A stretch of DNA of 64,000 nucleotides from Xanthomonas hortorum pv. pelargonii (GTDB taxonomy: Bacteria > Pseudomonadota > Gammaproteobacteria > Xanthomonadales > Xanthomonadaceae), in NCBI RefSeq assembly GCF_024499015.1, contig NZ_CP098604.1, forward strand, positions 1,922,001 through 1,986,000. The letters are read 5' to 3'. The number at the start of each line of letters is the position of its first letter. Positions within the stretch are counted from its first letter, which is position 1. The notes beneath the pieces were generated by a model, which had not been told where the DNA came from, searched no databases, and saw only the letters and a program-made list of their open reading frames with translations. Below, in pieces: positions 1 to 64,000 of the stretch. Made by a program: the position numbers and the translations under genes.

Positions 1-313
1 CGCGATGCTGGTTGACCTTGATCGGATACACGGCGGTGTAGCCGCCGGCGTAGTCCCACTCGGACTGCGCCTGCGCGAACGCCGCCTGCAGCTTGCCCAG
101 GCGCTGGCCCAGGATGTCCGGGAAGCGCACCAGCAGCGGCAGCTTGGCGCCAGCCGCGCGCGCGGCATCCACCACCTCGGGCAGCGACACCGACGGGCCA
201 TCGGTGGTCGGGGTGACCACGATGTGTCCGGCAGCGTTCACATCGAAATACCCATCGGCCCAATGCGGGATCGAATAGGTCTTGCGGGCTTGGTCGAGGG
301 ACCAATCGCTCAT
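1..313 (-). CDS. speA: Biosynthetic arginine decarboxylase, N-terminal part
   Basis: The first 104 residues of a PLP-dependent arginine decarboxylase; the rest lies beyond the left edge. The enzyme makes agmatine from arginine for polyamine synthesis. The translation starts MSDWSLDQARKTYSIPHWAD and the last visible block reads YTAVYPIKVNQHR, the segment containing the PLP-binding lysine in this fold-III decarboxylase family. It is divergent from speE across a 234-bp spacer, so the window holds the start of a polyamine locus. Start chosen at the ATG at 313 because it matches the family N-terminus. Partial only because of the window edge. Confidence 0.9.
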   Translation of the reverse strand, partial: MSDWSLDQARKTYSIPHWADGYFDVNAAGHIVVTPTTDGPSVSLPEVVDAARAAGAKLPLLVRFPDILGQRLGKLQAAFAQAQSEWDYAGGYTAVYPIKVNQHR

Positions 314-392
314 TTCGCTGTCTCGGCTGGGGCAAAAAGGGCGTGAAGTGTAACGCCTGGCACGCGCAGGGTCCGTTACAATCCGCGCCGAC

Positions 393-520
393 TTCACGCC
401 CTTCTCCTGATTGGAGCGGGGTTGGTGAGGGTTCGGTATTGCCGTCAGCAGCTTGGTGCATGAGGCTGCGCCCGACCCTCATCCGGCGCTACGCGCCACC
501 TTCTCCCGGTGGGAGAAGGA
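393..520. repeat. CTTCTCCC-type palindromic repeat pair in the speE leader
   Basis: Two short imperfect hairpins. The left one (about 393-436) is a degenerate CTTCTCCtgattGGAG hairpin followed by GGGGTTGGTGAGGGTTCGG. The right one (475-520) reads ACCCTCATCCGGCGC, then CTTCTCCCGGTGGGAGAAG. The same units occur near 25.7 kb, 35.6 kb and 60.5 kb. They resemble REP/BIME-like elements. This copy lies between the divergent speA and speE starts, so it may be transcribed in the speE leader. Confidence 0.75.
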
Positions 521-547
521 ACAGCCCCCTTCCTTTTAGGACTTTGC

Positions 548-1405
548 ATGAGCGCCAACGACAACTGGTACATCGAACACTTCCAGCCGACCGGCTCGGC
601 GATCGGCTTTCGCATCAGCGGCAAGCTGGACGAGGTGCAGTCCCCGTTCCAGAAGATCGAGATCTACCAGACCACCGATTGGGGCAAGCTGATGCTGATC
701 GACGGCGCGGTGATGCTGACCACCCGCGACAACTTCTTCTATCACGAGATGATCAGCCACCCGGCGCTGTTCACCCACCCCGCACCCAAGCGCGTGGTGA
801 TCATCGGCGGCGGCGACTGCGGCACGCTGCGCGAGGTGCTCAAGCACCCGGGCGTGGAAAGTGCCACCCAGTGCGATATCGACGAGCAGGTCACGCGCAT
901 GTCGGAGAAATACTTCCCCGAGTTGTGCGACTCCAACCACGATGCGCGTGCCGAGCTGTTGTTCGACGACGGCGTGGCCTACATGGCCAATTGCCCGGCC
1001 GGCAGCGTGGACATCGTGATCGTCGATTCCACCGACCCGGTCGGCCCGGCCGAAGGCCTGTTCAACAAGGCCTTCTACGACAGCTGCTTCAATGCGCTGA
1101 AGGACGACGGCATCCTGGTGCAGCAGTCCGAGTCGCCGCTGGCGTTGCTGGAGTTGATCAAGGAAATGCGCACCGAAATGGGCAAGGCCGGCTTCCAGTC
1201 GTTCAAGACCCTGCCGTTCCCGCAGCCGTGCTACCCCACCGGCTGGTGGAGCGTGACCATGGCCAGCAAGCAGGCCAATGCCGATTTCGCGTTCCGCCAA
1301 AACGATGCGCAGGCCAAGGGTTTCGAGACTCTGTACTACACCGCGCACCTGCATACCGGCGTGCTGGTTGCACCGCCGTTCGTGGCCAAGGCGCTGGGCG
1401 AGTAA
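548..1405 (+). CDS. speE: Spermidine synthase (polyamine aminopropyltransferase)
   Basis: 285-aa aminopropyltransferase that transfers the aminopropyl group of decarboxylated S-adenosylmethionine to putrescine. Visible family motifs are the nucleotide-binding loop VVIIGGGDCGTLREVL (GGGDGG in most homologues, here with Cys in the fifth position) and the catalytic segment DSTDPVGPAEGLF. Length matches bacterial SpeE (about 280-290). The reading frame stays open upstream to 509, but ATG 548 is preceded by an AGGA box and matches the family start. It faces away from speA, which makes the arginine-derived precursor. Confidence 0.95.
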   Translation: MSANDNWYIEHFQPTGSAIGFRISGKLDEVQSPFQKIEIYQTTDWGKLMLIDGAVMLTTRDNFFYHEMISHPALFTHPAPKRVVIIGGGDCGTLREVLKHPGVESATQCDIDEQVTRMSEKYFPELCDSNHDARAELLFDDGVAYMANCPAGSVDIVIVDSTDPVGPAEGLFNKAFYDSCFNALKDDGILVQQSESPLALLELIKEMRTEMGKAGFQSFKTLPFPQPCYPTGWWSVTMASKQANADFAFRQNDAQAKGFETLYYTAHLHTGVLVAPPFVAKALGE

Positions 1406-1636
1406 GCATGTCATCGGGCTGGCGCCGCTTGCTGCGCGCCGGCCTGATTGAAAAGAACCGGCGCATCGTTCGCGTGCGCTGGTCCTGCAGATTGGGGCGT
1501 CGACGACAGCGCTAATTACAGGCGAATGCTGGCGATGCTTAGAGCATCGCGCAGCATGGCAGGGGTCACGTGTGCACTGCGCTCCCCTGCTGCGGCACGC
1601 ATCTACCTGAAGCTTGTGCGCGCAGTGCCGCCAGCC

Positions 1637-2248
1637 CTACAGCCGTGCCAGCACTTCAGCCTTCTTGGCGTCGAATTCTTCCTGGGTCACCAACCCGGCA
1701 TCCAGCAACTGCTTGAGCTTGCTCAGCACCTGCACCGGATCATCCGCGCCGGCCACCGCAGCCGCTGGCACTGAAGGCACCACGCCCTGCGCTGCAGGCG
1801 CATGCACCACCACACCGCCGGCCGACGCACGCAACTTGTCGAACTCCAGCTGCTGACGTTTTTCGTGGGCCGATTCTTCCACCTGCTGGGCATAGGCGTA
1901 GACCCGCCGTGCCTGTTTCTTGGGCAGGCTGTCGATGGACAGGTAGCCGCCCTGCGTGGTGCGGCACATGATCGTCGCTCCCAGCATCTGCTCGCTCATA
2001 TGCACGTCGAGCACCTCGCGCCAGGGGACATCGCGAAACGTCATCCCGAACAGCGTGGGGTGTACAACGATGAATCTGCGATTGGTCAGCACCACCGCGG
2101 CCGGCGACAAGTTCATCACCATTTTCTTCTGCACCGCGATGTACTCGACCTGCTCGTCGCGGGTCAGCAACTCGTTCACCTTGGGCAGGATCTTGCCCAC
2201 GGCCACCGGGTCCTGCTCGTCGGTCAGGAATTGCGTAAAGACCTCCAT
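1637..2248 (-). CDS. PH-like/SHOCT domain protein of unknown function
   Basis: 203-aa cytosolic protein. Residues about 20-115 look like a bacterial PH-like fold (LLTRDEQVEYIAVQKKMV, then VVLTNRRFIVVHPTLFG, then a strand-rich stretch). The last 35 residues form a SHOCT helix-turn-helix (VLSKLKQLLDAGLVTQEEFD). A low-complexity Ala/Val/Pro linker at about 140-165 joins them. The start at 2248 is chosen because AGGAAGG sits just upstream; the frame is open for 58 more codons but has no family-like sequence. Function is unknown; such proteins are often linked to membrane or oligomerisation roles. Confidence 0.8.
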   Translation of the reverse strand: MEVFTQFLTDEQDPVAVGKILPKVNELLTRDEQVEYIAVQKKMVMNLSPAAVVLTNRRFIVVHPTLFGMTFRDVPWREVLDVHMSEQMLGATIMCRTTQGGYLSIDSLPKKQARRVYAYAQQVEESAHEKRQQLEFDKLRASAGGVVVHAPAAQGVVPSVPAAAVAGADDPVQVLSKLKQLLDAGLVTQEEFDAKKAEVLARL

Positions 2249-2445
2249 ACCTTCCTCGTCGTGATTGCTTGCGCCGCAGCGTTGTCTTGTATGACACCAC
2301 ATCCGTGCCTTCGTGGTGCCGATCAGAGCTCCGACGAAGCGTGCGCAGTACCGGATCACCGAGCGCTTCATACAGCCCAACGGCAACAAGGCGGATGTCG
2401 CCATCCGCCTTGCTGTGTGCACAACGCTGTTTTTCTATCGCCGGC

Positions 2446-3255
2446 TCAAAAGCGGACTTCGGCGCCGAAGCTCAGCACTTCGGCACGATTGATGGTGATG
2501 TCTTCGTAGTCGTCGTAGTACTCGTCGGCGTACAGGTAGTTCGTGTAGAGCGCGCTCAGACTGAAATGCTTGCCGATATCCACACCGAGGCCCGCACCCA
2601 GATATGCGCCGTAGACACGCTCGGTGTAGTCCTCGCCTTTTGCCTCGCCTCCCCAATAGCCCATGCGTACCAGAGCGAACACTGGGGTGTCGCCGAAGTT
2701 GAAGCGCGCCGTTCCACCGATGCTGCCGAAGTCCACTGTCGGAATGACGACAAAGCCATCCGCATCCTTCGAACCGTCAACCTTTCCGGTGGCCACTTCA
2801 ATGCCGACCAGCGTGACCGGACCAGCACGCCAGCGGTAACCGACGTTGAAGCCCGCCATGTCCTGCTTGTTGCCCTCGAACACCTTGGCTTCGCCGCCCT
2901 GCGCGCCCAAGAACATGCCGCTCTTGAGGCGCTGTTCTTGTTCGCGCGGCGCAGGCGCAACGTAGGCGGGCACCGGTGCGGGCGGTGCCGCCGCTACGGG
3001 CGTCTGCGCCGTCACCGTGGTGAATCCGCCGGTCTCGCCGGATGCGCTGTCTTGCACTGCCGTCTGTCCTGCGGCGGTACCGTCTTGCGACGGGCCCGAC
3101 GGTGGCGCTGCCGGTGCGGTGGCCCCCTGGGTGCCAGCCTGCTGTTTTTGCTGTTGCCGATAATTGTCCCAGCCGCGCGACAACGACTGCGCGGCCGCGT
3201 CGGAAACGCAGCCCAGCGCCGTGCAGGCCAACAGCCATGTTGCGGTCCTTTTCAT
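2446..3255 (-). CDS. Predicted outer-membrane beta-barrel protein
   Basis: 269 aa. A Sec signal peptide (MKRTATWLLACTALGCVSDA, cut after AAA) is followed by a Gln/Ala/Pro-rich periplasmic linker (residues 25-100). The rest is about 170 residues of alternating strands ending FGAEVRF; a terminal aromatic residue is the usual outer-membrane barrel signal. The barrel part resembles opacity/OmpA-like 8-stranded porins, but I cannot name a family with certainty. Start at 3255 chosen for the signal peptide and a GGGGA box upstream. It stands alone between two spacers. Confidence 0.75.
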   Translation of the reverse strand: MKRTATWLLACTALGCVSDAAAQSLSRGWDNYRQQQKQQAGTQGATAPAAPPSGPSQDGTAAGQTAVQDSASGETGGFTTVTAQTPVAAAPPAPVPAYVAPAPREQEQRLKSGMFLGAQGGEAKVFEGNKQDMAGFNVGYRWRAGPVTLVGIEVATGKVDGSKDADGFVVIPTVDFGSIGGTARFNFGDTPVFALVRMGYWGGEAKGEDYTERVYGAYLGAGLGVDIGKHFSLSALYTNYLYADEYYDDYEDITINRAEVLSFGAEVRF

Positions 3256-3818
3256 CGCATTCCCCAATGAGTCGTACTCCATCGTCCCCGCATCCAATGC
3301 GCACGCAGGCATGACCTGGCGGCGTCCAGAAGTGGCGCAGTTGCTGTCCAATTCGGGGGCTTTCCCAACATCACAGGATCGTGCGCGTACTCGGCTTCAG
3401 GCATCGTCAGTGTGGACGTGCCGGTACTGACGCGTGATGCAGCCCCCTGACCGCAGCGGGCACAGTGAATCGAGTCTCAGCACCTGTCAAGAAGGGCTGT
3501 GATCGCTGCCTGTTGGCGTATACAGCGGCCGACCAGCGTTCTGGTGAGCGCTTGTGCCGAAGAGCGCGGCACGCGATGCGGTAAATGCACGCTCGCTGCA
3601 AGCAGCGCCTCGCACGGAGATACCGACAACATTGATGGCAGCTGACTCTGCAAGCTCCTGATTCTTCGAGCCGTTCCACTCCCGGAACATTTCATTTTTT
3701 TAACAAATGTAATTTCAATACTCGCAAGTTCTAAAATTCACCGGACCGATCCCCCGCGATCATCGTGAACCTGCCAGACGCGTGATTCCTCCGCGCCGCC
3801 AAGGTCCGGAGACTTGCC
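3256..3818. other. Gene-free spacer
   Basis: 563 bp between the divergent outer-membrane protein and kinase-like genes. The reading frames here have no SD, no family motif and skewed composition, so I call no gene. The only distinctive part is an AT-rich tract at about 3690-3740 (TTTTTTTAACAAATGTAATT, then TTCTAAAATTC), a plausible promoter region for the gene at 3819. Confidence 0.5.
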
Positions 3819-4502
3819 ATGCACTACCAGCCGCTGGACACCTCCAGCCTGCAAATCGTCACGCCCGTGCTGCTCAAGCAGGGCACCCGGCTGCTCGAGC
3901 CCAACGTCTATCGCACGCATCTGGATGGGCAAGTGGCGGTGGTCAAGGACTACAGCCGCTACCGCCGTACGCTGCTGGCGCCGATCGCGCGGCTGATGGT
4001 GCGGCACGAGTCCAAGATGTTGGCCCGCCTGCACGGCTGGCGGCATGCGCCGGCCCTGCTCGGCACGCTGGGCGGGCTGGCACTGGGCATGGAGTTCATT
4101 CCGGGCGACACCCTCAGCGCCAGCGCGGTGGTCGGCCAGGAGGTGTTCCAGCAGCTGCAGCAGGCGCTGCGCCGCCTGCACGCAGTCGGCATCACCCACA
4201 ACGATCTGCACGGCACCAATGTGGTGATCAGTGCCGGCGTGCCAGTGCTGATCGATTTCACCTCGGCCTGGCGCTTCCCGCGCTGGTTGCGACGCGGCAC
4301 GCTGGCGCGTCAACTGCAGCGCAGTGACTTGGCCAATTTCCAGAAGATGCGCCAGCGCCTTGCCGGTATCGCGCCGACCGCCGACGAGGCCGCACGCAGC
4401 GCCGAGCCGCGCTGGGTACGCACCATCCGTGGCAGCTGGAAGCGGCTGTATCGGCACCTGAAGCGCGATGCGCAGCCGGTAGCGCCGAACGAAACCCGCT
4501 GA
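3819..4502 (+). CDS. Small protein-kinase-like (RIO/Kdo-LPS kinase type) protein
   Basis: 227 aa with a compact protein-kinase-like core: candidate ATP-binding lysine in VAVVKDY (K43), catalytic loop HNDLHGTNVV (127-136) and a metal-binding segment VLIDFTSA (143-150) in place of DFG. This arrangement resembles the RIO1/lipopolysaccharide core heptose kinase superfamily more than Hanks kinases. No membrane segment or signal peptide. GGAG lies just before ATG 3819. The substrate is unknown: a sugar in LPS core or a protein are both possible. The basic C-terminus (RTIRGSWKRLYRHLKR) may bind membrane or LPS. Confidence 0.75.
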   Translation: MHYQPLDTSSLQIVTPVLLKQGTRLLEPNVYRTHLDGQVAVVKDYSRYRRTLLAPIARLMVRHESKMLARLHGWRHAPALLGTLGGLALGMEFIPGDTLSASAVVGQEVFQQLQQALRRLHAVGITHNDLHGTNVVISAGVPVLIDFTSAWRFPRWLRRGTLARQLQRSDLANFQKMRQRLAGIAPTADEAARSAEPRWVRTIRGSWKRLYRHLKRDAQPVAPNETR

Positions 4503-4516
4503 CCGGCAAGTTGCCG

Positions 4517-4566
4517 TCACCTGCCGGCCAGGCGGCGCGCGGGGGCGCGGCGCCTGGCCGGTGACG
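4517..4566 (+). terminator. Strong hairpin directly after the kinase-like gene
   Basis: Inverted repeat with arms CCGGCCAGGC and GCCTGGCCGG, extended outward by GTCACC and GGTGAC with a 2-base bulge, around a GC-rich centre. It starts 15 bp after the stop codon. There is no T-tract, so it is not a classical intrinsic terminator, but its position suggests an mRNA 3'-end structure. Confidence 0.45.
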
Positions 4567-4708
4567 CGCAATCGCGCCATGCATCCAGCACCAGCGCAGA
4601 GGCACAACGCATCTCGATCTGCGTGCCGCATGCTGATCCGGCAACGCGGGCCACGCCCACCGGGCTGCACGCCTGACCATCCCGATGACACGCCAACGGT
4701 GCGCCTAT

Positions 4709-4734
4709 CCACCTGGCGAGCAATCGCCAGGTGG
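4709..4734 (+). other. Perfect 11-bp hairpin with GCAA loop
   Basis: Arms CCACCTGGCGA and TCGCCAGGTGG are perfectly complementary and enclose GCAA, a GNRA-type tetraloop if transcribed from the + strand. It lies between the convergent kinase-like and GH84 genes, 110 bp before the GH84 stop. No T-run follows. The rest of 4503-4843 holds nothing I can call. Confidence 0.5.
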
Positions 4735-4843
4735 TGCGCAACGGCGCGAGGGGAACCACAGTGGACAGGGGTACGCGTCGATGCTGCGCACAGGCGACGC
4801 CTGTCTAGTGGCTAGGCCGTCGTCCGGTCGCCGCCCCAGGTCG

Positions 4844-6817
4844 TCACTGCGCGTTTGCCGCTTCGGCTGTCGCCTGCGCGCGGTAGGCGATCAGGCGCGG
4901 CGCGTCGGCGACGAAGCGGTCCAGTACGCCATCGGCGATCTTGACCAGGCCACCGAAGCGCGTGGCGCCGGGAATCGAGGGAATCGCTGCGGCTTCGGCG
5001 GCACTCTGCTTTGCATCGGCAAACGCCCTTGATGCCTGCGCATCGCCGCGATTGGCGGCATCCAGGCCGGCAGCGGTCTGCTGCAGCGCGCGGCCCCAGC
5101 GTTGCATCGCATCCAGCCACGGGCGCGCTTGTTCCGCAAAGCCCTTGTCGGCCACGCCTTCGCGAATGATCTGCGGCGCGGCAGCAATCTCGTCCGCCGT
5201 GCGCGCCAGCTCGGCGATCGCCTGGCTGCGCGCTGCCGCATCGCCGAGCGCGATCATCTCGCGCACATGATCGAGCACGGCCTTCAGGCGCGGCGCCTGT
5301 TCCTGCCACGGCTGGCTGCCGAAGGTCGGCGCCAGATGCTGGGTATCGAAGAAGGTGAGCAGCGCGGCGGTCACCTGCGCATCGCCACCGGCCAGGTCGC
5401 GTGCGGCCGCATGCCAGGTGCGCTGCGCGTCGTAATCCTTGTCGTTCCACGCGAACGCGGTCAGCCCCATAACCGCGACGCGGCTGGGCACTTCCTGATT
5501 CATCGGATTGGAGACGATGCCGGACAATTCCGCCGACAAACCCGCTTCGCGGCGCGCGTACGGCGCCATCAGCAAACGCCCGGCCGAGGTTTCGAAATCG
5601 TTGACCGGGTAGTTGTCCCACAGCAGCGTCTTGCGGCCGAACGCCTTGGTGGCCGCGCGTGCATCGGGGATGGAAATGGCCGGCGGCACCACGTCGGTGC
5701 CGGTCCACTGCACCACGACTTTCGGGTCCAGGTGCTTGCGCAGTGCTTCCTTGTACGGGCTTTCCTTGGCGTCGAAATACTCGGTCGGCACCATGATCAG
5801 CTCCGACGATGCATCGTGGCGGGCGACCAGATCGGCCTGCACCAGATTGAGCAGATGCGACTGCGCGATGCCGGCCGCTTGCGCGCCGGAATCGCCAAAC
5901 GTGGTCTTGTCGCGCTCGCAATTCCACTTGGTGTATTCGATATCGTCCAGCGCCACATAGAAGCTGCGTACGCCCAGCTTGCGGAAGGCATCGAACTTGC
6001 GCAGCAGCGCCTTGGCGTCGGCCGGATCGGAAAAGCACACCGTCGGCCCCGGGGAGATCGCATAGACGAAGTCGACGTGATTGCGTTTGGCGGTGGCCGC
6101 CAGCTTGCCCAGCGCCTTCAACGTGGCGGCCGGATACGCCTCGCGCCAGCGGTCGCGCGCGTACGGGTCGTCCTTCGGGCTGTAGATGAAGGTGTTGGCC
6201 TTGGTGCGGGCGAGAAACTCCAGATGTTTGGTGCGATCGGCCATCGACCACGGTGCACCGTAGAACCCTTCGATGGTGCCGCGGATCGGCATTGCCGGAT
6301 GATCCTGGATCACCAGGGTCGGGATGGCGGGGCGCTCGACCAGCTGACGCAGCGTCTGCGCCGCATGGAACAGCCCATCGTTGTCGTGACCGGCCAGCGT
6401 GATCAGGCTGCCGTTGCCGAGCGCGACGCTGGCGAGCGTATAGCCCTCCTTGTGGGTGTCCTGCGCCGCCTTGCTGCGCGTCAGGGCATCGCGCACCACC
6501 GCCGCCTCGTCGGTGCCGAGCACGATATGCGGGCGGTCGAGCGTGGCAGGCAGACGCGATGCGGTGGAGATCTTGGTCACGCCAGCGGTGCCGAGAATGC
6601 GGCGCACCAGCGCGACCGACGCCGGGTCCGCACCCGGCGCCACCACCAGCACGACCGACCGACCGAGCGTGACGGTGCCGCCCTCCAGCGCGATCGACGT
6701 CGGGGTCGGAAAGATCGCCGGCTGTGTGACCGGCTGCGCCAGCGCAGGGGCCGTTAGGCTTAGCGCCACCAGGACCGGAAGCAGGCGCAAGCCCGACTTG
6801 CCGTCACGTCGCTTCAT
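4844..6817 (-). CDS. Secreted GH84 beta-N-acetylglucosaminidase
   Basis: 657 aa. Signal peptide (residues 1-27, ending LTAPALA), an N-terminal GH20b-like domain (about 30-170), then the GH84 catalytic barrel. The barrel begins IRGTIEGFYGAPWSMADR (178-195), and the catalytic Asp pair lies in FYVALDDIEYTKW (D291, D292). GH84 enzymes cleave terminal GlcNAc from glycans by substrate-assisted catalysis. The C-terminal 200 residues are helical, as in clostridial NagJ-type enzymes. The protein is probably periplasmic or exported and would release GlcNAc from host or bacterial glycans. The start at 6817 gives the signal peptide and has GGAG upstream. A duplicated motif lies upstream. Confidence 0.88.
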   Translation of the reverse strand: MKRRDGKSGLRLLPVLVALSLTAPALAQPVTQPAIFPTPTSIALEGGTVTLGRSVVLVVAPGADPASVALVRRILGTAGVTKISTASRLPATLDRPHIVLGTDEAAVVRDALTRSKAAQDTHKEGYTLASVALGNGSLITLAGHDNDGLFHAAQTLRQLVERPAIPTLVIQDHPAMPIRGTIEGFYGAPWSMADRTKHLEFLARTKANTFIYSPKDDPYARDRWREAYPAATLKALGKLAATAKRNHVDFVYAISPGPTVCFSDPADAKALLRKFDAFRKLGVRSFYVALDDIEYTKWNCERDKTTFGDSGAQAAGIAQSHLLNLVQADLVARHDASSELIMVPTEYFDAKESPYKEALRKHLDPKVVVQWTGTDVVPPAISIPDARAATKAFGRKTLLWDNYPVNDFETSAGRLLMAPYARREAGLSAELSGIVSNPMNQEVPSRVAVMGLTAFAWNDKDYDAQRTWHAAARDLAGGDAQVTAALLTFFDTQHLAPTFGSQPWQEQAPRLKAVLDHVREMIALGDAAARSQAIAELARTADEIAAAPQIIREGVADKGFAEQARPWLDAMQRWGRALQQTAAGLDAANRGDAQASRAFADAKQSAAEAAAIPSIPGATRFGGLVKIADGVLDRFVADAPRLIAYRAQATAEAANAQ

Positions 6818-6826
6818 TCCGAACTC

Positions 6827-6843
6827 CGGTATTGAAATGGTAT
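6827..6843 (+). promoter_or_regulatory. Operator-like motif, proximal copy
   Basis: CGGTATTGAAATGGTAT, which contains the half-site GGTAT twice, 11 bp apart. It lies 10 bp upstream of the GH84 start codon (gene on the minus strand). An identical 17-mer occurs exactly 160 bp further upstream. The repeated half-sites suggest a transcription-factor site. Xanthomonas GlcNAc-regulon boxes are the obvious candidate, though I cannot confirm the consensus from memory. Confidence 0.5.
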
Positions 6844-6986
6844 TAGCCCTAGAGTAGGCAAGTCGTCGGGCCGGGACAAGTCGGGAGTGTTGCGATGTGC
6901 CGCGGCTCATCAAGGCCTGGATTTCGACTTGCGAGCGCGAGGTTGAGGTTCATGCCGTGCTGCACGCCGGTACCGGGCCCAACCTG

Positions 6987-7003
6987 CGGTATTGAAATGG
7001 TAT
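6987..7003 (+). promoter_or_regulatory. Operator-like motif, distal copy
   Basis: Second identical copy of CGGTATTGAAATGGTAT in the same orientation, 170 bp upstream of the GH84 start. The remainder of the 370-bp spacer 6818-7187 contains no gene I can support. Confidence 0.5.
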
Positions 7004-7187
7004 GAGCGGCCGTGTGGGCGCGTCGTCAAGTGAAGTACTCGGTAAACCACGGTCAAGCCGCTCAATCGGATGTGAGCCGACTTCAAACTCCACGCAGGCA
7101 TCGGAGGACCGCATTGCAGCCACGCTGCACGCGGCACATGCGTACTGCCCGCAGCACTGCCAATCCGGCTAGCGTCTCGCTGACGCC

Positions 7188-7628
<441 letters not shown>

Positions 7629-7715
7629 CTATCCTTACCGCCTGCCGACTGCCTTGCCGATGTCCCGCGTGTTCCGGCCTGCACTAGGCTTCCTACGGAC
7701 CTGCGGAGAACACCC

Positions 7716-7994
7716 ATGATCGATTTCAACCAGCTCGACGACCTTGCCCGCCGCCTCAGCGACTTGGTGCCGCCGGGCCTGCGCCAATCGCGCGAAGAAC
7801 TGCAGAGCACCTTCAAGGGCGCACTGCAGGCCGGCCTGGGCAAGCTGGACCTGGTCACCCGCGAAGAGTTCGACGTGCAGCGTGCGGTGTTGCTGCGCAC
7901 CCGCGAAAAACTCGACGCACTGGAACAGGCCGTCGCCGCACTGGAAGCACGCGCGCCCGGCTCGCCACCCGCAGCGCCACCCACCACTCCCTGA
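7716..7994 (+). CDS. ubiK: Ubiquinone biosynthesis accessory factor UbiK (YqiC family)
   Basis: 92 aa. N-terminal amphipathic helix followed by a coiled coil (EFDVQRAVLLRTREKLDALE, residues about 52-71), the layout of the BMFP/YqiC family that helps the UbiJ-UbiK lipid-binding step of aerobic ubiquinone synthesis. The Pro/Ala-rich tail (about 77-92) is common in xanthomonads. It lies 16 bp upstream of comM, an association seen in many gamma-proteobacteria. A GGAG box precedes the ATG. Confidence 0.85.
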   Translation: MIDFNQLDDLARRLSDLVPPGLRQSREELQSTFKGALQAGLGKLDLVTREEFDVQRAVLLRTREKLDALEQAVAALEARAPGSPPAAPPTTP

Positions 7995-8010
7995 CCTAAG
8001 GCCCTCCACC

Positions 8011-9531
8011 ATGAGTCTGGCGCTGGTGCACAGCCGTGCCCGCGTGGGGGTGCATGCGCCTGAGGTCCGGGTGGAAGTGCATCTCTCCGGCGGTCTTCCC
8101 TCCACCCAGATCGTGGGCCTGCCCGAGGCTGCAGTGCGCGAATCGCGCGAACGCGTGCGTGCCGCGCTGCTGTGCGCACAGTTCGAATTCCCGGCACGGC
8201 GCATCACCATCAATCTGGCGCCGGCCGATTTGCCCAAGGAAGGCGGCCGCTTCGACCTGCCAATCGCACTCGGCATTCTGGCCGCCAGCGGTCAGATCGA
8301 CCGCCAGGCCTTGGCCGAGTACGAATTTCTCGGCGAACTCGCCCTGACCGGCGAGTTGCGCGGTGTCGATGGCGTGCTGCCCGCCGCCCTGGCAGCCGCG
8401 CAGGCCGGCCGTCGCCTGATCGTGCCGCTGGCCAACGGTGCCGAGGCCGCCATCGCCGGCCACGTCGAAGCCTTCACCGCGCGCACGCTGCTGGAAGTCT
8501 GTGCCACGCTCAATGGCACCCAAAAGGCGCCCGCCGCCGAACTGGCGGTGCAGGCGCTCGGCGCGCGCGCCCTGCCCGACATGGCCGACGTGCGCGGCCA
8601 ACCGCATGCCCGCCGCGCGCTGGAAATTGCCGCAGCCGGCGGTCACCATTTATTGCTGGTCGGTAGCCCTGGCTGCGGCAAGACCTTGCTCGCCTCGCGC
8701 CTGCCCGGCCTGCTGCCGGAAGCCAGCGAGGCCGAGGCGCTGGAAACCGCCGCCATTACCTCCATCAGCGGTCGCGGACTGGATCTTGTGCGCTGGCGGC
8801 AACGCCCCTATCGGGCTCCGCACCACACCGCCAGCGCGGTCGCCTTGGTTGGCGGTGGCACACATCCACGCCCCGGCGAGATCTCGCTGGCCCACAACGG
8901 CGTGTTGTTTCTGGACGAGTTGCCCGAGTGGCAACGCCAAACGCTGGAAGTGCTGCGCGAGCCGCTGGAATCGGGCATGGTCACCATCTCGCGCGCCGCG
9001 CGCAGTGTGGATTTCCCGGCAAGATTCCAATTGGTCGCGGCGATGAATCCCTGTCCGTGCGGGTGGGCCGGCGATAGCAGCGGGCGTTGCCGTTGCAGCA
9101 GCGACACCATCGGCCGTTATCGCAGCCGGATCTCCGGGCCGCTGCTGGACCGGATCGATCTGCATGTCGAGGTCCCGCGCCTGCCGCCGCAGGCCCTGCG
9201 CAGCGGCAACGTCGGCGAGGACAGCGCCAGCGTGCGCACCCGCGTGGTCGCGGCACGCGTGCGGCAACTGGCACGTGCCGGCGTGCCCAACGCACAACTG
9301 GACCAAGCACAAACCGATCATCACTGCCGCCTGCAACACGACGATCAGCTGTTGCTGGAACGCGCTATCGAACACCTGCAGCTGTCCGCACGCTCGATGC
9401 ATCGCATCCTGCGCGTGGCACGCACCATCGCCGATCTCGACGACAGCGCGGTCATTGCAACGCGTCATCTGACCGAAGCGATCGGCTACCGCAAACTGGA
9501 TCGCGCGGTGGGCACGGCAAGCGCAGCCTAA
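8011..9531 (+). CDS. comM: Mg-chelatase-like AAA+ ATPase ComM
   Basis: 506 aa, the same length as E. coli YifB/ComM. Domains: N-terminal Lon-like ChlI fold (1-190, with AVRESRERVRAAL and NLAPADLPKEGGRFDLPIAL), AAA+ core with Walker A LLVGSPGCGKTLLA and Walker B VLFLDELPEW, and a zinc-finger-like insert CPCGWAG...RCRC. ComM is a hexameric helicase that promotes branch migration during natural transformation. ATG 8011 begins MSLALVHSRA, the conserved family start, although the frame is open into ubiK. Probably transcribed with ubiK. Confidence 0.93.
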   Translation: MSLALVHSRARVGVHAPEVRVEVHLSGGLPSTQIVGLPEAAVRESRERVRAALLCAQFEFPARRITINLAPADLPKEGGRFDLPIALGILAASGQIDRQALAEYEFLGELALTGELRGVDGVLPAALAAAQAGRRLIVPLANGAEAAIAGHVEAFTARTLLEVCATLNGTQKAPAAELAVQALGARALPDMADVRGQPHARRALEIAAAGGHHLLLVGSPGCGKTLLASRLPGLLPEASEAEALETAAITSISGRGLDLVRWRQRPYRAPHHTASAVALVGGGTHPRPGEISLAHNGVLFLDELPEWQRQTLEVLREPLESGMVTISRAARSVDFPARFQLVAAMNPCPCGWAGDSSGRCRCSSDTIGRYRSRISGPLLDRIDLHVEVPRLPPQALRSGNVGEDSASVRTRVVAARVRQLARAGVPNAQLDQAQTDHHCRLQHDDQLLLERAIEHLQLSARSMHRILRVARTIADLDDSAVIATRHLTEAIGYRKLDRAVGTASAA

Positions 9532-9620
9532 TAGCGGCGCTCCAGCGGTATCAGCATCCCAACATGCATTTCATGACGATGCACGTACAACATCTGCCAT
9601 TCCACTACGCAGAGGCCGCC

Positions 9621-10130
9621 ATGAGCCGACTTCCCGAACTCCTCACCGTCCCGTCCCTGGATCTGAATCGTTATCTGGGCACCTGGTACGAGATCGCGCG
9701 GCTGCCGATCCGCTTCGAGGATGCCGATTGCACCGATGTGTCGGCACACTATTCGCTGCAGGACGATGGCACGGTGCGTGTGCAGAACCGCTGCCTGACT
9801 GCCGAAGGCACATTGGAAGAAGCAATCGGTGAGGCGCGCGCCATCGACGACAGCAACGCGCGCCTGGAGGTCACGTTCCTGCCCGAAGGCCTGCGCTGGA
9901 TTCCCTTCACCAAAGGCGATTACTGGGTGATGCGCATCGATGCGGACTACACCGCCGCGTTGGTCGGTGGCCCCGACCGCAAGTATCTGTGGCTGTTGGC
10001 ACGGCTGCCGCAGCTGGACGAGAACATCACCCAGGCCTATCTGGCGCATGCGCGCGAGCAGGGCTTCGATCTGGCGCCGCTGATCCACACCCCGCATACC
10101 GGGCGGCTGACCGAGCAGCCGCTCTCCTGA
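9621..10130 (+). CDS. Bacterial lipocalin (Blc-like)
   Basis: 169 aa lipocalin. The diagnostic N-terminal GxW motif is in NRYLGTWYEIARLPIRFE and the second conserved block is WVMRIDADYTAALVGGPDRKYLWLLAR. Family members bind fatty acids or lysophospholipids at the envelope. Unlike E. coli Blc, the chosen start gives no lipobox or signal peptide; an in-frame ATG at 9564 would add MHFMTMHVQHLPFHYAEAA, also not a signal peptide, so a cytosolic form is possible. It follows comM by 89 bp. Confidence 0.85.
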   Translation: MSRLPELLTVPSLDLNRYLGTWYEIARLPIRFEDADCTDVSAHYSLQDDGTVRVQNRCLTAEGTLEEAIGEARAIDDSNARLEVTFLPEGLRWIPFTKGDYWVMRIDADYTAALVGGPDRKYLWLLARLPQLDENITQAYLAHAREQGFDLAPLIHTPHTGRLTEQPLS

Positions 10131-10210
10131 TCAGGGTTTAGGCTTTTAACAAAGCCACCTATAACGTCCAGAGAGCACTGCACCCTCGACTGGCCAGGTT
10201 TTTGTCAGGT

Positions 10211-10600
10211 GTAGAGCGGTCGACCTGCAACTTAACTGCCGGGCCCTTGCCCGCCCACCCTCGCGGGACACGCCGCAAGTACGTCCGTGTAGGCTCTTAC
10301 GCGGCATCCATGCCGCGTAAGGTCCCGCGACGGTGGGCGGGCAAGGACCAGTCGAAATGGTCGGTGTACATGGTTGCAAGCAAGGCATGTCGTGCGTTGT
10401 TTGGATAACTGCGCGTTTGATCAGCTTCGCAACGCAACGCGATCAACAGGCAGGCTTTCAACAAAGCAACCGCCAACTTTCTGGTGCGGTGTCCTCGCCG
10501 ATTGCGGGACCGTGTGGCGGCATGGATGCTCCCAGGGATGGGTTTACGGCGTGTCCCGCGAGCGGCGAGGGCACCGCGCCCTCGCCTACTCCGTACTCGA
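10211..10600 (+). repeat. Composite palindromic repeat, copy 1
   Basis: Begins GTAGAGCGGTCGACCTG. Module A is a long hairpin (10243-10349) with outer arms GGCCCTTGCCCGCCCACC and GGTGGGCGGGCAAGGACC and an inner palindrome TTACGCGGCAT/ATGCCGCGTAA. A linker (10350-10485) follows. Module B (10488-10577) has arms GTGTCCTCGCCGATTGCGG and CGCGAGCGGCGAGGGCAC. Copies occur at 16.0, 33.3 and 51.2 kb. A partial unit (TTAACAAAGCCACC) lies just left at about 10146. No coding capacity is evident; this fills the lipocalin downstream spacer. Confidence 0.8.
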
Positions 10601-10628
10601 TTAACTACCTCGGATCTAGAGCACGCAC

Positions 10629-10805
10629 TCAACCGTTGAGTGTGCTCAGATCCTTGGCCGCAGCCTGTGCGCCTTCCAGGCTGTCGAAGGCCACGCCGGT
10701 GTCGCCGACCACGTATTTGGTCAGTTCGCCGTCGCGCGTGGTTTCCTGCATCTTGAAGATCGGCACGGCATCGGTGCCGCCGACACGTTCTTTCTGGGTT
10801 GTCAT
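10629..10805 (-). CDS. Small protein of unknown function (58 aa)
   Basis: Codes for 58 residues beginning MTTQKERVGGTDAVPIFKM, with GELTKYVVGDTGVAFDSLEG in the second half. A very strong Shine-Dalgarno (GAGGAGGAA) sits 7 bp before the ATG, the best support that it is real. Charged and soluble, no signal peptide or membrane segment. I do not recognise the family. A short inverted repeat (CACTCAA/TTGAGTG, 10626-10642) overlaps the stop codon and could serve as a transcript end. Confidence 0.65.
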   Translation of the reverse strand: MTTQKERVGGTDAVPIFKMQETTRDGELTKYVVGDTGVAFDSLEGAQAAAKDLSTLNG

Positions 10806-11189
10806 GGGTGATTCCTCCTCGGAAAGCGTCTTGCGTGGGACCGGATTGTCCCGCTGCTCCCAGACGGGAGGGCAGACCTTTCGACCCTAGCGCGCCATCG
10901 CGTGCAGGCGTGTGAACCTATTGACAAGCCCGCTTGCCACTCTGCGGTGCATGCGCGTCGGCAGAAAATCACATCCGCTTCGCTCCGAGGACGCGCGCAA
11001 TGCACGCGCGTGTCGTACATTCGCGACGTGCAGCCTCATCAGTCCATGTCTCCTGTCGTCACCATGCGCGCGTCGGGCCTCCGTGCGCGCGGCGCATTCG
11101 CTGTGCCGATTGCTCGGCAATGCGCATCTGCCGCGCACTGTCCAGGGCGCACTGCGTGAGCTGGCCGCCATGCAGATGCGGGGGATGAG
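10806..11189. other. Gene-free divergent promoter region
   Basis: 384 bp between the small minus-strand gene and the EAL-domain gene. Reading frames here are arginine/cysteine-rich and look non-coding. No operator or promoter can be assigned with confidence. Confidence 0.4.
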
Positions 11190-12752
11190 GTGAAGCGACA
11201 ACGCATCATCAGTGTGACCGTGTTGCTGGTGGTGCTATGCGCAACCCTTCCGATCAGCCTGTCCTATTACCTGGCGTGGCGGCTGGCGCTGGATCGCGAG
11301 CAGAGCAGGCTCAGCCAGCTGGCAGCGCTGTCGATCCGGCGCACCGAAGCCGCCTTCGACGAAGCGCACGGCGCGCTGGTGAACATGGCTGGCTCGCAGC
11401 TGCCGCGCTGTTCTCCTGAGCACCTGGCGCAGATGCGCGCATTGGTGCTGACCAGTCATTACATCGTGGAGCTGGGGCATTTTCAGCAGCGCCGTTTGCG
11501 CTGCACCTCGTGGGGGCCGTTGCCAGAGGCCATTCCACAGTCCACCCCGGATTTCGTTGTCAAGCGCGGCATTGCGGTGACCACCCGCCTTCGTCCGCTG
11601 GCCAATCCGCAGCACCCGCTGATGGCGCTGCAGCTGGACGACTACAACGTGTTGATCAATCCGGCCACCCTCACCGACATCAATATCCCGCCCGGCCTGC
11701 AACTGGCGATCGGCACCCCGACCGGGCAGATCCTGAGCAGTACCGATATCGCCGCAGAGCAATTGTTGATCGAGCCGTTGCCCGATACATCCAGCGCAGA
11801 CGCAACGCAGACGCAGGTCTTGTCCGGCCGCGACCGCCGTGGCGACTGGGCTGCGGTGGTCACCGAACCGGCCACTTACCTGCGTGGCCCGCTGGCGGCG
11901 GCACGCCTGCAGACAGTGCCGGTGGGCATCGCATTGGCGCTGCTGCTGGTCAGCCTGGTGATCTGGGTTTCGCGGCGGCGGCTGTCGCCCCTGGCACGGC
12001 TGGAAAGTGCGGTGCAGCGCGGCGAATTCATCGTGCACTACCAGCCGATCATCGCGCTCGATAGCGGCGCCTGCGTCGGTGCCGAGGCGCTGGTGCGCTG
12101 GCAGCAATCCGATGGCGTGCTGATCCCGCCCGACGCCTTCATCCCGCTGGCCGAAGAGAGCGGTCTGATCCTGCCGATCACCGACATGGTGGTAGCCGAA
12201 GTCATCCGCGAACTCGGCCCGACCCTGGCGGCGATTCCGTCCCTGCATGTGGCCATCAACGTCTCGGCCGGCGACATCAAGAGCGGCCGCGTGCAGACCG
12301 TGCTGGCGCAAGCACTGCGCGGCACCGGCGTGGACAGCGGACAGCTGTGGGTGGAGGCCACCGAACGCAGCCTGATGGATATCGATGCGGCACGCGCCAC
12401 CATCACCCACCTGCGCGGCGCCGGCCACACGGTGTCGATCGACGACTTCGGCACCGGCTATTCGAGCCTGCAGTACCTGCAAGGGCTGCCGTTGGATGCA
12501 TTGAAGATCGACAAGTCGTTCGTGGACACCATTGGCACCCACTCGGCCACCAGTGCGGTGACCTCGCACATCATCGACATGGCCAAGACGCTGAAGTTGC
12601 GCACCATTGCCGAAGGCGTGGAGCGCCAGGAGCAGCTGGATTATCTGCGCGCGCATGGCGTGGATCTGGCGCAGGGCTGGCTGTTCTCGCGCGCACTGCC
12701 GGCCACTGGTTTCATCGCGTATCACGCGCTGATGCGCGGCGCCGCACACTGA
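11190..12752 (+). CDS. Cyclic-di-GMP phosphodiesterase, CSS-motif/EAL domain
   Basis: 520 aa inner-membrane protein. A membrane helix (about 7-28), a periplasmic CSS-type sensor domain (30-240) with two cysteines (CSPEH and RCTSWG; the signature is CTS rather than CSS), a second helix (about 244-262), then an EAL domain. All catalytic elements are present: AEALVRW, AINVSAGDIK, DDFGTGYSS, LKIDKSFV and IAEGVERQEQ, so it should hydrolyse c-di-GMP. In this family a disulfide in the CSS domain controls activity. GTG start at 11190; the first Met downstream would remove the helix. Monocistronic. Confidence 0.88.
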   Translation: MKRQRIISVTVLLVVLCATLPISLSYYLAWRLALDREQSRLSQLAALSIRRTEAAFDEAHGALVNMAGSQLPRCSPEHLAQMRALVLTSHYIVELGHFQQRRLRCTSWGPLPEAIPQSTPDFVVKRGIAVTTRLRPLANPQHPLMALQLDDYNVLINPATLTDINIPPGLQLAIGTPTGQILSSTDIAAEQLLIEPLPDTSSADATQTQVLSGRDRRGDWAAVVTEPATYLRGPLAAARLQTVPVGIALALLLVSLVIWVSRRRLSPLARLESAVQRGEFIVHYQPIIALDSGACVGAEALVRWQQSDGVLIPPDAFIPLAEESGLILPITDMVVAEVIRELGPTLAAIPSLHVAINVSAGDIKSGRVQTVLAQALRGTGVDSGQLWVEATERSLMDIDAARATITHLRGAGHTVSIDDFGTGYSSLQYLQGLPLDALKIDKSFVDTIGTHSATSAVTSHIIDMAKTLKLRTIAEGVERQEQLDYLRAHGVDLAQGWLFSRALPATGFIAYHALMRGAAH

Positions 12753-12947
12753 CCGGGGGCGGTGCGCCGCTACACCCTGACCTGAGCCGTCACTGCGCGC
12801 CGCCGACCCACCAGGCGCAGCGGTTGCCGGTATGCGCAAACGGCAGGCTCGAATCGCAGCGGAGGGGTTCACCGCTGCCGCAATGTAACGACCGCGCCCG
12901 CGCGACGATGCGCAACGTCGTATGGCGACCACTTCGCTGACCCAACA

Positions 12948-12976
12948 AAAAGGGCCGCCGATGGCGACCCCTTTTG
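12948..12976. terminator. Bidirectional intrinsic terminator
   Basis: AAAAAGGGCCGCC and GGCGACCCCTTTT form a stem (one mismatch) flanked by A and T runs. It lies between the convergent EAL and desaturase genes and can serve both. Confidence 0.65.
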
Positions 12977-13003
12977 ATCATGTTGATCAAGCGCTTTGCC
13001 TGA

Positions 13004-14128
13004 TCAGGCGCTTTGCAAGGCGCCTTCGCGTTGGCGGCGTGCCGGCTTGGGCCGGCTCGGGAAGGCGTGGCGCACGATCCGCCACATCACCTGGCCGAAC
13101 TGACGCGGCAGCGAGCCGGTGTTGTAGTGCTGGCCGTAACGCGCACAGATCTGCTTCACTTCCACGGCAATCTGCGCATAGCGATTGGCCGGCAGGTCCG
13201 GGTAGAAGTGATGCTCGATCTGGTGGCTCAGATTGCCCGACAGCACGTTCATCAGCTTGCCGCCAGTCAGATTCGACGAGCCACGCAGCTGACGCAGATA
13301 CCAATGGCCGCGCGACTCGTTGCGGATCGATTCCTTCGGGAACACTTCCGCATCGGCGGTGAAGTGGCCGCAGAAGATGATCACGAAGGTCCAGATGCTG
13401 CGCAGCACGTTGGCGGCGAGATTGCCCAGCAGCACGGTCAGGAAGAACGGGCCGGCCAGCAGCGGGAACACGATGTAGTCCTTGAGCATCTGGCGGCCCA
13501 TCTTGCGGCCGACCGGCAGGAACGAGGCGCGCAATTCGGCCGCCTTCATCTTGCCGGCAAACCAGCGGCCCAGACGCAGGTCCTGGATCGCCACGCCCCA
13601 TTCGAACAACAGCGCAAAGAACACCGCCACGAACGGCTGCAGCAGGTAGAACGGGCGCCAGCGCTGCTCGGGGAAGATGCGCAGCAGGCCGTAGCCGATG
13701 TCGTCGTCCATGCCGCGCACGTTGGTGTAGGTGTGGTGTTTGAAGTTGTGCGTCTTGCGCCAGTTGTCGCCGGTGGCGACGATGTCCCACTCGTAGGTGT
13801 TGCCGTTGAGCTGCGGGTCGCCCATCCAGTCGTACTGGCCGTGCATGACGTTATGGCCCAGCTCCATGTTCTCCAGGATCTTGGACAAGGTCAGCAGCAC
13901 CACACCGGCGATCCACGCCGGAATCAGCACGCTATGCACGAACGCGCCCAGAAACAGCAGCGCGCGACCGGCCACACCGGTCCAGCGCACCGCGGCCACG
14001 ATGCGGCGGATGTAGCGCGCATCGCTGGCACCGACCTGGGCCTGCACGCGGGCGCGGATGGCATCGAGTTCGTCGCCAAACGACTGCAGTTCGGCAGCGG
14101 ACAGGGAACGGTTATGGACTCGGCTCAT
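13004..14128 (-). CDS. Acyl-lipid/acyl-CoA fatty acid desaturase
   Basis: 374 aa membrane di-iron desaturase. The three histidine boxes are present: HNVMHG (about 93-98), HNFKHH (about 127-132) and HQIEHH (about 304-309). Hydrophobic segments surround them (about 55-85, 165-185, 225-260). Family members introduce a double bond into membrane acyl chains, using electrons from a ferredoxin-type reductase. The reductase gene lies 9 bp upstream and is surely its partner; a TetR regulator is divergent from both. AAGGAA precedes the ATG at 14128. Substrate regiospecificity cannot be read from the sequence. Confidence 0.9.
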   Translation of the reverse strand: MSRVHNRSLSAAELQSFGDELDAIRARVQAQVGASDARYIRRIVAAVRWTGVAGRALLFLGAFVHSVLIPAWIAGVVLLTLSKILENMELGHNVMHGQYDWMGDPQLNGNTYEWDIVATGDNWRKTHNFKHHTYTNVRGMDDDIGYGLLRIFPEQRWRPFYLLQPFVAVFFALLFEWGVAIQDLRLGRWFAGKMKAAELRASFLPVGRKMGRQMLKDYIVFPLLAGPFFLTVLLGNLAANVLRSIWTFVIIFCGHFTADAEVFPKESIRNESRGHWYLRQLRGSSNLTGGKLMNVLSGNLSHQIEHHFYPDLPANRYAQIAVEVKQICARYGQHYNTGSLPRQFGQVMWRIVRHAFPSRPKPARRQREGALQSA

Positions 14129-14137
14129 GAAGATTCC

Positions 14138-15214
14138 TTACAGATCCAGGATCAGGTCAGTGCTCGGGGCACTGATGCACAGGCGCACCTGTGCGGTGGG
14201 TTCGTTGCTGCGCTCACCGGTCAACAGGTGGCGCGTGGTGCCGGCCTGGCGCGCGCAGGCGCAGCTGTTGCAGATGCCCATGCGGCAGCCGTGTTTCGGC
14301 CGCAGGCCTTGCGCTTCCAGGCCTTCCAGCAGCGACTGGCCGCGCGGCAGGGTGAGCGTACGGCCGCTGCGTGACAGCTGCACCTGCACCTCACCGGCCT
14401 CGCCATCGTCCAGCGTCGGCACGCTGAAGGCTTCGGCCTGGAACGCGGCTACGCGCCCCTGCAAGCGCTCGCGCGCTGCCTGCACAAAACCGCCAGGGCC
14501 GCAGACCATGACGTGACGATTGGAGAGATCGGCGATCTGCTCCAACGGATAGATATCCACGCGCGCAGCCGGCGCCTCGCCTTCGCGGGTGGTCAGCAAA
14601 CGCACGCGCAAGCGCGGATGCGCCGCCGCCAGCGCTTCGAATTCTTCGACAAAACAGGCTTCGTCGCGCTGGCGCACCCAGTACAGCAGGTCCACATCCA
14701 TCGGCATGCCCGCCTGCGCGGCGGCCTGCAGCAGCGCGCGCATCGGGGTGATGCCCGAGCCGGCGGCCAGCAGCAACAGAGGGGTGGGTATGGTCGGCAG
14801 CAGCATGTCGCCGAAGGCCGGATCAAGCGACACCACCGTGCCGATGGCCGCCTCGCTTGCCAGGTAGCGACTCACCAGACCGCCCTCGATCGCCTTGACG
14901 GTGATCGCCAGGCGGCCATCGGCCAGCACGGTCGGGCTGTAGCTGCGCAGCAGGCGGCGGCCGTCGATCTCCACGCCCAGGCTCACGTGCTGGCCGGCCT
15001 GCAGGCCCTGCCAGTGGCCGTTGGGCTGCAGCACCAGGGTCACCGCATCACGGCTTGCTGCGGTGCGCGCAACCAGGCGGGCCATCGGCCGTTCCAGGGT
15101 CCACAAGGGGTTGAGCCGGGTTGCCCAGAAGTCGAACAACTGCGGCGACACCAGCCGGCGCGCCAGGCGCGTCGGCAACGGGGACTTGGACTTGGGGTCG
15201 GATGCCAGGTTCAT
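14138..15214 (-). CDS. Ferredoxin-NADP reductase-type electron donor for the desaturase
   Basis: 358 aa, three parts: FAD-binding barrel (LLRSYSP), NAD(P)-binding domain (LLAAGSGITPMRALL and VMVCGPGGFV) and a C-terminal plant-type 2Fe-2S ferredoxin domain (CRMGICNSCACARQAGT plus a later Cys in RLCISAPS). It would pass electrons from NAD(P)H through FAD and 2Fe-2S to the downstream desaturase. First gene of the two-gene unit; its promoter faces the TetR gene at 15308 and contains a TATACAGTTGTATA palindrome. Confidence 0.9.
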   Translation of the reverse strand: MNLASDPKSKSPLPTRLARRLVSPQLFDFWATRLNPLWTLERPMARLVARTAASRDAVTLVLQPNGHWQGLQAGQHVSLGVEIDGRRLLRSYSPTVLADGRLAITVKAIEGGLVSRYLASEAAIGTVVSLDPAFGDMLLPTIPTPLLLLAAGSGITPMRALLQAAAQAGMPMDVDLLYWVRQRDEACFVEEFEALAAAHPRLRVRLLTTREGEAPAARVDIYPLEQIADLSNRHVMVCGPGGFVQAARERLQGRVAAFQAEAFSVPTLDDGEAGEVQVQLSRSGRTLTLPRGQSLLEGLEAQGLRPKHGCRMGICNSCACARQAGTTRHLLTGERSNEPTAQVRLCISAPSTDLILDL

Positions 15215-15247
15215 GGATTACACTATACGCATGCATGCACAGACGTG

Positions 15248-15261
15248 TATACAGTTGTATA
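15248..15261. promoter_or_regulatory. Palindromic operator candidate for the TetR regulator
   Basis: TATACAGTTGTATA: 6-bp perfect arms (TATACA/TGTATA) around GT, in the 93-bp spacer between the reductase (minus) and the TetR gene (plus). Size and position fit autoregulation plus control of the desaturase operon, as in FabR/DesT systems. Confidence 0.5.
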
Positions 15262-15307
15262 TCGGCCGAAGGGGCTATGATTCATCCCCACGACCGGCCG
15301 CAGCCTC

Positions 15308-15955
15308 ATGACTTCCATCGCCCTGCCTTCCCACGACGCGCCGCCGTCACGCAAGCCGGCGATTTCACGCGAGGATCTGATCGCCGCAGCGCTGTCGCTG
15401 ATCGGCCCGCACCGGAGCCTGTCCACGCTGAGCCTGCGCGAGGTGGCACGCGAAGCCGGCATCGCGCCCAACAGCTTCTATCGCCAGTTCCGCGACATGG
15501 ACGAGCTCGCCGTGGCCTTGATCGATCTGGCCGGGCGCTCGCTGCGCACCATCATCGGCCAGGCCCGCCAACGCGCCACCTCCACAGACCGCAGCGTCAT
15601 CCGCGTGTCGGTCGAGGCGTTCATGGAACAGCTGCGCGCCGACGACAAGTTGCTGCACGTGCTGCTGCGCGAAGGTGCAGTGGGCTCGGATGCGTTTAAG
15701 CAGGCGGTGGAGCGCGAGCTCAGCTATTTCGAAGACGAGCTGCGCGTGGACCTGATCCGCCTGGCCGCCGCCGACAACGCCAAGCTGCACGCACCGGCGC
15801 TGGTGTCCAAGGCGATCACCCGGCTGGTCTTTGCGATGGGCGCAGTGGCGATGGATTCGCCGCCGGAAAAAGATCCGGAACTGGTCGAACAGATCTCGCA
15901 GATGCTGCGCATGATCCTGACCGGCGCACGCACGCTGGGTACGCACGGCGGTTGA
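15308..15955 (+). CDS. TetR-family regulator of the desaturase operon (FabR/DesT-like)
   Basis: 215 aa. N-terminal helix-turn-helix (SLREVAREAGIAPNSFYRQF, residues about 49-68) with the FabR-like NSFYRQF recognition segment, followed by an all-helical ligand domain. FabR and DesT sense acyl-CoA/ACP saturation and repress unsaturated fatty-acid genes. Its placement, divergent from a desaturase-reductase pair with a palindrome between them, supports the same role. The ligand is inferred, not seen. Confidence 0.82.
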   Translation: MTSIALPSHDAPPSRKPAISREDLIAAALSLIGPHRSLSTLSLREVAREAGIAPNSFYRQFRDMDELAVALIDLAGRSLRTIIGQARQRATSTDRSVIRVSVEAFMEQLRADDKLLHVLLREGAVGSDAFKQAVERELSYFEDELRVDLIRLAAADNAKLHAPALVSKAITRLVFAMGAVAMDSPPEKDPELVEQISQMLRMILTGARTLGTHGG

Positions 15956-16042
15956 GTGTGCGTGTGCTTTCGCATCTAAAAACGACGCTGCGACTCGAAA
16001 TCTGGGTTGTCTTGGAGGGTTGATGGCGCGGATAGATCAATT

Positions 16043-16325
16043 GTAGAGCGGTTGACCTTTAGCTTTTCTGCAGGGCCCTTGCCGGCCTACCATCGCGGGA
16101 CACGCCGCAAGTACGTCCGTGTAGGCTCTTACGCGGCATCCATGCCGCGTAAGGTCCCGCGACGGTAGGCCGGCAAGGGCCAGTCGAGATGGTCGGTGTG
16201 CATTTTTTTCAACAAAGCAACCTGCAAGCTTCCTGGTGCGGTGTCCTCACCGCTTGCAGGACTCTTTGGCGGCATCGATGGATTCACGGCGTGTCCCGCT
16301 AGCGTTGAAGGCATCGCGTCTGCCA
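16043..16325 (+). repeat. Composite palindromic repeat, copy 2
   Basis: Starts GTAGAGCGGTTGACC. Module A hairpin 16074-16181 has perfectly matched 18-base arms GGCCCTTGCCGGCCTACC/GGTAGGCCGGCAAGGGCC; relative to copy 1, two arm positions change together with their partners. The linker is shortened by about 100 bp (internal deletion), and module B (about 16243-16315) is degenerate. Occupies the 667-bp spacer between the TetR and glycine-zipper genes; the rest (16326-16622) contains no gene I can support. Confidence 0.8.
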
Positions 16326-16622
16326 ACGCGGCTTGTAGGCTTCCAAGTTGTCGGCTCGAAAACTTGATTGAGGTCGTCTGTAGACGCCATTGCTGTGCAT
16401 CAAGGGGAAAAGTAGAAAACCCGCGCATGCCCCTTAATTTCTGCGGGAAAATATTGCAGCGGTATGTCACCAACCTCATCCGCACTGCACTCGTGCACAG
16501 TTCAGGCATGTCGCGATGATGCTCACATCTACGCACACGCGTTTCACTCCTGCATCGCCATGGTGGCGCCACGTTGGCGATCTGTATCCACAGACCGCAT
16601 CCACCAGACAGCCGGAGACGAC

Positions 16623-17444
16623 ATGACCAATCACGACAGCAATCTAGACAAGCTGGATAAGCAGGAACGCGCAGCAGAAGCACAGGATTCGAATCGTGAC
16701 CCGATCTCCGGAGCACCCGGATCGCATCCGGTTGGCGTGGGCGTTGGTGGCATCGCGGGCGGCGCAGCAGCAGGCGCGTTGGCCGGCACCGTGTTCGGCC
16801 CGCTGGGGACCTTGATCGGTGCGGCAGTCGGTGTTGTGGCTGGTGCTGCGGCCGGCAAGGGCGTGGCAGAACGACTGGACCCGACCGTCGAATCCGAATA
16901 CTGGCGCCAGGAACATCAGAACCGTCCTTACTACAAGGAAGGCACCGATTACGATCGCGATTACGCAACGGTTTACGGGTTCGGTCTGCAGGCACGCGAA
17001 ACGCGTCCGACCAGCACCTGGGAAGAAACCGAAGCGACCCTGGCCGGCGAGTGGCCGCGTAATCGCGGCGAATCGCGCCTGGAGTGGGACGATGCACGTC
17101 TGGCTGCACGCGATGCCTGGGAGCGCGCCGATCGCACGCACAGCGTGTATCGCGATGGCGACACGCACTACGAAGGTCGCTTCGACAGCGCAGGTTATCG
17201 CGATGCCGACTATTCGTACGACGATTATCGCCCGGCGTATCGCTATGGCATGCAGGCACGCCAGCAGCACGCCGGCCGCCAGTGGGACGACCATCTGGAA
17301 CGCGACCTGGGTGATGGTTGGGATCGCTTCAAGTCCAACTCGCGTCTGAGCTGGGAAAAGGCCAAGCATGCCGTGCGCGAGGCATTCGACTCCGAGCATC
17401 ACGACGAAGCCGCACGTCGTAACCCGACCGATCCACGCGTGTAG
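16623..17444 (+). CDS. Glycine-zipper protein with a duplicated C-terminal repeat
   Basis: 273 aa. Residues about 36-80 are a glycine-zipper segment (VGVGGIAGGAAAGALAGTVF and repeats) likely to insert in a membrane. The C-terminal half has two related units of about 55 residues: YGFGLQARETRPTSTWEE...SRLEWDDARLAARDAWE and YRYGMQARQQHAGRQWDD...SRLSWEKAKHAVREAFD. The N-terminus (MTNHDSNLDKLDKQERAAEA) is charged with no signal peptide. Probably a stress or envelope protein. I know no function. A clear terminator follows. Confidence 0.8.
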   Translation: MTNHDSNLDKLDKQERAAEAQDSNRDPISGAPGSHPVGVGVGGIAGGAAAGALAGTVFGPLGTLIGAAVGVVAGAAAGKGVAERLDPTVESEYWRQEHQNRPYYKEGTDYDRDYATVYGFGLQARETRPTSTWEETEATLAGEWPRNRGESRLEWDDARLAARDAWERADRTHSVYRDGDTHYEGRFDSAGYRDADYSYDDYRPAYRYGMQARQQHAGRQWDDHLERDLGDGWDRFKSNSRLSWEKAKHAVREAFDSEHHDEAARRNPTDPRV

Positions 17445-17458
17445 CCGTCTCGATCCAG

Positions 17459-17525
17459 CGCTTCACTGCAGTGAAAGCGTGAGCGTAATGAATAAAGAAC
17501 GGGCCCAATGGGCCCGTTTTTTATT
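17459..17525 (+). terminator. Two hairpins ending in an intrinsic terminator
   Basis: First stem CGCTTCACTG/CAGTGAAAGCG (17459-17479, one bulge), then ACGGGCCCA/TGGGCCCGT followed by TTTTTATT (17499-17523). The second is a textbook terminator for the glycine-zipper gene. Confidence 0.85.
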
Positions 17526-17575
17526 GTCGCGCGTTGTTGATGATCGAGCGCGGCGTGATCAGCCATTGCTCCAGA

Positions 17576-18442
17576 TCAACTGGAGGTCTTCTCCACCGCC
17601 CGGATATCGCCACGAAACTCGCGCGTGCCCTGCCCCGACGACGACACCGCGTCGCCCTGCTCCTTGAGCAATTGCTTGCGTGCGGCCACCACTTCCTTGG
17701 CCAGCGCAATCCGACGCCCGACAACCTTCTCGGTCAACCAGTCGATCAGTGCACGCGTGTAGTGGTGCTGATGCTCCTTGACGCTCAAGGCATGGTCGGC
17801 GCCGGCAATCACACGTGTGCTCAGCGAGCGTGCATTGACGAAGGCATCGGCGTAATTGCGCAGCACCGGATGCGGCACGATGACATCGTTTTCGGCTTCC
17901 ACCAGCAACACATCGCCCTTGTACTGCGCGCACGCGGCCAGGGCGATGTTGTCATCGGGGGTCAGTGTGCGCTGGCGGTAGTCCATCAACTCCGGATCGG
18001 CATTGAGGCTGACCTTGGGGTGGTCCCAATGTTCGTCCTTGTAGAGAGCAGGCGAGCGCAACGCCAGCCATTCCACCGGGCGCTCGCGCGTCAGCAGGGC
18101 AGACAGATAACCGCCGTAGCTCAGCCCAACCACGGCAATCGACTGCGCGTCCACATACGGCAGATGCGCGAGTTGATCGTAGGCGGCCTTGATGTCGTCC
18201 AGGTTCTGCGCACGCGTCACTGTCTGGCGCATCGATGCGTAGCCTTCGTGACCACGCAGGTCGAAAGTCATGCAGATGCAGCCCAGGCCCACCGCCTCGC
18301 GTGCGCGCAGCAGATTGTGGTGCTGGCTGCCACCCCAGCCGTGCACGAACAACACGGCCGGCATGCCAGACGGCGTGAGCAAGGTGCCGCTGAGTGCGTC
18401 CTGGTCGACGGGAATTTGGATGCTGGAAAGTTTGGCTTCCAT
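17576..18442 (-). CDS. Alpha/beta hydrolase (dienelactone/peptidase S9-like)
   Basis: 288 aa. Alpha/beta-hydrolase core with oxyanion segment FVHGWGGSQ, nucleophile elbow [11 protein letters not shown] (Ser), acidic residue in [10 protein letters not shown] and catalytic His in GADHALS. No signal peptide, so cytosolic. The C-terminal 60 residues are charged and helical. Start overlaps the stop of the DUF3182 gene (TAATG), which implies translational coupling and a shared task. Substrate unknown. Confidence 0.82.
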
Positions 18443-19527
18443 TAGGTGCTGGATACCCTCCTGTATTTGTAGCGCGGACCTGGCCCGGCATGCTCGGCGC
18501 GGTAGTAGATCTGCGCATCGGCCGGCGGTTCGCCCTGATAGATCTCATGCGTGGATGCTGTCACCCATTGCAGTGCCGGGTCTTGCTGAAAGCGGGCGAT
18601 TGCAGCGAGCTCGGCCGGGGTGGCGCCACCGACCCGCCAGGATTGCTCCAGCACGCCGCAGATCAGCCCAGCCTGCGCATCTTCACCGCTGACCACATCG
18701 TAATTGCGGCGCGAGATGTGCAACTCAGGATAGGCGGCGGTGATGAATCGATCGTATCTGCAGGCCTGTTCGACCACGTGTTTCTGCAATGCCGACAGCG
18801 CGGTGACGGCCAGCGCTTCGAGCGATCCGCGATACACCTGCAGCGACGAGCCGCCATAGACCTCGTCATCCTGCGCGTTGCGCACATTGCATTGCGTGCC
18901 GAAATAGGCGATCTGAATTCCGGCAACACACAACTCGCCAACGCTATGCGTGACTGCATGCAGGACGTTGCGCTCCAGCACGGCACCGTGCGTCGCAAGA
19001 TAGCAATCAGGCAGGCTGTCCAGTGCATCTGCCAACTGCGCGGCGTTGGCGATGCGCCATTGACCATTGCCACCAACGCCGGTCGGCAGCTTGAGTCGCA
19101 CCCCTCCGCCTGGCAGCAATGCATCCAGCGCGTGCTCGGCATCGGCACGCGAAAACACCGTGTAGCCTGGTAGCGTGGCCGGGATCAGCGCGGTGGCTAG
19201 CGCCTGATTCCAACCAGGGATGCTGGCCGCATCGTCGGCGATCAGCGGATGACCAATCACCTTGGTCGCCAGAAACGCGTGCGGCACGATGCCGCCCAGC
19301 AGATCGCCGTTGTCGTCGATTCCCAAGCCATGCGCCTGCTCGGTGGTCAGGGTCTCGTCGGGCACATGGAAAACTGCCGCGTCATCAGCGGCCGCTGTTG
19401 CATCATGCGCGCCCAGCAAGCGTTCAATTTCGCTGCACACCCACGCATGCGTGATCTGCTCATGGCCGTGTTCGGGCACCAGACGCGTGACATGTCCCAG
19501 CACCTGCCGATACCGCTTGTGTGCCAT
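18442..19527 (-). CDS. DUF3182 family protein, ATP-grasp-like
   Basis: 361 aa. Matches the DUF3182 family by features such as [23 protein letters not shown] and [17 protein letters not shown]. The Gly-rich segment after a lysine strand and the later acidic residues recall ATP-grasp ligases. Start: GAGGGG precedes GTGATG; the ATG (19527) has the better spacing. Coupled by a TAATG overlap to the hydrolase, which suggests a ligase/hydrolase pair acting on one metabolite; that is inference. Confidence 0.75.
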
Positions 19528-19625
19528 CACGTTCCCCTCGCGGCGCTCGGCCGCTTGATCGTTCTGGCTCTAATCGCGCACCTGAAACCTGCAATGCGTT
19601 ACCGCACGCGGGTTGCGCTAGCGTT

Positions 19626-19808
19626 TCACTTCAGTACCAGGTAGACCCCGAGCACAATCACAAGCACCACGACTAGGCTGATGGCGACGCGCCCGCCACG
19701 CAACTCCAACAAGGCATGCCACCACACGCGTGCTTCCGATGTGCCGCTAGCGTGCTGCGGCTTGCTGCGACTGCTTTCGCTCTCCTGCATCCTGGGTGCT
19801 CTCTCCAT
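19626..19808 (-). CDS. Small single-pass membrane protein
   Basis: 60 aa: a hydrophilic Ser/Arg-rich N-half and one C-terminal transmembrane helix (VAISLVVVLVIVLGVYLVL). A second Met six codons in has GGAGAGAG upstream and may be the true start (19790). No recognised family. Located 98 bp upstream of the DUF3182 gene on the same strand. Confidence 0.5.
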   Translation of the reverse strand: MERAPRMQESESSRSKPQHASGTSEARVWWHALLELRGGRVAISLVVVLVIVLGVYLVLK

Positions 19809-20177
19809 TACGTCGCTGCAGAGCTTACGGATCAGACGTTACACAGGTGTAGAGCGGTTCAGAATATTCCGTAAAACACGGCTGTTTCTAACGCAATTTA
19901 TCGTATTCATCTTTGCGCTGCGCTCATTTGCGCGGCGCATCGATCCGCTCAAAGTGATACAGGCCGGTGCACGAGCCGAATGTGGTCGCTGCCGTCGATG
20001 CTGGAATTCGCAGGTCGGCCGCAGTGCATATGCAGCGTGTAGAGATCCATAAAAACTCTGACTAATTAAGAAAATACGGCCGCACGAAGAGCCAATGGTC
20101 GCGTTCGATGATCATTCGTTGACATACCCGCAGTTACCCTGCACGTCAAGTTTGTTTAACCCGGACCACCCGAAGTC
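19809..20177. other. Spacer with a possible repeat remnant
   Basis: 369 bp with no gene. It contains TGTAGAGCGGTTC (about 19850), the same end sequence that starts the composite palindromic repeats, but no hairpin follows, so it may be a truncated copy or chance. Otherwise fairly AT-rich. Confidence 0.35.
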
Positions 20178-20459
20178 ATGAGCAGAGACCCCTCCGTTAT
20201 CGATGTACAAGCCGAAATCGCGCATTGGCAAGCGCGGCATGCCCAGGGCAACCTTGGTGCAGGCAAGTTCAGCGAGTTGTCACCGGTGGTGAAAATGGCC
20301 TGCGATATCTATCTGCAGGCGCCGCGTTCAAGTGATCAGGAGCGTCTGCGATTGTTTCGCGACCGCCTGGAACATCACTTCATTTCATCCAACACCCAGT
20401 CCAATTACGAGCAGTTGGCCACCGATTGCTGGCAGCGTCTGGGCATGCGCAATAGTTGA
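20178..20459 (+). CDS. Conserved-looking small protein (93 aa), unknown function
   Basis: Sequence begins MSRDPSVIDVQAEIAHWQAR and contains FSELSPVVKMACDIYLQAPR and a Cys/Trp near the C-terminus (TDCWQRLGMR). Predicted helical and cytosolic. Codon use is like neighbouring genes. No family recognised. It is followed 43 bp later by another small gene on the same strand. Confidence 0.65.
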   Translation: MSRDPSVIDVQAEIAHWQARHAQGNLGAGKFSELSPVVKMACDIYLQAPRSSDQERLRLFRDRLEHHFISSNTQSNYEQLATDCWQRLGMRNS

Positions 20460-20502
20460 GTACGTCAGTGTCAGCAGGACCCGTTATTCATTGGAGAACG
20501 TC

Positions 20503-20769
20503 ATGAAAACCCCGTATCAAGTGCAGCAGGAGCTGGAACGATTGGAGCGGTTGGTACCGCACATCGTCAGCGACCAGGGCGACCGCGCGGAGGACATCCT
20601 TGGCTTTCATGTGGCCAGTCTGCTGGGCAGTGCGCCGGCCAGCGAACACGCGCTGATTCGCGAACGCACCGCACGCATGACGCGTATCTGTCGCAGCGCG
20701 CAGGACGCAGTGCATGCACCGGCCAGGCCGATGGGCCTCGGGTCGGTAGCCCAGACCCAGTGGGCGTGA
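20503..20769 (+). CDS. Small protein (88 aa), unknown function
   Basis: Starts MKTPYQVQQELERLERLVPH after a TTGGAGAA box 6 bp upstream. N-terminal helices rich in Glu/Arg; one Cys (RICRSAQDAV). The open frame upstream to 20332 overlaps the previous gene and is not used. No family recognised. Likely co-transcribed with the gene at 20178; a terminator follows. Confidence 0.6.
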   Translation: MKTPYQVQQELERLERLVPHIVSDQGDRAEDILGFHVASLLGSAPASEHALIRERTARMTRICRSAQDAVHAPARPMGLGSVAQTQWA

Positions 20770-20795
20770 GTGCATAACTCCCCCCGCGCATTATC

Positions 20796-20821
20796 GGAGC
20801 CGCACAGCGGCTCCTTTGCAT
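20796..20821 (+). terminator. Intrinsic terminator-like hairpin
   Basis: Arms GGAGCCGC/GCGGCTCC around ACA, followed by TTTGCATTTT, 27 bp after the preceding stop codon. Confidence 0.65.
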
Positions 20822-20868
20822 TTTGCCGTCGGCACCTGCCGGCGGTTTCTTCAACGCTCAGGACGTCC

Positions 20869-21462
20869 ATGAAATCCCTTCTTGTTGCTACCTCGTTGTT
20901 CGCCATGCTGACGCTCACCGCGTGTGATCGCCCCGGCGGCGATGCCTCGCGCACCGCACCGGCCGTCTCGCCGGAACCCACTGCCGCACCGGTCAGCGGC
21001 ACCGGCGCAGCCGAATTGGCCAAGGGCGATGGCGCGGTGCTGGGCGTGCTGGCGGCGCTGGATGAAAACGAAATCGCGCTGGCCAAGCAGGCCATCGCGC
21101 AGGAAATGGGCGGCGCCACCGACGCATTCGCCAGGCAGATGCTGCACGACCACGAAGCCAATCTTGAAAAGTGCAAGGCCTTGGGTGCCACCGGCAGCGC
21201 GCGCGCCGATGCGATGCGCGCCAAGGGCAAGGCTTCCGCCGATGCGCTGTCGCAGACCTTGACCCTGCCAGACGGCAAAGATGCGTATCGCAACGGCTTC
21301 ATGCGTACCATGGTCATCGACCATGGCGACACCATCAAGATCATCGACTCCGAACTGCTGCCCGCTGCCGAAAGCGCACCGGTCAAGCAGCATCTGGAAG
21401 AGAGCCGCCGCGTGGTTTCGGCGCACTTCGAGCGCGCCCACGCGGTGTCTTCGTCGAAGTAA
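20869..21462 (+). CDS. DUF4142 family lipoprotein
   Basis: 197 aa. Lipoprotein signal peptide with lipobox LTAC (Cys19), then a Pro/Ala-rich linker and a four-helix, ferritin-like DUF4142 domain (LAALDENEIALAKQAI, ARQMLHDHEANLEK, FMRTMVIDHGDTIKIID). Family members are periplasmic; His/Asp positions in helices 2 and 3 could bind metal. The ATG at 20869 gives the signal peptide. No partner gene is evident. Confidence 0.83.
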   Translation: MKSLLVATSLFAMLTLTACDRPGGDASRTAPAVSPEPTAAPVSGTGAAELAKGDGAVLGVLAALDENEIALAKQAIAQEMGGATDAFARQMLHDHEANLEKCKALGATGSARADAMRAKGKASADALSQTLTLPDGKDAYRNGFMRTMVIDHGDTIKIIDSELLPAAESAPVKQHLEESRRVVSAHFERAHAVSSSK

Positions 21463-21651
21463 GCACTCGGCTGTTTTAGCGATCGCGCAACGCGCCGGCT
21501 GGTCCGGCGCGTTTGCGTTTGGGCTGCGCAGCGATCAGCTCGGTGCAACACGCCGTGATCCTATCGCAGCACTGGCAAGGCATCGACTTCACTGCGCTGC
21601 CCCCCGCCCTGGCCTATCGTGCCGCATCGCCTTGGCCCAGGAATCTCCACC

Positions 21652-22539
21652 ATGCAGTTGCTCATCACCGGCGGCACCGGTTTTATCGGCCAGGCACTGT
21701 GCCCGGCGTTGCTGCGCGCCGGGCATCGGGTCAGCGTACTGACGCGCGATTCCCGCCGCGCCAACCGCACCCTGCCCGGCATCACCGCCGTGGAGACGCT
21801 GGACGGCGTGCAAGCCGATGCCGTCATCAACCTGGCCGGCGAGCCGCTGGCGGCCGGCCGCTGGACCGATGCACGCAAGCAGCAATTTCGCGCATCGCGG
21901 CTGGGCATCACCCGGCAACTGCAGGCCTGGATCGTGCAGCAACCGGCCGAGCAACGCCCGTCCGTGCTGATCTCCGGCTCGGCGGTGGGCTATTACGGCG
22001 AACGCGGCGACACCGCGCTGACCGAAGCAGACAGCGCCGGCGACGATTTTTCCGCCGTGTTGTGTCGCGACTGGGAGGCCGAAGCGGCCAAGATCGCCGC
22101 ACTGGGCCCGCGCGTGAGCTGGGTGCGCACCGGCATCGTGCTCGACCGCGATGGCGGCGCGCTGGCGCGCATGCTGCCGGCGTTCCGCTTTGGCGGCGGC
22201 GGCCCGTTCGGCAATGGCCGCCACTGGATGAGCTGGATCCACCGCGCCGACATGGTCGCGCTGCTGCTGTGGCTGCTCGAGCACGGCGAAGCCGGCGCCT
22301 ACAACGCCACCGCACCGACCCCGGTCACCAACGCCGAGTTCGCGCGTACGCTGGCCCGGGTGCTGCACCGCCCGGCGCTGCTGGCGCTGCCCGCCGGCCT
22401 GCTGCGGCTGGGCTTCGGCGAAATGGCCGAGCTGCTGCTGATCAGCCAGCGGGTGCTGCCGCAACGCGCGCTGGCTGCCGGCTTCCGCTTCCAGCACCCA
22501 GGCCTGGAAGCGGCGTTGCGCGCCATCCTGCAGCGCTGA
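21652..22539 (+). CDS. TIGR01777-type NAD-dependent epimerase (SDR, YfcH-like)
   Basis: 295 aa extended short-chain dehydrogenase. N-terminal Rossmann motif ITGGTGFIGQAL, then VINLAGEPLAAGRW, active-site segment LISGSAVGYYGERGD with the YxxxK tyrosine region atypical for the family, and the C-terminal PxxLLRLGFGEMAELLL segment diagnostic of the YfcH/SulA group. Substrate unknown; often linked to cell envelope or division in annotation only. AGGA lies upstream of ATG 21652. Confidence 0.85.
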   Translation: MQLLITGGTGFIGQALCPALLRAGHRVSVLTRDSRRANRTLPGITAVETLDGVQADAVINLAGEPLAAGRWTDARKQQFRASRLGITRQLQAWIVQQPAEQRPSVLISGSAVGYYGERGDTALTEADSAGDDFSAVLCRDWEAEAAKIAALGPRVSWVRTGIVLDRDGGALARMLPAFRFGGGGPFGNGRHWMSWIHRADMVALLLWLLEHGEAGAYNATAPTPVTNAEFARTLARVLHRPALLALPAGLLRLGFGEMAELLLISQRVLPQRALAAGFRFQHPGLEAALRAILQR

Positions 22540-22690
22540 GCTGCGCCACCTGTCCGGTGACTTCGGCCACCAGGGCAAAGCCGCTGGCCGCGCTGGAATG
22601 CGCGCCTGAGCCATGCACTAATATTTGCCTAATGGCGACCTCCGACAGTGGCGCGCATCTCGGACAGGCCCCGTGCCCGGCGGAACTTCT

Positions 22691-23356
22691 ATGCACCTGC
22701 TCCTCGTCGAAGACGACACCATGCTGGCCAACGCCATCTGCGCCGGCGTGCGCCAGCATTCCTGGACCATCGACCATGTCGGTAGTGCCAACGCCGCCAA
22801 GACCGTGCTGGTGGACCATCGCTACACGGCAGTGCTGCTGGATATCGGCTTGCCCGGCGAGTCCGGGCTGACCGTGATCCGCTTCATGCGCGGCCAGTAC
22901 GACGCCACCCCGGTGATCGCACTGACTGCGCGCGGCCAGCTCACCGACCGCATCCGCGGCCTGGATGCCGGCGCCGACGATTACCTGGTGAAACCCTTCC
23001 AGTTCGATGAGCTGATGGCGCGGCTGCGCGCGATCACCCGGCGCAGCCAGGGCCGCGTGGTGCCGCTGCTCACGCAGGGCGATGTCTGCGTGGACCCGAG
23101 CAGCCGCAAGGTCACCAGGGACGGCAAGTGGGTCGCACTGAGCGCGCACGAATACCGCCTGCTGCTCGCATTGATGGAACGCGCCGGGCGCGTGGTCACC
23201 AAGGATCAGCTGGAAGAAGGCGTCTACGGCGGCCCGTCCGAAGGCGGCAGCAACATGATCGCTGTGTATGTGCACCAGTTGCGCCGCAAGCTGGGGGAGG
23301 AGCTCATCTCCACCGTCTATGGTCAGGGCTACATGGTCGGCAAGGCACCCGAATGA
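22691..23356 (+). CDS. OmpR/PhoP-family response regulator
   Basis: 221 aa. Receiver domain 1-115: acidic pair VEDD, phosphoacceptor Asp in VLLDIGLPGESGL (about D51), conserved Thr in ALTARGQ and Lys in YLVKPFQFDEL. Then a winged-helix DNA-binding domain (LSAHEYRLLLALMERAGRVV...NMIAVYVHQLRRKLG). Resembles QseB/TctD/PmrA regulators. It overlaps the sensor kinase start by 4 bp (ATGA), so both are made from one mRNA. Confidence 0.9.
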   Translation: MHLLLVEDDTMLANAICAGVRQHSWTIDHVGSANAAKTVLVDHRYTAVLLDIGLPGESGLTVIRFMRGQYDATPVIALTARGQLTDRIRGLDAGADDYLVKPFQFDELMARLRAITRRSQGRVVPLLTQGDVCVDPSSRKVTRDGKWVALSAHEYRLLLALMERAGRVVTKDQLEEGVYGGPSEGGSNMIAVYVHQLRRKLGEELISTVYGQGYMVGKAPE

Positions 23357-24554
23357 GGTCGCTGCGCGCGCGCATGATCGCAGCACTGGGCACGATCGTG
23401 GTACTCAGCTGGGCGGTCTCGATCTGGATCCTGATTGCGCTGATCCTGCAGGGCCGGGAAAGCGCCTGGGAGCATCACTTGAACGACTTCGGCGAGCACC
23501 TGGCCAAGGTGCTGCCGGACCAGATCGAACAGCGTTTCGAACCTGTCGCTCCTGCACACGCGCCCCTGCCGGCCGCGCAGCCCTCGTGGGACACGGCCGG
23601 CACCCCCACCGAATCCACCAAGGCCGATCTCAAACGCACCTTGACTGCGGTTGTATTGAACACCGTGCAGCTGATGACGCTGGCACTGCTGATGTCCTGG
23701 GCGGTCCGCACCTCGCTGGGGCCGCTGCGCAAGATTTCGCGGGCGATCGCCGCACGCAAGGGACTGGACACCGAACCGGTGCCGATGGACAAGGTGCCGG
23801 ACGAAATTCGCCCCTGATCGCCTCGTTCAACACCTTGCTGGCGCGGGTGGAAAAAGCCATGCAGGTCGAGCGCGATTTCATTGCCGATGCCGCGCACGAA
23901 CTCCGCACGCCGCTATCCGCACTGCATGCCTATGCCGAAGTCGCGCTGCGTGCGCCCACGCTGGAAGCCAAGGACGCAGCGCTGCAACAGCTGCTGGAAA
24001 CCGCGCGCCGCAGCAACCGTCTGGCCGAGCAATTACTGGACCTGGCGCGACTGGATGCAGGCATCACATCGGCGGCGTATCAGCAGGTCGATATGGGCGA
24101 ATTGATCACCCATGTGCTGGACGAATTCAGCGTGCAGGCAGATGCGCGCCACATCACTCTGCAGCTGGAAGCCGCACCGTGCACCCTGCGTTGCGATGTG
24201 GACGCAGTGGGGATCCTGATCCGCAATCTGGTCGACAACGCCATCCGCTACGGCCGCACCCATGGCACGGTTGAAGTGAGTTGCGGCTATTGCCTGCGCG
24301 CCGATGTGCTGCACCCGTTCGTGCAGGTCAGCGATGACGGCCCCGGCGTGCCGGAGAGCGCACGCGCATCCATCTTCGAACGCTTTTACCGGGTTGCCGA
24401 CAGCGAGGTGCAAGGCAGCGGTATCGGCTTGTCGCTGGTGGCCGGCATCGCACGGCTGCACGAAGCCACCATCGAAACCTGCGAAGGCAACGAGGGGCGT
24501 GGCCTGTGCGTGCGCGTGGTGTTTGCCAGCGACAGTGCGCGCGTTGGTGGCTGA
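23353..24554 (+). pseudogene. Sensor histidine kinase interrupted by a 1-base frameshift
   Basis: Two-component sensor partner of the preceding regulator. Part one (23353-23817) carries a membrane helix (about 12-34), periplasmic loop, second helix (about 103-120) and HAMP-like linker, and stops at TGA 23815 right after VPDEIRP. Part two continues in the -1 frame from 23814 as LIASFNTLLARVEKAM, then the H-box IADAAHELRTPLSALH, N-box LVDNAIRYG, and G-boxes SDDGPGVP and GSGIGLSLV. One C missing from the run at 23811-23814 explains the break; restoring it gives a normal kinase of about 400 residues. Either a recent inactivation or a sequence error; all catalytic boxes are intact. Confidence 0.82.
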
Positions 24555-24648
24555 CTGCAGTCCGCGCACCGCAATGGCGCGCCGACGATACCAATAAGTT
24601 TCCAAAACCGCTTGCCTAGAGTGCACTCACCGCACGCGTCCAGGATGC

Positions 24649-24945
24649 ATGGTGATGTTCCACTCGATCCGTTCCACCCATCTCGCTCCGGCCGCCGTCT
24701 CGCTGCTGGCACCGCACATCGCCGCCAACGACAGCGTCACGACCGCTGTCACTGCTGCGACGCCTGCACTGGAATTCCGCTGCGGCCGCACCGGCACGCG
24801 CAATCGCGACATCTGGAGTGCGTTACCGGATATCCGCAGCGCGCGCGATGCACGCCGACTGCAGCACTGGGCAAAAAGCAGTGTGTTGTTCGTTGCCGCA
24901 GCGGTGGTCTTTGCGCTGGCCTTGGCCAGTTTCTTGATGCATTGA
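24649..24945 (+). CDS. Small membrane protein (98 aa), unknown
   Basis: Polar N-terminal 70 residues and one C-terminal transmembrane helix (SSVLFVAAAVVFALALASFL) ending in MH. Two near starts (ATGGTGATG); no convincing SD, so the start is uncertain. No family recognised. Stands between the sensor kinase and the DUF3313 gene on the same strand. Confidence 0.5.
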   Translation: MVMFHSIRSTHLAPAAVSLLAPHIAANDSVTTAVTAATPALEFRCGRTGTRNRDIWSALPDIRSARDARRLQHWAKSSVLFVAAAVVFALALASFLMH

Positions 24946-25005
24946 GCGCTGGGCATCGGCTGTGTGCTGTTGCAACGCCATTTCCTCTTCTTCAGGTACT
25001 TTTTC

Positions 25006-25668
25006 ATGTCGCACTCTTTTTCTGTCCGTTGCTGCGCGCTCGTGATGGTTAGCGTGACGCTGATCGGCTGCGCCAGCACGCGTCCGATGCCGTATAGCCA
25101 ACTGCCGTCTGCCAGTTATCTGCGCCTGCACGACGGCAGCCGCGGCGACCGCATGCCGTATTCGTATGAGAGCCAAGTGGACTGGACCCGCTACCGTGCC
25201 GCGCTGATCGAGCCGGTGAGCATCTATCGCGGGCCGGACGCGCAATTCGAAGACGTGCCCGAGCAGGACAAACGCATGTTGGCCGACTACATGCAGCAGG
25301 AGTTCGGCAATGCGATCGGACAACGCTGGCAGCGTGCGACCACGGCAGAGCGCGACAGCTTACGTGTGCGCATCACCTTGACCGGCGCCAAGCCCAGCAA
25401 ACGCGTACTCGGCACCTTCATGAAGGTGGATATCGGCGGCGGTTCCTACAACGCAGTGCAGGCCGCGCGCGGCAAGGAGGGCGCGTTCTCCGGCTCGGTC
25501 AGCTACGCGGTGGAAATCTTCGATGCACAGAGCAATCGCCTGCTCGCTGCCTATGTCGAAAAGCAGTATCCGAGCGCGATGAACATCAAGGCCAGCCTGG
25601 GTGCATACGACGCGGCAAAAGCCGGCATTCGCAAGGGTGCCGAGCAGTTGGTCAAAGGGATGGAGTAA
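25006..25668 (+). CDS. DUF3313 family lipoprotein
   Basis: 220 aa. Signal peptide with lipobox LIGC (about Cys17), then a domain typical of DUF3313: LPSASYLRLHDGS, YRGPDAQFEDVPEQDKRMLADYM, LTGAKPSKRVLGT, and a Gly-rich stretch followed by SYAVEIFDAQSNRLLAAYVEKQYP. Outer-membrane or periplasmic lipoprotein of unknown role. ATG 25006 selected for the signal peptide; the 14-codon upstream extension (rich in Phe) lacks one. Confidence 0.8.
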   Translation: MSHSFSVRCCALVMVSVTLIGCASTRPMPYSQLPSASYLRLHDGSRGDRMPYSYESQVDWTRYRAALIEPVSIYRGPDAQFEDVPEQDKRMLADYMQQEFGNAIGQRWQRATTAERDSLRVRITLTGAKPSKRVLGTFMKVDIGGGSYNAVQAARGKEGAFSGSVSYAVEIFDAQSNRLLAAYVEKQYPSAMNIKASLGAYDAAKAGIRKGAEQLVKGME

Positions 25669-25821
25669 CTCCCTTCTCCCACCGGGAGAAGGTGGCGCAT
25701 AGCGCCGGATGAGGGTACGAGCGAAGCCTCGTGCAGTTGGAACGACACGAGGGCTTCGCCCCGTACCACTCCCCAACCCCTCTCCCGACGGGAGAGGGGC
25801 TCTGCGCCAGGGAGAAGGGCT
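25669..25821. repeat. CTTCTCCC-type palindromic repeat pair
   Basis: Hairpin one CTTCTCCCACCGGGAGAAG (25673-25691) with GGTGGCGCATAGCGCCGGATGAGGGTACG; central imperfect repeat around GCGAAGCCTCG/CGAGGGCTTCGC; hairpin two CCCCTCTCCCGACGGGAGAGGGG (25780-25802). Lies between the convergent DUF3313 and histone-like genes and may act as a shared 3'-end structure. Confidence 0.8.
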
Positions 25822-25864
25822 TCTTTAGTTCGTCAGCGTGCAGTGTCAGCTTGGCCCCGCACCA

Positions 25865-26716
25865 TCAGCGCGTCACGCGCTTGGCCACTTTCTTGCCGAC
25901 GGCCTTGCGGGCGGCGGTGGTCTTGGCCACTGCGCGCGTTGCCGGGGTCTTGGTCACCTTGGCGGCCTTCTTCAAGGCGGTCTTGGTCACTACCTTCTTG
26001 ATCGGCGCCTTCTTCACCGCTGCCTGTTTGGTCGCGGTCTGCTTGGCCACTGGCGCTTTCTTGGCCGTGGTTTTGGCAATGGTCTTGGCGACCGGCTTCT
26101 TGACGGCAGCCGACTTGGCCGCAGCCTTCTTCGCCGCCGAGCGCGCGCCGACCTTGGCCACCGCGCTCTTGCGCGCCGCGCTCTTGGCAGCGGTCTTGGC
26201 AGTCAATGCAGCCGCTTCGGCCTTGGCGTTGGCCTTGGCGGTTTCCAGCTTCTGCCTGGCGCTGGCCTTGGTGCTGGCAAGTTTCTGCTTGGCCGCAGCG
26301 GTGCTGCTGGTCAGCTTCTGCTTGGCCGCATCCTTGGTCGCGGTCAACTTCTGCTTTGCTGCGTCTTTGGTCGTGCTCAGCTTGTGCTTGGCCGCGTTTT
26401 TGGTGGCCGTCAGCTTGTCCTTGGCAGCCTCTTTGGTCGACACCAGCGAGCGCTTGGTCTTGGCCACACTGCGCGTGACGGCAGTGGCCGCTTGATTGGC
26501 TTTTTTGACCACGCGTTTTTCGACCTTGACCACGGCCTTGCGCGCCTTGGCCACGCGCGTCTTGACCTCTTCCACCGCCGTGCCGGCCGCGTCCTGCACG
26601 CTGGCAACCGCGTCGCTGGTGGTGCTGGCGATGGTTTCGGTCAGTTCGGTAGCCGTGCTTTTTACGCTGTCGACGGCGTCGGACAGGGTTGCCGTCACAC
26701 CATTGCCGTTGCTCAT
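25865..26716 (-). CDS. Lysine/alanine-rich histone H1-like protein
   Basis: 283 aa, very basic. N-terminal 50 residues are acidic/neutral and amphipathic (SDAVDSVKSTATELTETIAS). The rest is Lys/Ala/Thr-rich, including a central run of 11-residue repeats of the form TKDAAKQKLTA (about residues 93-160), then AKK/PVAKT-type repeats like bacterial Hc1/AlgP C-terminal tails. The Lys-rich repeats suggest DNA or nucleoid binding; the N-terminal helices could mediate oligomerisation or membrane contact. An excellent AAGGAGGGT SD precedes ATG 26716. Confidence 0.8.
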   Translation of the reverse strand: MSNGNGVTATLSDAVDSVKSTATELTETIASTTSDAVASVQDAAGTAVEEVKTRVAKARKAVVKVEKRVVKKANQAATAVTRSVAKTKRSLVSTKEAAKDKLTATKNAAKHKLSTTKDAAKQKLTATKDAAKQKLTSSTAAAKQKLASTKASARQKLETAKANAKAEAAALTAKTAAKSAARKSAVAKVGARSAAKKAAAKSAAVKKPVAKTIAKTTAKKAPVAKQTATKQAAVKKAPIKKVVTKTALKKAAKVTKTPATRAVAKTTAARKAVGKKVAKRVTR

Positions 26717-26958
26717 AGACCCTCCTTAAGGGCGTCATTTCTGAAAAACGCGGGCGATGCACGACGGCATGCGTATGCTGAACAGGCATCGGATCAAGCG
26801 GACGCTACGCCGGGCTCAAGCGGCTGTCAACGCAAGGCCTGCAAGGGGTGCGCGGCGCTTTCACCAAGAGTTAAATCGCGCACTGGCACTCTCGTTCAGC
26901 TTGATTTACGCAGTCAGACGCCCTATTCCTCTTCCACCGCGTAACCGGATTCCGTTGC

Positions 26959-28395
26959 ATGCGACCGCTGCCTACCCTGCTGACACTTTCATTGGCCGCC
27001 GCGTTCGGCGGATTTGCCGCCACCGGCATCAATGCCTGGCTGGACAACCGTGCCGAGGCCACCCCGGCCGGCGCTGCGTCCTTCACCCTGCCCGCGGCTG
27101 CCGCGCTGCCGGCTGCGGTCGCCGGGCAACCGGTGCCGTCGTTGGCGCCGATGCTGCAGCAAGCGATGCCGGCAGTGGTGAGCGTCAACACCAAGCAAGT
27201 GGTGCGCGTGCGCAACCCGTTCTTCAACGACCCGATCCTGCGCCGGCTGTTTCCGGAAATTCCGCAGGACCGCATCAACGAATCGCTCGGCTCGGGGGTG
27301 ATCATCGATGCGCAAAAGGGCTACGTGCTGACCAACCACCACGTCATCGAAAATGCCGACGATGTGCAGGTGACACTCGGCGACGGGCGCACCGTCAAGG
27401 CCGACTTCATCGGCTCCGATGCCGATACCGATATTGCACTGATCCGCATCAAGGCCGACAAGCTCACCGACATCAAACTGGCCGATAGCAGCGCGCTGCG
27501 CGTGGGCGATTTTGTGGTGGCGATCGGCAACCCGTTCGGCTTCACCCAGACGGTCACTTCCGGCATCGTCTCGGCGGTGGGCCGCAGCGGTATTCGCGGG
27601 CTGGGCTATCAGAACTTCATCCAGACCGATGCTTCGATCAATCCGGGTAACTCCGGCGGCGCGCTGGTCAATCTGCAAGGCCAGCTGGTGGGCATCAATA
27701 CTGCCAGCTTCAATCCGCAGGGCAGCATGGCCGGCAATATCGGGCTGGGCCTGGCGATCCCCTCCAACCTGGCGCGCAATGTGGTGGAGCAATTGGTCAC
27801 CAAGGGCGTGGTGGTGCGCGGCACGCTCGGGTTGGAAACCCAGAACCTTACCCAGCAGATGCTGCAGGGCCTGGGTGTGGATTCATTGCGCGGCGCCCTG
27901 GTGACGCGCGTGTTGCCAGGTTCCGCTGCTGCGGCCGCAGGCGTGCAGCCGGGCGATGTGGTGGTGGCGGCCAACGACCAACGCGTGGACAGTGCCGAAG
28001 CCTTGCACAACTACGAAGGCCTGCAAGCGGTAGGAAGTGCGGTGACCTTGGAGATTCGTCGCGACGGCAAACCGCTCAAGCTCAGCGCCACACTGAAAGA
28101 GCAGGATCGCGCGGTCACTGGCGACATGCTCGACCCACGCCTGGGCGGGGCCACCTTTGTGGACCTGCCCGAATCGCTGCGCCAATCCGGCATCACCGGG
28201 GTGATGGTCAGCGAGGTCAAACGCGGCGGTCGTGCCGCAGCCAATGGTCTGGTCAGCGGCGATGTGATCGTGGCCAGCAGCGTGGGCGAGTTTGCCGATC
28301 TGGCCAGCTGGCGCGCCAACTTTCAACGCAAACCGCAGCAATTGGTCGTCCGCATCTTGCGTGGCAACGCGCAGTACGACGCGTTGATGCGTTGA
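26959..28395 (+). CDS. Periplasmic serine endoprotease, DegQ/HtrA family
   Basis: 478 aa. Signal or anchor segment (1-26), trypsin-like protease domain with catalytic triad His (LTNHHVIENAD), Asp (DADTDIALIRI) and Ser (NPGNSGGALVN), then two PDZ domains (about 275-370 and 390-475). Typical of DegP/DegQ, which degrade or hold misfolded envelope proteins. The short linker before the protease domain (no long Q-linker) is more DegQ-like. Monocistronic, divergent from the histone-like gene. Confidence 0.92.
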   Translation: MRPLPTLLTLSLAAAFGGFAATGINAWLDNRAEATPAGAASFTLPAAAALPAAVAGQPVPSLAPMLQQAMPAVVSVNTKQVVRVRNPFFNDPILRRLFPEIPQDRINESLGSGVIIDAQKGYVLTNHHVIENADDVQVTLGDGRTVKADFIGSDADTDIALIRIKADKLTDIKLADSSALRVGDFVVAIGNPFGFTQTVTSGIVSAVGRSGIRGLGYQNFIQTDASINPGNSGGALVNLQGQLVGINTASFNPQGSMAGNIGLGLAIPSNLARNVVEQLVTKGVVVRGTLGLETQNLTQQMLQGLGVDSLRGALVTRVLPGSAAAAAGVQPGDVVVAANDQRVDSAEALHNYEGLQAVGSAVTLEIRRDGKPLKLSATLKEQDRAVTGDMLDPRLGGATFVDLPESLRQSGITGVMVSEVKRGGRAAANGLVSGDVIVASSVGEFADLASWRANFQRKPQQLVVRILRGNAQYDALMR

Positions 28396-28510
28396 CGTGG
28401 CGTGCACTGCGATGCACGTCCACTAACACCCCCTACACCGCAGCGATGCTATTGCTGCACCACGCCCGCATGCTGTCGCGGCTGCCATCAATGACCGAAG
28501 GAGATATCGC

Positions 28511-28873
28511 ATGAGCCCCACCAATACCGATCAGCTGAAAGAGAATCTGAGCGAAGCCAGCACCCACCTGAAGTCCGCTGCCAGCGCTGCAGGCGAAGCG
28601 GTCAAGGGCGCCACCAGCGCTGCGGGCGATGAGCTCAAGCTTGGTCGCGCCAACGTCAAGGCAGAGCTGTCCGACACCGCATTGGCCGGCATGGCGGCTG
28701 CAGAGTTCGGCGGTGCCGCTGCCAAGGAGCAGCTCGACGTGCTGGTCAGCAAGGGCAACGACCTGCTGGAAAGCGCTACCGATCTGATCCGCGAGCGTCC
28801 ACTGGCTGCGTTTGGCGTTGCATTTGCGACCGGCTGGATCATTGCCAAGCTGGCACGCAGCAACGACAACTAA
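28511..28873 (+). CDS. DUF883/ElaB-YqjD family membrane-anchored protein
   Basis: 120 aa. Ala/Lys/Glu-rich helical body and a C-terminal hydrophobic anchor RPLAAFGVAFATGWIIAKLA followed by RSNDN. E. coli YqjD/ElaB of this family bind ribosomes at the inner membrane in stationary phase. First gene of a three-gene unit that mirrors yqjD-yqjE-yqjK; GAAGGAGA upstream of the start. Confidence 0.83.
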   Translation: MSPTNTDQLKENLSEASTHLKSAASAAGEAVKGATSAAGDELKLGRANVKAELSDTALAGMAAAEFGGAAAKEQLDVLVSKGNDLLESATDLIRERPLAAFGVAFATGWIIAKLARSNDN

Positions 28874-28876
28874 GTC

Positions 28877-29365
28877 GTGAGCGATCAGGCCTCTACAGCT
28901 GGAGCATCCGACGCGCCTAACGCGCGTACGGAGACGCCAGGACTGGACGAAAGCGTACGTGCGGTCGGCGCTGCCGGTCGCGCGACGCTGGGCTCGGCCA
29001 AGGACACCAGCCGCGCATTACGCCGGCTGGTGTCGGCCGATTTACAACTTGCACGTAGTGCCTTCGGGCGCGGCCTGGCATGGGCATGCGTTGCCGTGGT
29101 TTTCGGCGCTTCATCATGGTTGTTGTTGGCAGGCGCGATCATCGCGTTGTTGCAGCGCGCCGGATTGTCGTGGTTCCAGGCAATGTTCTTCACCGCGTTG
29201 GCCAGCTTGCTGGTCACCGGCATCGCGGCGTGGCGGGTGTTCTTCTACTTCGATCACACCGGCTTGAATGCAACACGTCGTCAGCTGATCAAGCTGGGCA
29301 TCTTCGATGACAGCAATGACGACGACGATGCCACTGCATCGCCCAGCAATGGAGCGCGTACATGA
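28877..29365 (+). CDS. YqjE-like (phage holin superfamily III) membrane protein
   Basis: 162 aa with two transmembrane helices (about 70-95 and 105-127: WACVAVVFGASSWLLLAGAI and FTALASLLVTGIAAWRVFF). GTG start at 28877, 3 bp after the preceding stop, so translationally coupled. Same domain as E. coli YqjE, the neighbour of YqjD. Ends with an Asp/Asn-rich tail. Confidence 0.8.
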   Translation: MSDQASTAGASDAPNARTETPGLDESVRAVGAAGRATLGSAKDTSRALRRLVSADLQLARSAFGRGLAWACVAVVFGASSWLLLAGAIIALLQRAGLSWFQAMFFTALASLLVTGIAAWRVFFYFDHTGLNATRRQLIKLGIFDDSNDDDDATASPSNGART

Positions 29366-29745
29366 AGTTTGGCACCTTGCGTCAGCGCGTCGAGCGCGCT
29401 GAATTTCTGGTGGAAGGGCGCGCGCAAGAAACGCGTCAGCATTGGGGTGAATTACGCCAGACCTGGCGTGCTGGCTGGTCGCCGCTGCGCATCGTGGTGG
29501 TCGGTTTCGGACTGGGTTTTGTCACCGGCCGCAACGAACCGCAAGCCGCGCTTGGCAGCATCGCCAGCAAGCTGGGCGGTATCCCGAAGATTCTGCAGAT
29601 GATCAGCACGATCTCTGCACTGTTTACAGCACATCGCGCGCAGGAGGCCTCCGAGCAGGCCGAACGTGCGGCCGACAACGCCGAAGAGGTTGCTGCCGAT
29701 CCGCCGGTGACCGTGGTGCAGCCGCCGGTAGACCGCGCAGCCTGA
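29362..29745 (+). CDS. YqjK-position membrane-associated protein
   Basis: 127 aa. Overlaps the yqjE-like gene by 4 bp (ATGA). One short hydrophobic segment (PLRIVVVGFGLGFVTG, residues about 41-56), then a helical region and an acidic C-terminus. The sequence does not clearly match E. coli YqjK; the position and coupling suggest the third member of the same membrane complex. Confidence 0.72.
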   Translation: MKFGTLRQRVERAEFLVEGRAQETRQHWGELRQTWRAGWSPLRIVVVGFGLGFVTGRNEPQAALGSIASKLGGIPKILQMISTISALFTAHRAQEASEQAERAADNAEEVAADPPVTVVQPPVDRAA

Positions 29746-29917
29746 TCGCTGCGCTGAAGGCGGGCACCGTGTGCCTTTGTGTACTGCCTGTGCGGCCGAG
29801 TCCGCCACCGAACTTTCGATACTGACGTGATGCGCACAGACTCTGTGCGCGCTGTTGACGCGTTCTGCCGATAATGGCCCACCGCTGGCACCACGCCAGT
29901 CTGCTGCCAGGGCGCGC

Positions 29918-31024
29918 ATGTCTCTTCCCATCGACTCATTGGATGCTGCCGTCCCGGCAGAATCGCTCCCGCCCCCACCGGCACCGCGTCCGCGGGCCCC
30001 TGCCTCGTTGGTGGTGCTGGCCACGCTGGCGGTGGGCTACACCTTGTGGGCAGCGCAGACGATCATCCTGCCGGTGATGCTGGCGGCGTTCTTCGCTCTG
30101 ATCGGCAATCCCATCCTGCGCGGCTTGCGCAAGCTTTATATCCCACGTTTTCTTGGCGCTTTCATGGTGTTGTGCCTGGGCCTGGCCGGCACCGTGGCGC
30201 TGGCCGCGCAACTGGCCGGCCCGGCTGCGGAATGGGTGCAGCAGGCACCGCGGCAGATGCGCCAGATCGCGCGCGATGTGCGCGATCTCACCAAACCGGT
30301 GATGCAGGCCAACCAGGCTGCGGAAAATTTTGCACGCGCGGCAGGCGGCGAAGGCCAGCGCAATGTGCAGATCGTGCGCACGCAGATGGACGACCCGTAC
30401 AAGGCGCTGGTGCGTACGCCCAAATTGGCCGCCTCGGTGCTGGCGGTGGTGCTGCTGACGTTCTTCTTCATGGTCTATGGCGAAAGCCTGCAGCGGCATG
30501 CGATCGCCTTGCTGCCCAATCGGCAGCAACAGCGCTTCACCACCGAAATCATGCTGGACATCGAACGCGAGGTCTCGCGCTATGTGCTCACCATCAGCGT
30601 GATCAATACGCTGGTCGGACTGGTCTTCGCCGGCATTCTGTATGCGCTCAAGATTCCGCTGCCCGAAGCATTGCTATGGGGCACGGTGGTGGCGCTGCTC
30701 AACTTCGCGCCGTATGTGGGCCCGCTGATCGGCGTGATGCTGATGCTGCTGATGGGTTTTGTGGAATTCCGCACCACCTTGTCGTCGCTGCTGCCGGCCA
30801 TTTTGTATCTGGCGCTGCACTCCATCGAAGGCCAGGTGGTCACCCCGATCATCCTGGGCCGCCGCATGGCGATTTCGCCGCTGATGCTGATCCTGGCGCT
30901 GATGCTGTTCGGCTGGCTATGGGGCATGGTCGGCCTGCTGCTGGCGGTGCCGCTGCTGGTCTGCATCAAGATGGTGCTGAGCCGGGTGGAGGGAATGCAG
31001 CGCTGGGCCAGGCTGCTTGAGTAG
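29918..31024 (+). CDS. AI-2E family transporter (PerM/YdiK-like)
   Basis: 368 aa with about seven to eight membrane segments. Family features: VLLTFFFMVYGESL, a large soluble loop between helices (about 95-170), and the C-terminal block LLNFAPYVGPLIGVMLMLLMG followed by EGQVVTPIILGRRM, which is diagnostic. Members export small solutes, and some act as Na+/H+ antiporters, so quorum-signal transport should not be assumed. The ATG at 29918 is preferred over one at 29855. Confidence 0.87.
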   Translation: MSLPIDSLDAAVPAESLPPPPAPRPRAPASLVVLATLAVGYTLWAAQTIILPVMLAAFFALIGNPILRGLRKLYIPRFLGAFMVLCLGLAGTVALAAQLAGPAAEWVQQAPRQMRQIARDVRDLTKPVMQANQAAENFARAAGGEGQRNVQIVRTQMDDPYKALVRTPKLAASVLAVVLLTFFFMVYGESLQRHAIALLPNRQQQRFTTEIMLDIEREVSRYVLTISVINTLVGLVFAGILYALKIPLPEALLWGTVVALLNFAPYVGPLIGVMLMLLMGFVEFRTTLSSLLPAILYLALHSIEGQVVTPIILGRRMAISPLMLILALMLFGWLWGMVGLLLAVPLLVCIKMVLSRVEGMQRWARLLE

Positions 31025-31102
31025 CCGGGAATCGGGAGTTGGGAATCGCAAGAGCAGAGGCGCCGCTCTACCCATTCTCGATTCCCGACTCCCCATTCCC
31101 GG
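31025..31102. repeat. GGGAATCGGGA-type inverted repeat
   Basis: CCGGGAATCGGGAGTTGGGA on the left is mirrored by TCCCGACTCCCCATTCCCGG on the right, with about 35 bp between. A one-armed copy lies at 45229-45258. This motif is common in Xanthomonas spacers; here it sits right after the permease stop and before the HAD gene. Confidence 0.7.
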
Positions 31103-31117
31103 CATTACAATCTCGCG

Positions 31118-31855
31118 ATGAGCTTCCACATCAGCGCCATCACTCTCGACCTCGACGATACGTTGTGGCCCTTTGCGCCGATCGGGGCGCGGATCGATCA
31201 GGTGTTGTACGACTGGATGCGCGAGCACAGTCCGGTCACCGCCGAACGCTTCCCGGTGGAGGCGATGCGCGAACTGCGCGAGCGCAGCTTTGCCGATCAC
31301 CCGCACCTGCATCACGACCTCAGCGCGCTGCGCCGGTTGACGCTGGAAATGGCGCTGCGCGAGAGCGGCGGCGATCTGGCGTTGCTGGAACCGGCCTATG
31401 AGGTGTTCTATGCCGTGCGCAACCAGGTGGAATGCTATCCGGATGCGCTCGACGCACTGGCACGCATCGCCGCGCATGTGCCGGTGGCGGCGCTCAGCAA
31501 CGGCAACGCCGATCTGCAGCGCATCGGGCTGATGCATCACTTTGCGTTTCAGCTGGGCTCGCGCGAACACGGCAGCGCAAAACCCGACCCGAGCATCTTC
31601 CTGGCCGCATGCGCGCGGCTGGACGCGCCGCCGGCCCAGGTGCTGCATGTGGGCGACCACGTGCGCATGGACGTGCTGGGCGCGCTGGATGCCGGCTTGC
31701 GCGCGTGCTGGATCAATCGCGAAGGCGCGCAGTGGTCGCACCCCACACAGCAGCCGGATCTGGAGTTCGACTCCATGGCCGGGCTGGCCGATTGGCTCGA
31801 CGCACACCGGCCGCATCCAGGCGCCGCACGCGATGGCATCCACCTTCCCGCCTGA
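31118..31855 (+). CDS. HAD-superfamily phosphatase (YigB-like)
   Basis: 245 aa. The four HAD motifs are present: I, LDLDDTLWP with nucleophile Asp; II, ALSNGN; III, Lys in GSAKPDPSIF; IV, GDHVRMDVLGA. The helical C1 cap fits the YigB/FMN phosphatase group, which supplies riboflavin from FMN or handles small phosphorylated metabolites. Located 42 bp before the M17 aminopeptidase gene, possibly co-transcribed. Confidence 0.87.
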   Translation: MSFHISAITLDLDDTLWPFAPIGARIDQVLYDWMREHSPVTAERFPVEAMRELRERSFADHPHLHHDLSALRRLTLEMALRESGGDLALLEPAYEVFYAVRNQVECYPDALDALARIAAHVPVAALSNGNADLQRIGLMHHFAFQLGSREHGSAKPDPSIFLAACARLDAPPAQVLHVGDHVRMDVLGALDAGLRACWINREGAQWSHPTQQPDLEFDSMAGLADWLDAHRPHPGAARDGIHLPA

Positions 31856-31897
31856 GCCACTATTGCTCGGCGCATGGCGCCGCATTCAAGGATTCCC

Positions 31898-33268
31898 ATG
31901 TCGCAGCTCACCGGTTTCATCGATCCCAACGCCGCCGCGTTGCCGCTGTATGTGCTCGACCGCGCAGGCTTTGCAGGTTGGTGCGCCGAGCAACCCACGC
32001 GCGTGTTGGCGTGGGCGCAGGCGCAGCGCTTCGATGCCACACAGGGCAGCGTGTTGTTGTTGCCGGGCGAAAACGGGCTGGCCGGGGCGATCCTGGGCAT
32101 CGGCGACCGTGCCGATGCCTATGCCTACGCACATGCACCGATGGCGTTGCCGCCGGCGAGCCGCTGGACGCTGGCCAGCGCATTGAGCGATACCGAACAG
32201 GCGCTGCTGCACCTGGGCTGGGGCTTGGGCGCGTACCGCTTCTCGCGCTATCGCAAGGTACCGCGTGCCCCGGCAGAACTGGCGGCCACGCCATCGGCGG
32301 AAACCCGCGCCTTGATCGAAGCCTGCCTGCGCGTGCGCGACTGGGTCAACACACCCACCGAAGACATGGGCCCGCAACAGCTGGAAGATGCCACGCGCGC
32401 ACTGGCGCAGACGCATGGCGCGCAGGTCGAGGCGATTGTCGGCGAGCAGTTGCTGGCGCAGAACTTCCCCACCATCCATGCAGTGGGACGCGCCTCGCAT
32501 CGCGCGCCGCGTCTGATCGCGCTGCGCTGGGGCGCGGCCGAGCATCCGCATCTGGTGCTGGTCGGCAAGGGCGTGTGCTTCGATACCGGCGGGCTGGATC
32601 TGAAACCGGCCGACGGCATGCGCAACATGAAAAAGGATATGGGCGGCGCGGCGCATGCGCTGGCGCTGGCCGGCCTGGTCATGGCGCAGCAGATGCCGGT
32701 GCGGCTGACCTTGCTAATTCCTGCAGTGGAAAACGCCGTTGGCCCGGATGCGTTCCGCCCTGGCGAAGTGATCACCACCCGCGCCGGCGTCACCGTGGAA
32801 GTGGACAACACCGATGCCGAAGGCCGCCTGGTGCTGTGCGATGCATTGAGCTACGCCACCGAACAGCACCCCGATCTGATTCTGGATTTCGCCACGCTCA
32901 CCGGTGCCGCGCGTATCGCTTTGGGCCCGGATCTGCCTGCGCTGTTCGCCAACGACGATGCCCTGGCGCAGGCCTGGCTGAGCGCTGGCGAGCAGACCCG
33001 CGACCCGGTCTGGCGCATGCCGCTATGGCGCCCGTACCTGCGCTATCTCAACAGCCACGTGGCCGACATGGCCAACGCCGGCTCGCGCATGGCCGGCGCC
33101 GTCACTGCCGCGCTGTATCTGGAGCGCTTCGTCGCCCCGGGCCAGCGATGGGCGCATCTGGACGTGTACGCCTGGAACGACAGCGACCGCCCCGGCCGCC
33201 CGGCCGGTGGCGAAGCGCTGGCGTTGCGCTCGGCTTACGCGATGCTCAAGCAGCGTTACGGTGGCTGA
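31898..33268 (+). CDS. M17 family leucyl aminopeptidase
   Basis: 456 aa. The C-terminal catalytic domain carries the two-zinc and bicarbonate sites: VGKGVCFDTGGLDLKP (Lys and Asp), MKKDMGGAAHA (Asp), the hallmark NTDAEGRLVL (Asp, Glu, Arg) and DFATLTGAARIALG. The N-terminal domain is poorly conserved, and the protein is shorter than canonical PepA (about 490-500), closer to the PepB-like group. Cytosolic, hexameric in the family; trims N-terminal residues in peptide turnover. AAGGA upstream of ATG 31898. Confidence 0.9.
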   Translation: MSQLTGFIDPNAAALPLYVLDRAGFAGWCAEQPTRVLAWAQAQRFDATQGSVLLLPGENGLAGAILGIGDRADAYAYAHAPMALPPASRWTLASALSDTEQALLHLGWGLGAYRFSRYRKVPRAPAELAATPSAETRALIEACLRVRDWVNTPTEDMGPQQLEDATRALAQTHGAQVEAIVGEQLLAQNFPTIHAVGRASHRAPRLIALRWGAAEHPHLVLVGKGVCFDTGGLDLKPADGMRNMKKDMGGAAHALALAGLVMAQQMPVRLTLLIPAVENAVGPDAFRPGEVITTRAGVTVEVDNTDAEGRLVLCDALSYATEQHPDLILDFATLTGAARIALGPDLPALFANDDALAQAWLSAGEQTRDPVWRMPLWRPYLRYLNSHVADMANAGSRMAGAVTAALYLERFVAPGQRWAHLDVYAWNDSDRPGRPAGGEALALRSAYAMLKQRYGG

Positions 33269-33319
33269 GGCCGGCTGACAACACGGCGTTGGACAAACTC
33301 GCCTTCGTCGACGAGTGAA

Positions 33320-33580
33320 GTGATGTGATGTCGGCAATGGCAGCGACAGTGATCGGATCGGAAGTGCCTGATCAGACCGCACCTCATCAGATGGCTGCGC
33401 TGCATGCACTGCTCGCAACCATGCACACCGACCATCTCGACTGGTCCTTGCCCGCCCACCGTCGCGGGACCTTATGCGGCATGGATGCCGCAGAAGAGCT
33501 TACATGGACGTACTTGCAGCGTGTCCCGCGATGGTGGGCGGGCAAGGGCCCTGCAGCAAACCCGCAGATCATCCGCTCTA
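33320..33580 (-). repeat. Composite palindromic repeat, copy 3 (inverted)
   Basis: Module A hairpin at 33443-33550 (arms GGTCCTTGCCCGCCCACC/GGTGGGCGGGCAAGGGCC). The outer end ATCCGCTCTA at 33571-33580 is the reverse complement of the TAGAGCGG start of other copies. The far side (33320-33430) resembles the right flank of copy 4 (GCATGGTTGCGAGCAGTGC) rather than linker plus module B, so module B is missing. Fills most of the spacer 33269-33884; the remainder has no gene I can call. Confidence 0.75.
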
Positions 33581-33884
33581 AAACCAACGTATCCACACCG
33601 TTCGATCAACCTCTCAAGGCGACCGAGAGCTTGAGCTTCAGCGTCGTTTGAGTATCCCTAGCCGAGCGGGTCGAAGGCGTAATGCCCTCAGCACGCTGCG
33701 CCATTGCCCGTCATCGGGATCATTCATCGGCCGCTTTGGTGGCGGCATCACACAGTAGACGCACTGAAGCGTGGACTATTCGCCCACGGGTCGTACCTGC
33801 GCCGCACTTCAAGCGGGATTGGCGAGCACTGAGCCGCACGTCGCACCGCATCGACTCTCACTGCATCGCCCACCGGAGCCAGCC

Positions 33885-35027
33885 ATGAACGTGCCACCTC
33901 CCTCTCCACCGCCGCAGCGCTCACGTGCTGTGGCGCCGCTGCTCGGCATCGCTGCGATTGCCGGCGGCATCGCGGTGGCATTCGCCTGGACCGCCGGCTG
34001 GATCGGTAGCGACCGGCTCACCGCCGCGCACATGACCGACACCATCGAATCCAGCGGACCGCCGCATCCGGGCTTTCGCCGCGCGCACACCAAAGGCGTG
34101 TGTGTGAGCGGCGAATTCAAGGCCAGCGGCAAGGCGACCTGGCTGTCGTCGGCACGCATCTTCAGCCAAGACAGCACACCGGTGCTCGGGCGCATGTCGA
34201 TCGGCGGCGGCGACCCGCATGGCGCCGATGGTGCCGCGCGCGTACGTAGCATGGCGTTGCTGTTGCGCAGCGACGACGGGCAGGAATGGCGCACCGCGAT
34301 GAACAGTTTTCCGTTCTTCGTGGTGGCCACACCAGCCGGTTTTCAGGCGCTCAATGTGGCCTCCGCGCCGGACCCGGCCACCGGCAAACCCGACCCGGCC
34401 AAGCTGGCCGCGTTCGGCAAGCAGTATCCGGAAGCTGCCAAGTTTCAGCAGTGGGCCAAGACCGCGCCGTGGTCGGACAGTTGGGCCAACACGCAGTACA
34501 ACGGGGTGAACTCCTTCCGCGCCATTGCCGCCGACGGAAGCGAGCGTTACATCCGCTGGTCGATGCGTCCGCACACACCGTTCAAGGAATTGAGCGCCGA
34601 GCAGCGTGCCAAGGCCGATGGTGATTTTCTCGCCATCGATCTCGATCAGCGTCTGGCGCAGGGACCGTTGCGTTGGGACATGGTGCTGACCATCGCCGAA
34701 CCGGGCGATGCGGTGGACGATCCGTCGCAGCCGTGGCCGGAAGGCCGCAAGCAACTCGTGGCCGGCACCGTCTCGATCGATCATGCCGAGCCGCAGGCCA
34801 GCGGCCCATGCCGCGATCTCAACTACGACCCGCTGATTCTGCCCAAGGGCATCGCCGGATCGAACGACCCGATCCTGGCGGCGCGGTCGTCGGTGTATTC
34901 GCAGTCGTTCAATCGCCGCGAGCATGAAATCGCCAACGGCCAAGGCAGTGCCGCCACCGGCCAGGGAGCCCACCCATGTGCAGCCGCACCCACTTCAATC
35001 TGCCGGCCCGCGTGCTGCACTGGCTGA
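33885..35027 (+). CDS. Catalase-like (SrpA-type) heme peroxidase
   Basis: 380 aa. An N-terminal membrane anchor or signal segment (VAPLLGIAAIAGGIAVAFAW, about 16-35) precedes a minimal catalase fold: distal His in RRAHTKGVCVSGEF, SIGGGDPHGADGAARVRSMA, distal Asn in MNSFPFFV, and the proximal heme ligand region AARSSVYSQSFNRRE (Tyr). Members act as periplasmic peroxidases. The last about 17 codons overlap the cytochrome b561 gene in another frame, so the two are tightly coupled. Confidence 0.85.
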   Translation: MNVPPPSPPPQRSRAVAPLLGIAAIAGGIAVAFAWTAGWIGSDRLTAAHMTDTIESSGPPHPGFRRAHTKGVCVSGEFKASGKATWLSSARIFSQDSTPVLGRMSIGGGDPHGADGAARVRSMALLLRSDDGQEWRTAMNSFPFFVVATPAGFQALNVASAPDPATGKPDPAKLAAFGKQYPEAAKFQQWAKTAPWSDSWANTQYNGVNSFRAIAADGSERYIRWSMRPHTPFKELSAEQRAKADGDFLAIDLDQRLAQGPLRWDMVLTIAEPGDAVDDPSQPWPEGRKQLVAGTVSIDHAEPQASGPCRDLNYDPLILPKGIAGSNDPILAARSSVYSQSFNRREHEIANGQGSAATGQGAHPCAAAPTSICRPACCTG

Positions 35028-35518
35028 TGGCCGCGATGATCCTGACCATGTTGTTCGTCGGCGTGGGCATGGTGGCCTCGGTCACGCAGCGGCCATGGTT
35101 GATCGATCTGCATCGTCCGCTGGGTATCACGATCCTGATCCTTGCGGTGCTGCGATTGATCAACCGCTTGCGCAACCGCCCGCCGCCGCTGCCGGCCGAT
35201 CTGCCGGCGTGGCAAAAAGCTGCTGCGATCGCCTCGCACTGGTTGCTGTATGCGTTGATGCTCGGCATGCCGCTGATCGGCTGGGCGATGTTGTCGGCCG
35301 GTGCGTATCCGATCGTGTTGTGGCCTGGCGCGCAATTGCCGCCGATCGCACCGCACGATCCTGCGTTGTACGCCTGGTTGCGTAGCGCGCATGGCTGGTT
35401 GGCGTATCTGTTGTTTGCCACGGTGCTGGGGCATCTGAGCGCAGCGTTGTTTCATGCGTGGGTGCGCCGGGATGGTGTGTTTTCCAGCATGGCGCGAGGG
35501 GAGCGGTCTGCGCGTTGA
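34976..35518 (+). CDS. Cytochrome b561 family membrane protein
   Basis: 180 aa with four transmembrane helices. Heme-ligating histidines lie in RVLHWLMAAMI, LHRPLGIT, ASHWLLYALML and RSAHGWLAYLLF. The family passes electrons between quinone and periplasmic partners; here it probably serves the overlapping catalase-like peroxidase. The start at 34976 lies inside the preceding gene (52-bp overlap); no other start downstream keeps the first helix intact. Confidence 0.87.
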   Translation: MCSRTHFNLPARVLHWLMAAMILTMLFVGVGMVASVTQRPWLIDLHRPLGITILILAVLRLINRLRNRPPPLPADLPAWQKAAAIASHWLLYALMLGMPLIGWAMLSAGAYPIVLWPGAQLPPIAPHDPALYAWLRSAHGWLAYLLFATVLGHLSAALFHAWVRRDGVFSSMARGERSAR

Positions 35519-35569
35519 TGGGTGGGTGCGTGGTTGAAGACGTGTTGCACAGCGTGATGTCACTGCGCG

Positions 35570-35803
35570 GACGTACCCTCACCCCAACCCCTCTCCCGGT
35601 GGGAGAGGGGCTTGATTTCACTTGCTCTTGAAAGGAAACGAGGTCCCGACGAGGGAGGCGCTTGAGCCCTTCTCCCGTCGGGAGAAGGTGCCCGCAGGGG
35701 CGGATGAGGGTACGGGCGAAGCCACGCGAAAATGAGGATTGCGAGGCTTCGCCCGTACCCTCACCCCAACCCTCTCCCGAGGGGAGAGGGGCTCATGGCT
35801 CAG
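35570..35803. repeat. Cluster of three CTTCTCCC/CCTCTCCC hairpins
   Basis: Three palindromic units: CCCCTCTCCCGGTGGGAGAGGGG (35588-35610), CCTTCTCCCGTCGGGAGAAGG (35669-35689) with GGCGGATGAGGGTACGGGCG, and CCCTCTCCCGAGGGGAGAGGGG (35771-35792). GTACCCTCACCCCAACC precedes the first and third. The alternating orientations look like a BIME-type mosaic between the convergent b561 and ThuA genes. Confidence 0.8.
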
Positions 35804-35805
35804 CG

Positions 35806-36588
35806 CTAGCGTTTTGATTCGGTAGCTGGCACGCGCGCTTCAATACCCTTGCCAGTCGCCGCCCAGTAAATCCCGCCATAGAGATGATCTAAATAGCGCG
35901 GGTCGTTGTATGCCTCGGCCAGATGACCAAGCGCAGTCGCGAACACCCGGCCGCCTTCGAAGTGGTGATACCACGCCACCGGATGCTGCTTGCCCATGCC
36001 CTTGGCGACCTGGCCCGGCCAGATCAGCGTGGGGTCGTAGCTGGTCTCGTCCACCGTCAGCAGCGTGACCAGGTCATCGCTGTAAGGCGGATCGTACTCG
36101 TACCATTCGTCAGTCCACACCCAACGTTTGGGCAGGCCGGCAGTGGCCGGAAAGTTGGCGTCCACCACATCCACCATCGCAGTCTGCATGTACGGATGGG
36201 TGCGGAACGAGCGGCCGATCAGATGGTCGTACCACTCCCACTCGCCGCGCTTGATCGCAAACGCCTTGTGCACCGCCACTACGCCGCCGCCGTTGCGCAC
36301 AAATTTTTGAAAGTTCGCACGTTGGGTGGGATCCAGATCGGTGGCCGGCGTATTGAGCAGCACGATTGCCGCGTATTGCGACAGATCGCCATCGAAAGCC
36401 TTGGCATTCCACGCCCATACCAGCTCGACACAATGCTTGCGCGCCATCGCTTCGAACTGCGGCTTGGCCACCGGGATATAGTCGTGGTGATACTGGTTGG
36501 GAATGGCCGCCACCAGTATCTTGAATTGCTCGGCGGATGCATTGAATGTGCAGGCAACTAGCAGACCCAACAGCCACAGATATTTCAT
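35806..36588 (-). CDS. Secreted ThuA-domain protein
   Basis: 260 aa. Signal peptide (MKYLWLLGLLVACTFNASA) then a ThuA/trehalose-utilisation domain, a class-I glutamine-amidotransferase-like fold: ILVAAIPNQYHHDYIP, IVLLNTPATDL, NGGGVVAVHKAFA, HPVAWYHHFEGGRVFATALGHLAEAY. Members are linked to keto-sugar or trehalose catabolism, often without biochemical proof. The signal peptide implies a periplasmic carbohydrate role. Monocistronic. Confidence 0.83.
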   Translation of the reverse strand: MKYLWLLGLLVACTFNASAEQFKILVAAIPNQYHHDYIPVAKPQFEAMARKHCVELVWAWNAKAFDGDLSQYAAIVLLNTPATDLDPTQRANFQKFVRNGGGVVAVHKAFAIKRGEWEWYDHLIGRSFRTHPYMQTAMVDVVDANFPATAGLPKRWVWTDEWYEYDPPYSDDLVTLLTVDETSYDPTLIWPGQVAKGMGKQHPVAWYHHFEGGRVFATALGHLAEAYNDPRYLDHLYGGIYWAATGKGIEARVPATESKR

Positions 36589-36650
36589 GCAGTTCGCTCG
36601 CGATGATCACTCGTTCGGCAGTGTACCTGCGTGCGTGCGACATGCTTTTT

Positions 36651-36795
36651 AGGTTGGCTGAAAAATCGCGGCGAGCAGTCGTCAGTTGGATGCGGACGGT
36701 GCGATCAGAACCGGAGCGCACGAGTGGTATGTGCCGCACCCAGTACCGACTATGCCCGCCTGGCAGTGAGGCAGTCGTTTTGTTAGCCGCTCTTG
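36651..36795 (-). repeat. MITE-like dispersed repeat, copy 1
   Basis: About 145 bp, terminal inverted repeats AGAGCGGCTAACAAAAC (right end, read on the minus strand) and a degenerate left end AGGTTGGCTGAAAAA. It is about 75-80% similar by eye to 49070-49216 in the opposite orientation over its whole length. No coding capacity. The rest of the 36589-36909 spacer is featureless. Confidence 0.65.
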
Positions 36796-36909
36796 GACAT
36801 GGTCTGGAATAGCTGCAGGCTATGGCAGCGCACGATCGATCCGCGGCATTGCACGGTCAATGCCATCCAGCGTTGCGCTCGCTGACACCGCAGTGCATCC
36901 ACTCACTGG

Positions 36910-37512
36910 TTACAGCCAGCCCTTCTGCCGCGCCAACCGATACGCTTCGATACGATTGGCGACCCCCAGCTTGCCGATGCATTCGGACAGATAGTTGCGC
37001 ACGGTGCCATGCGACAACTGCAGCTGTTGCGCGATCTCGCTGGCCGAGCGGCCTTCGCCAGCCAACCGCAACACGGTGCGCTCGCGTTCGCTCAAGGGGT
37101 CGGCTTCCACCCACGCGTCCACTGCCAGTTGCGGGTCGATCACTCGCCCGCCGCGTTGCACCTGACGTAGCGCGCTCACCAGTTGTTCGGCTGGCGCGTC
37201 CTTGAGCAGATACGCGGCGACGCCGGCATCCAGCGCGCGACGCAAAAATCCGGGGCGGGCGAAGGTGGTGACGATCATCACCCGCACCGGCAACGCCTGG
37301 CGCTGGATGCGCTGGGCCAGTTCCAGGCCGGTCAACCCGGGCATTTCGATATCGGTGATCAGCACGTCCGGCTGCAGGCGTTGCAGTTCGCGCCAGGCAC
37401 TTTCGCCATCGCCTGCACTGCCGACCACCTCGATATCGTCTTCCAGTCCAAGCAAGGCGACCAATGCGCCACGCAGCAGCGCCTGGTCTTCGGCCAACAA
37501 CACCCGGATCAT
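36910..37512 (-). CDS. NarL/LuxR-family response regulator (DesR-like)
   Basis: 200 aa. Receiver domain: acidic residues in LLAEDQALLRGAL, phosphoacceptor Asp in VLITDIEMPGLTGLELA (about D54), Thr in VTTFAR, Lys in YLLKDAPAE. C-terminal LuxR helix-turn-helix (LSERERTVLRLAGEGRSASE...SHGTVRNYLS). Lies 91 bp downstream of its histidine kinase on the same strand. Together they sit divergent to an ABC efflux operon, the usual arrangement for a regulator of that operon. Confidence 0.9.
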   Translation of the reverse strand: MIRVLLAEDQALLRGALVALLGLEDDIEVVGSAGDGESAWRELQRLQPDVLITDIEMPGLTGLELAQRIQRQALPVRVMIVTTFARPGFLRRALDAGVAAYLLKDAPAEQLVSALRQVQRGGRVIDPQLAVDAWVEADPLSERERTVLRLAGEGRSASEIAQQLQLSHGTVRNYLSECIGKLGVANRIEAYRLARQKGWL

Positions 37513-37603
37513 CGCGCGCGCTCGTCTGCAGACAACGGTGGCGCACGATAGCAGCCGTGGCGCATGCCGTGCATTGAGTGAGGTGCAGTCGGCGCAGGTG
37601 CAA

Positions 37604-38791
37604 TCAACGCGACTGCGGCACCAGCGGCACCGGCAATGGCGGCAGTGCCGGTGCCAGCGTGGGGCGTGGCAACGGCACGCTGGCGCGCAGGCGCATGCCG
37701 CGCGGCAGGGCCTCCACCTCCAGCGCGCCACCCAGTCCATGCAGGCGCGTGCGCATGCCGTCCAGGCCATTGCCGGGCACGATCACACCGCCGCGCCCGT
37801 CGTCGCTGATGTCCAGCACCGCCTGCTCGCCTTGCGCGCGCAGGCTCACGCACACACGTCTGGCTTGCGCATGCCGTTGCACATTGGTGGCCGCTTCGCG
37901 CACCACCAGGGCCAGTGCGGTTTCGTGTTCGGGCGGCAATGCCAGCGCTTCCAGCTGGTGTTCCAGCACGATGCCGTCCATGTCCAGCAACACGCGTGCC
38001 GATGCCAGCTCGGCCACCAGCCCGACGGCGCGGATGCCGGTGACCGCACGCCGCACCTGCGCCAAGGCATCGCGCGAAATCTGCGCCACTGCATCGATCT
38101 CGCTGCGCGCGGCCTGCGGGTCGCGTTCGATCAGGCGCGCGGCCAGATCGGACTTGAGCGCCACCAACGACAAGTTGTGGCCGAGCAGATCGTGCAGGTC
38201 GCGCCCGATGCGCTCGCGCTCGGCGGTGGCGGCCAATCGACGTACTTCGTCCTGCGACAGCCTTAGCAACGCGTCCTTGCGTTCGTTGATGCTGTAGACA
38301 GCCCCAACCGCAGCCATGCCCAGCACCGACACCGGCAGCCACACCAGCGACTGCAGGCGCATCCCCAGCCAGTGCGCCCAGCCCAGGTACAGCGCGTTCA
38401 TCACCACCAGCATCGCGAAGTGTCGCCACACCGCATGCCGCGTGGACGGGCGCAAGCTCAGACAGGCGAACACGAAATAGCTGATGCCGGAGGGATACAC
38501 CGGCAACAACGCGGCACTGAGCACGCCCATCGCCCAGGCATAGCGATACAGGGTGCCGCGCGGCGCCAGCAACATGCGCGCGTTCAGCAGCAGGAACACC
38601 GGATAGGACAGCAGCGTGCACAGCAGCCAGGTGCTGTCGTACCCGCGCGAGGAAAACACCGGCACCACGAACACCCAGCTCGACCACAGCAGGTGCACGC
38701 CATCCATCCACGGCGACTGGCCTTGCGCCAGCCGCGCGGCAACCTGCGAATTGGCGGCGGGGCGAAGCCAAGCGGGAAGCCATAAGCGCAT
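37604..38791 (-). CDS. DesK-type sensor histidine kinase
   Basis: 395 aa. N-terminal membrane domain with about five to six helices (residues 35-160) and no periplasmic sensor, then the HisKA_3 dimerisation helix RERIGRDLHDLLGHNLSLVA (phospho-His) and a HATPase domain (VVREAATNVQRHA N-box, ISDDGRGG, GNGLDGMRTRL). DesK-type kinases sense membrane state or antimicrobials within the bilayer. C-terminal Pro-rich tail. Start at 38791 has AGGGA upstream; an extension to 38914 is possible but unlike the family. Confidence 0.88.
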   Translation of the reverse strand: MRLWLPAWLRPAANSQVAARLAQGQSPWMDGVHLLWSSWVFVVPVFSSRGYDSTWLLCTLLSYPVFLLLNARMLLAPRGTLYRYAWAMGVLSAALLPVYPSGISYFVFACLSLRPSTRHAVWRHFAMLVVMNALYLGWAHWLGMRLQSLVWLPVSVLGMAAVGAVYSINERKDALLRLSQDEVRRLAATAERERIGRDLHDLLGHNLSLVALKSDLAARLIERDPQAARSEIDAVAQISRDALAQVRRAVTGIRAVGLVAELASARVLLDMDGIVLEHQLEALALPPEHETALALVVREAATNVQRHAQARRVCVSLRAQGEQAVLDISDDGRGGVIVPGNGLDGMRTRLHGLGGALEVEALPRGMRLRASVPLPRPTLAPALPPLPVPLVPQSR

Positions 38792-39053
38792 CGGGATGGG
38801 TCCCTGTGAGTGATCGGATTCTGTCACTGCCGGGCCCGCCGCGTGAGGCGAGGCAACGGGCCGCTGCGGGCGAGCGGTCTCATGCATCTGCAGCGCCCGG
38901 TTGCGCAGGTACATGGCAATCCCTTGAAACAGCGAGCGGCACGTACAGGCAGTGCAGGTGGACGCAGAGCATGGCGATTCCGGCAGTCATGACGATGGCG
39001 CAGCGTGACCCATCACTGCGAGCGCGGCCAGTCGCCGCTGTCATGGCGTGCAG

Positions 39054-39067
39054 GTGACAGCTGTCAC
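39054..39067. promoter_or_regulatory. Perfect 14-bp palindrome in the kinase/efflux divergent region
   Basis: GTGACAGCTGTCAC, perfect over 14 bp, 160 bp before the adaptor start and 263 bp before the kinase start. The half-site CTGTCAC recurs at 38821-38827. Candidate binding site for the adjacent NarL-type regulator. The rest of the 435-bp spacer 38792-39226 has no gene. Confidence 0.45.
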
Positions 39068-39226
39068 TGGTGGCCGACGCCGCCGTGGTCGCATGCTGCG
39101 CAGCACCTTGCAGTAGCGTTGGATCGCACGACCGTTCGTCGCCGCAGCTGTGTTGGTGACTTCCGGCAGCTTGCGGCGCCGCCTGCGGCCCGTCACATTT
39201 TGCGCAGCATCCCGTCCTGGTCATCG

Positions 39227-40471
39227 ATGAATACTTCCGCCGATCTACTCAAGCAACTCCGCATCGACCGCCAGCGTCCTGCCGCCCCTGAGCCTGCACG
39301 GCGCGGTGGCTGGATTATCGCCACCGTTGTCATCGTGATCCTGTTGGCAACTGCGGCGTGGTGGTTCACCCGTCGCCCGGTGGCGAAGGTGCAGACCGCA
39401 CCGGTGGTGGCGATCAGCGCCGGCAGCAGCAGCGCCTCGGTGCTGGATGCGTCGGGCTACGTGGTGGCGCGGCGCATGGCCACGGTGTCGGCGCAGGTCA
39501 CCGGCAAGGTGCGCGAGGTGATGATCGAAGAAGGCATGCGTGTCGAACAAGGCCAGGTGATGGCCACGCTGGACCCGCTGGATGCCGAAGCACAGCGCAC
39601 GCTGTCTGCATCGCAACTGTCTGCCGCACGCAGCCAAGTCGACAACATGCAGGCGCAACTGGCGGTGGCCAATGCCGATGCCACGCGGCTGCAATCGCTG
39701 GTCGGCGCGCAACTGGTCTCACGCTCCCAGTACGAGCAGGCCACCGCACAGCGCGACGCCTTGCGCGCACAGCTGCAAAACGCGCAACGCAATGTGCGCG
39801 TGGCCTCCGACCAGCTGGCAATCTCGGCGATCCGCTCGGACTTCAACGTGGTCCGTGCACCGTTTGCCGGCGTGGTGACCGCCAAGGCTGCGCAGCCCGG
39901 CGAAATCGTCTCGCCGTTGTCGGCCGGCGGCGGCTTCACCCGCACCGGCATCGGCACCATCGTGGATATGGAATCGCTGGAGATCGAGGTGGAAGTCGGC
40001 GAGTCCTACATCGGCCGCGTGCAGCCGAAGATGCCGGTGGAAGCGGTGCTCAACGCCTACCCGGAATGGAAGATTCCCGGCGAAGTGATCGCCATCATTC
40101 CCACCGCCGACCGCGGCAAGGCCACGGTAAAAGTGCGCGTGGCGTTCAAGGTCAAGGACCCGCGCATCGTGCCGGAGATGGGCGTGCGGGTGAGCTTTCT
40201 CGAACAGGCCAAACCGCAGCAAGCCAGCAAGCCGCAGGGCGTACGCGTGCCGGCGGCCGCGCTGGTCGAACGCGACACGCGCACGGTGGCGTTCGTGGTG
40301 GGCGAGCGCAACACCGTCAGCGCGCAGACGGTCACTCCCGGCATGGTGATGGGCGAGGACCGCCAGGTGTTATCGGGTTTGAGTGCAGGCGACAGCGTGG
40401 TGCTGGATCCACCGCAAAGCCTGAAAGACGGCGACACGGTGGCGGAAGCAGAACCGGACGCTGCCGAGTAA
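39227..40471 (+). CDS. MacA-like periplasmic adaptor of an ABC efflux system
   Basis: 414 aa. One N-terminal membrane anchor (IIATVVIVILLATAAWWF, about 29-46), then the membrane-fusion-protein layout: biotinyl-lipoyl half (ASGYVVARRMATVSAQVTGK), long alpha-hairpin (about 115-195, LSASQLSAARSQVDNMQAQL), second lipoyl half (VVRAPFAGVVTAKAAQPGE) and beta-barrel domain. Links an inner-membrane MacB-type ABC transporter to an outer-membrane channel. ATPase and permease genes follow, though an IS element now separates the permeases. Confidence 0.88.
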   Translation: MNTSADLLKQLRIDRQRPAAPEPARRGGWIIATVVIVILLATAAWWFTRRPVAKVQTAPVVAISAGSSSASVLDASGYVVARRMATVSAQVTGKVREVMIEEGMRVEQGQVMATLDPLDAEAQRTLSASQLSAARSQVDNMQAQLAVANADATRLQSLVGAQLVSRSQYEQATAQRDALRAQLQNAQRNVRVASDQLAISAIRSDFNVVRAPFAGVVTAKAAQPGEIVSPLSAGGGFTRTGIGTIVDMESLEIEVEVGESYIGRVQPKMPVEAVLNAYPEWKIPGEVIAIIPTADRGKATVKVRVAFKVKDPRIVPEMGVRVSFLEQAKPQQASKPQGVRVPAAALVERDTRTVAFVVGERNTVSAQTVTPGMVMGEDRQVLSGLSAGDSVVLDPPQSLKDGDTVAEAEPDAAE

Positions 40472-40852
40472 CGGAACGACCACTGCGGTAAAACGTGGGT
40501 AGCGACGCCGCTCAGGGGAGCACGGCACCCACCTCGGCAGCCAGTTGTATATGCACGTTGCTGCGCATGGATAGCGCTGCGGATGAACAAGCGCAGTGAA
40601 CACGCACCAAGGAACACGATGTCGAGCTTGATCCGCATCGAACCTCGTTATCGGTCATTGCAGAAATAAAACGCTCGGGCGTCGCCGCCAGACGCAATCG
40701 AGCGCTTCGTTCTGGATTCGCGTCTTTTATCGCAACGCGTTGCACTGCGCTACAACGCCACAGCCATCGCATCTTCGCCGTGCCGCTTCATGCAATCGCA
40801 GTCGCCATGCCGCACCGCCCTCACTCTTCCCATTGCACCGCCAGGAGTCGCC
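40472..40852. other. Long spacer inside the efflux operon
   Basis: 381 bp between adaptor and ATPase genes, unusually long for an operon. A stem can form from AAACGCTCG/CGAGCG around 40672-40702. No gene is supportable; a secondary promoter for the ATPase is possible. Confidence 0.35.
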
Positions 40853-41542
40853 ATGACCGCTCTCGTCAGCTTGCGCAACATCACCAAGACCTACCAACGC
40901 GGCCCCGAGCAGGTGCAGGTGTTGCATGGCATCGACCTGGACATTGCCAACGGCGACTTCGTCGCATTGATGGGTCCGTCCGGTTCGGGCAAGACCACCT
41001 TGCTCAATCTGATCGGCGGCCTGGACAGCCCCAGCGGTGGCGAGATCGAGATTCAAGGCGAGCGCATCGACCGCATGAGTGGCGGCCAGCTCGCGACCTG
41101 GCGCAGTCACCACGTCGGCTTCGTGTTTCAGTTCTACAACCTGATGCCGATGCTCACCGCGCAGAAGAATGTGGAGCTACCCTTGCTGCTCACCTCGCTC
41201 AATGCTGCGCAACGCAAACGCAATGCGGAAATTGCATTGACCCTGGTCGGCCTGCAGGAACGCCGCACCCACAAACCCAGCGAGTTATCCGGCGGCCAGC
41301 AGCAACGCGTGGCGATTGCGCGCGCGATCGTGTCCGACCCTACTTTCTTGATCTGCGACGAACCCACCGGCGATCTGGATCGCCACAACGCCGAAGAAAT
41401 TCTGCGCCTGCTGCAGGAACTCAATCGCGAACACGGCAAGACCATCGTGATGGTCACCCACGACCCCAAGGCCGCCGAGTACGCCACCCATACCATCCAT
41501 CTGGACAAGGGCGAGCTGGCCGACGCGCCGCTTGTGCTCTAA
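40853..41542 (+). CDS. ABC transporter ATP-binding protein (MacB/LolD type)
   Basis: 229 aa. Walker A GPSGSGKTTLL, Q-loop FVFQFYNLMPMLTA, signature LSGGQQQRVAIARA, Walker B FLICDEPTGDLD, H-loop VTHDPK. The sequence before Walker A and the TGDLD ending are typical of the LolD/MacB/FtsE group that energises FtsX-like permeases. An AGGAG box lies 8 bp upstream. The stop TAA (41540-41542) is part of the IS5 target duplication CTAA, so the coding sequence is intact. Confidence 0.92.
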   Translation: MTALVSLRNITKTYQRGPEQVQVLHGIDLDIANGDFVALMGPSGSGKTTLLNLIGGLDSPSGGEIEIQGERIDRMSGGQLATWRSHHVGFVFQFYNLMPMLTAQKNVELPLLLTSLNAAQRKRNAEIALTLVGLQERRTHKPSELSGGQQQRVAIARAIVSDPTFLICDEPTGDLDRHNAEEILRLLQELNREHGKTIVMVTHDPKAAEYATHTIHLDKGELADAPLVL

Positions 41543-42704
41543 GGAAGGTCTGAACAACGAGGCCTGAGAGTGCGGAATGTCGCATCGTTCCGGAGAGTCG
41601 CGTTTGGATTTTAGGATTTTCGCCATTTCTGGCGCTTTCCATGGGAATTCCCCGGGTTACAGGCGCACGCTCCCCATGGCAGGCAGTAACTGCTTTCGCT
41701 TCATCCACAGATTGGAGAGCGCAAACAAGGTCAGCACGTGTGCGGTGTTCTTGGCCAGGCCGCGATAGCGGACCTTGGTGTAACCGAACTGGCGCTTGAT
41801 CACCCGGAACGGATGCTCCACCTTCGCGCGCACGCTGGCCTTGAAGTGTTCCCAACGCTGTTCCCGAGCACGCTCGCGTTTGTTGCCGATGGCTTGCAGC
41901 GTCGAGGGCCTGGCGGCAATGAAAAATGCAGCCTTGCAGGTCTGCAGTTCTTCGCGTTTGTCCGCACCGGTGTAGCCGCTGTCGCCGAACACGCTGTCTT
42001 CTTTGCCATGCAGTAATGCGTGCGTCACCGTGACGTCGGCGACATTGGCGGCTGTGCAATGGACGTGGTGCACCAGCCCGGAAAATTCATCCACGCCGAT
42101 GTGCGCCTTCATCCCGAAATACCACTGATTGCCCTTCCTGGTCTGATGCATTTCAGGGTCGCGCGCGTGATCGGCGTTCTTGGTCGAACTGGGTGCAGCG
42201 ATCAGCGTCGCATCGACGATCGTGCCCGACCGCAGGCTCTGGCCCTTGCGTGCCAGATGCGCGTTGACCGCGTCCAGCATCCGCGCGGCAAGGCCATGGG
42301 TCTCCAGCAGGCGCCGAAAGTTCAAAATCGTGGTCTCGTCCGGAACGTTGTCCAAGCCACCGAGCTGGGCAAACCTCCGCAAGATCGGGATCTCGTGCAA
42401 CGCTTCTTCCATCGCCGGATCGCTCAACGCATACCACTGCTGCAGCAAATGAATCCGCAACATCGTCGCCAGTGCGTATGGCTGTCGACCAGGGCGTCCC
42501 GACACCGGATAGTGCGGTGCGATCAGACCGAGCAAGTGCTGCCACGGAACGACCTGCTCCATCTCGGCCAGGAAGATCTCCCGGCGGGTCTGCTTGCGCT
42601 TGCCCAGGCCTTCAGCGTCGCCGAACGTCAGTTGCATGGATTACTCCTCAACATGAGGCGGGTAGTGTCGCGTATCTATGGTGCGTTGTTCAGAGCTTCC
42701 CTAA
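41539..42704 (-). mobile_element. Complete IS5-family insertion sequence with CTAA target duplication
   Basis: The element itself is 41543-42700 (1158 bp). Terminal inverted repeats GGAAGGTCTGAACAACG (left) and GGAAGCTCTGAACAACG (right, reverse complement) match at 16 of 17 positions. CTAA flanks it on both sides (41539-41542 and 42701-42704), the YTAR target typical of IS5. It has landed at the ATPase stop codon; joining the flanks restores TAAAGGAGTGATGCCATG, that is stop, SD and permease start 12 bp apart. Intact transposase and matching ends suggest a recent, possibly active insertion. Confidence 0.93.
41657..42637 (-). CDS. IS5-family transposase (DDE)
   Basis: 326 aa, closely resembling E. 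coli IS5 transposase (N-terminus MQLTFGDAEG, then KRKQTRREIFLAEMEQVVPW). DDE residues: first Asp in IVDATLIAAPSSTKN, second in VFGDSGYTGADK, Glu in KVEHPFRVIKRQFGY with the Y-R-E-K signature. Full length and uninterrupted. Transcribed against the efflux operon, so read-through from it could hamper permease expression. Confidence 0.93.
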   Translation of the reverse strand: MQLTFGDAEGLGKRKQTRREIFLAEMEQVVPWQHLLGLIAPHYPVSGRPGRQPYALATMLRIHLLQQWYALSDPAMEEALHEIPILRRFAQLGGLDNVPDETTILNFRRLLETHGLAARMLDAVNAHLARKGQSLRSGTIVDATLIAAPSSTKNADHARDPEMHQTRKGNQWYFGMKAHIGVDEFSGLVHHVHCTAANVADVTVTHALLHGKEDSVFGDSGYTGADKREELQTCKAAFFIAARPSTLQAIGNKRERAREQRWEHFKASVRAKVEHPFRVIKRQFGYTKVRYRGLAKNTAHVLTLFALSNLWMKRKQLLPAMGSVRL

Positions 42705-42716
42705 AGGAGTGATGCC

Positions 42717-43877
42717 ATGAAGTATCTCTCGTTGGTATGGGCGCAGTTGTTCCGCAGCAAGACCCGCACCTTGTTGACGCTGTTGTCGGTGGTGGCGGCA
42801 TTCTTGTTGTTCGGCATGCTCGATTCGGTGCGCGTGGCCTTCACCTCCGGCGGCAACGTCAGCGGTGTGGATCGGCTGGTGGTCGCTTCGCGTTTGTCGA
42901 TCACCCAATCGCTGCCGATCAGCCTGGAATCGCAGATCCGCAGCGTGCCGGGCGTGCGCGATGTGACCTCGGCGATGTGGTTCGGCGGTATTTATCGCGA
43001 CCCGAAGAACTTCTTCCCGAACTTTTCGGTGGCGCCCAACTTCTTCGACGTCTACAGCGAATACGAGCTGCCCAAGGACCAGCTCAAGGCTTTCCAGACC
43101 ACGCGCACCGGTGCCATCGTCGGCGAGAGCCTGGCCAAGGCCAATGGCTGGAAGATCGGCGACACCATCCCGTTGCAGGCCACCATCTTTCCGCGCGGTG
43201 GCAGCAACGATTGGCCGTTGAAACTGGTCGGCATCTTTCGCATGAAAGACCGCACGGTGGCGGCCAATCAGGAACGCCAGTTGATGATGAACTGGAAATA
43301 CTTCGACGAGTCCAATGACTACATCAAGAGCAAGGTCAGCTGGTACACGGTGACGCTGCGCAATGCCGACCAGGCCTCGCGGGTGGCACAGGCAATCGAT
43401 GCGTTGTCGGCCAACTCCGATCACGAAACCAAGTCGCAGACCGAATCGGCCTTCCAGCAGGCCTTCATCAAACAGTTCGCCGATATCGGGTTGATCGTCA
43501 CGTCGATCATGGCGGCGGTGTTTTTCACCTTGTTGCTGCTGACCGGCAACACCATGGCCCAAGCGGTGCGCGAACGCATTCCGGAATTGGCTACGCTCAA
43601 GACGCTGGGCTTTCAGGACCGCACCGTGTTGAGTCTGGTGATGGTCGAATCGGTGCTGTTGATCGGGCTGGGCGGTTTGGTCGGCATGGGCCTGGCAGCG
43701 CTGGTGATCCCGGCGGTGGCCGCACGCAGCGGCGGAGTGATGCCGGTACAGAGCGTGCCGCTGCAGACCTGGTTGGTCGGGCTGGGGTTGATGGCCGGCA
43801 TCGGCATCGTGGTGGGTGTGCTGCCGGCGCTACGCGCGCAGCGCTTGAAGATCGTTGATGCCCTCGCCGGCCGCTGA
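42717..43877 (+). CDS. FtsX-like ABC permease, first subunit
   Basis: 386 aa MacB/FtsX-type permease: helix 1 (about 20-40), large periplasmic domain (about 45-265), then three C-terminal helices (IGLIVTSIMAAVFFTLLLLT, VLSLVMVESVLLIGLGGLVG, LVGLGLMAGIGIVVGVLPAL). ERIPELATLKTLGF is the usual cytoplasmic coupling segment. Its SD (AAAGGAGTG) survives at the IS junction. Before the insertion it lay 12 bp after the ATPase; it now depends on read-through or on a promoter within the IS. Confidence 0.88.
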   Translation: MKYLSLVWAQLFRSKTRTLLTLLSVVAAFLLFGMLDSVRVAFTSGGNVSGVDRLVVASRLSITQSLPISLESQIRSVPGVRDVTSAMWFGGIYRDPKNFFPNFSVAPNFFDVYSEYELPKDQLKAFQTTRTGAIVGESLAKANGWKIGDTIPLQATIFPRGGSNDWPLKLVGIFRMKDRTVAANQERQLMMNWKYFDESNDYIKSKVSWYTVTLRNADQASRVAQAIDALSANSDHETKSQTESAFQQAFIKQFADIGLIVTSIMAAVFFTLLLLTGNTMAQAVRERIPELATLKTLGFQDRTVLSLVMVESVLLIGLGGLVGMGLAALVIPAVAARSGGVMPVQSVPLQTWLVGLGLMAGIGIVVGVLPALRAQRLKIVDALAGR

Positions 43878-43890
43878 CAGGAGCAGGCAC

Positions 43891-45210
43891 ATGCAAACCA
43901 AATGGAAGAACCGTCTCGTCAATCTGGTGTCGGTCGTGTTGCTGGCCGTCGGGCTGGGCGTGTGGATCGCGCTGCCGTGGATCGGCGTATTGGTGATCGC
44001 CGTCGTGCTGGCGGTGTGGCTGGTGGCCACACGCAGCGGCCGGCTGTCGTTGGCCGCCGCGCGTATCGGCATCGCCACCTTGCCGCAACGCTGGGGTGCC
44101 AGCTCGGTGATCGTGGTCGGCATTGCCGGCGTGGTCGGCGTGCTGGTGGCGATGCTGGCGATGGGCCAGGGCTTCCAGGCCACGCTCAACAACACCGGCG
44201 ACGACACCACTGCCATTGTGTTGCGCGGCGGCTCGCAGGCGGAAACCAACTCGGTGATCACCCGCAACCTGGTGCCGCTGATCAGCAGCCTGCCCGGCAT
44301 CGCCGCCGATGCCAACGGCCGCCCGCTGCTGTCGCCGGAGCTCTCGCAAGTGGTCAACATCGCCTCCAAATCCGATGGCACCGACGTCAACGCGCAAGTG
44401 CGTGGCGTGGGCGAACAGGCCTGGGCGGTGCACGACAAGGTCAAGCTCGTGCAGGGACGCCGCTTCACCACCGGCCTGCGCGAGATCGTGGTCGGCAAGG
44501 GCGCGTTGAATCAGTTCCGCGGGCTGGAACTGGGCAAGACGCTCACCCTCGGCAGCCAGCAATGGACCGTGGTCGGCGTGTTCGCCTCCGGCGATGCGCA
44601 CGATTCGGAGCTGTGGACCGATGCGCAGACGCTGGCCACCACCTACAACCGCAGCGCGTATCAATCGATCAGCGTCCGCACTGCGGGCAAGGCTGGATTT
44701 GGCCAGTTCAAGACCGCCATGGCCGCCGACCCGCGGCTCAAGCTGGATGTGGAAACCACCCGCGCGTACTACGGCAAACAAGGCGGCGGCTTGAACAAGT
44801 TGATCAGCATCCTGGGCACGGTGATCGGCGCGATCATGGCGGTGGGCGCGGTGTTCGGCGCGCTCAACACCATGTATGCGGCGGTGGCCACGCGGGCGCG
44901 CGAGATCGCCACCATGCGTGCGATCGGTTTTCGCGGCACACCGGTGATCATGGCGCTGATGCTGGAAACCATGTTGCTGGCGCTGCTGGGCGGCCTGCTC
45001 GGTGGCCTGATCGCCTGGGCGGTGTTCAACGGCTATAGCGTGTCCACGCTGGGCAACAACTTCAGCCAGATCGTGTTCCAGTTCAAGGTCTCGCCGGAGC
45101 TGTTGTGGAGCGGGCTGAAATGGGCGCTGGGCATCGGTCTGGTCGGCGGGCTGTTCCCGGCATTGCGGGCGGCGCGGCTCCCGATCACCACGGCGTTGCG
45201 TGAGGTGTAA
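43891..45210 (+). CDS. FtsX-like ABC permease, second subunit
   Basis: 439 aa. Two N-terminal helices (about 9-45), another helix at VIVVGIAGVVGVLVAMLAMG, a periplasmic MacB-like domain, then three C-terminal helices with the coupling segment TRAREIATMRAIGFRG. Starts 13 bp after the first permease with a CAGGAGC box, so the pair is one unit and likely forms a heterodimer. Followed by a GGCGGGC/GCCCGCC hairpin at 45211-45229. Confidence 0.88.
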   Translation: MQTKWKNRLVNLVSVVLLAVGLGVWIALPWIGVLVIAVVLAVWLVATRSGRLSLAAARIGIATLPQRWGASSVIVVGIAGVVGVLVAMLAMGQGFQATLNNTGDDTTAIVLRGGSQAETNSVITRNLVPLISSLPGIAADANGRPLLSPELSQVVNIASKSDGTDVNAQVRGVGEQAWAVHDKVKLVQGRRFTTGLREIVVGKGALNQFRGLELGKTLTLGSQQWTVVGVFASGDAHDSELWTDAQTLATTYNRSAYQSISVRTAGKAGFGQFKTAMAADPRLKLDVETTRAYYGKQGGGLNKLISILGTVIGAIMAVGAVFGALNTMYAAVATRAREIATMRAIGFRGTPVIMALMLETMLLALLGGLLGGLIAWAVFNGYSVSTLGNNFSQIVFQFKVSPELLWSGLKWALGIGLVGGLFPALRAARLPITTALREV

Positions 45211-45258
45211 GGCGGGCTGTTGGCCCGCCGGGAATGGGGAATCGGGAGTGGGGAATCG
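45211..45258 (+). repeat. GC hairpin and GGGAATCGGGA-type repeat
   Basis: GGCGGGCTGTTGGCCCGCC hairpin immediately after the permease stop, followed by GGGAATGGGGAATCGGGAGT, the same unit as at 31025-31102. No T-run. Confidence 0.55.
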
Positions 45259-45397
45259 TTGCAGCCAAGGCAGCTGAGCGCGGGTGCCGCGGCTGAACAC
45301 ATTGCAGGCTGTCATCGTTTTGTCACTGTAATGCGGTAGATGCGCGGGTCGGGCAGGCCGTAGCCTGCTCGACCGTTTCATCCATTGATCTCTCGCC

Positions 45398-46513
45398 ATG
45401 ATGCGCCTGATTCTGCTGGCCTGCGCCTGCCTGTGGCTGGCCGGTTGTTCTTCGTCCTCGACCTCGCTCAGCGAGCGCCTGGTTGCGCCCGGTGGCGTAT
45501 CGCCGTTGCTGGACGAGGAGCGCATCGCCGCCACCATCGCCACGGTGCCCAACCGCAGCGGGCATGTGGTGACGCGCGATCAGGTGCCGATCTTCTGGCG
45601 CGCCATCGACCCCGGCCAGTACGCCATGCAGTACCGCTATCTCGGCCAGCGCAACGATCCGGCGCATGTGCTGGATGTCGATTTCAGCTTCAAGGTGCCC
45701 ACCGCCACCCCACCCACGCCGCGCGGCACGGTGGTGCTGTTGCATGGCTGGATGATGGATGGCGATTCGCTGCTGCCATGGTCGCTGGAATTGGCGCAGG
45801 CCGGCTACCGGGTGATCACCATCGACCTGCGCAATCACGGCCATTCCGGCGGTGGCCCATCCGGTTACGGCACACGCGAATCCGATGACGTGATCGATGT
45901 GCTCGATGCGCTGCAGCCGCGCGGCGAAATCCGCGGCCCGCTGTATCTGTTCGGCATTTCCTATGGCGCTGCCACCGCGCTGTTCACCGCCGACAAACTT
46001 GGGCCGCGCGTCGCCGGTGTGGTAGCGATGGAATCCTTCGCCAATGCCGGGCGTGGCATCCGCGACATGGTGCCGCACCTGCTCACCAGCCAACCGAACG
46101 GCTGGCGCGGGCAGGCGGTGGCCGCCTATGCACGTTGGCGCTATGCCGACCAGAATATCGATGCGGTGATCGCTGCCGCCGACAGCCAACTCCAGCTGGA
46201 TCTGGACCACGTCGATGTCGCGCACGCCCTGGCCGACACCCGCAGCTGCGTGCTGCTGTTGCATGGCGATGCCGATCAGCACATCCCGGTCGCACACGGG
46301 CGTGCGCTGGCGCTGGCCAGCCCCCGCGCGCACTACGTCGAGTTGCCCGACGAAAACCATCTGAGCCTGCCACTGCGGCTGGACCTGCTTGGCGGGCCCA
46401 TCGATCAATGGCTGGCGCAAACGCAACAGGACCCGAGCCACTGTCCGGCGCCACAGGCACTGCCGACCTCTACGCTCGCGGTGGCGACACCGGCAGTGGC
46501 GCCGCGCGGCTGA
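45398..46513 (+). CDS. Alpha/beta-hydrolase lipoprotein
   Basis: 371 aa. Lipoprotein signal with lipobox LAGC (Cys17) then a Ser-rich linker. Alpha/beta-hydrolase core: VVLLHGWMMDGDS, nucleophile elbow FGISYGAATALF (Ser), Asp in LLHGDADQHIPV and catalytic His in LPDENHLSLP. Probably an envelope esterase or lipase of unknown substrate. The C-terminal 40 residues are Pro/Ala-rich. Monocistronic. Confidence 0.85.
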   Translation: MMRLILLACACLWLAGCSSSSTSLSERLVAPGGVSPLLDEERIAATIATVPNRSGHVVTRDQVPIFWRAIDPGQYAMQYRYLGQRNDPAHVLDVDFSFKVPTATPPTPRGTVVLLHGWMMDGDSLLPWSLELAQAGYRVITIDLRNHGHSGGGPSGYGTRESDDVIDVLDALQPRGEIRGPLYLFGISYGAATALFTADKLGPRVAGVVAMESFANAGRGIRDMVPHLLTSQPNGWRGQAVAAYARWRYADQNIDAVIAAADSQLQLDLDHVDVAHALADTRSCVLLLHGDADQHIPVAHGRALALASPRAHYVELPDENHLSLPLRLDLLGGPIDQWLAQTQQDPSHCPAPQALPTSTLAVATPAVAPRG

Positions 46514-46707
46514 GAGCGGCCGACAAAACGTCGCGCGCGGTCCTCAGTGGGAGCGGACCGCACGCTCCTGACCGGCGTTTACAAATGACATGCCGATGTC
46601 GAGCAGCGACTGCGCCCGCACGGCGCTGAGCGCAGTGGTCTGGCAGTCCCCTGCATCCAGACGGGAGCCGTACAACGGCAGGCTGCCGGAGCGCGCACAA
46701 CCGATGC

Positions 46708-47620
46708 TTAGGGAACCACCACAACCGGCCGCCGCGAACGCCACACGCTGTCGCCAACGAACAACAGCAGCCCGACCCAGATCGCCGCAAACCCGATCGC
46801 GCGCGCCTGATCGAACGGCTCGTGGAAGAACCACACGCCCAGCAGCAACTGCAGGCTCGGCCCGATGTATTGCAGGATGCCCACCAGCGACAGCGGAATC
46901 CGTCGCACGCCATACGCAAATCCGATCAGCGGCACCGCCGTTACCACGCCGCCGAAGATCAGCAGCAGGTCGGTGCGCAACTCCCAGCCGCTCAGGAAAG
47001 CGCCGCCATGGCCCTGCTCGCCCCAGCCGGCCAGCAGCAGCGCCGGCACGAACAGATACACGCTTTCCACGCCCAACCCGGCCACCGGATCCACTGCCAC
47101 CAGCTTGCGCAGCAAGCCGTAGGCACCGAACGAAAACGCCAGCCCTAAGGCGATCCACGGCGGCGCACCGGCATCGATGGTCAACCACAGCACGCCGAGT
47201 GTGGCGCACACCACCGCCACCCACTGGATGCGCTGCAGGCGTTCCTTGAGCACCAGCACGCCCAGCAACACGCTCAGCAACGGATTGATGAAGTAGCCCA
47301 GGCTGGCCTCGATCACATGCCCGGCGTTGATCGCCCAGATGTACAGGCCCCAGTTGAATGCAATCGCCACGCTGCTGCCGGCCAGCATCCACAACGCGCG
47401 TGGCTGCGCGGCGATGGCGCGCCACCAACGCAGGCCCGATGTCGCCAGCAACCACGCCACTACCAGCACCGTGCTCCAGACGATGCGGTGCGCAATGATC
47501 TGCAGCGACGGGCACCGCCTTGAGCAGATGCCAGTACAGCGGCACCAGGCCCCAGATCACGAAGGTCGATGCGGTGATCAACAGCCCGCGACGCGCCTCG
47601 ATCGGCGAGACCGCACTCAT
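46708..47620 (-). pseudogene. rarD: RarD-type DMT permease disrupted by a 1-base frameshift
   Basis: EamA/RarD family permease with ten helices. The start (47620) reads MSAVSPIEARRGLLITASTF, then VPLYWHLLKAVP, after which the frame breaks. The true continuation, SLQIIAHRIVWSTVLVVAW, is one base out of frame. An extra C in the run at 47510-47512 (minus-strand CCC where CC is expected) accounts for it; from there to 46708 the protein is normal (NWGLYIWAINAGHVIEASLG, SLVGILQYIGPSLQLLLGVW). Its start overlaps the stop of the upstream DMT gene (ATGA). Real inactivation or a homopolymer sequence error. Confidence 0.82.
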
Positions 47621-48513
47621 CGCCGCGCCTTGGCCAAGGTCACCACCAATACGCCCGCCAGAATCACCGCCATCGCACCGATATCGTGCGCGCTGAAACG
47701 CTCATGCCCGAGCCAGGCGCCCAACCCCACCGCAATCACCGGATTGACGTAGGCGTAGCTGCCGGCCAACGCCGGGCGCACGTGATGCAGCAGCCACACG
47801 TAGGCGGTGAACGCCACGATCGAACCGAACACGCACAGGTACGCAACTGCGATCAGTCCGTGCGGCGTCGGCAAGGTCTGCGGGCGCTCGCCGATCAGCA
47901 GGCCGGTGCTCACCAACAGCACGCCGCCACACAGCATCTGCCCGGCGGCAGTCATGAACGGCGAGGGCAGATCGCGCCCGCGCGACCACACCGAACCGAA
48001 CGCCCAGCCGATCGGTGCGATCAGCAACAACACCAATCCGCCAGGCGTCGCGGTCAGGCTGCTACCGGCGTTGAGCCAGACCACACCGAGGAAGCCGATC
48101 ACGATGCCCAGCCATTCGCCACGGCTGGCATGCTGCCCACGCAACGCGCCGAACAACGCCATCCACAACGGCACCGATGCCACCGACGTGGCGGCCAGGC
48201 CGGACGACACGCTGCGCTCGGCCAAGACCACCATGCCGTTGCCCAGCAGCAACAAGGCCGCGCCCATCAAGGCCACGTTCTTCCATTGCGCACGCGTCGG
48301 CGCGGCCAGACCGCGCCAGCGCAGTACCGCATACAGCACCGTGCCGGCCACGATAAAGCGCGTGCCCGACACCATGGTCAGCGGCAACGCGCCACCTTCC
48401 AGCGCAAATCGGATCGCCAGATAGGTCGAGCCCCAGACCACGTAGACCAGCAACAACGCGAGAGCGACCAGCCCGCTGCGCGCAGGCGCGGCAGCGTCGT
48501 GAGAGGAAGACAT
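47617..48513 (-). CDS. EamA/DMT family permease (YedA-like)
   Basis: 298 aa with ten transmembrane helices in two EamA repeats (VYVVWGSTYLAIRFALEG at the start of the first, LVLLLIAPIGWAFGSVWSRG opening the second). YedA-type exporters handle amino acids or other metabolites. Start at 48513 fits the family N-terminus; longer in-frame starts are not plausible. Coupled to the frameshifted rarD downstream by an ATGA overlap. Confidence 0.87.
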   Translation of the reverse strand: MSSSHDAAAPARSGLVALALLLVYVVWGSTYLAIRFALEGGALPLTMVSGTRFIVAGTVLYAVLRWRGLAAPTRAQWKNVALMGAALLLLGNGMVVLAERSVSSGLAATSVASVPLWMALFGALRGQHASRGEWLGIVIGFLGVVWLNAGSSLTATPGGLVLLLIAPIGWAFGSVWSRGRDLPSPFMTAAGQMLCGGVLLVSTGLLIGERPQTLPTPHGLIAVAYLCVFGSIVAFTAYVWLLHHVRPALAGSYAYVNPVIAVGLGAWLGHERFSAHDIGAMAVILAGVLVVTLAKARR

Positions 48514-48635
48514 CGGAACAGGGCCAAGTGCAGCGGAAGCTTCAATTCTAGAGCACATGCCCAAGCCGACGCCGCACGCAGCCAGCGGCCGCCTATCGCG
48601 GTATGGTGCGAGCCAATCCGCATCCGAGAGTGCAC

Positions 48636-49073
48636 ATGCAGCTTCGCCTTCCCTGGCTGGCCCTGGCCGCCCTGACCACGCTTTCCACCACGGCATCGGC
48701 ACGCGCACCCGAGCCCTGGGAACTCAGCGGGCGCAAGCTGATCGAGGCCGGGCTGGACGGATCGCTGGCGCCGGAAATCGACGCGCCAGCGCAGCTCGAA
48801 TTCAAGGTCCTGGTTTCGGCCAGCCGCGCCGGCGCCTACCTGCTCGGCGTCGCCAGCGCCAGCTACCGCACGCAGTGGTGCATGCCGGCAGGCAAGGCAG
48901 GCACACCGGATCTGCAGGCGATCATCGCCGATATCGGCGCGCTGCCCGACGCGCGCCAGGACCAAGCAGCGCCTGACTTGATCGTCCAGGCGCTGGCCAA
49001 ACGCTATCCCTGCGGCGGCGCGCGCGCCAAGGCTGCGGCTGGCAACGCGCAGCGCAATCCTGGCAAACCTTAG
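48636..49073 (+). CDS. Rap1a/Tai-like exported protein
   Basis: 145 aa with a signal peptide (MQLRLPWLALAALTTLSTTASA). The region AYLLGVASASYRTQWCMPAG, then a helix, then LIVQALAKRYPC matches the pattern of the Rap1a/Tai family (G-Y/A-x-LGV ... WC-P-G ... YPC, two Cys likely disulfide-bonded), known from T6SS amidase immunity proteins. No effector or T6SS gene is near, so it may be an orphan or a non-immunity member. The stop TAG lies at the boundary of a MITE-like repeat. Confidence 0.72.
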   Translation: MQLRLPWLALAALTTLSTTASARAPEPWELSGRKLIEAGLDGSLAPEIDAPAQLEFKVLVSASRAGAYLLGVASASYRTQWCMPAGKAGTPDLQAIIADIGALPDARQDQAAPDLIVQALAKRYPCGGARAKAAAGNAQRNPGKP

Positions 49074-49216
49074 CGCGGCTAATAAACGACTGCGCTCACC
49101 GCCAGGCGGGCGCGGCCGGTGCTCGGTGCGGCATGTACCACTCGTACACTCCGGTTCTGAGCGCGCCGTCGGCACCCACCTGACGACTGCTCCCTACGGC
49201 TTGTTAGCCGCTCTTA
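49070..49216 (+). repeat. MITE-like dispersed repeat, copy 2
   Basis: About 147 bp from AGCGCGGCTAATAAACG to TTGTTAGCCGCTCTTA, with inverted ends (AGAGCGGCTAACAA type). Internal blocks CGCCAGGCGGGC, GGTGCGGCATGTACCACTCG and ACTCCGGTTCTGA are shared with 36651-36795. The first bases supply the stop codon of the Rap1a/Tai-like gene. Confidence 0.65.
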
Positions 49217-49321
49217 GCGCAGGTCCATCGGCAACCATTAATACCTGAGCGTTGACCACAGCGCCGGGCAGTCGAATGTCGCCCGGTTGGTCGAGGGCAC
49301 GATGCCCTCATCACTGCGCGC

Positions 49322-50974
49322 TTACTTGCGCGCCGCATCGCTCTTGTCACGGATCGCCTTGAACTCCGAGCCGTCCTGCCAGCTCGGCCACTGCCGGCCA
49401 TTGGCCAGCGCCACGCCCACGTCGTAGACCAGCGTGGTGTCGGCCGCATGGCCGCTGGCATCCCACTGCGGGGTCCAGCGATCGCAGGGCTGGTGATAGC
49501 ACTCGGCAAAGTATTTATCGCGCAGCGCCTTGCCGGCCGCGACACCGCCTTCGAGCATGTCCAGACCGGGGCCTGCAGTAATCGCCGGCACACCCATGCG
49601 TGCGAACGCGAAATGATCGGCGCGGTAGAAGAAACCCGCTTCCAGATTCGGATCCGGCGAATAGCTGCGCCCGCGCGCCTTGGCGGCCTGCTCCAATTCG
49701 CCTTCCAGCGAGACGCGTCCACGTCCCCACGAGGCGATATCGCGGGTGAGGCCGTCCGGGCTGAACATCTCCATGTTCAGCACCGCCACGGTCTTGTCCA
49801 ACGGCGCCAGCGGATGCGCGGCGTAGTAATTGGCACCAAGCAGACCCTTCTCTTCTGCCGTCAATGCGATGAAATACAGTGTGCGCTGCGGCTTGGGGCC
49901 GGCCGCAAAGACGCGCGCCAGTTCCAGCACGCTGGCCACGCCGGTGGCGTTGTCCACTGCGCCACGACGCACGGTATCGCCGCCGGCATCGGCCTTGCCC
50001 ACACCGAAGGCATCCCAGTGCGCGGAGAAGATCACCGTCTCGTCCGGATGCTGGCTGCCGGTGAGCTTGGCCACCACGTTATGCGTGACCACGCGCTCGC
50101 GCTTGAGCTTGAAGTCCACTGACAGCTTGGCATCGCCCAACACGATCGGCGCGAAATCGCGCTGCTGCGCACGCTGCTTGGCCTGCGCAAAATCCAGCCC
50201 GGCGCGCTGGAACAGCGACACCGCCAACGCCTGCTGCATCCATCCGCGCACCGGCACATGCTGCGCCTTCGCATCGGCATCGCTGCGTTCGATATCGAAC
50301 AACGGCGACAGGCCCGAGCTCTGCACCGTCGCCCAGCCGTACGCGGCCGGCGCGGTCTCGTGCACGATCAACACGCCGGCAGCGCCGCGGCGTGCGGCCT
50401 CTTCGTACTTGTAGGTCCAGCGGCCGTAGTAGGTCACCGCCTTGCCATCGAATGCGCCAGGCTGCGGCGCTTCGAAGTCGGCATCGTTGATCAGCACCAC
50501 CGCGATCTTGCCGCGCAGATCCACGCCCTTGTAGTCGTCCCACTGCCGCTCCGGCGCACTGATGCCGTAGCCGACGAACACCAGCGGTGCGTTCTTCAAG
50601 CTCACCGCATCCAGCGGGCGCAGACTCTGCAAAGTCACATCGGTGCCATTGACCAGGGTCTGGGTCTTGCCGCCGACGCGCAGGCTGGCGCGCACCGGGC
50701 CATCCACCTGCGCGCGTACCAACGGTACTGCCTGGGTCCAACCGCCCTGCTCGCCGCCCGGCTGCAACCCTGCCGTCTTGAACTGCTCGACCAGGTAATC
50801 CACGGTGCGCTGCTCACCGGCGCTGGCCGGCGCGCGCCCTTCGAATTCATCCGATGCCAGTAGGCGCACATGCCGCGACAACGCCTCGGCATCGATGCCG
50901 CCGCCGGGCAGATCGTTGGCGGCCTGCGCCACGCCTCCCACAAACAGGCAGGCGGACAACAACAGGATGCGCAT
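49322..50974 (-). CDS. Secreted M28-family metallopeptidase
   Basis: 550 aa. Signal peptide (residues 1-18, ending GVAQA), a PA-domain-like insert (about 120-260), and an M28 catalytic domain with zinc ligands His in IFSAHWDAFGVG, bridging Asp in GAVDNATGVAS, Glu pair in IALTAEEKGLLGANYYA, Asp in VLNMEMFSPDG and a C-terminal His in CYHQPCDRW. Aminopeptidase-like; likely periplasmic or secreted and used for peptide feeding. Start at 50974 gives the signal peptide. Stands alone. Confidence 0.9.
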   Translation of the reverse strand: MRILLLSACLFVGGVAQAANDLPGGGIDAEALSRHVRLLASDEFEGRAPASAGEQRTVDYLVEQFKTAGLQPGGEQGGWTQAVPLVRAQVDGPVRASLRVGGKTQTLVNGTDVTLQSLRPLDAVSLKNAPLVFVGYGISAPERQWDDYKGVDLRGKIAVVLINDADFEAPQPGAFDGKAVTYYGRWTYKYEEAARRGAAGVLIVHETAPAAYGWATVQSSGLSPLFDIERSDADAKAQHVPVRGWMQQALAVSLFQRAGLDFAQAKQRAQQRDFAPIVLGDAKLSVDFKLKRERVVTHNVVAKLTGSQHPDETVIFSAHWDAFGVGKADAGGDTVRRGAVDNATGVASVLELARVFAAGPKPQRTLYFIALTAEEKGLLGANYYAAHPLAPLDKTVAVLNMEMFSPDGLTRDIASWGRGRVSLEGELEQAAKARGRSYSPDPNLEAGFFYRADHFAFARMGVPAITAGPGLDMLEGGVAAGKALRDKYFAECYHQPCDRWTPQWDASGHAADTTLVYDVGVALANGRQWPSWQDGSEFKAIRDKSDAARK

Positions 50975-51221
50975 CGGATTCACGGCGTGGCCTTGCAACA
51001 GATAGATGACACACAGTTTACAAGCGTGCGGCCGACACCGGAGCGCTAGGACACGAGAATGCATTCGATCGCATGGACTGCATGCCTTGCTAAAGCCCGG
51101 GAAGCGTTTTTTCATTGAAGCCAGCGCGCAGGCAGCGTTATCGAGAATGTCTCATTGCGCCAGACGCCGATGAAACAGATCACGCGCAACATTTTTTCCT
51201 ACGGTGTGGATGCGTCGTGGG

Positions 51222-51722
51222 CAGAGCGGCTGAGCTGCGGCTTGGCTGCAGGGTCCTTGCCCGCCCACCATCGCGGGACACGCTGCAAGTACGTCCATGT
51301 AAGCTCTTCTGCGGCATCCATGCCGCATAAGGTCCCGCGACGGTGGGCGGGCAAGGACCCGTCGAGGTGGTCGGTGCGCATGGTTGCAAGCAACGCATGA
51401 CGTGCGTTTTCGGATAACGCCGCAGCGATCAGCTTCGCAACGCAATACGCAACGCGATCACAGGCAGGCTTTCACCCCACCACCGACCAACTTTATGGTG
51501 CGGTGTCCTCACCGATTGCGGGACCGTGTGGCGGCATGGATGCCGCCACCGAGCCTACATGGACGTACTTGCGGCGTGTCCCGCGAGCGGTGAGGGCACC
51601 GCGCCCTCGACCAACCAAGTTTTGGTGCATGGTTGCGAGCAGTGCGCGTTGCGCTGCGGTCTGATCGGCTCTTTTCGATGCGAGCAACGTCACTGCCATT
51701 CCCGACATCACTCCACTTGTCA
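51222..51722 (+). repeat. Composite palindromic repeat, copy 4 (longest)
   Basis: Module A hairpin 51252-51359 has perfectly matching arms GGTCCTTGCCCGCCCACC/GGTGGGCGGGCAAGGACC. Linker 51360-51495 is homologous to 10350-10485. Module B 51497-51604 has arms GTGTCCTCACCGATTGCGG and CGCGAGCGGTGAGGGCAC. A right flank (51625-51722) shared with copy 3 follows. No protein coding is evident, and it accounts for most of the 824-bp spacer 50975-51798. Confidence 0.8.
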
Positions 51723-51798
51723 GCCAAGGCGAGTGCGGCCAACACGTTGCAGCCAGCGATACAGCGTTCAAGCGATTTTGTCAGCCGCTCCAAGCGCG

Positions 51799-52743
51799 CT
51801 AACTCGTCCGCGTTGCGCGATCCAGCCAGCACGCCAGGCCCTGCGCGTTGAGTTCGATATCGGTGGCCAGCAACTGCGCCACGCTCGCATCGTCCAGGCG
51901 ACAACCGTGCAGGCGGGCGCGCTCCAGATACAGCTCACTCAACGCCGCCACCATGCAGCGATGGCGGTCCGCACGCTGTGCGCAGCTCAGTGCAATGGCG
52001 GTCATCGCATGGATCTGCTCGATCAACGCTTGCGCCAACGGCTCCGGCGATGTGACACGCCCGTAATGGGTCAGATACATCGCGGCCGGCGTCGTCTCCA
52101 TCAGCCGCGCGATCGAGTGCAGCATCGCTTCCGGCTCGAACTGCACCGGCGAAGAGGTCGGCAGGATGAAAGCGCCTTGTGCGCTATCGAGCTGGCGATA
52201 CGACAAGCCGAAGGTGTCGCCAGTGAACCAACTGCGGCTGCGTGCATCCCACACGCACAGATGATGCCGCGCGTGCCCGGGCGTCTCGATCGTGCGCAGC
52301 GCGCGCTCGCCCAGCATCACGGTCTGCCCATCGGCTGCTTCCACCACCCGCTCGGCGGGCACCGGCACGATGGCGCCATAACTGCGCGCCATTTCCGCCT
52401 CGCCATACACGGCGGTGGCACCGGCAATCAGCCGGGTGGGATCGATCATGTGCGGCGCGCCGCGCGGATGCACCAGCACGCGCGCATTGGGCAGGTGCTG
52501 CAGCAAGGCACCCGCGCCGCCAGCGTGATCCAGATGCACATGGGTCAGGATCAACCACTCCACCTGCGCAGGCGTCAGCCTGGCGGAGTGCAACGCAGCC
52601 AGCATGTGCGGCACCGACAGCGAGGTACCGCAATCGACGAAGGCGCCACGCTGGCCCTCAACGATCAGGTACGCCGCATCGAACTGCACACCGCCAAAGC
52701 CGGTATCGATGGTCTGGATGCTGGAATCGGCTATCGCTGTCAT
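51799..52743 (-). CDS. Metallo-beta-lactamase-fold hydrolase
   Basis: 314 aa. MBL motif LTHVHLDHAGGAG (HxHxDH), downstream metal-binding His in TPGHARHHLCV, Asp in WFTGDTFGL and His in YLTHYGRV. The C-terminal 70 residues are a helical extension. No signal peptide. Substrate unknown; most family members hydrolyse thioesters, esters or lactones. Start at 52743 (MTAIADSSIQTIDTG) preferred over an upstream ATG at 52785. Confidence 0.85.
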   Translation of the reverse strand: MTAIADSSIQTIDTGFGGVQFDAAYLIVEGQRGAFVDCGTSLSVPHMLAALHSARLTPAQVEWLILTHVHLDHAGGAGALLQHLPNARVLVHPRGAPHMIDPTRLIAGATAVYGEAEMARSYGAIVPVPAERVVEAADGQTVMLGERALRTIETPGHARHHLCVWDARSRSWFTGDTFGLSYRQLDSAQGAFILPTSSPVQFEPEAMLHSIARLMETTPAAMYLTHYGRVTSPEPLAQALIEQIHAMTAIALSCAQRADRHRCMVAALSELYLERARLHGCRLDDASVAQLLATDIELNAQGLACWLDRATRTS

Positions 52744-52943
52744 TCCCACACCATGCTTGCCCAGAAAACCGCAGTGTAGGCGCAAGGGCTTTGCGCTGGC
52801 TGTGTTCGCAGTTCCAGGCAGCGATGCATCAGTCGCCTGGACAGCGCTGCCGTCAGGCTGCTCTTATCGGAATTCGACATCGCACGGCCAGGCGATCACC
52901 TCGTACCGTCAGCCGTCAGCCGCGATGCATTGCTGCGCGCCGA

Positions 52944-54233
52944 TCACCCCTCGCGCAACACACGCATTGCGGCAAGGATCACGTCTGTATTCACCTGCGC
53001 ATGCACGCCCGGCAATTGCAGATCACTGGCCTGCTCGGCCTGTTTCAAGCGTGCAATCAACTGACCCGCATCGCGTGGCGAGGCGAAGCCATCGCTCTGC
53101 AGCAGCAACGCACCGGCGCCATCGTTCAACTTGAAGTAGAACTGCCCGTCGCTCTCGCGATATTGCTTGAACACCGGCGGTGCGACTTTTTCGTCTGCGT
53201 CCACGGACGTCGTCGCGGCCTGACTGGACAGATCGCGCAGACCCACCGCAGCGCGCAACTCGGCCAGAAACGGCGTGGCATAGCGCGCGCGCAGACGTGC
53301 GCCACCGGCGCGCAGAATGGCCTCGATCTTCGCCGGCTCGGCCATCAGCGCCTCATAGCGCGTGCGCAGCGGCGTAATTTCCTGGTCGATCCGCTCGAAC
53401 AGCTGTTGCTTGGCATCGCCCCAGCCGATGCCATCGGCAAAGGCCTGCGCAAATGCAGCCGTTTCCTGCGGCGTGGCGAAGGCCTGATACAGCTGGAACA
53501 ACGCCGAACCCTGCGTGTCCTTGGCTTCGCCCGGCGCGCGCGAATCGGTGAGGATGGAGAACACCAGCTTGCGCAGTTCCTCGCGCGGGGCGAACAGCGG
53601 AATCGTATTGCCGTAACTCTTGCTCATCTTGCGGCCGTCCAGGCCTGGCAACGTGGACACCTGCTCGTCGATCACCGCCTCGGGCAGGGTGAAGAAGTCG
53701 CGGCCATACACATGGTTGAAGCGCTGAGCGAAATCGCGCGCCATCTCGATATGCTGGATCTGGTCGCGCCCCACCGGCACCTTATGCGCGTTGAAGATCA
53801 GGATGTCCGCCGCCATCAGCACCGGGTACATGAACAAGCCGGCGGTTACGCCCGCGTCCTCGTCCTCGCCCTCGGCGCGGTTCTTGTCCACCGCCGCCTT
53901 GTAGGCATGCGCGCGGTTGAGGATGCCCTTGCCGGCCACGCAGGTCAGCAGCCATAGCAACTCGGTGGTCTCCGGCACATCGGATTGGCGATAGAACCAC
54001 ACCGTTTCCGGGTCCAGCCCGCAGGCCAGCCAGCTGGCGGCGATTTCCAGGGTGGAGCGCTGCGTGCGCGCCGGGTCCTGCGCCTTGATCAAGCTGTGCA
54101 GGTCGGCCAGGAAATAGAAGCTCTCCGCATCGGCGCCGGCGCTGGCCTGGATCGCCGGGCGGATCGCACCGACATAATTGCCCAGGTGCGGGGTGCCGGA
54201 GGTGGTGATGCCGGTAAGGACGCGAGTGGTCAT
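52944..54233 (-). CDS. trpS: Tryptophanyl-tRNA synthetase with C-terminal extension
   Basis: 429 aa. Class-I synthetase: HIGH-type motif GTPHLGNYVGA, KMSKSYGN, and VGRDQIQHIEMARD. The catalytic part ends near residue 335, as in other bacteria. An extra about 90 residues follow, including VFKQYRESDGQFYFKLNDG and LLQSDGFASPRDAGQLI, which resemble a DUF1508/YegP repeat. The start MTTRVLTGI fits homologues; an ATG two codons earlier (54239) is equally possible. Essential enzyme; monocistronic. Confidence 0.92.
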   Translation of the reverse strand: MTTRVLTGITTSGTPHLGNYVGAIRPAIQASAGADAESFYFLADLHSLIKAQDPARTQRSTLEIAASWLACGLDPETVWFYRQSDVPETTELLWLLTCVAGKGILNRAHAYKAAVDKNRAEGEDEDAGVTAGLFMYPVLMAADILIFNAHKVPVGRDQIQHIEMARDFAQRFNHVYGRDFFTLPEAVIDEQVSTLPGLDGRKMSKSYGNTIPLFAPREELRKLVFSILTDSRAPGEAKDTQGSALFQLYQAFATPQETAAFAQAFADGIGWGDAKQQLFERIDQEITPLRTRYEALMAEPAKIEAILRAGGARLRARYATPFLAELRAAVGLRDLSSQAATTSVDADEKVAPPVFKQYRESDGQFYFKLNDGAGALLLQSDGFASPRDAGQLIARLKQAEQASDLQLPGVHAQVNTDVILAAMRVLREG

Positions 54234-54332
54234 CTGCATGAAGGCCAGGAAGTCAGCGCACAAGTTTAGCGGTTCCGTGCGCCGGGCATGGACGCGCCGG
54301 TTTTGCATGCGTTGTTCCTGCCGGCAGACGCA

Positions 54333-54358
54333 AAACGGGCCGCATCAGGCGGCCCGTC
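54333..54358 (-). terminator. Intrinsic terminator downstream of csbD-like gene
   Basis: ACGGGCCGC/GGCGGCCCGT stem; on the minus strand it is followed by GTTTTG. About 50 bp past the csbD-like stop, before trpS. Confidence 0.65.
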
Positions 54359-54406
54359 GTGTGCAGGTGTCGCTCACTTCATCGCATGAGCGGCCTTGCG
54401 GATGGC

Positions 54407-54616
54407 TCAGGTATCGTCGCGCAGCGACTTTTCGAAGGCGCGCACTTCGGTCTGGGCGCGATCGCGATCCCAGCCGTAACGCTCCTGAAGCTTGCCTTGC
54501 AGATACTCGGCGTTGCCTTCGGCGATCTTGAAATCGTCGTCGGTCAAGTCGCTCCACTTGGCCTGCGCCTTGCCTTTGAGCTGGGTCCACTTGCCGGAAA
54601 TGATGTCAGTGTTCAT
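54407..54616 (-). CDS. CsbD family stress protein
   Basis: 69 aa, the usual CsbD size. Sequence [20 protein letters not shown] is the family N-terminus, followed by [20 protein letters not shown] and [12 protein letters not shown]. Small general-stress proteins of unknown biochemical function. CGGAG precedes the ATG at 54616; the longer open frame to 54691 is not used. Confidence 0.9.
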
Positions 54617-54810
54617 GCGTTGACTCCGCTTGATGCGGCCGCGATTGACCGTGGCGTCAGGTTGCCGATGGACGCGTTCGCTGCAGATCAAAAGCTGTCA
54701 AACCCGGACTCACCGCACTGAACGTTCGCTTACGCGTGCGGTGCACGCGGCGCATGTCGATACACGCAGAACTGGCGCGTCGAACGCAGCAGTTCCCGAA
54801 AACATAGGCG

Positions 54811-54841
54811 AAAAAAAACGGGCCTTACGGCCCGTTTTTTA
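54811..54841. terminator. Bidirectional intrinsic terminator
   Basis: AAAAAAAACGGGCC/GGCCCGTTTTTT with loop TTAC: a near-perfect terminator for the entericidin gene (minus strand), 18 bp past its stop, and usable from the other side. Confidence 0.85.
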
Positions 54842-54857
54842 AGCATGCAGCGCTAGA

Positions 54858-54992
54858 TCACTTGCGCGCAGCGTCTTCCACTTTCTCGCCAGCGCCCTGC
54901 ACGTCCTTGCCGGCACCTGCGACGGTGTTGCAACCCGCCAACATACCGACCGAAAACACCGACAGCACCAGCAGCATAATTGCACGCTTCAT
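54858..54992 (-). CDS. Entericidin-like lipoprotein 1
   Basis: 44 aa: MKRAIMLLVLSVFSVGMLAG, then Cys of the lipobox (LAGC) and NTVAGAGKDVQGAGEKVEDA. The mature part is about 24 residues, typical of EcnA/EcnB small membrane lipoproteins. GAAGGAG lies 7 bp before the ATG. Downstream of a close paralogue with 78 bp between them. Usually stress- or stationary-phase-induced; a toxin role is established only in enteric species. Confidence 0.85.
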   Translation of the reverse strand: MKRAIMLLVLSVFSVGMLAGCNTVAGAGKDVQGAGEKVEDAARK

Positions 54993-55070
54993 AACAAACT
55001 CCTTCGTGGGTAAACGGCGACGTGCCGCAGATCAATCAATTCGAACAACAAGATCAAACAAAACCTGGAA

Positions 55071-55223
55071 TCAGCACTTACCGTCGCTGCAATTATCGGC
55101 CTTCTTTTCGACCTTCTCACCTGCGCCCTGCATGTCCTTGCCGGCGCCGGCCATGGTGTTGCAGCCAGTCATCACGCCAGCCGAAAACAGGCCTAGCACC
55201 ATCAGTGTCAGCAGTCGCTTCAT
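55071..55223 (-). CDS. Entericidin-like lipoprotein 2
   Basis: 50 aa: MKRLLTLMVLGLFSAGVMTG followed by lipobox Cys and NTMAGAGKDMQGAGEKVEKK, then an unusual tail ADNCSDGKC with two extra cysteines. GAGGAAG precedes the ATG. Paralogue of the gene at 54858; the core GAGKD.QGAGEKVE is shared. The Cys-containing tail could form a disulfide or bind metal and distinguishes it from its neighbour. Confidence 0.83.
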   Translation of the reverse strand: MKRLLTLMVLGLFSAGVMTGCNTMAGAGKDMQGAGEKVEKKADNCSDGKC

Positions 55224-55332
55224 CGGTCTTCCTCAGTTCTGCATTCGGTGCCAACGCACCGCGCTTGGCGCCAAATCTGACTGCGTGGCCGTGGATTTGA
55301 TGTGAACGTGGCGTGCCGCGTTCAGCAATCGA

Positions 55333-56256
55333 TCAATCTCGCATCAGCGTGGACTTGCCGAACAGGCTCTCCACCAGATCCACCGCCAGCTCGGCGGTCG
55401 CGTTGCGGTTGTCCAGCACCGGATTGAGTTCGACGATGTCCAGCGACCCCATACGCCCGGTGTCGGCAATCATCTCCATCACCAGCTGCGCCTCGCGGTA
55501 GTTGGGACCACCGGGCACGGTGGTGCCCACGCCCGGCGCGATGCTGGGGTCGAGGAAGTCCACATCGAAGCTCACGTGCAGATGGGTGTCCGCGCTCATG
55601 CCCTGCAAGGCGGTCTCCATGGTGCGCTTCATGCCGGCCTCGTCGATGTAGCGCATGTCGTAGACATCGATGCGGTGCTGTTTGATTAGGCGCTTCTCCT
55701 CCGGGTCCACCGAGCGGATGCCGATCTGCCGCACCTGCTCGGGCAGCAGCGCCGGCGCGCTGCCGCCCAGATGAGTCAGCGCCTGCGGGCCCAGCCCACA
55801 CAGGCAGGCCACCGGCATGCCGTGCACGTTGCCCGATGGCGTCACCTCGCTGGTATTGAAGTCCGAATGCGCATCCAGCCACAGCACCCGTAGCGGGCGC
55901 CCCTGTTCGCGGCAGTACTTGGCCACCGCCGTGATCGAACCGATGCCCAGGCAATGGTCGCCGCCGAGCATGATCGGCATGCGCCCGGCGCATAGTTCGG
56001 CATAGCTGGCGTCCATCAGCGCCTGGTTCCAGGCCACCACTTCGTCCAGATGCCGGTAGCCTGCCTGCGGGGCCAGCCAGGGATTGCGCGGGCCATCCAG
56101 ATTGCCCAGGTCGCGCACCTCCACCCCGCGGCCGATCAAGGCCTCCTGCAAGCCGGCGATGCGCAGCGCCTCCGGCCCCATCCGCGCGCCACGGTGGCCG
56201 GCGCCTATATCGGTGGGAACGCCAATCAGGGAAACCGGCAGGTACTGCGTCGCCAT
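55333..56256 (-). CDS. rocF: Arginase
   Basis: 307 aa ureohydrolase with all Mn ligands: LGGDHCLGIGS (His), LWLDAHSDFNT (Asp-His-Asp) and SFDVDFLDP (Asp-Asp). Arg-type substrate residues in NTSEVTPSGNVHGMP and the C-terminal VELNPVLDNRNATAELAV identify arginase rather than agmatinase. Makes ornithine and urea from arginine. Monocistronic. The start MATQYLPVSLIGVPTDIG fits homologues; 33 further open codons upstream look non-coding. Confidence 0.92.
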   Translation of the reverse strand: MATQYLPVSLIGVPTDIGAGHRGARMGPEALRIAGLQEALIGRGVEVRDLGNLDGPRNPWLAPQAGYRHLDEVVAWNQALMDASYAELCAGRMPIMLGGDHCLGIGSITAVAKYCREQGRPLRVLWLDAHSDFNTSEVTPSGNVHGMPVACLCGLGPQALTHLGGSAPALLPEQVRQIGIRSVDPEEKRLIKQHRIDVYDMRYIDEAGMKRTMETALQGMSADTHLHVSFDVDFLDPSIAPGVGTTVPGGPNYREAQLVMEMIADTGRMGSLDIVELNPVLDNRNATAELAVDLVESLFGKSTLMRD

Positions 56257-56717
56257 GCATTGCTCCAGCATCGAGAAAGCGCTGAAGTCTAGTCGTCGGC
56301 CCGCGCACTGACGCGCGGCAGCGCAGCACGGCGCGCGGCCTGCGTCACCAATCACGCAATCGCATCTGCCACTGCAGCAATCCGAACAGCGGCCGATACC
56401 CCGTAGCGGGCAAGCGTCGGACGGGTGCGGATGGCATGCGCAAAGGCTGCGGTATCAGCGTGATCCATCTCGGCCGGAGCATTACCGACCACCAGCCGCG
56501 TTCGCTTGTCAGCTGCGTCGAGAGGTTGATTGCTGCTTCACGTGACGTGGTTGGGCAGTTTGTGGCGCATCTGTGCTTTGCGGAATGCGCCTGCCTGACC
56601 GCACAGTTAGACCATGGCTGGAGATGCCGATGCCACTGTTCGCCCGCCAGCGCGGGACCTCAGTGCCATCGACAGGTTTTTTCATCGCGCAGCGCGTTTT
56701 GTACAGGGGAGAAGTTC
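56257..56717. other. Gene-free spacer before the GTPase operon
   Basis: 461 bp between the divergent arginase and roadblock genes. The reading frame open from 56436 into the roadblock gene is Cys/His-rich with no homology features, so I treat it as leader. An acceptable GGGGAGAAG box sits before the gene at 56718. Confidence 0.4.
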
Positions 56718-57170
56718 ATGCCGCACAACGCCGTCAACCAGGTCGTCAAGGCTGCCGTGGGCGAGGTCGCGCGGGCGTCGCATCAGTACGATCTGCAGCG
56801 CATCGGCCGCGAGTTCGCGCAGACCATCGAGCGCGAGCCAGGCATCCGTTTGTTGATGCTGTCCACCGCCGACGGGCGCGCCATTACCGAGCAATCCAGT
56901 CTGGATGTCGACGGTCGCCGTCTGGCGGCGATGGCCAATTCGTTTCTGACCCTGGGCGAGACCCTGGCGCGCGAATCCAGTCTGAGCGAGGCCGATTACG
57001 CCACCGTCAGCACCCGTGGCGGCCAGCTGGTGCTGATCCGCATTCGCGCCGACAAGCCGCTGACGCTCACCGCAATTGGCGGCCCGCAGCTCAATGCCGC
57101 CGCCCTGTTGTTCAACGCACGCGACTGCGCCGGCCGTCTGGCCAAGGCCATGGCGCAACCAGCGACCTGA
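56718..57170 (+). CDS. Roadblock/LC7 domain protein A
   Basis: 150 aa. Central roadblock/LC7 pattern: long helix (YDLQRIGREFAQTIEREPGI), strand RLLMLSTADGRAITEQS, helix RRLAAMANSFLTLGETLARE, strands GGQLVLIRIRADKPLTLTAI and a final helix. Such proteins bind and regulate Ras-like GTPases (MglB, CvnB). It opens a run of four same-strand genes ending in a GTPase. GGGGAG precedes ATG 56718. Confidence 0.82.
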   Translation: MPHNAVNQVVKAAVGEVARASHQYDLQRIGREFAQTIEREPGIRLLMLSTADGRAITEQSSLDVDGRRLAAMANSFLTLGETLARESSLSEADYATVSTRGGQLVLIRIRADKPLTLTAIGGPQLNAAALLFNARDCAGRLAKAMAQPAT

Positions 57171-57233
57171 GGCTTGGCATTGTTCGTGCTTGCCTTTTGC
57201 GCACTCATTACTCACCGCTTGTAAGGACGTCCC

Positions 57234-57593
57234 GTGGCACAACTCAATCTGGAACACCTGCATTCAATCGCCGGCTTCGTCGGTGCCGCGCTGGTCGATA
57301 GCGACAGCGGCATGGCACTGGGCATGACCGGCGGCACCGATCTCAACCTGGAACTGGCCGCCGCCGGCAATACCGAAGTGGTGCGCGCCAAGCGTCGCAT
57401 CGCCGAGCAGCTCGGTCTGAACGACACCATCGAAGACATCCTGATCACCCTGGCCCGCCAGTACCACCTGCTGCGTCCGCTGGAGAGCAACGGCACGCTG
57501 TTCTTGTACGTCGTGCTGGACCGCGCCAAGGCCAATCTGGCGATGGCCCGTCACGAGCTCAAGGCGTTCGAAAAGACCCTCGACTTCGGTTGA
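57234..57593 (+). CDS. Roadblock/LC7 domain protein B
   Basis: 119 aa. GTG start after AAGGACG. Roadblock-like: IAGFVGAALVDSDSGMALGM (strand), helix with NTEVVRAKRRIAEQLGLNDT, strand EDILITLARQYHLLRPLESN, strand GTLFLYVVLDRAKANLAMAR and last helix. 63 bp after protein A. A second roadblock protein in one operon could form a heterodimer with the first. Confidence 0.78.
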   Translation: MAQLNLEHLHSIAGFVGAALVDSDSGMALGMTGGTDLNLELAAAGNTEVVRAKRRIAEQLGLNDTIEDILITLARQYHLLRPLESNGTLFLYVVLDRAKANLAMARHELKAFEKTLDFG

Positions 57594-57669
57594 TGCCAAC
57601 CTGGCGGCGCACGCGTCGCCTGCCCGGCCTGCCGGTCTGCACCGGCAGGCGTCGCACTCCAACGCGCCG

Positions 57670-58602
57670 ATGCGGCGCCATGTCATGACCATACCCATTC
57701 ACGCCCTGCGGGTCGCTACGGCCGGCCTGGACCTGCTGCACACCACGCGCCTGAAACTGGCGTGCTCGCTGCTGCTGGCCGAGCGCGTCGACGTGCAATT
57801 GGGCGAGTGGCCGCAACACGCGGCCGACGTGGTGGTGCTGGGTCTGGAAAGCGCCGACGGCTTAGCCGCGTGGCAGGCGTTGCAAGGCCAGCCGATGCGC
57901 GTGCTGGTGGTATCGCGCACACCGGTCGCCGGCGCATGGATCAAGCACGGCGCCACCGTGCGCGAACTCAACGAACACCTGCGTCTGCTGCTGTCCTCGC
58001 CGCATAACGTGCAGATCGCCGAACCGGCGCTGCTGATCCGCCATTGCCGCGGTGAATTCGGCAACGCTGCAGTGCAGCTACGCCACGCGCAGCTGCACGT
58101 CCGTGTAGATCCGGCCAATGCCTGCGTGCAACTTGCACCCGGCCTGCCGTTATCCGAATTGGTCGCCGCACTGGATCGCCCCGGTTGGCAGGTCGCACCG
58201 GACACAACCGATGCCGCACTGACGCAACGCATCTCATTCGAAGCGCTGTATTTCGCCCTGCCCGAGCATCTGCGCCCCGCGCTGCCGGCGGTGGAACCCA
58301 GCCATGCGCTGCAACTGCGCCAATGGCCGGAGCTGAGTGCCGAAACCAGCTCGCCCGCACAGTTGCTCGCCATCGCCCACCTGCACGCGCGTCCGTGGCG
58401 CGCGCAGGCGCTGGCCAACGCTTGCAAGCTGCCGCTGCAAACGGTGGAATGCCTGTTCGCCGCTGCACTTGCCAGTGGCCTTGCCCAGACTGCGGAGATT
58501 CCCGTGCCTGCAATGCAGACTCGTCCGGACAGCAGCAACTCCCGGTTCTTCTCCTGGGTCGCACGTCGGTTTGGCCTCTCTCTCTTTCAGGCGCAGTCAT
58601 GA
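57670..58602 (+). CDS. Unrecognised adaptor: receiver-like plus winged-helix protein
   Basis: 310 aa, cytosolic. I recognise no named family. Residues about 40-115 alternate strands and helices as in a receiver domain (ADVVVLGLESADGL, MRVLVVSRTPVAG, VRELNEHLRLLL) but lack the phospho-Asp and Lys. A middle beta-rich part (about 120-220) follows. Residues about 235-285 (PAQLLAIAHLHARPWRAQAL, then CKLPLQTVECLFAAALASGL) look like the winged helix of DUF742/CvnC. It overlaps the GTPase start by 4 bp (ATGA). Start may also be M6 (57685). Confidence 0.7.
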   Translation: MRRHVMTIPIHALRVATAGLDLLHTTRLKLACSLLLAERVDVQLGEWPQHAADVVVLGLESADGLAAWQALQGQPMRVLVVSRTPVAGAWIKHGATVRELNEHLRLLLSSPHNVQIAEPALLIRHCRGEFGNAAVQLRHAQLHVRVDPANACVQLAPGLPLSELVAALDRPGWQVAPDTTDAALTQRISFEALYFALPEHLRPALPAVEPSHALQLRQWPELSAETSSPAQLLAIAHLHARPWRAQALANACKLPLQTVECLFAAALASGLAQTAEIPVPAMQTRPDSSNSRFFSWVARRFGLSLFQAQS

Positions 58603-59141
58603 GTCTTCCGGCCAACAAACTGGTGTTCGTTGGCGGCATGGGCGCCGGCAAGACCACGGCAGTGCGCGCCATTTCCGACGTGGAGCCGGTCAGCACCGAG
58701 ATGCCGCTCAGCCAGGATGCCTACGGCGACAAGACCTACACCACGGTCGCACTGGACTACAGCTCGATCGAGCTGGAAGACGGCGAGTTGCTGCACGTGT
58801 ACGGCGTGCCGGGCCAGAAATACCTGGATTTCATGTGGCCATTGGTCTGCGACGGCGCCTTGGGCGTGATCGTACTGACCAGCGCGCGCGATCCACAGAT
58901 GCGTGAGAGCACGCTGGACTTGCTGCGCGAGTTTTCGCAGATCGCACCCGAGGCCAGCCTGGCGGTGGGCATCACCATGACCGACGAAATGGAGGATTTT
59001 CTGCTGCCGCCCTTCCGCGATGCACTGGTGGCCGAAGGCTTCCGCATCCCGGTCATGCGCGTGGATGCGCGCTCGGCCACCCAGATCACCTTCCTGGTGA
59101 AATCGCTGCTGTCCTATCGCTACACCTCGGCTCACAGCTGA
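58599..59141 (+). CDS. Small Ras-like GTPase (MglA/CvnD-type)
   Basis: 180 aa. G1/P-loop FVGGMGAGKTTAVR; switch-type region with TYTTVALDYSSIEL; G3-like VYGVPGQKYLDFMW (DxxGQ replaced by GVPGQ, as in CvnD-type proteins); a G4 position at GITMTDEM rather than NKxD. Deviations from canonical G4 suggest unusual nucleotide specificity. The last gene of the operon. Together with two roadblock proteins it should form a switch module, by analogy with MglA/MglB and conservons. Confidence 0.82.
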   Translation: MSLPANKLVFVGGMGAGKTTAVRAISDVEPVSTEMPLSQDAYGDKTYTTVALDYSSIELEDGELLHVYGVPGQKYLDFMWPLVCDGALGVIVLTSARDPQMRESTLDLLREFSQIAPEASLAVGITMTDEMEDFLLPPFRDALVAEGFRIPVMRVDARSATQITFLVKSLLSYRYTSAHS

Positions 59142-59731
59142 TCGGCAGCGCCTGGCGCGCGTACCTGCGTGATCGACACGCAGGACAAAACAAGGAATCC
59201 GGTCACGACGGTGCCTGAAAGGGCGTCACGCGGGGGATGCCGCCTCTAGGGTGGCGGCGACGCGTCCATCTTCCTTGATGCCAGACACGCGACGCGAACG
59301 TCATACATTCGAGCGCTTTGCCTGACTTGTTCAGTATGGCGCGCGATCAAAAGCCAGGACATCGGGACGTTCCCGACATCGCGCAGGACATACCCGTGAT
59401 ATCGCGTCGGCAATAGCGGTGGCGATGGGCAGCCAAGCCGTCGCGGCACCATGCGGCTTACGCGCGTAGTTGGGTGCCTGGCTGCCAAGCGGCGCACCCA
59501 TCTGTGGTGACCGCACACCGCGTAGTCAGTAGCTAGCGACTGTCTTGCTGCTGCTGTTGCACGGCAACTCGTCGAACAGGCAGACATCAAGCGATCTCGA
59601 CACGCGCTTCGGCGCACGGCAGCGTCACTGCCCGCGGCGGCAACCTGACGTGCCAGAATCGATAACTGCAGCGCGCCGCAAAGACGCTGCCGCAGTACTG
59701 ACCTATCGCCACGATCGGATAAAGTAGCGCG
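59142..59731. other. Gene-free spacer
   Basis: 590 bp between the GTPase and tmk genes. It has a CCTGCGT/ACGCAGG stem at 59164-59184 (no T-run), a possible transcript end. No reading frame has an SD or family features; the long minus-strand frame here is the shadow of tmk. Confidence 0.4.
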
Positions 59732-60415
59732 ATGACAATCGAACTGAAGCCCGGCGGCTTGTTGATCGCGATCGAAGGCATCGACGGCGCCGGCAAGACC
59801 ACCCTCGCCCGCAGCCTGGCCACCACACTGGAAGCGGCCGGCGCCCGCGTCGTACTGAGCAAGGAGCCGACCAACGGCGCCTGGGGCACCCAGTTGCGTC
59901 AGTCCGCCGCCACCGGCCGCCTGAGCGCGGACGAAGAAGCCGAGCTGCTGATCCGCGACCGCCAGGAGCATGTGGACACCCTCATCGCGCCCGCATTGGC
60001 ACGCGGCGACATCGTGATCCTGGACCGCTACTTTCCGTCGATGGTTGCCTACCAGGGCGCCGCCGGCCTGCCGCTGGACGCGCTGCTGGAACGCAACGCC
60101 TTCGCACCGCGCCCGGACGTGCTGCTGCTGCTCGACCTGCCACCGCCCACCGGCCTGGCGCGCATCCGCGCCCGCGGCGACGCCCCCAACCACTTCGAAA
60201 CCCAGGACAACCTGGAACGCTGCCGCGCCATCTTCGCGCAGCTGCAATTGCCGGGAAAACACGTCGTCGACGCCAGTGCCGATGCAGACAGCGTGCTACG
60301 CCAGGCCCACACCATCGTCGTGGCAGCACTGGCCGAACGGCTGAGCGGCGACGCCGAACACGCCGACACAGACAAGGCCGCCCTGGAACTGCTATCGGCC
60401 GGTCGCCCAGCCTGA
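59732..60415 (+). CDS. tmk: Thymidylate kinase (dTMP kinase)
   Basis: 227 aa. P-loop [17 protein letters not shown], the DR(Y/F) motif [15 protein letters not shown] and [13 protein letters not shown]. Phosphorylates dTMP to dTDP. Not next to holB or mltG, unlike the usual tmk locus, so this may be a second, divergent copy. The C-terminal 30 residues are an acidic extension. Start at 59732 is the first ATG after a long spacer. Confidence 0.85.
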
Positions 60416-60493
60416 TCTGCTGCGCGTGCTTACGCGCAGGCAACAACAAACTGCGCAATACGATTTGCGCGCAACGCGCAACTTCTCTAAAGC

Positions 60494-60531
60494 CCCTCTC
60501 CCCGCGGGAGAGGGGTTAGGGTGAGGGTACG
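60494..60531. repeat. CCTCTCCC-type hairpin
   Basis: CCCCTCTCCCCGCGGGAGAGGGG followed by TTAGGGTGAGGGTACGG, one unit of the CTTCTCCC/CCTCTCCC repeat family, between tmk and the tRNA. Confidence 0.75.
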
Positions 60532-60735
60532 GCCAGCCACAATTCCCGACGAAACCGCTCCTTCACCAAGCGCTTCGCCTCATAAAGGAATCAATATTCC
60601 GATAGAGGATGTCGAGTTGGCCCGTACAACCACCGTGCGTGGCAATCGGCTGCAGTGGAAATGCCAGGCACAGAAAACGCCACCAAACGACAGCACGGCC
60701 AGAACAGGTGTGTGCACGAACTTGTGGATCGAAGA

Positions 60736-60811
60736 TGGTGCCGGCACCCGGATTCGAACTGGGGACCTACCGCTTACAAGGCGGTTGCTCTACCAACTGA
60801 GCTATGCCGGC
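60736..60811 (-). tRNA. tRNA-Thr (anticodon TGT)
   Basis: 76-nt cloverleaf including encoded CCA. Acceptor stem GCCGGCA; D-arm AGCTCAGTTGGTAGAGCA; anticodon stem-loop ACCGC-CTTGTAA-GCGGT giving anticodon TGT; T-arm CCCCAGTTCGAATCCGGG. Reads ACA codons, and ACN by wobble with modification. Confidence 0.95.
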
Positions 60812-60844
60812 AAAGGCCAAGCGCATTGCGCGCCGGTGCGCATT

Positions 60845-61747
60845 CTAGCGCAGCGCGGAGCAATCTAGCGATCGTTGACGCGTTGCACCCGCGGCGCCCT
60901 GCAACGCAGTGGGTGCCGTCGCACTACGCACATCGATCCACCAGCGCGATTGCCCGGTGCCGCTGGGCATCAGCTGCGCGGGAAACCCCGCACTCACCAG
61001 GCTCGCCTGACGCCGCTCGGCGCGCTCGCGGCTCTGGTACTGGCCCAGCGCGACGGTGTTGTCCTCGCCTTGCGCAATCACGTAGTAGTCGCCGATGCCA
61101 GCCGCAGCGATGCGCTTGACCAACGCCTGCGCCGCGGCGCGATCGCCCACGCTGGGCAGCATCACCCGGAACGTACTGACCCCGGCGTCCTTGTCCTCGC
61201 GCACGCTGCTGCGCGTGGCTTGACTACGAATGCGTGCCAGCGCGGCATCGGCGTCGGCGCGTGCCGGATAGGGGCCCAGGCTGGCGCAGCGCTCTGGGGG
61301 AACGGGTGCGGGAGTCGGCACCGTTGGCGATGTCTTTGGTGCAGCCGCCACAGCAACCTCGGCCGGTTTTGGAGCGACCTTGGTTGTGGCCGGAATTTCG
61401 GAAGGTGTTGGCGATGTTTCAGCCACTGCGGTGGTAGCCGCAGCTGTCGAAGCGGCCGCCGCCGCTTGTTCCGTTGATGTCTGAGCTGGTGATGTCTGAG
61501 CTGGTACTGCTGCCGGTGCCGGTGCAACCGATGTTGCTGCCGGCACAGCGTCTGGAGCTGCTGTTGCTGCCTCTCCCGATATCGCAGCCGCCGCGCCTGT
61601 TGCGATGTTCGGCAACACCTCCAACCGTGCCACACCCGCCGGCTGCGCCGGAGCGGCCAACGCGGCCGGTGCCGGCTGCAGGGCCCACCACAACGCAACG
61701 CCGGCATTGAGGACGATCAAGACAACGATGAGCGCGCGTACATACAT
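60845..61747 (-). CDS. SPOR-domain membrane protein
   Basis: 300 aa. N-terminal membrane helix (VRALIVVLIVLNAGVALWWAL), then an Ala/Thr/Pro-rich low-complexity periplasmic linker (about 30-150) and a C-terminal SPOR domain (LGPYPARADADAALARIRSQ, then TFRVMLPSVGDRAAAQALVK, then WWIDVRSATAPTAL) expected to bind denuded septal peptidoglycan. Downstream of coaX by 155 bp on the same strand; in many proteobacteria a SPOR protein follows birA-coaX. Confidence 0.82.
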   Translation of the reverse strand: MYVRALIVVLIVLNAGVALWWALQPAPAALAAPAQPAGVARLEVLPNIATGAAAAISGEAATAAPDAVPAATSVAPAPAAVPAQTSPAQTSTEQAAAAASTAAATTAVAETSPTPSEIPATTKVAPKPAEVAVAAAPKTSPTVPTPAPVPPERCASLGPYPARADADAALARIRSQATRSSVREDKDAGVSTFRVMLPSVGDRAAAQALVKRIAAAGIGDYYVIAQGEDNTVALGQYQSRERAERRQASLVSAGFPAQLMPSGTGQSRWWIDVRSATAPTALQGAAGATRQRSLDCSALR

Positions 61748-61902
61748 GCAATGGATTCTAAGAGTGGCCGATAACCGCTGGCGAGCGCTCGACGACTCGG
61801 CGCGAGCGGCAGTCAGCCAGTGACCCCAGTGTACGAGCGCGACATCCCGATGCCGAGCACCGGCCGCCCATCTGGCGGCTGCGCGTCTTTCAATCACCGC
61901 CC

Positions 61903-62631
61903 TCAGGGCGCCGACGCAGACCTCGCCCAAATCGCCAGCCCATCCAGCACCAGCGCAGCGCGGAACGTGGCATCGGGCAACAACGGCAGCAACGGTGGCG
62001 CGCCACCGCCATGCACCAGCAAGCGCACCGGTACGCCCAAACTGCGTTGCGCGTGCTGCAGGCTGCGCTCGATCAGCGCCACCGCCGCACCATCGCAACC
62101 AGACGCCAGCGCATCGTCGGTGTCGTTGGCCAGCTCCACATAATTGCCTCCGCTGGCCGGCAATTGCACCGCGCGGGCATGCAGCGCTTCGCGCATGGTG
62201 GTCGGCGAGGCGGCGATGCGCCCGCCATGATGCTGCCCATCGGCCCCAAGCAGATCGATGGTCAGCGCAGTGCCCACGCCGGCCACCAGCACCGGCGCCT
62301 CGCCACGCGCGCCGAGCAGCGCCAGAAAGCGATCCACGCCGAAGCGGCTCGGGTCCGCATATGCAATCCGGATGCCGGCGCATTCGGCCGCTGTGCGCAC
62401 GATCCGCACCTGATCGAAGCGCTCGTGCAGGCAGGCGAGCATCCGCTGCGTCAATGCCGGCGCAGCAACGCTGGCCACATGCGCGATGCGCCCGGTCGGC
62501 AGCGCCGACAGTGCGGCCGCATCCATCGCCTCGGCGCCATGCGGCCACGCCTGCACATCGCCGGCGCGATCTCCCTGTAGCAGGGCGTACTTGAACCGCG
62601 AATTTCCCAGATCGAACAACCACTCGCTCAT
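61903..62631 (-). CDS. coaX: Type III pantothenate kinase
   Basis: 242 aa, ASKHA fold. Signature motifs: FDLGNSRFKYALLQG (phosphate loop, type III), GVDRFLALLGA, LVAGVGTALTIDLL and GGRIAASPTTMREALHARA. Catalyses the first step of CoA synthesis with no feedback by CoA in this type. Start overlaps the birA stop by 4 bp (ATGA), so translation is coupled, a common arrangement. Confidence 0.92.
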   Translation of the reverse strand: MSEWLFDLGNSRFKYALLQGDRAGDVQAWPHGAEAMDAAALSALPTGRIAHVASVAAPALTQRMLACLHERFDQVRIVRTAAECAGIRIAYADPSRFGVDRFLALLGARGEAPVLVAGVGTALTIDLLGADGQHHGGRIAASPTTMREALHARAVQLPASGGNYVELANDTDDALASGCDGAAVALIERSLQHAQRSLGVPVRLLVHGGGAPPLLPLLPDATFRAALVLDGLAIWARSASAP

Positions 62632-63593
62632 GCAGGTCTCACGCTCACTTCTCCGGAGTGGAACAGGCGCACCGTCTCGCCCAATTGCACCCGCAACGCG
62701 CCGTCGGCAGCCAGACCGAGCGCAACGCCGTGATGCCGGGTGCCAACCTCTTCGACCTGTACCGCGCGGCCACACAACACGTCCAATGCCGCATAGCGAC
62801 TCAGGAACGGAGCCAGCCCCTGCGCCTCGAACAGATCCAGCGCCGGCAGCAGCCCGGACAACACCGCCACCACCACGGTATCGCGCGACACCGCACGGCC
62901 CGCAAGCGTATCCAGATCTACCCACGGCTGGTCGATCGCAGCAGCCGCCGCAGCCGGCATGTGCACATTCAAGCCCAGCCCGATCACCGCACGCGCATTG
63001 CCGGCCATTTCGCCGCCACCTTCGATCAACAGGCCGCCCAGCTTGCGCTCGCGCGCCAGCAGATCGTTGGGCCACTTCAGCCCGACATCGGCAAACCCGC
63101 AACCGCGCAAGGCTTCGGCCACCGCCACACCCACCGCCAGACTCAGCCCGGCCAGCTGGCCCAACCCACCGCTGAAACGGCGCGAGGCCGATAGATAGAT
63201 ATGCGCACCCAGCGGCGAGGTCCATTGCCGGCCCCGACGGCCGCGCCCACCGGTCTGACGCTCGGCCAGCAGCACCGCCACGCCCTGCTCCGGCGCCGCA
63301 CGCGCCAGCAAGCTGGTGTTGGTGGATTCCAGCGTCCAGGCGACATCGAGTGCAGCCAGGCCCGCCAGCGCATCGCTCGACATGGCCGCACGAATCTGCG
63401 CAGCCTCCAGCAGATCCAGCGGCGCGGCCAGGCGGTAGCCATCACCGGCCCGCCCCTCGATGTCGACCCCGGCTGCGCGCAAATTTTGAATGCGCTTCCA
63501 CACTGCCGCACGGGTCAACCCGGCATCGCGCGCCAGCGCATCGCCGGATAGCCGGCCGCTCGCAAGTTTGGCCAGCAACGCGCGGTCATCCAC
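62628..63593 (-). CDS. birA: Biotin-protein ligase / biotin operon repressor
   Basis: 321 aa, same length as E. coli BirA. N-terminal winged helix (SGDALARDAGLTRAAVWKRI, about 15-34) followed by the ligase domain: biotin-binding TGGRGRRGRQWTSPLGAHIY, KWPNDLL and KLGGLLIEGG, and a C-terminal SH3-like domain. GTG start at 63593 with GGGGACC 6 bp upstream is preferred; an ATG at 63653 would add 20 residues unlike homologues. Coupled to coaX. Confidence 0.88.
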   Translation of the reverse strand: MDDRALLAKLASGRLSGDALARDAGLTRAAVWKRIQNLRAAGVDIEGRAGDGYRLAAPLDLLEAAQIRAAMSSDALAGLAALDVAWTLESTNTSLLARAAPEQGVAVLLAERQTGGRGRRGRQWTSPLGAHIYLSASRRFSGGLGQLAGLSLAVGVAVAEALRGCGFADVGLKWPNDLLARERKLGGLLIEGGGEMAGNARAVIGLGLNVHMPAAAAAAIDQPWVDLDTLAGRAVSRDTVVVAVLSGLLPALDLFEAQGLAPFLSRYAALDVLCGRAVQVEEVGTRHHGVALGLAADGALRVQLGETVRLFHSGEVSVRPA

Positions 63594-63721
63594 GGCAAGG
63601 TCCCCAAATCGATCCGCGAAAGTATGCGCCAAGCCCACCCGGGCGCCCAGCACGGCTTGCGTGAGGGAGTGAAAAGCGCGTTATGATCGCCAACTGACGC
63701 CGCTTGCCCTGGATGTGGACG

Positions 63722-63997
63722 ATGCGCCGAATCACGGTTTGCCTGCTCCTGTTATTGGCTCCGCTTGCCGCGCTGGCATCGGACCAACTGGTCGATGGCG
63801 ACCATGAGAGCTGCGTCAGCACCAATTCGGCTGCGCGCGGCAGGACGCCCAATGGCGAGGCCGCTGCACCGGCACGCGCTCCCGCGCACAAGCCCACGCC
63901 GGCCACCGGCGGCGGCGGTAGCGATGGCGAGGCTCTGTTCCCACGCATGCGCACGATGCCGCGCTGGCACAGTTTTCTGCCGGGCATGTTCCGCTGA
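63722..63997 (+). CDS. Small exported protein of unknown function
   Basis: 91 aa. Signal peptide MRRITVCLLLLLAPLAALAS; mature part is Pro/Ala/Gly-rich with one Cys (HESCVSTNS) and ends PRWHSFLPGMFR. Divergent from birA. Start at 63722 or 63713 (MWTMRRI); no clear SD. No family recognised. Confidence 0.6.
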   Translation: MRRITVCLLLLLAPLAALASDQLVDGDHESCVSTNSAARGRTPNGEAAAPARAPAHKPTPATGGGGSDGEALFPRMRTMPRWHSFLPGMFR

Positions 63998-64000
63998 TCC

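Follow-up and report, generated by a model that had tools for sequence, protein, structure and literature searches.

A four-gene MglA Group 3 operon in Xanthomonas hortorum, with a third protein that resembles the sensor arm of a Ras-like switch

Four adjacent genes in a 64,000-nucleotide stretch of Xanthomonas hortorum pv. pelargonii DNA (the window; contig NZ_CP098604.1, positions 1,922,001 to 1,986,000) form an MglA Group 3 module, a class of system catalogued in 2014, and the third of the four proteins looks like the arm, with an exchangeable sensor, through which a Ras-like switch takes in signals. The genes are a conserved operon, with a putative shared transcript, of a known, functionally dark class; searches of the open-licence PMC literature turned up no work on the function of this operon in Xanthomonas. 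The class itself, the membership of Xanthomonas in it and the two-roadblock arrangement are already described by Wuichet and Sogaard-Andersen (2014; PMC4316618). What is new concerns the third protein: its adjacency to the GTPase, its fusions with the GTPase, the swap of its N-terminus for a BLUF domain, the loss of its receiver residues and the hydrophobic nature of its putative recognition helix.

Gene content and class of the locus

The first-pass annotation of this DNA described four consecutive genes, the last two overlapping by ATGA, and we confirmed this arrangement in the sequence. All four genes are on the plus strand, in the order roadblock A (56718..57170; 150 aa), roadblock B (57234..57593; 119 aa), third protein (57685..58602; 305 aa, or 310 aa with a start at 57670) and GTPase (58599..59141; 180 aa), and the ATGA at 58599..58602 joins the stop codon of the third protein to the start codon of the GTPase. 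The nearest recognised upstream gene encodes an arginase (55333-56241) on the opposite (minus) strand, with no further gene recognised between it and roadblock A, and the downstream neighbour appears, by eye from its sequence, to be a thymidylate-kinase-like gene. A tRNA-Thr (tgt) gene lies downstream of the locus on the minus strand (60736-60811). A promoter and terminator scan of the locus returned matches at chance level only. The genome from which the window comes has one GTPase match of Group 3 type and one Pfam-detectable roadblock protein.

Roadblock A matches Pfam Robl_LC7 at 27.2 bits, above the cut-off of 23, and a profile of its family, made from 44 relatives with the window's own copy left out, matches conservon CvnB at 98.4% in hhalign. 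The protein also has an Asp-Gly pair of the kind noted in PMC4316618. Roadblock B, a divergent roadblock protein and a possible second subunit or scaffold, falls below the Robl_LC7 cut-off; a check of its predicted structure found a clear roadblock fold. Two roadblock proteins had been claimed for the locus, and both stand, A by the Pfam cut-off and B by predicted structure only. From MglB and MfpD, roadblock A is predicted by analogy to be a GTPase-activating protein (GAP) of the MglB/CvnB type.

The earlier description of the fourth gene product as a Ras-like GTPase is upheld by its motifs, by an alignment and by a phylogenetic tree. G1 reads GGMGAGKTT, G3 GVPGQ and G5 VDAR, and G4 lacks NKxD; the G2 region, YTTVALDY, has a Thr where Group 1 has an Arg, and the G4 region (GITMTDE) and G5 are similar in relatives. 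Among 96 relatives, G3 is GTPGQ in 78 and GVPGQ in nine, making the window's GVPGQ a variant. In Pfam, the protein matches ATP_bind_1 (33.5 bits) and, weakly, Roc. PMC4316618 divides MglA-type GTPases into five groups, of which Group 3 is almost confined to beta- and gamma-Proteobacteria, with Xanthomonas, Stenotrophomonas and Neisseria named. Group 3 GTPases are described there as often missing the Lys of NKxD while having a G5 DAR, as having one or two MglB genes, including a 1:2 ratio of GTPase to roadblock genes, and as having a conserved partner with, by Phyre2, a receiver-like N-terminus and a winged-helix C-terminus; in Group 1 MglA the corresponding motif is TVPGQ, and the Thr of G2 adjoins an Arg. 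The window's GTPase lies within the Group 3 size range (150-240 aa) and has a GTPGQ-type G3, a G2 Thr, no NKxD and a DAR, and it is coupled to roadblock genes and to a third protein of the receiver-like/winged-helix kind. In our tree, from which Groups 1 and 4 are absent, the 96 Group 3-like relatives and four BLUF-linked GTPases form one weakly supported group (0.585), and the CvnD clade (0.998) and a Deinococcus-Thermus clade (0.992) both stand apart from the Group 3-like sequences.

With distant matches included, the GTPase has a match at E <= 0.001 in 28 of 185 class genomes and in 37 of 149 family genomes; the names attached to the best 80 genome-contig loci include Chromatiales, Thiotrichales, Methylococcaceae, Neisseriaceae and Zoogloea. 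Several other genes recur near the GTPase loci, and the raw counts that follow are among the matches listed, that is, the first 60 neighbour clusters of four or more loci. In 9 of 20 class loci, a gene of 211-237 aa separates the GTPase from roadblock A; the product of one such gene (L087:7932-8582) has a partial roadblock match of 19.0 bits, below the cut-off, and what looks by eye like a winged-helix N-terminus. A TPR-like gene is found in 6 of 20 class loci, upstream of the third protein in L093 (5222-5971) and in the five others. An ABC-ATPase-related cluster occurs in seven loci, and in one family locus an open frame between the GTPase and the roadblock genes (L074:7094-9103) matches both an ABC-ATPase and a dual-specificity phosphatase. 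In 7 of 40 loci (L063, L066, L067, L074, L077, L081 and L092, with the domain tested in L081), GGDEF-related open frames occur at varying distances of up to ~7 kb from the GTPase.

The third protein and its coupling to the GTPase

The annotation listed the third gene product as an unrecognised 310-aa protein; the protein is present, at 305 or 310 aa, but as the class partner it had already been described in PMC4316618. Its closest relative, 98% identical, carries the name X. hortorum. The protein consists of a degenerate receiver-like N-terminal domain, a middle domain, an L..WP motif, a winged helix and a basic C-terminal helix, the last two of which we call the module. A Foldseek search with the whole predicted structure gave no match at E <= 0.001, and a second structure comparison, by VIA, covers only residues 4-110 well. 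In the receiver-like domain, the columns that we assigned to the phosphoacceptor Asp and the conserved Lys hold G and H in the window, with a non-conserved Lys one residue before the assigned Lys column; across 56 aligned rows, D is found in 18 and K in 15, and the Asp is missing in 22 of the 23 Xanthomonas-type rows. In Xanthomonas the receiver no longer looks phosphorylatable, and should therefore answer a binding partner rather than a phosphoryl group.

The putative recognition helix of the winged helix has a mean of 0.62 Lys/Arg per 15 residues, with none at all in 42 of 93 sequences, and is 60% hydrophobic, as against 35-42% in control helices. These controls, from MarR, GntR and LysR proteins of the window's own genome, have means of 2.8, 2.0 and 2.2 Lys/Arg, and none of the 48 is without any. 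The equivalent helix of CvnC is in between (1.2 Lys/Arg; 0/15 without any), and that of the Deinococcus-Thermus partner proteins (2.5; 0/6 without any) is DNA-binder-like by this measure. A hydrophobic helix with so few Lys/Arg residues argues for a protein-protein role and against DNA binding. The C-terminal tail is basic, its net charge averaging +3.4 in 92 sequences, and shows some amphipathicity (mean z of 1.5 relative to shuffles; control 0.9).

Where the GTPase is found, the module is usually encoded directly upstream of it. Using a gap of -30 to 500 bases on the same strand as the criterion, and picking loci by their GTPase, we found this arrangement in 75 of the best 80 genome-contig loci and, in the family and class sets alike, in 19 of 20 loci; in all, it occurs in 112 of 118 distinct loci, a set that includes those best 80 and in which L086/L112 and L083/L130, being the same stretches, were merged. 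The reverse view gave a GTPase match in 15 of 20 regions fetched by a module match; the other five (L230, L234, L239, L242 and L244) have a module match without a GTPase, and at least two of these are weak module matches. The first module copy in L235 also has no adjoining GTPase. One genome (G474; L234-L237) has six module matches, and at least two copies are without a GTPase beside them in the stretch fetched.

The two proteins also occur as single chains. A search with a fused query returned 43 proteins (P0199-P0241), among them third protein-GTPase, receiver-GTPase and GTPase-roadblock fusions: 16, the query's own protein included, have both module and GTPase, and eight of these also carry a receiver-like domain; three have a receiver-like domain and a GTPase; and of the remaining 24, 14 of 23 examined match Robl_LC7 at E <= 0.01. 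Since the query is itself fused, these counts establish the existence of fusions but say nothing about their frequency. In four genomes, a BLUF blue-light domain stands in place of the N-terminus of the third protein. In these operons (L103:2860-4931; L246, L247 and L248), the BLUF-module gene lies beside an MglA-type GTPase gene and two roadblock genes, and we consider the BLUF-linked locus a candidate natural light-gated Ras-like switch; we found no study of a BLUF-linked MglA-type GTPase in the open-licence PMC literature. Taken together, the natural fusions and the exchanged sensor domain suggest that the third protein is the input arm of the system.

A proposed mechanism and its alternatives

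We propose that the locus encodes an input-coupled Group 3 switch in which the third protein regulates the GTPase in a GEF-like manner and roadblock A serves as the GAP; we put this forward tentatively, as a reading that comes close to probable. The GTPase would be the switch of the module, and roadblock A, probably with roadblock B, would speed GTP hydrolysis. With its winged-helix and C-terminal-helix module, the third protein would make direct contact with the GTPase and pass a signal on to it; the most likely way is acceleration of nucleotide exchange, which is reported for the CvnC-type protein MfpC. Its N-terminal domain would be the exchangeable input, which in Xanthomonas would be a degenerate receiver-like domain sensing a binding partner, and the output would probably be machinery at the cell surface, type IV pili for instance. 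Of this scheme, the analysis shows the gene content, the folds of the third protein and roadblock B, the Group 3 motifs, the conserved adjacency, the fusions and the sensor swap; direct binding in Xanthomonas, exchange activity, the GAP assignment and the output are predictions. That the third protein may load the GTPase and roadblock A unload it is suggested by analogy with MfpC and MfpD: in three sources (PMC13343842, PMC9769811, PMC13015309), the DUF742 protein MfpC is described as the GEF for MfpB, and the roadblock protein MfpD as its GAP, with the two labels swapped in a figure legend of one of PMC13343842 and PMC13015309. PMC13015309 reports mfpC only in Actinobacteria.

OmpR-type regulators combine a receiver fold with a winged helix. 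The third protein matches that plan, and its module profile matches MarR at 56%; it might be a transcription factor akin to a response regulator, with a winged helix that contacts DNA, possibly when the GTPase is in its GTP-bound state. Control of transcription has been suggested for Group 3 in PMC4316618, a DNA-binding complex of CvnC8 and CvnD8 was proposed in 2021 (PMC8510531), and the Deinococcus-Thermus partner helix has its 2.5 Lys/Arg. We nonetheless consider a transcriptional output unlikely here: the hydrophobic recognition helix of this family, nearly devoid of Lys/Arg, argues against the published DNA-binding idea for Group 3, the Asp is missing in almost all Xanthomonas-type rows, and the module is naturally fused in frame to the GTPase. 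Adjacency and fusions would suit a reader of the GTPase as well as a writer, and the basic, somewhat amphipathic C-terminal tail could be a membrane tether, such that the third protein might be an effector that reads the GTP-bound state, or a scaffold that tethers the GTPase, with no exchange activity; SgmX is described as a downstream partner that reads GTP-bound MglA. The replacement of the N-terminus by a light sensor suits an input better than an output, and we regard the effector or scaffold reading as somewhat doubtful. A further rival reading, that weak selection in some lineages has left the locus a relic and not a functioning switch, is very improbable. Three X. oryzae-named copies (P0047, P0149 and P0184) look shortened, the GTPase is split between frames in one genome of the same genus (L078), and key receiver residues are lost, but the window and most relatives preserve the Group 3 forms of the GTP-binding motifs, and a full-length GTPase is also found in X. 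oryzae records (P0008).

A further alternative concerns the output and can be compatible with the input-coupled switch: control of polarity or type IV pili of the kind exerted by MglAB in Myxococcus, with the third protein as a local polar receptor. We regard this as possible rather than likely. The first-pass annotation had suggested a role in pili, and PilM gives it modest support, being present in 27 of 28 GTPase-carrying genomes and in 104 of 157 others (P = 0.0005); when only genomes of at least 2 Mb are counted, the figures are 27/28 and 95/112, and the association is not significant (P = 0.12), and we do not retain co-occurrence as a link to pili. The flagellar control, FliF, shows the same trend more weakly (20/28 versus 75/157, P = 0.024, and P = 0.39 in genomes of 2 Mb or more); the PilM and FliF presence lists and the 2 Mb cut were compiled by hand from match listings. 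In Snodgrassella, mutation of a Group 3 orphan mglB has been associated with colonisation and with altered spreading of the colony edge on soft agar (PMC11112851). Against a pilus role, Group 3 GTPases lack the defining Arg of Group 1 MglA, and the main text of a 38-gene study of Xylella type IV pili mentions no mglA, roadblock or GTPase gene, with the qualification that Xylella may or may not carry the operon. Overall, a pilus role is plausible. A role in c-di-GMP signalling, which had also been suggested, may be indicated by neighbours in relatives, namely the GGDEF-related frames described above and the annotated GGDEF, EAL or HD-type genes alongside the Deinococcus and Thermus loci (a raw observation).

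Small Ras-like switches are present in many proteobacteria, and the relatives described here offer ready test material, with one-chain fusions for structures and a BLUF version that might be switched with light. As a more speculative extension, and a doubtful one, Groups 2, 3 and 5 may share a common plan, in which a swappable sensor joined to a winged-helix/terminal-helix module sets the nucleotide state of the adjoining GTPase, with DUF742, Group 3 and DUF4388-type proteins as one-protein receptor-exchange factor versions. If true, the BLUF version would amount to a Ras-like GTPase naturally gated by blue light, and the third protein-GTPase fusions to one-chain switches.

Comparison with known systems

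With MglA Group 3 systems, the locus has in common one GTPase, one or two roadblock proteins, a receiver-like/winged-helix protein, a G4 without NKxD and DAR; it differs in having GVPGQ for the commoner GTPGQ and in its gene order (roadblock A, roadblock B, third protein, GTPase), and we found nothing that excludes it from the group. A small GTPase with a roadblock partner is also common to the Group 1 MglA/MglB systems of Myxococcus and Thermus, in which the GTPase has Arg and TVPGQ where the window has Thr (TTVALDY) and GVPGQ. RomR of Myxococcus has a receiver domain (PMC6785124) and RomR/RomX is named as a GEF for MglA (PMC9769811, PMC9481161); a receiver-domain protein would act on the GTPase in both systems, a likeness to RomR that is by description only.

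The locus had been called conservon-like. Kinship in a wide sense, with conservons as with MglA/MglB, holds, but the locus is not itself a conservon, because no kinase gene lies beside it, no DUF742 match was found and its GTPase is outside the CvnD clade. The lack of a sensor kinase, which the annotation had remarked upon, is borne out: no kinase gene adjoins the four genes, no CvnA-like histidine kinase gene being found beside a locus whose upstream neighbour is the arginase gene on the other strand. The GTPase, outside a CvnD clade supported at 0.998, has TMTD in G4 where CvnD has NxF. Pfam gives no DUF742 match in the third protein, and none of 32 module copies matches DUF742 at E up to 1, in a search in which the HMMER filters drop most weak matches. 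As a counterpart of CvnC, the third protein stands by position, since in all 15 conservon loci fetched the gene for a DUF742 protein sits between a roadblock gene and the GTPase gene, directly before the latter; its sequence does not support a DUF742 identity. In hhalign, the module matches CvnC at 58%, scarcely above MarR at 56% (GntR, 12.5%; LysR, 2.6%), CvnC itself matches MarR at 90.6%, and the winged helix alone matches MarR at 69% and CvnC at 57%; we do not claim specific homology of the third protein to CvnC/DUF742. Only the C-terminal tails hint, at the level of sequence, at more than a general likeness to CvnC: the tail matches CvnC weakly, with a score reached by 0 of 200 shuffles, and the Deinococcus-Thermus partners weakly, with a score reached by 1 of 200.

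The Deinococcus-Thermus loci, which are probably Group 5, have a DUF4388 gene (Thermus) or a hypothetical gene (five Deinococcus) directly before the GTPase in six of six cases. The module matches these partners at 84% in hhalign, and they place a winged helix and a basic C-terminal tail before the GTPase as in the window; they differ in their N-terminal domain, in having NAT rather than DAR in G5 and in their Lys/Arg-rich helix. Conservons (CvnA-D; MfpB-E of AGPS; Group 2) share with the window a roadblock gene in first place, a small winged-helix protein before the GTPase, and DAR. The window, by contrast, has no kinase gene and no DUF742, a GTPase from a separate clade, two roadblock proteins and a third protein with its own fused input domain. 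The Group 3 module may nevertheless work somewhat like a conservon; if the exchange-factor reading is true, the GTPase branch of conservons and that of proteobacterial Group 3 systems would work alike.
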